DNA of 21,993 bases from IMG/VR virus record IMGVR_UViG_3300030104_002621, positions 2,797 to 24,789 of that record, one strand, 5' to 3'. Each line of letters begins with the position of its first letter. Positions within the stretch are counted from its first letter, which is position 1. The stretch is from a virus. Below, piece by piece: positions 1 through 21,993 of this stretch. The position numbers were made by a program, and so were the translations under genes. Below the pieces are notes generated by a model, which ran no database searches, was not told the DNA's origin, and saw only the letters and a program-made list of their open reading frames with translations.

Positions 1-471
1 GAAAATGCTAGAATAAAACAAGCTAGACAAAGCAGAGAACAGGTTAAAGTTGAAGATAATATTAAATCTGAAAGCACACCTGTTGAACAACCACAATATA
101 ATACGCCAATGCCAGATGCTAAAGCTGAGGCATGGGCTGCTAAAAATGTTTGGTTTGGTTCTAATAGAGCTATGACTAATACTGCTATCTCTCATCACCA
201 AGACTTAGAAAATGAAGGATATGACACTACATCTGATGAATACTATCAAGAAATTGATAGAAGGATGAAAGTTGACTTTCCTGCTAGATTTGGTAATAAT
301 GAGGCAGAGAAAACGTCCGCTCCCGTGCAAACGGTTGCATCAGCAAATAGAAGCGTAAAACCTGGACGCAAGACTGTGAGACTCACTTCATCACAAGTAG
401 CAATAGCTAAAAAATTAGGAGTGCCACTCGAAGAGTACGCAAAACAATTGAAAAACACGGAAGGAGCGTAA
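1..471 (+). CDS. Scaffold-like capsid assembly protein, 3' part only
   Basis: The reading frame is open from base 1 to the TAA at 469-471, so the gene starts upstream of the window; 156 residues are visible. The ATG at 109 is internal and has no convincing ribosome-binding site. The visible part is charged, low in hydrophobics and probably mostly helical, rich in Gln, Glu, Lys and Ala, with a basic Lys-Pro-Gly-Arg-Lys stretch followed by a C-terminal helix (about V-R-L-T-S-S-Q to the end). A hydrophilic protein with a basic helical tail, two genes before the major capsid protein, is what a scaffolding protein looks like, and such tails often bind the capsid shell. This is inference from context and composition; no catalytic motif is visible. 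The next gene starts one base after this stop. Confidence 0.6.
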   Translation, partial: ENARIKQARQSREQVKVEDNIKSESTPVEQPQYNTPMPDAKAEAWAAKNVWFGSNRAMTNTAISHHQDLENEGYDTTSDEYYQEIDRRMKVDFPARFGNNEAEKTSAPVQTVASANRSVKPGRKTVRLTSSQVAIAKKLGVPLEEYAKQLKNTEGA

Positions 472-472
472 A

Positions 473-931
473 ATGGAAAAAGAAAAAAATACTTCACGTG
501 CGAGCCAAACACGAGAAAAGTCAGAGAGACCTAAAGTGTGGGTTCCACCATCATCTCTAGATGCACCCCCTGCACCTGATGGATTCAGGTATAGATGGAT
601 AAGAGCTGAAGTTACAGGCTTTCAAGACACTAAAAATATAACTGGAAGAATTAGAGAAGGTTATGAATTAGTTAGAGCCGAGGAAGTTGAAAACGCATCA
701 GATTATCCAGTCCTTGAAGAAGGAAAATACAAGGGAGTGATTGGGGTTGGTGGCCTTTTACTTGCAAAGGTACCGATCGAGATCGCGAAGCAAAGAATGG
801 AATACATGACTGGTAAACACCAGGAACGTGACCAAGCAGTAAACAACGATCTTATGAAGGAGCAGGACCAGAGGATGCCTATCAATGTTGAGAGGCAGTC
901 TCGTGTAACCTTCGGTGGTACGAAAAAGTAA
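473..931 (+). CDS. Conserved pre-capsid phage protein, function unknown
   Basis: This 152-residue protein starts at an ATG one base after the preceding stop; a GGAG motif in the last codons of the upstream gene is the likely ribosome-binding site. The N-terminal 35 residues are charged and Pro-rich. A middle segment (R-Y-R-W-I-R-A-E, then G-R-I-R-E-G-Y-E-L-V-R-A-E-E) leads to a short hydrophobic G-V-G-G-L-L-L-A-K-V-P strand and a long charged C-terminal helix. From memory, proteins with the pattern 'RWIR ... REGWE-V-A ... IGGLLL-K-P' occur just before the major capsid gene in many marine podoviruses. Their role is unproven, but the position suggests capsid assembly or a minor head component. 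No enzyme motif is seen. Confidence 0.7.
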   Translation: MEKEKNTSRASQTREKSERPKVWVPPSSLDAPPAPDGFRYRWIRAEVTGFQDTKNITGRIREGYELVRAEEVENASDYPVLEEGKYKGVIGVGGLLLAKVPIEIAKQRMEYMTGKHQERDQAVNNDLMKEQDQRMPINVERQSRVTFGGTKK

Positions 932-957
932 TTTTATATCACTGAATTAAATTAACC

Positions 958-983
958 GTGATTCATTTATTGTGAATGATCAC
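958..983 (+). promoter_or_regulatory. Imperfect hairpin in the leader before the 1001 gene
   Basis: In the 69-base gap between two genes, bases 958-967 pair with 975-983 with one bulged T, leaving a 7-base loop. The ribosome-binding site AAGGAG (986-991) follows directly. There is no U-tract, so a mRNA-stabilising or translation-affecting hairpin is more likely than a terminator. The call rests on pairing alone. Confidence 0.3.
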
Positions 984-1000
984 ATAAGGAGAAAATAACT

Positions 1001-1657
1001 ATGGCTAACACAAGTACAACTGGTTTTGGTGCTAGAGCGTCTCTTACGTTAGGTAATACACCTGCAACGTCTGGACAATCTAAATACAAAATCAAAAGTG
1101 GCTTAGGTAAAAATATCCACAATCATGCTCCTGTATCTCTTCAGTATTCTGATGGAGACACAAGCTACATTGAGGATATCACTCATGCTACTATGGACGA
1201 TGGTCTAACTGGCGGTGCTTCATGGGATGCGGATGGATCTAACATTCAACCAATCCTAGGTGTGTTCAATGGTGCGTTCTACATAGACAACTCAACTAGC
1301 AAACCAACATTTGCTAATTTTGTTGCTTCAGGAACAACTTTTGCAACAAACCAAAACACTGGTAGTACAGACGGCGTTGGTTTTGTTAATGATAATCCTC
1401 TTCAAGAATACATTGTTAGAGCAGATGCAGCAGTAGCCGCAACTAACATTGGTAAAAGAGCTAATCTTAACAACCACGGATCACATAAAAACGGTACATC
1501 AACAGCAACTTTAGATATTCAAGCCGATAACGACGGAAGAATGTTTAGAATAATCAGATCTGCAGAAGTTCCAAATCAAGAGGATCTTACAGCAGCTGGT
1601 TCAGACGTTGTCGTTGTATTTAACAATAGAGCGACTCTCTGGCAGAGAGACATCTAA
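1001..1657 (+). CDS. Probable virion structural protein before the capsid gene (head decoration candidate)
   Basis: The protein has 218 residues and a good AAGGAG ribosome-binding site ten bases before the ATG. It is rich in Gly, Thr, Asn, Ser and Asp, has no signal peptide or membrane segment, and looks beta-rich. It begins with a low-complexity T-S-T-T-G-F-G-A-R-A segment and later carries a conserved-looking N-D-N-P-L-Q-E-Y-I-V-R-A-D stretch. Its C-terminus (V-V-V-V-F-N-N-R-A-T-L-W) resembles a terminal beta strand. Only 22 bases separate it from the major capsid gene, so the two are probably co-transcribed. Small beta-rich proteins here are commonly head decoration or fibre proteins. I do not recognise a named family, so the structural role comes from context. 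Confidence 0.65.
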   Translation: MANTSTTGFGARASLTLGNTPATSGQSKYKIKSGLGKNIHNHAPVSLQYSDGDTSYIEDITHATMDDGLTGGASWDADGSNIQPILGVFNGAFYIDNSTSKPTFANFVASGTTFATNQNTGSTDGVGFVNDNPLQEYIVRADAAVAATNIGKRANLNNHGSHKNGTSTATLDIQADNDGRMFRIIRSAEVPNQEDLTAAGSDVVVVFNNRATLWQRDI

Positions 1658-1679
1658 GCCTTAGAATAGGAGAACAAAT

Positions 1680-2591
1680 ATGGCAATATCAAGAGCACAA
1701 CTAGTTAAAGAACTAGAGCCAGGTTTGAACGCACTGTTCGGCTTGGAATATAAAAGGTATGAAAATCAGCATGCTGAGATTTATACCAGCGAATCTTCAG
1801 ACAGAGCTTTCGAAGAGGAAGTAATGTTATCAGGATTCGGTAGCGCACAAGTAAAAGGTGAAGGATCTGGTGTAGCGTTTGACGATGCACAAGAAACTTT
1901 CACAGCTCGTTACTCACACGAGACAGTAGCTTTAGCATTTGCAATCACAGAAGAAGCTATCGAAGATAATCTCTACGATAGATTAGCTGCTAGATACACA
2001 AAAGCTTTAGCAAGATCTATGAGTAATGCTAAACAAGTAAAAGCCGTTGAGCCTTTAATAAATGGTCTACCAGGTGTAGATACATTTAAATCAGGTGACG
2101 GTGAATCTTTGTTTGGTGTGTCACACCCTACGTTAAATGGTAGTTTCCAAAACACCCTTACAACGCAGGCAGACCTTAACGAAACTTCGTTAGAGCAATC
2201 ACTTATCGACATCGGTAAGATGACTGACGAAAGAGGTCTTAAAGTTGCAGCTAGAGGAGTGAAAATGATCGTTCCTCAGGAGAATCAGTTCACAGCTGAA
2301 AGACTTATGAAGTCTCAAGGTAGAACTGGAACAGCTGATAATGATATCAATGCAATCGTTTCAATGGGAATGATTCCTCAAGGATACAGAGTGAATAATT
2401 ACCTAACTGATACAGATTCATTCTACATCATTACAGACGTACCAAATGGTATGAAAATGTTCACAAGAGCTCCATTGACAACTGCAATGGAAGGTGATTT
2501 CGATACTGGAAACGTTAGATACAAAGCTAGAGAAAGATACTCATTTGGAGTATCAGACCCTAGAGGTATCTTCGGCGTTGAAGGTGCGTAA
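1680..2591 (+). CDS. Major capsid protein, HK97 fold (Mu gpT-like)
   Basis: This 303-residue protein forms the icosahedral head shell. It matches the phage major capsid family related to Mu gpT by several landmarks: an N-terminal M-A-I-S-R-A-Q-L-V-K-E-L-E-P-G-L helix; an A-F-A-I-T-E-E-A-I-E-D-N segment near 86-97 followed by a long Arg/Lys helix (about 100-120); the G-V-S-H-P motif at 146-150; a T-D-E-R-G-L-K segment at 182-188; a V-P-Q-E-N-Q-F-T-A-E-R segment at 198-208; T-A-D-N-D-I-N-A-I at 218-226; and a C-terminal R-E-R-Y-S-F-G-V-S-D-P-R-G strand. Length is normal for the family and no scaffold domain is fused. A clear GGAG ribosome-binding site precedes the ATG. A hairpin terminator 12 bases after the stop suits a highly expressed gene. 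Confidence 0.93.
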   Translation: MAISRAQLVKELEPGLNALFGLEYKRYENQHAEIYTSESSDRAFEEEVMLSGFGSAQVKGEGSGVAFDDAQETFTARYSHETVALAFAITEEAIEDNLYDRLAARYTKALARSMSNAKQVKAVEPLINGLPGVDTFKSGDGESLFGVSHPTLNGSFQNTLTTQADLNETSLEQSLIDIGKMTDERGLKVAARGVKMIVPQENQFTAERLMKSQGRTGTADNDINAIVSMGMIPQGYRVNNYLTDTDSFYIITDVPNGMKMFTRAPLTTAMEGDFDTGNVRYKARERYSFGVSDPRGIFGVEGA

Positions 2592-2603
2592 TAATTAAAT
2601 TTT

Positions 2604-2629
2604 ATGGGGCGGCCTTAAAACCGCCCCAT
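2604..2629 (+). terminator. Hairpin terminator after the major capsid gene
   Basis: A perfect 9-bp GC-rich stem, ATGGGGCGG (2604-2612) with CCGCCCCAT (2621-2629), encloses an 8-base loop. The downstream U-tract is short (ATTTA), so termination may be partial. It sits just after the capsid stop, where many phages reduce read-through of the capsid message. Confidence 0.8.
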
Positions 2630-2643
2630 TTACAATATAAACG

Positions 2644-2910
2644 ATGAGATTCATGAAAAAATTTATAGTAAATATCTGGGCATACGATCATCATGCAAGA
2701 TTTGATGTTTTGTCCCTAGATGACCCACAATCCTTAGAAAATGCAATCCTTGACAAACTTGGAGAAAACGTTATAAAGTGGGAAGATCTTGGAAATAGTT
2801 ATAATGACAAGATTAATAGAATAACCTATGAGGAGGTTGTTGATGATACAAGACCTATACAAACAAAAAAGGTCCTTGGAGTTGAAGTGGGAACAGGAGC
2901 ATCTATCTAA
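2644..2910 (+). CDS. Small protein of unknown function
   Basis: This is an 88-residue reading frame between the capsid terminator and the promoter-like spacer. A second ATG at 2653 (M-K-K-F-I-V) is also possible; a partial GATGAG lies before it and the first ATG has little upstream signal. The protein begins with a K-F-I-V-N-I-W-A-Y strand, has a central acidic helix and ends in a T-K-K-V-L-G-V-E-V strand, suggesting a small alpha/beta fold. I do not recognise it. Its end overlaps the next small gene by 68 bases, and that gene's ribosome-binding site lies inside it, suggesting the two are translated together. Confidence 0.55.
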   Translation: MRFMKKFIVNIWAYDHHARFDVLSLDDPQSLENAILDKLGENVIKWEDLGNSYNDKINRITYEEVVDDTRPIQTKKVLGVEVGTGASI

Positions 2911-2995
2911 TGGTAGATATACTCTTGAAATGGTCAGGATCGATGACAAAGTTAAAAAAGTCATTACAAAGATCAAAAGCTACATCGTTGAATAA
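2843..2995 (+). CDS. Overlapping 50-residue helical protein, unknown function
   Basis: The start is the ATG at 2843 and the stop is TAA at 2993-2995. The evidence is a perfect AGGAGG at 2831-2836, six bases before the ATG, inside the preceding gene and read in another frame. The product is short, highly charged and probably helical: it starts M-I-Q-D-L-Y-K-Q-K-R, contains W-E-Q-E-H-L and ends V-I-T-K-I-K-S-Y-I-V-E. No cysteine cluster, signal peptide or membrane segment is seen. It overlaps the previous gene by 68 bases. Such small proteins are common in phages and often bind a partner; nothing here says which. Confidence 0.6.
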   Translation: MIQDLYKQKRSLELKWEQEHLSNGRYTLEMVRIDDKVKKVITKIKSYIVE

Positions 2996-3019
2996 ATCAG
3001 ATTCACACTACAGGCTCTC

Positions 3020-3048
3020 TTGCACTCTACTAAAATGTAGTATATAGT
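3020..3048 (+). promoter_or_regulatory. Candidate sigma70-type promoter
   Basis: TTGCAC (3020-3025; 4 of 6 against TTGACA) is followed after exactly 17 bases by TATAGT (3043-3048; 5 of 6 against TATAAT). It lies in the largest non-coding gap in the window (2996-3135), after a terminator and two small genes. Transcription would begin near 3055 and give a leader of about 80 bases. TATAGT also pairs with ACTATA at 3055-3060, so it could be part of a small hairpin instead. Confidence 0.45.
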
Positions 3049-3072
3049 TTTATCACTATACAATTATTTAAA

Positions 3073-3113
3073 GAACATAGACGCGTATAGTCGACGGCCT
3101 AGAGACTATGTTC
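3073..3113 (+). promoter_or_regulatory. Inverted repeat in the leader of the 3136 gene
   Basis: GAACATAG (3073-3080) is perfectly complementary to CTATGTTC (3106-3113) across a 25-base, more GC-rich loop that holds TCGA and a weak inner TAG/CTA pair. It lies between the candidate promoter and the ribosome-binding site AGGAGG (3122-3127), so it would be in the mRNA leader. It could stabilise the message or be a protein-binding operator; the sequence does not decide. Confidence 0.4.
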
Positions 3114-3135
3114 ATAAAACTAGGAGGATATAATT

Positions 3136-3690
3136 ATGGCATCAACTACGTTTAACGGACCAGTAAGGTCTGAAAAAGGTTTCCAAGTTGCAACTAAAAA
3201 TGCAACTACTGGAGCAATAACAACTAGAATGAGTTCAGGTATGCCTGACTTAACTGGTTTATCAGTATCAGATGTAGCAACAGCTACTAGTATTACACTA
3301 GCGGCAGATACTATTTCTGTAATAAATTACACAGGTGCAGCAGCTGCAACTTGTACTTTACCTGCAGCAACGCAAGGTACAATAGTAGTTTATGCACAAG
3401 CAAAAGATACAACTGGAGGAACTGCTACATTAACTTTTGATGCAGCGGGTTCTGATGTTTGGGCAACTGGTTCAGTAATTGAATCAAGAGCAACAGCAGA
3501 AGTAACTTTTGATACTTCAGCGGCAAATGAAACTCAATTAGTTTTTACACCAGCTAACGCAGCAACAAACTTATTCACAACAGGAAGCATGATTGCTTTT
3601 ATTTGTTATGAAAAAGGTACATGGCATATTGCATCTAAAATGGGTGGCGCAGCAGACGCTACTACAGGTGCATTTGCATTTGCAGCATAA
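3136..3690 (+). CDS. Small beta-rich virion structural protein
   Basis: This 184-residue protein has a strong AGGAGG ribosome-binding site nine bases before the ATG. It starts M-A-S-T-T-F-N-G-P-V-R-S-E-K-G-F-Q, a start I associate with decoration or fibre proteins of marine phages, and continues as an Ala/Thr/Gly-rich, probably all-beta chain. It has one Trp-containing strand (D-V-W-A-T-G-S-V-I) and a C-terminal segment G-T-W-H-I-A-S-K-M-G-G. No membrane segment or enzyme motif is present. It has its own promoter-like spacer upstream and a strong terminator downstream, so it seems to be an independent, highly expressed unit, as expected for an abundant surface protein. Decoration versus minor head or fibre protein cannot be decided. 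Confidence 0.65.
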   Translation: MASTTFNGPVRSEKGFQVATKNATTGAITTRMSSGMPDLTGLSVSDVATATSITLAADTISVINYTGAAAATCTLPAATQGTIVVYAQAKDTTGGTATLTFDAAGSDVWATGSVIESRATAEVTFDTSAANETQLVFTPANAATNLFTTGSMIAFICYEKGTWHIASKMGGAADATTGAFAFAA

Positions 3691-3700
3691 TAATTAATTA

Positions 3701-3728
3701 GTGTGGGCTTCGGCCCACACAAATTTTT
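3701..3728 (+). terminator. Rho-independent terminator with UUCG tetraloop
   Basis: An 8-bp perfect stem, GTGTGGGC (3701-3708) with GCCCACAC (3713-3720), is closed by a TTCG tetraloop and followed by AAATTTTT. This is a textbook intrinsic terminator ten bases after the stop of the preceding gene. It marks the end of that unit and the start of the connector genes. Confidence 0.9.
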
Positions 3729-3740
3729 AAGGAGAAAAAT

Positions 3741-4040
3741 ATGGATTCAGATCAACAGTTTTCTACAAGAACTTCTGATGGAAGATTTGGTAGAGCAACA
3801 GATGCTTCAAGTTCTTTTATTGGACCAGCTAGAATAACTTATATTCAAGTTGAAGGAGTGGCTAATAGCAATATCAAACTTTATGATGGAACAGATGCAA
3901 CTGGAGCTTTAGTATTCGAAGGTAATTGCGGAACTGAAGGACTAGATATATATGTTCCTGGCAGTGGTATTAGATGTAGAACTGGAATATATTTAGATTT
4001 AACTAATACGACATCGGTAACTATTGGTTATACTGGCTAG
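3741..4040 (+). CDS. Small beta-rich structural protein
   Basis: The protein has 99 residues; AAGGAG lies nine bases before the ATG. After a polar N-terminus (Q-F-S-T-R-T-S-D-G-R-F-G-R-A) it shows alternating strands such as A-R-I-T-Y-I-Q-V-E-G, I-K-L-Y-D-G, A-L-V-F-E-G and T-S-V-T-I-G-Y-T-G, giving a compact beta-sandwich-like profile. Small proteins of this kind recur among marine phage structural genes, and two more beta-rich small proteins lie at 8572 and 21399 in this window. No catalytic residues stand out. It is followed after eight bases by the first adaptor-like gene, so it is probably a virion component near the head-tail junction, by inference. Confidence 0.6.
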   Translation: MDSDQQFSTRTSDGRFGRATDASSSFIGPARITYIQVEGVANSNIKLYDGTDATGALVFEGNCGTEGLDIYVPGSGIRCRTGIYLDLTNTTSVTIGYTG

Positions 4041-4048
4041 GAGGTTAA

Positions 4049-4798
4049 ATGGCTAACACTACCTCTGGAACAACGACGTTTGATAAAACTTTTGCTATTG
4101 ATGAAATAATAGAAGATGCTTTTGAACGTATAGGATTGCAAAATGTTGCAGGTTATCAACTTAAATCTGCAAGAAGATCTCTTAATATATTATTTCAAGA
4201 ATGGGGTAATAGAGGTATTCACTATTGGGAAATAGATGAACTTGATTTAGATTTAGTTGAAGGACAAGCTGAATACGATTTTTTTAGATCAAGTGATGAT
4301 GGCACAAGTGCTACCTCAACACCAAATGGTGTATATGGAATATCTGATGTTCTTGAAGCACAATTAAGATCTAATAGAACACAAACGACTCAATCTGATA
4401 GTCCTATGACTAAAGTTGATAGATCTACTTATGCAGGTTTTTCTAATAAATTATCAAAAGGTACACCTAATCAATACTGGGTAGAAAGATTTATTGATAA
4501 AGTTAGAGTGCATGTTTATCCAACACCAGACTCTACTAATGCATCTAAAGATATGCATTTTTATTACATAAAAAGAATACAAGATGTAGGAGATTATACA
4601 AACGCAACAGATGTACCATTTAGGTTTGTTCCTTGTATGATAGCTGGTTTAGCATTTTATCTTGCACAAAAATATCAAATACAAGTAGTTCAACAAATGA
4701 AACTATACTATGAAGATGAATTACAAAGAGCTCTTGCAGAAGATGGTTCAGCTTCTAGCACACACATAACACCAAAAGCTTATTACCCAGGAGCATAA
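4049..4798 (+). CDS. Head-tail adaptor-like protein (copy 1)
   Basis: This 249-residue protein resembles the short-tail adaptor proteins of SU10/P22 gp4 type, which form a ring below the portal. The N-terminal helical part (I-D-E-I-I-E-D-A-F-E-R-I-G, then L-K-S-A-R-R-S-L-N-I-L-F-Q-E-W) is the clearest family signature. A beta-rich middle (V-E-G-Q-A-E-Y-D-F, V-R-V-H-V-Y-P-T-P) follows, with a C-terminal helical part (about 195-235: F-V-P-C-M-I-A-G-L-A-F-Y-L-A-Q-K-Y). The ribosome-binding site GGAGG at 4040-4044 overlaps the preceding stop. A second, diverged protein of the same plan is at 5582. The stop overlaps the next start (TAATG). The family assignment is from remembered pattern, not a search. 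Confidence 0.75.
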   Translation: MANTTSGTTTFDKTFAIDEIIEDAFERIGLQNVAGYQLKSARRSLNILFQEWGNRGIHYWEIDELDLDLVEGQAEYDFFRSSDDGTSATSTPNGVYGISDVLEAQLRSNRTQTTQSDSPMTKVDRSTYAGFSNKLSKGTPNQYWVERFIDKVRVHVYPTPDSTNASKDMHFYYIKRIQDVGDYTNATDVPFRFVPCMIAGLAFYLAQKYQIQVVQQMKLYYEDELQRALAEDGSASSTHITPKAYYPGA

Positions 4799-5436
4799 TG
4801 CCAAAATACGCAACAGGAAAATATGCAAAAGCAATATCAGATAGATCTGGTATGGAATTTCCATACAGAGAAATGGTTAGAGAATGGAATGGTTCTTTTG
4901 TTCATGTATCTGAATTTGAACCTAAACAACCACAATTAGAACCAAAACCATTATCTGCAGATGGTATATCTTTAAGACATGTAAGACCTGGAAGAAGTGA
5001 ACCCTCTGTTTTATTAAATTTAAGAAATAATCCTTTTGAAACTTTTAAAGCAGGTTCTGCAATAATAAATGTTTTTGCACCTGGTCATGGCTTAACAAAT
5101 GGAGAAACACATAGATTTAGAGGATCAGTAAAAGTTTCACCAGGAACTGGATCGCCATATAATCCTAATACAGGAGCATCTGGAACTCCTGTTTCTGGTT
5201 TTTCTAGTATACTTAATTTTGATGGAATATCAGGATCAAATATAGAAAGATCTGCAGGATATACAATAACAACTGGTTTATATAAAACAATAAGTGGAAT
5301 AGATCAAAGAGTTACAACAGATTATTCATTAAATAATTTTTTTCATTTTACTGTTGTTACAAATACTGCTACAGTAGGGCAAACAAGAGGAGGAGGAAAT
5401 GGCTGTTCCATTGGTCCAGTTAGTTTAGAATCATGA
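4798..5436 (+). CDS. Structural protein between the two adaptor genes
   Basis: The 212-residue protein starts inside the previous stop (TAATG at 4796-4800), which implies translational coupling. Residues 1-80 form a recognisable block, with Y-A-T-G-K-Y-A-K-A-I-S-D-R-S-G-M, F-P-Y-R-E-M-V-R-E-W-N-G and Q-P-Q-L-E-P-K-P, that I associate with a conserved protein of many marine phages. The rest is Gly/Ser/Thr-rich and probably beta-structured: it includes I-I-N-V-F-A-P-G-H-G-L-T-N-G-E-T-H-R-F-R-G and ends in a Gly-rich tail. Its place between two adaptor-type genes suggests a head-closure or tail-base component, but the molecular role is not known to me. It ends in ATGA overlap with the small Cys/His gene. 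Confidence 0.65.
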   Translation: MPKYATGKYAKAISDRSGMEFPYREMVREWNGSFVHVSEFEPKQPQLEPKPLSADGISLRHVRPGRSEPSVLLNLRNNPFETFKAGSAIINVFAPGHGLTNGETHRFRGSVKVSPGTGSPYNPNTGASGTPVSGFSSILNFDGISGSNIERSAGYTITTGLYKTISGIDQRVTTDYSLNNFFHFTVVTNTATVGQTRGGGNGCSIGPVSLES

Positions 5437-5582
5437 TAAAAAAAATTATTAATAAAATTAAAAGTTGGTTTATTCCTAAAAAAGAGGAACCAATTATATT
5501 AACTGAAAAAAAACCAGAGCATTGTTCAGGACATTTAAGGTTTAGAAAATCTTGTCCACGTTGTCAGGAGATAGTAGCGTAA
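5433..5582 (+). CDS. 49-residue protein with a Cys/His zinc-site motif
   Basis: The ATG at 5433 overlaps the preceding TGA (ATGA) and the TAA at 5580-5582 overlaps the next ATG (TAATG), so this small gene fits exactly between its neighbours with stop/start coupling on both sides. The N-terminal half is very basic (K-K-I-I-N-K-I-K-S-W-F-I-P-K-K). The C-terminal half carries C31-x2-H34-x6-C41-x2-C44, a spacing typical of a small zinc ribbon or knuckle, within C-S-G-H-L-R-F-R-K-S-C-P-R-C. It could bind DNA, RNA or a protein partner in a zinc-dependent way. Metal binding and function are inference; the reading frame, its boundaries and the four ligands are directly visible. Confidence 0.7.
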   Translation: MIKKIINKIKSWFIPKKEEPIILTEKKPEHCSGHLRFRKSCPRCQEIVA

Positions 5583-6292
5583 TGGCTGGATTAAGTGCAT
5601 CAGGATTAAAAACACAAATTAGAAGTTATACTGAAACAGATTCTAATGTTTTAACAGATGCTGTTTTAGAAAATATAATTTTAAATGCACAGTATAGAAT
5701 TTTTAGAGATGTTCCTATTGATGCAGATAGAAAACAACAATTAGGTAATTTAGTTGCTGGACAAGAATCAATCAACGCTCCAGCAGGAGCATTATTTATA
5801 AGAGGTATACAAGTTTATGATACAGCTGGATCTGAAACTACAGGAGCTAATAGATGGTTAGAGAAAAAAGATTATACATATCTACAAGAGTATCAAGATG
5901 TAACAGGAACATCGGCAGCTCAAGGTCAACCTAAATATTATGCTATGTTTGGTGGTGGTACAGGAGAATCAGACACGACATCTGGACGTATAGCATTTGC
6001 TCCAGTTCCTAATACAACTTATAGATTTAGAGTGCATTTTAATAAAATGCCTGATCTTTTGGAGAATAACGACACTAATTATATTAGTATGAATTTTTCA
6101 AACGGTCTATTATATTGTTGTCTATCAGAAGCATATGGATTTTTAAAAGGTCCTATGGATATGTTGACATTATACGAAAATAAATATAAACAAGAGGTAC
6201 AAAAGTTTGCTAGTGAGCAAATTGGAAGAAGACGAAGAGATGACTACACTGATGGAGCTGTTCGTATACCAATAAACTCACCAAACCCGTAG
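5582..6292 (+). CDS. Head-tail adaptor-like protein (copy 2)
   Basis: The protein has 236 residues from the ATG at 5582, which I prefer to the in-frame TTG at 5552 because it overlaps the upstream stop and has AGGAG eleven bases before it. It follows the same plan as the 4049 protein: N-terminal helices (L-T-D-A-V-L-E-N-I-I-L-N-A-Q-Y-R-I-F-R-D-V), a beta-rich core (G-R-I-A-F-A-P-V-P-N-T-T-Y-R-F-R-V-H-F), and a helical C-terminus (F-S-N-G-L-L-Y-C-C-L-S-E-A-Y). A very basic tail (G-R-R-R-R-D-D-Y) is present. It resembles the SU10-type adaptor family, which builds the ring joining portal and tail in short-tailed phages. Two different adaptors could form stacked rings; this is inference. Confidence 0.75.
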   Translation: MAGLSASGLKTQIRSYTETDSNVLTDAVLENIILNAQYRIFRDVPIDADRKQQLGNLVAGQESINAPAGALFIRGIQVYDTAGSETTGANRWLEKKDYTYLQEYQDVTGTSAAQGQPKYYAMFGGGTGESDTTSGRIAFAPVPNTTYRFRVHFNKMPDLLENNDTNYISMNFSNGLLYCCLSEAYGFLKGPMDMLTLYENKYKQEVQKFASEQIGRRRRDDYTDGAVRIPINSPNP

Positions 6293-6303
6293 GAGAATAA
6301 ATT

Positions 6304-6756
6304 ATGGCAATATCATCAGCAATATGTTCAAGCTTTAAACAAGAGCTTTTACAAGGTAAACACAGTTTTGAATCTTCTGGTGGACACACTTTTAAGATTG
6401 CTCTTTTTACAAGTTCTGCATCCTTAGGTGCAGCAACTACTGATTATTCAACATCAAACGAAATATCAAATACATCTGGATCTGCATACACTGCAGGTGG
6501 AGCCACACTTACAAACAATGGTGTATCTTTATCATCAACAACAGCTTTTGTTGACTTTGCAGATGTAACTTATTCTTCTGCATCTTTTACTGCAAATGGA
6601 GCAATGATTTATAATACTACAACAAATGGTGGATCATCAACTACAGATGCTGTTGCTATCATTGCATTCGGTGGAGACAAAACAGCAAGTAATGGAACTT
6701 TTAAAATAGAATTTCCAGCAGCAGACGCAAGTAACGCAATCATCAGATTAGCATAG
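6304..6756 (+). CDS. Conserved phage virion protein, probably tail-fibre associated
   Basis: This is a 150-residue protein with a GGAG ribosome-binding site. It follows a pattern seen in structural proteins of many unrelated phages: an N-terminal helix (C-S-S-F-K-Q-E-L-L-Q-G), then F-K-I-A-L-F-T-S-S-A-S-L, a T-A-G-G-A-T-L-T-N-N-G-V block, F-V-D-F-A-D-V-T-Y-S-S-A-S-F-T-A-N-G-A, and a C-terminal A-I-I-A-F-G-G-D-K-T-A-S-N-G-T-F-K-I. It is almost entirely beta and Thr/Ser/Ala-rich. Homologues are usually annotated only as structural or tail proteins. It opens the block of fibre-like genes. Exact placement in the virion is unknown. Confidence 0.7.
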   Translation: MAISSAICSSFKQELLQGKHSFESSGGHTFKIALFTSSASLGAATTDYSTSNEISNTSGSAYTAGGATLTNNGVSLSSTTAFVDFADVTYSSASFTANGAMIYNTTTNGGSSTTDAVAIIAFGGDKTASNGTFKIEFPAADASNAIIRLA

Positions 6757-6766
6757 GAGGTCAGCC

Positions 6767-7708
6767 ATGTCGGTGACTTCAGGATGGGGCCGATTAACCT
6801 GGGGACAGGCTAATTGGAACGAAGCCGTAACTTTAAAAACAGGTTGGGGTGCAAAATCCTGGGGTGAAGATGAGTGGGGTGAATTAAAAGACGCTGTTGC
6901 TCAACCATCTGGTCTATCAATTTCAGCTAGTGTAGGATCTGTAACTGTTGATGATGTTCATCAAGGTTTAACTGGACAATCTTTTTCTGCATCTGTTGGT
7001 TCAATAAGTTTACCAGATATAGGTGTTGGCTTTGATGGAGTGTCAGCAACTTTTTCTGTTGGTTCTATTTTACCAACTGAAATGTCAGTTGGTCTAACTG
7101 GTCAATCTATAACTTCAGCTATTGGTGCTCCTGGTGTTAATGATTTAACAGTTGGTTTAACAGGTGTATCTTTTACTGCTTCTCAAGGAACTGCATTTGC
7201 ACCAAACGAAACTGTTCAGCCTTCAGGATTTTCCATAACATCCTCACAAGGAACAGCTACAGGAATATCAGAACAAGAAGTTACATTATCTGGACAACTA
7301 GTAACTTCATCTTTAGGTTCTCTTACAATACCAAATGCAACTGCTATAGTAAGTGGCTTATCAATGGAGGCTCAAGAAGGTTCTCTTATTGGACTAGGAG
7401 GTGCAGTAGCACAACCAACAGGTCAATCAGCTACAGCTAGTGTTGGAGCTTTAGATCCTAATGATTTAACTATAGGATTAACTGGAGTATCATTTAGTGC
7501 TAGTGTTGGATCACTTACAGTTGTTGATATGCAGGTTGGATTAACAAGTCAATCAGCAACATTTAATATAGGAACAGTAGACATCTTTGCTTATGGTGAT
7601 ATTGACACTGGTTCAAATACATCATATAGTGCTGTTTCAACAGGTTCGAATGATACATATTCGGATGTTGCAACTGGATCAAATACAAGTTATAGTGACG
7701 CTGCATAG
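6767..7708 (+). CDS. Repeat-rich virion fibre protein (11 x ~21 residues)
   Basis: The protein has 313 residues and a GGAGG ribosome-binding site. Residues 1-40 contain two Trp/Gly-rich units (G-W-G-R-L-T-W-G and G-W-G-A-K-S-W-G). Residues from about 44 to 275 are about eleven repeats of roughly 21 residues with consensus V-G-L-T-G-x-S-x-S-A-S-V-G-S-x-x-x-x-D. The C-terminus has three T-G-S-N-x-x-Y-S units. The regular Gly and Ser spacing suggests a stacked beta-solenoid or spiral fibre. There is no signal peptide or enzyme motif. The three-part layout (short Trp-rich head, long repeated shaft, repeated tip) and the neighbouring genes point to a fibre. Shape is predicted from periodicity only. 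Confidence 0.75.
   Translation: MSVTSGWGRLTWGQANWNEAVTLKTGWGAKSWGEDEWGELKDAVAQPSGLSISASVGSVTVDDVHQGLTGQSFSASVGSISLPDIGVGFDGVSATFSVGSILPTEMSVGLTGQSITSAIGAPGVNDLTVGLTGVSFTASQGTAFAPNETVQPSGFSITSSQGTATGISEQEVTLSGQLVTSSLGSLTIPNATAIVSGLSMEAQEGSLIGLGGAVAQPTGQSATASVGALDPNDLTIGLTGVSFSASVGSLTVVDMQVGLTSQSATFNIGTVDIFAYGDIDTGSNTSYSAVSTGSNDTYSDVATGSNTSYSDAA
6896..7591 (+). repeat. Eleven tandem ~63-base coding repeats
   Basis: The repeats encode the ~21-residue units of the 6767 protein. Members I can align start with A-Q-P-S-G-L-S-I-S-A-S, H-Q-G-L-T-G-Q-S-F-S-A-S, G-V-G-F-D-G-V-S, S-V-G-L-T-G-Q-S-I and T-V-G-L-T-G-V-S-F, and continue to M-Q-V-G-L-T-S-Q-S. DNA identity between units is modest, so the array is old or has drifted at the codon level. 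Confidence 0.8.
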
Positions 7709-7721
7709 GAGATAAAAATTT

Positions 7722-8549
7722 ATGGCATCAACATACACACCACTCGGTATAGAACTTCAAGCAACTGGTGAAAACGCTGGTACATGGGGAAATAAAACAA
7801 ACGTTAATTTACAAGTTGTTGAACAAATAGCTGGTGGTTTTACACAACAAGCTTTAACTAGTGGTGGAACTGTTGCTTTAACAAGCAGTGATGGAGGAAC
7901 AGGAGACGTTCTTGCTCATAGAATAATAGAATTTACAGGTTCATTATCTGGTAATGCAGTTGTCACAATACCTCTTGATGTACAAAATTTTTATCTTTTA
8001 AGAAATTCTAGTTCTGGTTCTTATACAGTTCAGTTTAAATATACTTCTGGATCAGGAAGTTCTGTAACTTTTTCTGCTACAGATAAAGGAGATAAATTAG
8101 TTGTTGCAAAAGGTAATGATGGAACTAATCCTGATATTGTAGAAATATCATTAGCTACAGCAGGCACAGTAACAGAAACTGGTACACAAACTTTAACAAA
8201 CAAAACGTTAACATCACCTAAAATAGGAACATCTATTTTAGATACAAATGGTAATGAATTATTTCTATTAACAGCTACAAGTTCCGCGGTTAATCAATTG
8301 ACATACGCGAATGCAGCTACAGGAAACAAACCATCTCTTACTGCATCTGGTGGAGACACTAATATTGGTGTATCTATACAGCCAAAAGGCTCAGGAACAG
8401 TCACTATTGATGCTTTGACTTTTCCAGCAGCGGATGGTAGTAGTGGTCAAATATTACAGACTGATGGTTCTGGAAACTTAAGTTTTACAACAGCATCAAG
8501 CGGTATATCAATGGGAAAAGCTATTGCAGCAGCGATAGTTTTCGGATAA
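7722..8549 (+). CDS. Tail-fibre-like protein
   Basis: This is a 275-residue protein. The N-terminus, S-T-Y-T-P-L-G-I-E-L-Q-A-T-G-E-N-A-G-T-W-G, is a block I recognise from fibre proteins of marine phages and probably attaches the fibre. The middle is beta-rich (about 60-150) and includes F-Y-L-L-R-N-S-S-S-G-S-Y-T-V. A T-G-T-Q-T-L-T-N-K-T-L-T-S-P-K-I motif near 155-170, typical of phage fibre shafts, is followed by an S-I-Q-P-K-G-S-G-T-V-T-I unit and by S-S-G-Q-I-L-Q-T-D-G-S-G-N-L-S-F, another shaft-type motif. The last 15 residues are hydrophobic (M-G-K-A-I-A-A-A-I-V-F-G), which could pack into a trimer or bind a partner. Receptor specificity cannot be read from the sequence. Confidence 0.8.
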   Translation: MASTYTPLGIELQATGENAGTWGNKTNVNLQVVEQIAGGFTQQALTSGGTVALTSSDGGTGDVLAHRIIEFTGSLSGNAVVTIPLDVQNFYLLRNSSSGSYTVQFKYTSGSGSSVTFSATDKGDKLVVAKGNDGTNPDIVEISLATAGTVTETGTQTLTNKTLTSPKIGTSILDTNGNELFLLTATSSAVNQLTYANAATGNKPSLTASGGDTNIGVSIQPKGSGTVTIDALTFPAADGSSGQILQTDGSGNLSFTTASSGISMGKAIAAAIVFG

Positions 8550-8571
8550 AAGGAGTTTAGGAGAATAAAAA

Positions 8572-8931
8572 ATGGCAGCACCAAATATAGTTAATGTATC
8601 AACAATTAATGGTAAATCAGCAGTAGCTGATTTAGGCACAACTTTAACAACTACTTTATTAACTGCAGCAGCAGATCAAGTTAACAAAATAAATCTAATT
8701 AGAGTCACAAATGTGACAGACAATGATGCAACAACTACTATTGATTCAGAAGTTTCAGGCACTCATAAAAAATTAGCTAACGAACTTACAGTTCCTGCTA
8801 ACTCATCAGTTGATGTAATAGATAAAAATTCTTCTTTCTATTTACAAGAAACCGATCTTATCAGAGGTGGGGCATCAGCAGCATCAACATTAGAAGTCAC
8901 GATATCATACGAACTGATAGACGACGCATAG
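8572..8931 (+). CDS. Small conserved beta-rich virion protein
   Basis: The protein has 119 residues, with two GGAG motifs upstream of the ATG. Its pattern (I-N-L-I-R-V-T-N-V-T-D-N-D, then A-N-E-L-T-V-P-A-N-S-S-V-D-V-I, S-S-F-Y-L-Q-E-T-D-L-I-R-G-G-A-S-A and L-E-V-T-I-S-Y-E-L-I) is one I recognise from small structural proteins of marine phages. It looks like a single beta-sandwich domain of the kind used as a small fibre-tip or baseplate subunit. It lies directly before the first propeller gene, whose GGAGG ribosome-binding site overlaps its stop region, so the two are probably co-expressed. Function beyond 'virion component' is unknown. Confidence 0.65.
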   Translation: MAAPNIVNVSTINGKSAVADLGTTLTTTLLTAAADQVNKINLIRVTNVTDNDATTTIDSEVSGTHKKLANELTVPANSSVDVIDKNSSFYLQETDLIRGGASAASTLEVTISYELIDDA

Positions 8932-8943
8932 GAGGACTAACCC

Positions 8944-10863
8944 ATGTCGGAAAGTTATCCTAGACGAGACCAAGCCCGAGGGATTTGGAAAATCAATGAC
9001 ATTACTAAAAATAAAAAAGAATTAGGGACTTATCCATCTGGTGCAACTAGAGGAGTTGTTTCTGGTGGATCTACACCAAGCGTAATAAATACAATACAAT
9101 TTATAACTATTGAAACTACGGGTAATGCGGCAGACTTTGGTGATTTAACTGTATCAAAAACTTATCCAGCTATGGGTCAAACTTCATCTTTTACAAGAGG
9201 TATTATTGCTGGAGGTATTACTCCATCTTACATAGATAGCATTGACTACGTACAAATTCTTTCAACAGGTAATGCAGCAGACTTTGGTAATTTAACAAAT
9301 TCTGCAGGTTTTATGGCTGGAAACTCAAATGATACAAGATGTGTTTTTGGACCAAGAAGACTTTCTCCAGGTGGTGCATCAAACGTATTAGATTTTATAA
9401 CTACTGCTACTTTAGGTAATGCAACAGATTTTGGAGATGCTACTGCCAATAGAAGAAATTTGCCTGGGGCATCTAATAATACAAGAGGTTTAATTTTTGG
9501 AGGTGAAGAAAGTAGCACTGTAAATAAAATAGAATTTTTAGAATTTTCAAGTGGGGGAGGCACAGCAGACTTTGGAGACTTATCAGGTACAAATCAAGAT
9601 TCAGGTGCTACAGCTAATAATACAAAAGCTTTAAATATGGGAGGCTACATAGGTGGTAGTTATAATAATACTATAGATTCTGTTAACATAGGTAGTTTAG
9701 GTAACTCTGTAGATTTTGGTGATTTAAGTATAGCCAAAAAAGGTAGCACTAGTGGATTAAGTAATAAAGTAAGAGCAGTTTCCGCTGGAGGTTTTACTGA
9801 TCCAGGAGTTTCGAATGTTATTGATTTTGCTAATTTTGAAACAAGAGCTAATTTTTCAGACTTTGGTGATTTAACTGTAGCACTACAACAAGCTGGTAGT
9901 TTTTCAAATCAACATGGTGGCTTACAAGAATTCCAACCAAGAGCCCCAGAACTTTATTCACCAACAGGTAAAATTGATAATGGTGATATAGGATATATTT
10001 GTGGTGGAAATCAACCATCAGTAACTACTAGAATTCAATTTATACAAATATCTAGTTTAGGTAATTCACAAGATTTTGGTGATTTAACACTCGCAAGAAG
10101 TAGTGCTTCTACTACTGGAAATCGCACTAGAGGTATTAATGCTGGTGGATATACTCCAACACACTTTGATACAATAGATTATATGAATCCAACTGAAAAA
10201 GGAAATTGTGCAGATTTTGGAAATTTAAGTAATAGTCGTTATGGAGCTTTAGGCGCAAGTAATGATACCATAGCTGTTTTTATGGGAGGAGATTCTCCAG
10301 GCGATGATAATAGAATGGACAGTGTAACTATTGCAACAACTGGTAATGCAACAGATTTTGGAAATACAACAGCTAATATTTTTCAAGGGGCTAATAATAT
10401 CAATAGCACTACAAGAGGAATAGGAGCAGGGGGGTATACTGCTCCAGCAGGAGTAAATACTATTCAATATATTACTTTTTCATCTTTAGGAGATGCTACA
10501 GATTTTGGAGATTTAACTGTAGCAAGATATGATCCAGGTGGAGTTTCTAGTTCAACAAGAGGGATAGCCGCAGGAGGAAAACAACCAAACAGCACTCTTC
10601 ATAACAACATAGACTATATAACTATCGCCTCAACAGGTAATGCAACCGACTTTGGAGATTTATCAGTTACTAGAGGGGTGGGTCCTAATGGAGCTAGTAA
10701 TAAATTAAGAGGTGTATTTGCAGGTGGTGAAGCTCCTGGTGCTTCTAATGTTATGGATTACATAACAATTGCTTCAACGGGTAATGCAGCAGATTATGGT
10801 GACTTACTGTCAACTGCTACTTATGCTTCAGGTGGTTCTACGGGACACGGTGGACTTTCGTAA
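8944..10863 (+). CDS. Double six-repeat beta-propeller-like protein 1
   Basis: This 639-residue protein has a GGAGG ribosome-binding site seven bases before the ATG. Residues 1-34 form a short head with R-G-I-W-K-I-N-D. Then come 12 repeats of about 45-50 residues: T-R-G-(hydrophobic)-x-x-G-G, a variable loop, N-x-I-D-Y-I-T-I-A-S, T-G-N-A-x-D-F-G-D-L-T, a variable loop, S-N-x. Six repeats end in H-G-G-L-Q, a ~20-residue linker (R-A-P-E-L-Y-S-P-T-G-K-I) follows, then six more end in H-G-G-L-S. A hydrophobic strand ending in a Gly pair, a following aromatic strand and a later Arg resemble kelch blades, so two six-bladed propellers are likely. A receptor- or glycan-binding fibre role is inferred. 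I recognise no named family. Confidence 0.8.
   Translation: MSESYPRRDQARGIWKINDITKNKKELGTYPSGATRGVVSGGSTPSVINTIQFITIETTGNAADFGDLTVSKTYPAMGQTSSFTRGIIAGGITPSYIDSIDYVQILSTGNAADFGNLTNSAGFMAGNSNDTRCVFGPRRLSPGGASNVLDFITTATLGNATDFGDATANRRNLPGASNNTRGLIFGGEESSTVNKIEFLEFSSGGGTADFGDLSGTNQDSGATANNTKALNMGGYIGGSYNNTIDSVNIGSLGNSVDFGDLSIAKKGSTSGLSNKVRAVSAGGFTDPGVSNVIDFANFETRANFSDFGDLTVALQQAGSFSNQHGGLQEFQPRAPELYSPTGKIDNGDIGYICGGNQPSVTTRIQFIQISSLGNSQDFGDLTLARSSASTTGNRTRGINAGGYTPTHFDTIDYMNPTEKGNCADFGNLSNSRYGALGASNDTIAVFMGGDSPGDDNRMDSVTIATTGNATDFGNTTANIFQGANNINSTTRGIGAGGYTAPAGVNTIQYITFSSLGDATDFGDLTVARYDPGGVSSSTRGIAAGGKQPNSTLHNNIDYITIASTGNATDFGDLSVTRGVGPNGASNKLRGVFAGGEAPGASNVMDYITIASTGNAADYGDLLSTATYASGGSTGHGGLS
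9046..9927 (+). repeat. Propeller repeats 1-6, protein 1
   Basis: Six repeats of roughly 140-150 bases begin at T-R-G-V-V-S-G-G and end at H-G-G-L-Q. Several are degenerate: repeat 3 lacks the Gly pair (V-F-G-P-R-R), and repeat 4 has G-G-G-T-A-D-F-G-D-L instead of G-N-A. Confidence 0.85.
9985..10860 (+). repeat. Propeller repeats 7-12, protein 1
   Basis: Six repeats begin at D-I-G-Y-I-C-G-G and end at H-G-G-L-S. The last three are close to consensus (I-D-Y-I-T-I-A-S-T-G-N-A-T-D-F-G-D-L), closer than most of the first block. Confidence 0.85.
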
Positions 10864-10879
10864 GATTCTATAGTATAAA
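10851..10879 (+). promoter_or_regulatory. Weak candidate promoter between the propeller gene and the helical-protein gene
   Basis: TGGACT (10851-10856, in the last codons of the upstream gene) is followed after 17 bases by TATAAA (10874-10879). The gap 10864-10925 also carries TATAGT (10869-10874) and its complement ACTATA (10908-10913), as in the 2996-3135 spacer. In AT-rich DNA such matches are common, so this is low confidence. Confidence 0.25.
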
Positions 10880-10925
10880 AACTACAACATGATCATATAC
10901 ATGCTAAACTATAAAGGAGAAAAAT

Positions 10926-11777
10926 ATGTCATCTAAAGATCTAGTTATACAAAAACTATCAAACTCACCACTGGTTAAAAAAGAGTATAAACAAATGTTA
11001 ACCAACATCAATGCAACACTACCAGCAATAAAACAATCAAGCTCAAACTTCTACAAATCACACTCACAGTTTATGGGTGTTATGTTAGACGTTACAGCGA
11101 TCACACCTATCAGATCAGTCAAGCACACACTAGCTGAACTAGATAAAACTAGAATGGCCCTAGAAGAAGCACAACTTAAAATGATGAAGAAGGATATTGA
11201 ACTTCGTCAAAAAGAAAAGAAACTAGCTAATGGAGAGTTTAAAGACGATCTAGAAAGAGAGCTTTTAGAAACAGAGATATTAGAGGTCAAGGTAAATATG
11301 AACAATATACAAAACTCAGTATCTGGAGCTATCAGAAAGATGAACTTCTTTACTAATCAATACAAGAGTATCTTGAAGAAGTTAGGTAAAGATGATATTA
11401 CTGAGGAAGAGTACGAAAAAGAGGAGTCTAGATATCATGTCATGACTTGTCTAAAACAAGCTTTAAACGCTGCTCGTGCCCGAGGCGGAGTTATAGATGA
11501 AGGAAACTTGATTTATCTCTTCGATATGGGTATAAACAGTGCTCAGGCACAAGCTGAAATTTATGCTTATTTGGAAATGGAAAATAAGTTAATGAAAGAA
11601 GGTAAAGCGCCTACCCACGAAATGACCATGCAATGGTTAGAAGCGTGCGCTGATAAATTCTCTGGTGAATCTGTAAAATTCGCAGAGCGAAGAGGATTTA
11701 AGCTGTACGATGAAGATTCGCTCAACACTAAACTGATAGATAATAAGGAGAAACCAAATGGCAAACAAGATAGTTAA
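10926..11777 (+). CDS. Helical protein between fibre genes, unknown function
   Basis: This 283-residue protein has an AAGGAG ribosome-binding site. It is quite unlike its neighbours: highly charged, mostly helical, and with few Gly/Thr/Ser repeats. Residues about 62-170 (S-V-K-H-T-L-A-E-L-D-K-T-R-M-A-L-E-E-A-Q through R-E-L-L-E-T-E-I-L-E-V) could form a long coiled coil. A more globular helical part at about 172-265 includes C-L-K-Q-A-L-N-A-A-R-A-R-G-G and H-E-M-T-M-Q-W-L-E-A. No enzyme motif is visible. Its place among fibre genes makes a fibre-assembly chaperone or a coiled-coil virion protein possible, both inferred. Its last 20 bases overlap the next gene in another frame. Confidence 0.7.
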   Translation: MSSKDLVIQKLSNSPLVKKEYKQMLTNINATLPAIKQSSSNFYKSHSQFMGVMLDVTAITPIRSVKHTLAELDKTRMALEEAQLKMMKKDIELRQKEKKLANGEFKDDLERELLETEILEVKVNMNNIQNSVSGAIRKMNFFTNQYKSILKKLGKDDITEEEYEKEESRYHVMTCLKQALNAARARGGVIDEGNLIYLFDMGINSAQAQAEIYAYLEMENKLMKEGKAPTHEMTMQWLEACADKFSGESVKFAERRGFKLYDEDSLNTKLIDNKEKPNGKQDS

Positions 11778-12051
11778 ATATAAACTTACAGATGCAGGAA
11801 CTATTCCAACATGGATTGAAGATGGCGGATACTACCCTGATTCTGAAGAAGTTATGATTGGTGCAACGGTTGATAGTTCAAGTGAAGTAGGACTTGGTGA
11901 ACTTGCAAGTGAAGCAGATGTAAAAACATATTTAGATACGTATACATCTTCTTGGACTGAAGATGCAAATGATCCTAGTGATCCAACTGCAACTGTACCG
12001 TTTGATCAAGCAACTGCAGCCACACATATCTGGTCTAAAAAGATAGGTTAG
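11758..12051 (+). CDS. Small acidic protein before propeller gene 2
   Basis: A 97-residue product starts at an ATG inside the previous gene, seven bases after a GGAG. It is acidic and Thr/Asp-rich, with Y-K-L-T-D-A-G-T-I-P-T-W at the start, E-V-M-I-G-A-T-V-D and A-D-V-K-T-Y-L-D-T-Y in the middle, and I-W-S-K-K-I-G at the end. No known domain is recognised. It ends three bases before propeller gene 2 and may be co-translated with it. It could be a small fibre-associated or assembly protein, with no direct evidence. Confidence 0.6.
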   Translation: MANKIVKYKLTDAGTIPTWIEDGGYYPDSEEVMIGATVDSSSEVGLGELASEADVKTYLDTYTSSWTEDANDPSDPTATVPFDQATAATHIWSKKIG

Positions 12052-12054
12052 TAA

Positions 12055-13914
12055 ATGGCTAACTACCCGCAACTTGATAACGCTTCGGGCGTTTGGAACC
12101 TGCGTGAAGTCTATGACGCGGTTATGGGTGGGTATTGGCCTAATGTAAACTCTCGTGCATTGTTTATGGGAGGAAATAACCAACTTACTGATTTTGTAAC
12201 AATTTCTACAACTGGTAATGCAAGTTTTTTTGGAGACACTGGAGCAATAACTGATGCCTCTGATTCATCTGGTCATGGAAATCAAACAAGAGCAATATTT
12301 AATGGAAATACGCCTTTAGCTACACAAGTTTATTATACTATTTCAACTTTAGGTAATGCTGCAAACTTTGGTGATTTATCACAAGGCAGAAGACTTACAA
12401 GTGGTGCTTCAAATGAAACTAGAGGAGTAACTGCAGGGGGTATTACACCTTCTTATGTAAACACAATTGACTACAATAGTATTATGTCAACTGGTGCAGC
12501 AACCGACTTTGGTAATTTAACAGTATCTAGATATGGACCAAATAGTGGAACTGCTTCTCCAACACGAGCTCTTTTTTTTGGAGGCTATACTGGGAGTAAT
12601 TCAAACGTAATAGATTTTATAGAAATAAATACTACTGGTAATGCAGTTGATTTTGGTGATGTTACCGCTGGTGCAGAGTATGGTTATCAAGCATGTGCTT
12701 CAAGCACAAGAGCTGTTTGTAGTGGTGGTTTTAACACAAGTTTAGCCTTTGTAACAATTGCTTCTCAAGGTAATACTATTGATTATGGAGATGCTACAAT
12801 TGCATTTTCAAATGCAGGGTCTACAAGTAATTCAGTTAGAGGACTTATTGGCGGCGGATACAATCCAGCCATTTCTAGCAACATAGATTTTTTTAATATT
12901 GCAACAGGAGGTAATGCAACAGATTTTGGTGATCTAACACATGCGAGACAAGAGTTAACTGCAACATCTCAATCGCACGGCGGACTAAACGACGGGTTTC
13001 AAGGAACAAGACCTTTACCATTTAACGAAGCTGGTGGTGATAGATTAATTAGATATATGGGTAATGATGGATCATCAAATTTTACAGATGTTGGTTTTTT
13101 AACAATTTCAACTGATGGAAATGAAAATGATTTTGGAGATGCACTAACTGGAGATGGTTCACAAGTAGGTGGCATGGGAAATAAAACAAGAGCTTTATTT
13201 TCGGGCTCGAATCCAGCAGTTACAAATATAGATTATTTAACTTTTTCTACAAAAGGTAATGCTGCCGACTTTGGAGATAGAACTGTTTCTATGTTTGCTA
13301 CAATGCCTACTAATAATAACACAAGAGGTGTAGTGCAAGGAGGTGCAACACCTACCAGAACCAATGTTATGGATTATGTAACTATAGCAGTTTTAGGTAA
13401 TGCAGCAGACTTTGGAGATTTATCACAAGCTAGAGCGGCTGGAGCAGAAGGAGGAAACATAACTAGGGGATTAGCTATAGGAGGCTCAACTCCATCTCAA
13501 GTTGATACTGTTGATTATATAACTTTTTCAACAGTTGGAAATTCTACAGATTTTGGTAATTTGTCTGCAGCAAGAATTGATATGGGTAGTGCAAATTCTA
13601 CAACAAGATCAGTTGTAATGGGTGGTGGTACACCTTCATTAGTTAATATAATGGAATATTTTACAACAGCGACTACAGGTAATGCAACAGATTTTGGAGA
13701 TTTAACTACAGCGACTAGACAACCAGCTAATGGTTTAGCATCTAATACTACTAGAGGACTTTTTGTTTCAGGTTACACACCTTCTTATGTAAATACTATA
13801 GAAAAAATAACAATCGCATCAACTGGAAACGCATCAGATTTTGGAGATACAATAGGTGCAAGAGCAGATGCTGGAGCAGCTTCTAATGGACATGGAGGTT
13901 TAGTAGGTGGCTAG
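12055..13914 (+). CDS. Double six-repeat beta-propeller-like protein 2
   Basis: This 619-residue protein starts three bases after the previous stop, with only a weak AGG upstream. The head (1-32) contains S-G-V-W-N-L-R-E-V-Y, matching the heads of proteins 1 and 4. There are 12 repeats with the same T-R-G/A-hydrophobic-G-G ... G-N-A-x-D-F-G-D-L pattern. Block one ends S-H-G-G-L, a linker with R-P-L-P-F-N-E-A-G-G-D follows, and block two ends G-H-G-G-L-V-G-G. Repeat 1 has F-F-G-D instead of D-F-G-D, and repeat 7 lacks the Gly pair (R-Y-M-G-N-D). The last four bases of the protein's coding region and stop overlap the GTG start of the next gene. As for protein 1, propeller fold and receptor binding are inferred. 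Confidence 0.8.
   Translation: MANYPQLDNASGVWNLREVYDAVMGGYWPNVNSRALFMGGNNQLTDFVTISTTGNASFFGDTGAITDASDSSGHGNQTRAIFNGNTPLATQVYYTISTLGNAANFGDLSQGRRLTSGASNETRGVTAGGITPSYVNTIDYNSIMSTGAATDFGNLTVSRYGPNSGTASPTRALFFGGYTGSNSNVIDFIEINTTGNAVDFGDVTAGAEYGYQACASSTRAVCSGGFNTSLAFVTIASQGNTIDYGDATIAFSNAGSTSNSVRGLIGGGYNPAISSNIDFFNIATGGNATDFGDLTHARQELTATSQSHGGLNDGFQGTRPLPFNEAGGDRLIRYMGNDGSSNFTDVGFLTISTDGNENDFGDALTGDGSQVGGMGNKTRALFSGSNPAVTNIDYLTFSTKGNAADFGDRTVSMFATMPTNNNTRGVVQGGATPTRTNVMDYVTIAVLGNAADFGDLSQARAAGAEGGNITRGLAIGGSTPSQVDTVDYITFSTVGNSTDFGNLSAARIDMGSANSTTRSVVMGGGTPSLVNIMEYFTTATTGNATDFGDLTTATRQPANGLASNTTRGLFVSGYTPSYVNTIEKITIASTGNASDFGDTIGARADAGAASNGHGGLVGG
12151..12987 (+). repeat. Propeller repeats 1-6, protein 2
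   Basis: Six repeats run from S-R-A-L-F-M-G-G to S-H-G-G-L. Repeat 5 is shortest (about 43 residues), with a truncated loop after the Gly pair (G-G-F-N-T-S-L-A-F-V). Confidence 0.85.
13045..13908 (+). repeat. Propeller repeats 7-12, protein 2
   Basis: Six repeats run from L-I-R-Y-M-G to H-G-G-L. Repeats 9-12 are near consensus, for example G-G-S-T-P-S-Q-V-D-T-V-D-Y-I-T-F and S-T-G-N-A-S-D-F-G-D. Confidence 0.85.
13894..13909 (+). promoter_or_regulatory. Ribosome-binding site made from the H-G-G codons
   Basis: GGAGG at 13894-13898 lies in the codons CAT-GGA-GGT for the terminal H-G-G of propeller protein 2. It is eight bases before the GTG start at 13907 and so decides that start. The same codons do this job again before 15154. 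Confidence 0.7.
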
Positions 13915-15154
13915 ATCAACAACATTTAAATATACTGTAACAGTTGTTTCTTCAGGTGGAAACAAATATGCTATTGATGGTAACACTCAACAATATGTTG
14001 TTTTGTTTCCTGGTTGCACATACGAGTTTAATCAAGATGATAGCAGCAACAGTGGACACCCATTAAGATTTTCTGAAACACCGAATGGTTCTCATGCAGG
14101 TGGATCAGAATACACAACAGGTGTAACAACATCAGGAACTCCTGGTTCAGCTACAGCATTTACAAAAATAGAAGTAACAGGTTCAACACCTTATATTTTA
14201 TATTATTACTGCACACAACATAGTGCTATGGGTGGCACAGTAAATATGCCAAGTAGTGCTAACACAGATAGAGCAGTATTGATGGGTGGTCTTAACCCAA
14301 GTGCTACCAGTACTTGTGATTATGTTGCTGTTTCAAGCACAGGAAATGCAGTAGACTTTGGTGATCTTATTAGAACACAAACAGCTTTTGATGCAAGAGG
14401 ATCAAATACAGTAAGAGCAATTTGTGCAGGAGGTAGTGGTGCAGCTTCACCGTCAACAGATATAAGTGAGATAATTTTTGCAACACAAGGAAATGGTGCC
14501 GACTATGGTGATCTAAACGCTACGAATGCAAGAATGGGTGGTAACTCAAATTCATTAAGAGCAGTGTTTGGTGGTGGAGAAAATCCAAGTGGTAGAAACA
14601 GTAACATGGACGCAGTTATGATTACTTCAGGAGGTAATGCTGTGGATTATGGAGACATGACCACTACAGGTGGTGCATCAGGAGGTTTAGCAAGCACAAC
14701 AAGAATAGTATGGTCGGGTGCAGATATTGCGTCGGGTTACACTAATGTAATGCAATATGGAACAATTGCTACAAATGGAAATGCTGTAGACTTTGGTGAT
14801 CAATCAGTTACAAGAGGTTGGCCGACTGGGGTGAGTAATAATACAAGAGGTGTTTTTGCAGGTGGTTTTACTTATGCAGCTCCCACAGCAACTTATTATA
14901 ATCAGATGGATTATATTACAATTGCCTCAACAGGTAATGCAACAGACTTTGGAGATTTGGTTTCAAATATGAGACCTGCTGGTACATCAAACAAAACAAG
15001 AGCAGTATTTATGGGTGGTGATACTGGTAGTGCATCAAATGTAATTCAATATATTACAATAGCATCTACAAGTAATACGACTGACTTTGGAGATTTAACA
15101 GAAGCAAGAATGTTAGGTAGTGCAGTTTGTGGTTCACATGGAGGTATTGAATAA
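13907..15154 (+). CDS. Cupredoxin domain fused to a six-repeat propeller
   Basis: The protein has 415 residues with a GTG start overlapping the previous stop by eight bases. Residues 5-117 look like a cupredoxin: strands F-K-Y-T-V-T-V-V and Y-T-F-E-type Y-E-F-N-Q-D-D, then G-H-P-L-R-F-S (His51), and near the end I-L-Y-Y-Y-C-T-Q-H-S-A-M-G-G, giving Cys102, His105 and Met108. His...Cys-x2-His-x2-Met is a full type-1 copper ligand set, with a ligand-loop spacing like that of amicyanin. Residues 121-415 are six repeats of the propeller type ending S-H-G-G-I-E. There is no signal peptide. A virion-bound domain is likely; copper binding or redox activity is inferred. The fold may instead be used only as a structural beta-sandwich. 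Confidence 0.8.
   Translation: MARSTTFKYTVTVVSSGGNKYAIDGNTQQYVVLFPGCTYEFNQDDSSNSGHPLRFSETPNGSHAGGSEYTTGVTTSGTPGSATAFTKIEVTGSTPYILYYYCTQHSAMGGTVNMPSSANTDRAVLMGGLNPSATSTCDYVAVSSTGNAVDFGDLIRTQTAFDARGSNTVRAICAGGSGAASPSTDISEIIFATQGNGADYGDLNATNARMGGNSNSLRAVFGGGENPSGRNSNMDAVMITSGGNAVDYGDMTTTGGASGGLASTTRIVWSGADIASGYTNVMQYGTIATNGNAVDFGDQSVTRGWPTGVSNNTRGVFAGGFTYAAPTATYYNQMDYITIASTGNATDFGDLVSNMRPAGTSNKTRAVFMGGDTGSASNVIQYITIASTSNTTDFGDLTEARMLGSAVCGSHGGIE
14267..15151 (+). repeat. Propeller repeats 1-6, protein 3
   Basis: One block of six repeats runs from D-R-A-V-L-M-G-G to S-H-G-G-I. Repeats 2 and 3 have D-Y-G-D for D-F-G-D, repeat 4 begins R-I-V-W-S-G-A without a Gly pair, and repeat 5 has a longer loop (A-P-T-A-T-Y-Y-N). 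Confidence 0.85.
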
Positions 15155-15156
15155 TG
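15140..15156 (+). promoter_or_regulatory. Second ribosome-binding site made from H-G-G codons
   Basis: GGAGG at 15140-15144 is part of CAT-GGA-GGT, coding for H-G-G near the C-terminus of propeller protein 3. It lies nine bases before the ATG at 15154, which itself overlaps the preceding TAA. Confidence 0.7.
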
Positions 15157-17010
15157 TCTAACGCAGGAAAAATTTGGAATATACGAGAAGCTTATAAAAA
15201 ACAAAGAGGCAATCAATGGATTGAACCAGGTAATATTGGTTTATATGGTGGTGACAATTCAATATTAAATACAGTGGATCAAATTAATATTTCTAATAAT
15301 GGTAATGCAACAGACTTTGGAGATTTAACTGAATCAATTAAAAAAGGTGCAGCAGCAGGTGCACTAACTAGAACAGTAAGATGTGGTGGTAGTACACCTA
15401 GTGATGTAAATACCATGGACTTTGCTAATCCATTTAATGCAGGTAACTTTGTTAATTTTGGGGATTTAACGGCAGCAGGTCAAACAACAAACACTGCTCA
15501 TTCTAATAACGTAAGAGGTATTTCTTCTGAGGGACAAGGATCACCTGGAACTAAAAATCTTAATGTATTTACAATCGCATCACAAGGTAACGCTGCACAA
15601 TTTGGAGATGTCACTCAAAATGATGCAATATGGTCATGTGGTGGTGGAAATAATACAAGATATTTTTCTGCAGGAGCTTATCCCGCTAGTAATATTATTT
15701 GTGTAAAATCAATTGCTAACGATGCAGATTGTGTTGACTTTGGAGATTTATCTGCAAGTAAATGGGGTGTAAGTCAAAACTCAAATCCAACTAGAATATG
15801 TTTTTCAGGAGGTCAAGAGCCAGGTAAAAGCACAGACATTGAATTCATAACTATTGCAACTGCGGGTAATTCAACTGATTTTGGAGATCTAACAAGAGCA
15901 ATAGGAGATACTTCTGCTGCTTGTAATTCTATAAGAGGAGTTGTTCAAGGAAGTGATTCTCCTAGCACAGCAGGTTTAGATGTTTTTACACTTGCAACAA
16001 CTGGAAATGCTACAGATTTTGGTGACACCACAAGAGCTTTTGATCAATGTTTTGGTGCAAGTAATGGTCATGGTGGTATACCACAAACAGATCAATTTCC
16101 TCAACGTGCATCGGTAAACTATATGCCTGGATCAGGGAGAGCAATAATATGTGGTGGACCACCATCACCTAAAATTGAAACATTTAATATTTCAACATTA
16201 GGTAATACAGTTACTTTTGGTTCATTAATTTTAAATGCAGAAAACTGGGGTGGAGGTTGTGGTAATGCAACTAGAATGTTAGAGGCAGATGGTGGAGCAG
16301 ACAGTGGTTATACAACACAGATTTCAGCAATTGAAATGGCATCGTTTGGTAATGCTTCAGATTTTGGAGACAGCACATCAGCAAGAGCTAATCAAGGTTC
16401 TCTTGCTAATAGCACAAGAGGAGTTTGGGGTGGAGGTTACGACCCTGATGGTTCACCAGCTTATAGTAATGTTATAGATTATGTAACTATATCTACATTT
16501 GGAAATGCTACAGATTTTGGAGATTTAACTACAAACGGAAGTGGTGCAGGGGGAACAGCTAATTCAACAAGAGGTATATTTGGTCCTAGAGGACCAGGTT
16601 CAGGAACTGCAAACGTAATCGATTATATAACAATAGGTTCAACAGGTAATACAACTGATTTTGGGGATGCCACAGTATCAAGAGGACAAACTGGAATGGG
16701 TGCTAGTTCAACAAGAGCTTTATTAGGAGGAGGTGGCGGAACCTCAAATGTAATTGATTATGTAACCATTGCTAGCACTGGTAATGCAACAGATTTTGGA
16801 GATTTAACTGTAGGAAGACAAGCTGTTTTTTGCACTACTAATAACAGTAGAATTGTTTGGGGTGGAGGATATACACCAAGTCAAAGTAATGTAATTGACT
16901 ATGCAACTATTGCTTCTACAGGTAATGCTGTTGATTTTGGTGATATAGCATCTGGAGCAAGAGCTAATGTAATGGCTTCATCAGACTCACATGGTGGTTT
17001 ACAATCATAA
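15154..17010 (+). CDS. Double six-repeat beta-propeller-like protein 4
   Basis: The 618-residue protein starts inside the previous stop (TAATG). The head (1-26) contains G-K-I-W-N-I-R-E-A-Y, like proteins 1 and 2. It has 12 repeats in two blocks of six: block one ends G-H-G-G-I-P, then a linker with Q-F-P-Q-R-A-S-V-N-Y-M-P, and block two ends S-H-G-G-L. Block one is degenerate (repeat 4: A-N-D-A-D-C-V-D-F-G-D; repeat 3 has S-S-E-G). Repeats 9-12 are the nearest to consensus in the cluster. It holds ten cysteines, clearly more than propeller proteins 1 and 2, seven of them in block one. A promoter-like gap and two oxygenase genes follow. Fold and receptor-binding role are inferred as for the paralogues. 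Confidence 0.8.
   Translation: MSNAGKIWNIREAYKKQRGNQWIEPGNIGLYGGDNSILNTVDQINISNNGNATDFGDLTESIKKGAAAGALTRTVRCGGSTPSDVNTMDFANPFNAGNFVNFGDLTAAGQTTNTAHSNNVRGISSEGQGSPGTKNLNVFTIASQGNAAQFGDVTQNDAIWSCGGGNNTRYFSAGAYPASNIICVKSIANDADCVDFGDLSASKWGVSQNSNPTRICFSGGQEPGKSTDIEFITIATAGNSTDFGDLTRAIGDTSAACNSIRGVVQGSDSPSTAGLDVFTLATTGNATDFGDTTRAFDQCFGASNGHGGIPQTDQFPQRASVNYMPGSGRAIICGGPPSPKIETFNISTLGNTVTFGSLILNAENWGGGCGNATRMLEADGGADSGYTTQISAIEMASFGNASDFGDSTSARANQGSLANSTRGVWGGGYDPDGSPAYSNVIDYVTISTFGNATDFGDLTTNGSGAGGTANSTRGIFGPRGPGSGTANVIDYITIGSTGNTTDFGDATVSRGQTGMGASSTRALLGGGGGTSNVIDYVTIASTGNATDFGDLTVGRQAVFCTTNNSRIVWGGGYTPSQSNVIDYATIASTGNAVDFGDIASGARANVMASSDSHGGLQS
15232..16080 (+). repeat. Propeller repeats 1-6, protein 4
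   Basis: Six repeats run from N-I-G-L-Y-G-G to G-H-G-G-I. This is the most divergent block, with several lost Gly pairs and many cysteines. Confidence 0.8.
16138..17004 (+). repeat. Propeller repeats 7-12, protein 4
   Basis: Six repeats run from R-A-I-I-C-G-G to S-H-G-G-L. The I-D-Y-(V/I/A)-T-I and G-N-A/T-x-D-F-G-D core is almost unchanged in repeats 9-12. Confidence 0.85.
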
Positions 17011-17026
17011 TAAAATAGTGTAGTAT
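16998..17026 (+). promoter_or_regulatory. Weak candidate promoter before the oxygenase pair
   Basis: TTTACA (16998-17003; 5 of 6 against TTGACA) is followed after 17 bases by TAGTAT (17021-17026; 4 of 6). A 5-bp hairpin TGTAG/CTACA (17019-17032) overlaps it. The start of transcription would fall at about the ATG at 17035, and no ribosome-binding site is visible there. Chance occurrence is possible. Confidence 0.3.
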
Positions 17027-17034
17027 CCTACAAA

Positions 17035-17661
17035 ATGAAAGAAGAATTATTACAATTGTTTCCTACACCTTTGTTGATTGTGCCATACGAACAATCGATT
17101 GATAAGGAACTGGCTTATTTAAAAACCATCAGTTATCGTGAGCAACAACAAAATGGTAATTACAGATCGGATGATTCGTATTTGTTACGTAATGAAGAGT
17201 TTAAGAATATAAAAAATTTTTTAAAAGAATCTATAGATAAATATACTACAAATGTTTTAAATACAAAACAGAGATTAGTCATCACACAATGCTGGGCTAA
17301 TAGAAATCCAAAAGGTTCTAAACATCACGAACACGTGCATCCAAACAGTATAGTATCTGGAGTTATGTATTTTCAGATAAACGAAAAACTACCACCTATA
17401 GCTTTTGCTAAAGATCGACAAGACGGCATGAAACTAGATCCTGAAAAATATAATTATATGAATTCAGAATCTTTTATGCTGCCTTGTAAGCCAGGTGAAT
17501 TAATATTATTTCCATCTTCATTGAAACATAGCGTACCAATTAATCAAGGTGAGGAAGATAGAATAAGTGTATCATTCAATACGTTTTGTATTGACGCTAT
17601 AGGGTCAGAGCAATCACTAACTCATTTAGACATAAGGAGGTTAATGAATGAGCACAATTAA
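17035..17661 (+). CDS. Fe(II)/2-oxoglutarate oxygenase (2OG-FeII_Oxy_5 type)
   Basis: This 208-residue protein belongs by pattern to the 2-oxoglutarate- and Fe(II)-dependent oxygenases. The N-terminus L-F-P-T-P-L-L-I-V-P is typical of the family. The core has C-W-A-N-R-N-P-K-G-S-K-H-H-E-H-V-H-P-N-S (86-105), where His100/His102 hold a proximal iron ligand, then S-G-V-M-Y-F (108-113), and L-I-L-F-P-S-S-L-K-H (156-165) with the distal His165, plus Arg176 in R-I-S-V-S-F-N-T as the 2-oxoglutarate anchor. Such enzymes couple 2-oxoglutarate decarboxylation to hydroxylation; the substrate here is unknown. No ribosome-binding site is visible. The stop lies inside the next gene, a second oxygenase of another family. 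The site looks complete, so activity is plausible. Confidence 0.85.
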   Translation: MKEELLQLFPTPLLIVPYEQSIDKELAYLKTISYREQQQNGNYRSDDSYLLRNEEFKNIKNFLKESIDKYTTNVLNTKQRLVITQCWANRNPKGSKHHEHVHPNSIVSGVMYFQINEKLPPIAFAKDRQDGMKLDPEKYNYMNSESFMLPCKPGELILFPSSLKHSVPINQGEEDRISVSFNTFCIDAIGSEQSLTHLDIRRLMNEHN

Positions 17662-18214
17662 AAGTTATATATATGTAAAGAATCACATACCGAAAGAATT
17701 ATGTGAAGCATTAATAGATGAATGTAATAAAGGTATTTGGAGAAAACATACCTGGAATAATTATGCATCTGGTGAAACATCGTCTGAGCCTACAAAAGAA
17801 TTAGATGTAATGAATTGCACTAAAGAACAACAAGCAAAGATTACGCCATACTTAGTTAAAGCATTAGGTGAATATCAAGAAAAACATAGCGCACCAGGAG
17901 GCAAGACTCAGGGACCATGGCTCAGTAAATTTAGTCCAATACGTTTTAATAGATACAATGTTGGCACTATGATGAGAGAACACTATGATCATATACACAG
18001 TATATTTGATGGTCAAATGAAAGGAGTGCCTATAGTATCGATTGTGGCTAATCTAAATGAAGACTATGAGGGCTCTGAATTCTATTGCAGGGGAGAGAAA
18101 ATTGAGTTAAAAACAGGTGATATACTGTTATTTCCATCTAACTTTATGTACCCACATGAAGTTAGAGAGACTACAAAAGGCACCCGTTACTCGTTTGTAA
18201 GCTGGGCTTTTTAA
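17648..18214 (+). CDS. Fe(II)/2-oxoglutarate oxygenase (prolyl-4-hydroxylase-like)
   Basis: A 188-residue protein starts within the previous gene; AAGGAGG (17634-17640) lies seven bases before the ATG at 17648. It has the prolyl-hydroxylase-like core: R-F-N-R-Y-N-V-G-T-M-M-R-E-H-Y-D-H (His112-x-Asp114 iron ligands), a beta segment I-V-S-I-V-A-N-L-N, the characteristic Y-E-G-S-E-F-Y (about 140-146), G-D-I-L-L-F-P-S (157-164), distal His170 in Y-P-H-E-V and Arg180 in G-T-R-Y-S-F-V-S-W for 2-oxoglutarate. All key residues are present. It is a different subfamily from its neighbour; the overlap suggests coordinated expression. Related phage genes occur widely in marine viruses, usually with unknown substrate. 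Confidence 0.87.
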   Translation: MSTIKSYIYVKNHIPKELCEALIDECNKGIWRKHTWNNYASGETSSEPTKELDVMNCTKEQQAKITPYLVKALGEYQEKHSAPGGKTQGPWLSKFSPIRFNRYNVGTMMREHYDHIHSIFDGQMKGVPIVSIVANLNEDYEGSEFYCRGEKIELKTGDILLFPSNFMYPHEVRETTKGTRYSFVSWAF

Positions 18215-18230
18215 TATATAATGAGGTTAT

Positions 18231-20411
18231 ATGCTACAAAAAATAGGTTTTCAACCAGGTATCAACAAACAGATAACACCTACAGGTGCAGAGGGTCAAT
18301 GGACCGACTGTGATAATGTTCGTTTTAGATATGGCACACCTGAAAAAATAGGTGGTTGGAAACAATTAGGGGATGATGCTCTTACAGGAGCAGGCAGAGG
18401 TCTTCATCATTTTGTAAATAGTTTATCTAGAAAATACGCGATCATAGGTACAAACAGAATTTTATATGCATTTTCTGGTGGTGTATATTACGATATACAT
18501 CCTATTAAATCTACAACAACGCTTACAAGCGCATTTACCACGACCAACGGATCAGCTGAAGTTACAATAACTTTTAGTGGTGCTCATGGTATATCAGCAC
18601 AAGATATTATATTGTTAGATAATTTTTCAGCTATTACTAATTCTAATTTTGCAGCTGCAGATTTTAATGATAAAAAATTTATGGTTACAACCGTGCCTAC
18701 AAGTTCAACATTAACTATTACAATGCCATCAAATGAATCTGGATCTGGTGCAACAACATCGGGTGGTATACGAGTACAACATTATTATCCTGTAGGACCA
18801 GCGGTGCAAGCAAAAGGTTTTGGTTGGTCATTAGGATCTTGGGGTGGTGAAGTATCAGGTGAACCTGCAACCACTCTACAAAATGGTATTAATGATGCTG
18901 TTACAACAGGTATTATATTAGTTGATTCATCACAGTTTCCAACAGCAGGAACAAATTTTATAATCATAGATAGTGAAGAAATATCTTATACAGGTATTGC
19001 AGCTACAGGAGAACTTACAGGTGTAACAAGAGGTGTAGCAGGGACAACAGCAGCAGCTCATAGCGGTGGTGCAACTATTACAAGTTCTACAAACTTTGTA
19101 GCATGGGGTGAAGCAGCATCAGGTGATTTAGTATTAGAACCTGGTATGTGGTCATTAGATAATTTTGGTGACAAAGCTATTTGTTTAATTCATGACAGTG
19201 CTGTTTTTGAATGGAACTCTGCAGCAACAGACGCAACATCTAATAGAGCAACTATTATATCTGGTGCACCAACTGCATCAAGACATATGTTAGTATCTAC
19301 ACCTGATAGACACTTAGTATTTTTTGGAACAGAAACAACTATAGGAACACCATCATCACAAGATGATATGTTCGTAAGATTCTCAGATCAAGAAGATATA
19401 AACACGTATACACCAACAGCAACTAACACAGCTGGTACACAAAGACTGGCTGACGGATCACAGATCAGAGGGGCAATAAGAGGTCGTGATGCAATTTATG
19501 TTTGGACTGATACTGCATTATTTACTCAACGTTTTGTTGGTCAACCATTTACATTTGCATTTGCACAGGTTGGAACTAACTGTGGACTTGTTGGACAAAA
19601 TGCATGTGTAGAAGTTGATGGTGCTGCATACTGGATGTCAGAGAATGGTTTCTTTAGATATGCTGGTAAGTTAGAATCATTACCTTGTTTAGTAGAAGAT
19701 CACGTTTATGATGATATAAATTTAGAATCTGGCAATCAGATGGTATCAGCAGGTCTAAACAATCTGTTTGGTGAGGTCATGTGGTTTTATCCAACAGCTT
19801 CATCATCAGTTGTAAATAGAATGGTTGCATATAACTATTTTGATTCTTCACCACAAAGACCTGTTTGGACGAATGGAACATTGGCTAGAACTATGTGGCA
19901 AGATTCTGCTGTATTTGGTAATCCACATGCAACAGAATACGACGCAGCTACTGATACATCTTTTGATGTTGTTGGAAATACAGACGGAAGAACAATATAC
20001 TATCAACACGAAACAGGAACTGATCAAGTACAAGGTGGTTCAACTACAGCAATTGTTGCAAGTATTGAATCAGGAGATTTTGATATTACTCAAAGAATAG
20101 TAGGTAATCAACAAACAGGTATAGCAGATACTAGAGGAGATGGTGAATATATTATGAAGATAAGAAGATTCATACCTGATTTTATATCACAAACTGGAGC
20201 CACTAGAATAACTTTAAATTTACGTGATTTTCCTAATGATTCACAATCAGGTTCTCCATTAGGGCCATTTGATATAACATCTAGTACAAAAAAAATAGAT
20301 ACAAGAGCGCGTGCACGTGCTATAGCTCTTAAAATATCTAATACATCTTCTAATCAAAGTTGGAAATTAGGAACATTCAGATTAGATATACAACCAGACG
20401 GAAGACGATAA
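18231..20411 (+). CDS. Tail hub, P22 gp10-like DNA-stabilisation protein
   Basis: This 726-residue protein starts M-L-Q-K-I-G-F-Q-P-G-I, followed by E-G-Q-W-T-D-C-D-N-V-R-F-R-Y-G and P-E-K-I-G-G-W, the N-terminal signature of the packaged-DNA stabilisation protein of P22-like phages (gp10), which forms the hub closing the tail channel. The middle (about 90-300) is beta-rich, with an insertion of Ig-like or barrel segments (S-T-L-T-I-T-M-P-S, I-I-D-S-E-E-I-S-Y-T-G-I, L-T-G-V-T-R-G-V-A-G-T-T). Later parts hold A-Y-W-M-S-E-N-G-F-F-R-Y-A-G and R-M-V-A-Y-N-Y-F-D. No enzyme motif is visible. GAGG four bases before the ATG is a modest ribosome-binding site. The stop overlaps the next ATG. Its size is larger than P22 gp10, mainly because of the insertion. 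Confidence 0.8.
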   Translation: MLQKIGFQPGINKQITPTGAEGQWTDCDNVRFRYGTPEKIGGWKQLGDDALTGAGRGLHHFVNSLSRKYAIIGTNRILYAFSGGVYYDIHPIKSTTTLTSAFTTTNGSAEVTITFSGAHGISAQDIILLDNFSAITNSNFAAADFNDKKFMVTTVPTSSTLTITMPSNESGSGATTSGGIRVQHYYPVGPAVQAKGFGWSLGSWGGEVSGEPATTLQNGINDAVTTGIILVDSSQFPTAGTNFIIIDSEEISYTGIAATGELTGVTRGVAGTTAAAHSGGATITSSTNFVAWGEAASGDLVLEPGMWSLDNFGDKAICLIHDSAVFEWNSAATDATSNRATIISGAPTASRHMLVSTPDRHLVFFGTETTIGTPSSQDDMFVRFSDQEDINTYTPTATNTAGTQRLADGSQIRGAIRGRDAIYVWTDTALFTQRFVGQPFTFAFAQVGTNCGLVGQNACVEVDGAAYWMSENGFFRYAGKLESLPCLVEDHVYDDINLESGNQMVSAGLNNLFGEVMWFYPTASSSVVNRMVAYNYFDSSPQRPVWTNGTLARTMWQDSAVFGNPHATEYDAATDTSFDVVGNTDGRTIYYQHETGTDQVQGGSTTAIVASIESGDFDITQRIVGNQQTGIADTRGDGEYIMKIRRFIPDFISQTGATRITLNLRDFPNDSQSGSPLGPFDITSSTKKIDTRARARAIALKISNTSSNQSWKLGTFRLDIQPDGRR

Positions 20412-21235
20412 TGGCAAAAAATAAAAAACCAATAGTACAGGGTGGGGTAGAAAACTATTTAGGTAAACAACCACAAGTTGTTGCACCTAGAAAATGGCAA
20501 TCTAGTCCCGATGCACCACCAACTGAACTTGCATATATTACAAAAGCAGAAAAAGATTTAATACTTAAAAAAGATATACACGGATCATTATCTAAAGGTC
20601 CTAACATGGGCCCATCAGGGATTATGTCACTAGATAGTTTTGGAGATGTAGGGGGAGCTGGTGCGTCTGGTGGAGATACAGAAGCTGGCGGTGGAGCTAT
20701 GGAAGGAAGAGGATTTTCTGGTCGAGGACCAAGTGAAACTAAATCTGCATTTGATTCAAGAGTAAGAAATCAAAAAGAATTAATGCAAAAAGCAGAACAA
20801 CGACAAGCTGAAAGATTAGGTTTTAGAGAAAGAAAAAATGTTGTTGATATGAATAGACCAGGAAGATTTGGTATAGGAAGTTTATTAGGAACTGTTTTAG
20901 GATTTGTAAATCCAGCATTAGGTTTATTAAGTAGAGGAATAACTTCAATACCTGGTATAGCAAGTAAATTTAAATCATCAAATACTTTAAAAGATTTTTT
21001 TAGCAGTTTAAAAGGTCCTAAAAATATTACTGATGATGACGATGATACAACTTTATTAGATCAGGTAAGTCCTGATCTACCTTTTGCAAAATCTTATATA
21101 CAAAGTTTACAACCAAATATCACAACACCATTAGCTAAACCTATTTCGGGTATAGTAAATACTGATGCATTTAATAATATGAATTTAGCTAATATGACTG
21201 TAGAAGAATTAAATCAAATAGCTGGAGGCCCATAA
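20411..21235 (+). CDS. Gly-rich protein with hydrophobic segment, possible internal virion protein
   Basis: This is 274 residues from the ATG at 20411, which overlaps the preceding TAA; an upstream in-frame ATG at 20360 lies inside the hub gene and is rejected. Residues 1-65 contain A-Y-I-T-K-A-E-K-D-L-I-L-K-K-D-I-H-G-S-L-S, a stretch I associate with unannotated tail-region proteins of marine phages. Residues 79-105 are Gly-rich; 115-145 form a charged helix; 153-175 (F-G-I-G-S-L-L-G-T-V-L-G-F-V) is hydrophobic enough to insert in a membrane. A poly-Asp run (D-D-D-D-D near 208-212) lies toward the C-terminus. A protein with a hydrophobic segment after the tail hub could be an internal or ejected protein; this is inference. 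Confidence 0.65.
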   Translation: MAKNKKPIVQGGVENYLGKQPQVVAPRKWQSSPDAPPTELAYITKAEKDLILKKDIHGSLSKGPNMGPSGIMSLDSFGDVGGAGASGGDTEAGGGAMEGRGFSGRGPSETKSAFDSRVRNQKELMQKAEQRQAERLGFRERKNVVDMNRPGRFGIGSLLGTVLGFVNPALGLLSRGITSIPGIASKFKSSNTLKDFFSSLKGPKNITDDDDDTTLLDQVSPDLPFAKSYIQSLQPNITTPLAKPISGIVNTDAFNNMNLANMTVEELNQIAGGP

Positions 21236-21399
21236 TGGCTAAAATTGTACAGGTAATAACTAGACCATCAAGAGAATACGATGTGCAAACAGCAGAGGCA
21301 CAGGTTAGAGATCTTGATGCAATTGTAGAAAAATTAAATTCAACGTTTCAAGAAGAATTAAAAGATGAAATTGAAGCGTTTAACTTTTTTGTAAATTAA
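21235..21399 (+). CDS. 54-residue helical protein, unknown function
   Basis: The ATG at 21235-21237 overlaps the previous TAA and the TAA at 21397-21399 overlaps the next ATG, giving a precisely coupled small gene; GGAGG at 21224-21228 supplies a good ribosome-binding site. The product begins M-A-K-I-V-Q-V-I-T-R-P and has a heptad-like charged helix (A-E-A-Q-V-R-D-L-D-A-I-V-E-K-L), ending F-N-F-F-V-N. It may form a small coiled coil. I recognise no domain. Confidence 0.7.
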   Translation: MAKIVQVITRPSREYDVQTAEAQVRDLDAIVEKLNSTFQEELKDEIEAFNFFVN

Positions 21400-21728
21400 T
21401 GGCTAATCAATATAAATTTGTAGGTACAGATAATAGCACATCAGGAAGTGCAATAAATCCTTTTGGTACAGGGAATCCTTTGGTAAGTGAGACGTATGTT
21501 ATTAAATCTATATTAGTAACATCAGCTGGCACACCAACAGTTACAGTTACAAACAACAGCATTACAGCGATTAAATCAGCAGCATTAACAGCAAATGTTA
21601 CAACAGAATTACTTACTCAGCCTTTGGTGGTTGAGGGTGGTAATACCCTAACTGTGCTATCAAGCAACACAGATTCGTTTGATGTAGCGGTTAGCTATCT
21701 AAACATTAAGAAGGAGATAACAACATAA
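21399..21728 (+). CDS. Small beta-rich virion-type protein
   Basis: A 109-residue protein starts within the preceding stop. It is Thr/Ser/Asn-rich with alternating strands: T-Y-V-I-K-S-I-L-V-T-S-A, T-P-T-V-T-V-T-N-N-S-I, T-E-L-L-T-Q-P-L-V-V-E-G-G-N-T-L-T-V-L and F-D-V-A-V-S-Y-L-N-I. This is the profile of a single beta-sandwich domain, similar in style to the 8572 protein. It is probably a virion protein, by style and position; no specific family name is claimed. The stop overlaps the next ATG. Confidence 0.65.
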   Translation: MANQYKFVGTDNSTSGSAINPFGTGNPLVSETYVIKSILVTSAGTPTVTVTNNSITAIKSAALTANVTTELLTQPLVVEGGNTLTVLSSNTDSFDVAVSYLNIKKEITT

Positions 21729-21907
21729 TGAAAGATATCCCAGTAATAGAACCAAAAGAGATTATAACAACAATAACAAATATGAAGACAGGCGAGGTAT
21801 ATAAGGACGATTCTGAATGGAAAGCTAAAAATATACCAGAATCTGATATAAGAAAAGATGTCAGAGTTATTATGCCTAGCCTTGATATTTTTCCAAAAAC
21901 CAAATAA
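21728..21907 (+). CDS. 59-residue protein, unknown function
   Basis: The ATG at 21728 overlaps the preceding TAA, and AAGGAG (21711-21716) lies eleven bases upstream. The product is acidic/basic mixed: M-K-D-I-P-V-I-E-P-K-E-I-I-T-T-I, then M-K-T-G-E-V-Y-K-D-D-S-E-W-K-A-K and a C-terminal V-R-V-I-M-P-S-L-D-I-F-P-K. The T-G-E-V-Y turn and following segment suggest a small beta/alpha fold. I do not recognise it; coupling places it in the tail-gene operon. Confidence 0.65.
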   Translation: MKDIPVIEPKEIITTITNMKTGEVYKDDSEWKAKNIPESDIRKDVRVIMPSLDIFPKTK

Positions 21908-21919
21908 GATAGATAAACT

Positions 21920-21993
21920 ATGGCAATTTCAAGATCAGATATGGAAAGACAACTTCGAAAAGATGGCGGAATTTTGACACTAGATGATGCTAG
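21920..21993 (+). CDS. Start of a gene cut by the window edge
   Basis: An ATG at 21920, twelve bases after the previous stop, opens a frame that runs to the end of the window (24 codons). The visible N-terminus, M-A-I-S-R-S-D-M-E-R-Q-L, then G-G-I-L-T-L-D-D-A, resembles starts of other phage structural proteins here (M-A-I-S-R-A-Q-L at 1680) but is too short for a family call. There is no clear ribosome-binding site. Confidence 0.5.
   Translation, partial: MAISRSDMERQLRKDGGILTLDDA

Follow-up and report, generated by a model that had tools for sequence, protein, structure and literature searches.

Gene content of the locus

We analysed a stretch of 21,993 nucleotides (hereafter the window), which is part of the 33.7 kb record of an uncultivated ocean phage, and identified four genes, A to D, whose products are built of repeats of about 47 amino acids (Table 1). 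The capsid protein of the same record showed 81% identity to that of Pelagibacter phage HTVC027P and 73% to that of HTVC023P. The phage is related to phages of SAR11 bacteria, and a SAR11-like host is plausible from these identities.

The repeat genes are flanked by two tail-type genes, the orthologues of HTVC027P gp69 and gp75. Between gp69 and gp75, HTVC027P has a tail-collar protein at the place where the window has the repeat cassette, and no such repeats were found in those stretches of HTVC027P and HTVC023P that were examined. The spacing of A and B, with the 283-aa gene between them, was preserved in relatives such as L030, and the order B-C-D, in the form 12-6(cupredoxin)-12, was conserved in 35 loci. 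Two adjacent 2OG-Fe(II) oxygenase genes directly follow the cassette (17035-18214). HTVC027P and HTVC023P, neither of which has the repeats, carry comparable genes close to their tail genes, so the link between oxygenases and repeat proteins is not specific.

Table 1 Features of the repeat-gene cassette and its flanks (window coordinates)
Feature	Coordinates	Strand	Remarks
Upstream tail gene, left synteny anchor	7722..8549	+	N-terminal part 40% identical to HTVC027P gp69 'putative tail protein'
Protein A, 639 aa, two hexads (12 blades)	8944..10863	+	Fold predicted from models of paralogues C and D
A hexad 1, blades 1-6 and closing strand	9043..9924	+	HGG at aa 324
A hexad 2	9982..10860	+	HGG at aa 635
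283-aa protein between A and B	10926..11777	+	phrog_1409 (no function assigned)
97-aa protein	11758..12051	+	Weak match to phrog_13616 (no function assigned)
Protein B, 619 aa, N-terminal SGVWNLREVYDAV motif and two hexads	12055..13914	+	
B hexad 1	12151..12987	+	HGG at aa 308
B hexad 2	13039..13911	+	HGG at aa 613
Protein C, 415 aa, N-terminal cupredoxin-like domain and one hexad	13907..15154	+	
C cupredoxin-like N-terminal domain	13907..14245	+	PHROG tail-fibre matches; tblastn to 165 phage records; weak pseudoazurin match
C hexad	14261..15151	+	HGG at aa 411; AlphaFold2 pLDDT mostly 80-95, predicted kelch fold
Protein D, 618 aa, short N-terminal helix motif and two hexads	15154..17010	+	
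D hexad 1	15226..16080	+	HGG at aa 306
D hexad 2	16126..17007	+	HGG at aa 613
Virion structural / 'stabilization' protein, right synteny anchor	18231..20411	+	Orthologue of HTVC027P gp75

Repeats are counted in sixes

When the translations were divided at [FY]G[DNS], A, B, C and D gave 12, 12, 6 and 12 repeats, respectively; two extra FGN matches in D were rejected as units, as they lie inside repeats. The initial annotation had read these proteins as seven blocks of six repeats (hexads), each ending in HGG(L/I), and this was borne out, with HGG occurring once per hexad. One small correction is needed: each hexad begins with an incomplete blade 1, which lacks its first strand at the N terminus and receives it from the C-terminal strand that ends in HGG. 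On a 99.8% identical contig (L001, 5956-7660), protein B lacked about one blade (roughly 148 bases) and carried a frameshift, which may reflect a collapse of repeats during assembly or a real recombination between blades.

An alignment of the seven window hexads, searched against IMG/VR, retrieved at least 550 related stretches. We then ran a 47-column repeat HMM built from the window on 239 loci, including those from further scans, which yielded 445 distinct ORFs. Repeat numbers in these homologues followed multiples of six, as the window had suggested: 590 of the 628 fully seen blocks on related viral contigs held exactly six repeats, and complete ORFs mostly had 6 (187 ORFs), 6+6 (182) or 6+6+6 (3). 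Neighbouring repeats lay 48 ± 2 aa apart within blocks, and the median distance across linkers was 68 aa. HGG followed 493 of 612 last blades (81%) versus 34 of 3,060 other blades (1%), and the hexad pattern with its HGG is far from chance.

The inspected blocks scored at other numbers were explained by degenerate blades that the HMM missed (mostly blade 1, which has the lowest score), linkers below the cut-off, truncations and split genes that change frame; where linkers were short, adjacent hexads were read as 12. No convincing case of an intact ring of a size other than six was found among them. One viral contig (L011, 1528-17530) carried eleven single-hexad genes within one 18 kb stretch.

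Two types of split hexads were also seen. In the first (L049 3757-4763, L053 7200-8239, L095 5567-6570, and also L122), the hexad is interrupted within the B-C loop of blade 3 and spans two ORFs; the break comes directly behind the GG doublet, and the stop and start codons overlap (ATGA or TTGA). This split is common to contigs differing by about 19% in DNA, and both halves showed dN/dS values of 0.4-0.6, below 1; it could represent either a two-chain ring or a frameshift. In the second type (L067 about 1030-2932, L070 about 2705-4625, and also L163 and L164), the split comes after three blades, just past the GG doublet in the B-C loop, and the codons GGGAGGA, which resemble a ribosome-binding site, lie shortly before an ATG in another frame.

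Predicted fold and ring closure

Using family alignments, we modelled one single-hexad protein (C) and one double-hexad protein (D) with AlphaFold2. Overall pLDDT was 83.6 for C and 82.6 for D, and the pTM of D was 0.52, with an uncertain placement of its two heads relative to each other. In Foldseek searches against the PDB, the top matches of both models were the six-bladed kelch domains of KLHL12, KEAP1 and KLHL3 (E 5e-18 for C and 3e-16 for D; TM to target 0.87 and 0.85, respectively, over about 290 columns). The earlier proposal that each hexad is a closed six-bladed propeller is thus supported by confident models, which match closed kelch rings.

In the C model, the strands of each repeat were A (AGAS), B (RGVFA, followed by GG), C (IDYITIAS) and D (TDFGD). 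A generalized four-stranded blade would run from strand A (xAGAS) through strand B (TRGVFAGG), a long variable B-C loop, strand C (NVIDYITIAST), a tight TGN turn and strand D (ATDFGDL) into a variable D-A loop. DSSP assignments of both models indicated that strands B-C-D of blade 1 open a hexad and that strand A of the same blade ends it. The same arrangement was described for KLHL20, in which blade 1 takes strands B-C-D from the N terminus and strand A from the C terminus (PMC6720452), and the modelled closure topology of the hexads is that of KLHL20. Strand A of blade 1 would be closed by H-G-G, which takes the place of T-R-G in ordinary blades. The HGG motif, suspected at the outset to mark closure, is explained in the models by its position at the end of this strand.

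N-terminal modules and probable tail location

The hexad was C-terminal: in all complete ORFs, 14-26 aa came after the last FGD, except for one ORF in which the last blade was missed. Several kinds of modules precede it. In L066, a T7-type tail-fibre N terminus (PHROG tail families, down to E 7e-39) is followed by a C-terminal hexad; L068 has a tail-fibre-like N terminus ahead of its hexad; and L097 combines a Laminin_G_3 (LamG) lectin domain, Fn3 and a hexad. The cupredoxin-like domain of C was also found in annotated tail-fibre proteins, including those of cyanophages and pelagiphages, and in virion structural proteins. Other N termini held short GVWxLxE motifs; the longer form SGVWxLxExYxAVxxGxW precedes many of the propellers (53 of 233 ORFs; 12055-12140 in the window, and relatives) and is perhaps a docking peptide.

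Many of the phage records that match the cupredoxin-like domain by tblastn are from cyanophages. Residues H51, C102, H105 and M108 of this domain were invariant or nearly so, and they are a possible blue-copper ligand set, with a Met spacing unlike the usual axial one.

Two features expected of a receptor-binding protein were found, namely a place in the tail gene cluster (by synteny with HTVC027P) and fusion to tail-fibre anchors (L066 and others). From the domain fusions and the synteny, we infer that tail or tail-fibre proteins carry the propellers as C-terminal heads, with one, two or three heads per chain behind interchangeable N-terminal modules.

Loop variability and a likely role in host recognition

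Insertions and entropy were profiled over 1,029 distinct repeats. In the B-C loop, 33% of repeats had insertions before column 23 and 21% before column 29; the D-A loop had them in 10%, whereas the A-B and C-D turns had them in about 0.1%. Entropy peaked in the D-A loop. Among nine D orthologues, amino-acid differences reached 62% in the D-A loops and 49% in the B-C loops versus 23-24% in strand D and the C-D turn. The corresponding dN/dS values (NG86, rough at these divergences) were about 1.1, 0.75 and about 0.2, and strand A was likewise fast-evolving (about 0.9). No match to a reverse transcriptase, which a diversity-generating retroelement would carry, was found in the virus record, which is possibly incomplete.

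In kelch domains, the D-A and B-C loops shape the ligand surface (PMC6720452). Since the variability sits in these same loops, we infer that receptors on the host surface may be bound through the face that they form. The propellers are likely the host-recognition parts of the tail, which fits the domain fusions, the synteny and the loop variability. Taken together, the observations are best explained by closed six-bladed kelch propellers that serve as C-terminal tail or tail-fibre heads and bind host receptors via the D-A and B-C loops, a reading that we regard as quite probable.

High dN/dS in the loops could also mean relaxed constraint. It is conceivable on this basis, though unlikely, that the hexads are structural or decoration subunits of the tail or capsid with no receptor role, as would suit the conserved B-C-D order, expected of a structural module, and the tail-type anchor genes on both sides of the cassette. 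However, the divergence and the insertions are concentrated on one face, and hexads are found at the C terminus of T7-type and lectin-bearing fibre-like proteins. Depolymerases of Klebsiella phages commonly adopt a six-bladed propeller fold (PMC11448410), and the heads might accordingly act as tail-associated depolymerases or glycosidases and not purely in binding. We consider this very unlikely: the sialidase Asp-box motif was detected in just 3 of the 445 ORFs, the best structural matches were to kelch and not to sialidase, and the residues under strong conservation (G-G, N, D-F-G-D, R) are structural ones that come back in successive blades. Enzymatic action is the less likely because Asp boxes are nearly absent and the structural matches are kelch. 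That the repeats form an open solenoid or another non-propeller fold, for which the low sequence similarity to known kelch families could speak, is hardly tenable against confident models matching closed six-bladed rings and a strict count of six with a closing strand.

Beyond receptor-binding kelch heads as such, marine phages may perhaps carry interchangeable multi-head arrays of this six-bladed module, each head directed to a different surface feature by its D-A/B-C loop face (seven heads in the window phage, eleven single-head genes in L011), with one ring made of two chains in two lineages, where the split falls in a B-C loop and the stop and start codons overlap or adjoin; we put this forward as a doubtful possibility.

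Host recognition by phages of the most abundant ocean bacteria is largely obscure, and most tail genes of marine phages are unnamed. For a family of at least 550 candidate IMG/VR stretches, which standard Pfam and NCBIfam models miss, the present results offer a predicted fold, a rule for the number of repeats and a likely face for binding, and its loops can now be tested. In the window phage, four neighbouring genes encode seven predicted heads, and such a six-fold scaffold with a single binding face, used as repeated heads, would be a natural counterpart to designed kelch propellers.

Relation to kelch domains and described families

None of the window proteins scored above the cut-off of Pfam Kelch models (only Kelch_4 at E 0.39 for B), no NCBIfam family matched the window hexads, and sequence searches of the PDB gave no kelch match for the window proteins. 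The GG doublet after strand B was held by 87% of repeats (columns 21-22 being G in 87% and 92%). The classical kelch repeat consensus has a Y-x6-W spacing, which was present in 0.2% of 3,919 repeats.

Against cultured phages, tblastn gave no match for D or for a 101-aa piece of A, and C matched mainly via its cupredoxin-like domain. Among hexads, only that of L066 reached cyanophage S-SKS1, with matches at nine places (E 3e-6). The S-SKS1 repeats (YGYFGGG...IDRIDFSNETTS) aligned in register with those of the window (hhalign profile alignment, E 2e-6); one S-SKS1 protein reached the cut-off of Pfam Kelch PF24681 and another that of Kelch_3. Since the window repeats align with repeats that match Pfam Kelch, the window family is a divergent kelch branch in which two classical sequence hallmarks are lacking.

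The initial annotation knew of no described family with this signature. This stands as far as Pfam and NCBIfam are concerned, and our literature searches found no paper describing the hexad repeat, but the unnamed PHROGs 19111, 26444 and 27227 contain it, and kelch-type propellers of phages have already been annotated (in BcepSaruman, while those of S-SKS1 match Pfam Kelch). An enrichment of kelch repeats among long reads of marine viruses has also been reported (PMC9238414). Kelch itself is a known fold, but this large phage branch with its strict count of six has been poorly described.

The three PHROGs match the hexads by sequence and state neither function nor fold. The 'Kelch-motif containing protein' of Burkholderia phage BcepSaruman (A0A4D5ZBY9) is similar in predicted structure (TM to target 0.83) at 18% identity. 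Several kelch-like proteins annotated as hypothetical occur in S-SKS1 (L240 = HQ633071.1, record 183986-207000; L241, 1-1226), with six-repeat blocks and GGASERIKGSRT linkers. These proteins (SWZG_00001, SWZG_00289 and others) share with the window family the repeat register, six repeats followed by a longer interval, and several paralogues per phage; unlike it, they match Pfam Kelch and have neither the GNATDFGDL signature nor the HGG ending. Being a cultured cyanophage, S-SKS1 offers a tractable laboratory model for such proteins.

The kelch domains of the BTB-kelch proteins KLHL12, KEAP1 and KLHL20 resemble the window family in predicted fold, six blades, a Gly-Gly doublet ending strand B, a C-terminal strand A that closes blade 1, and one face formed by B-C and D-A loops that vary. 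Identity to them is about 9-17%, however, and the window family, with no Pfam Kelch match above cut-off, has ID(Y/F)...TGNxxDFGDL rather than the Y-x6-W pair, and occurs without a BTB domain in a phage tail setting.
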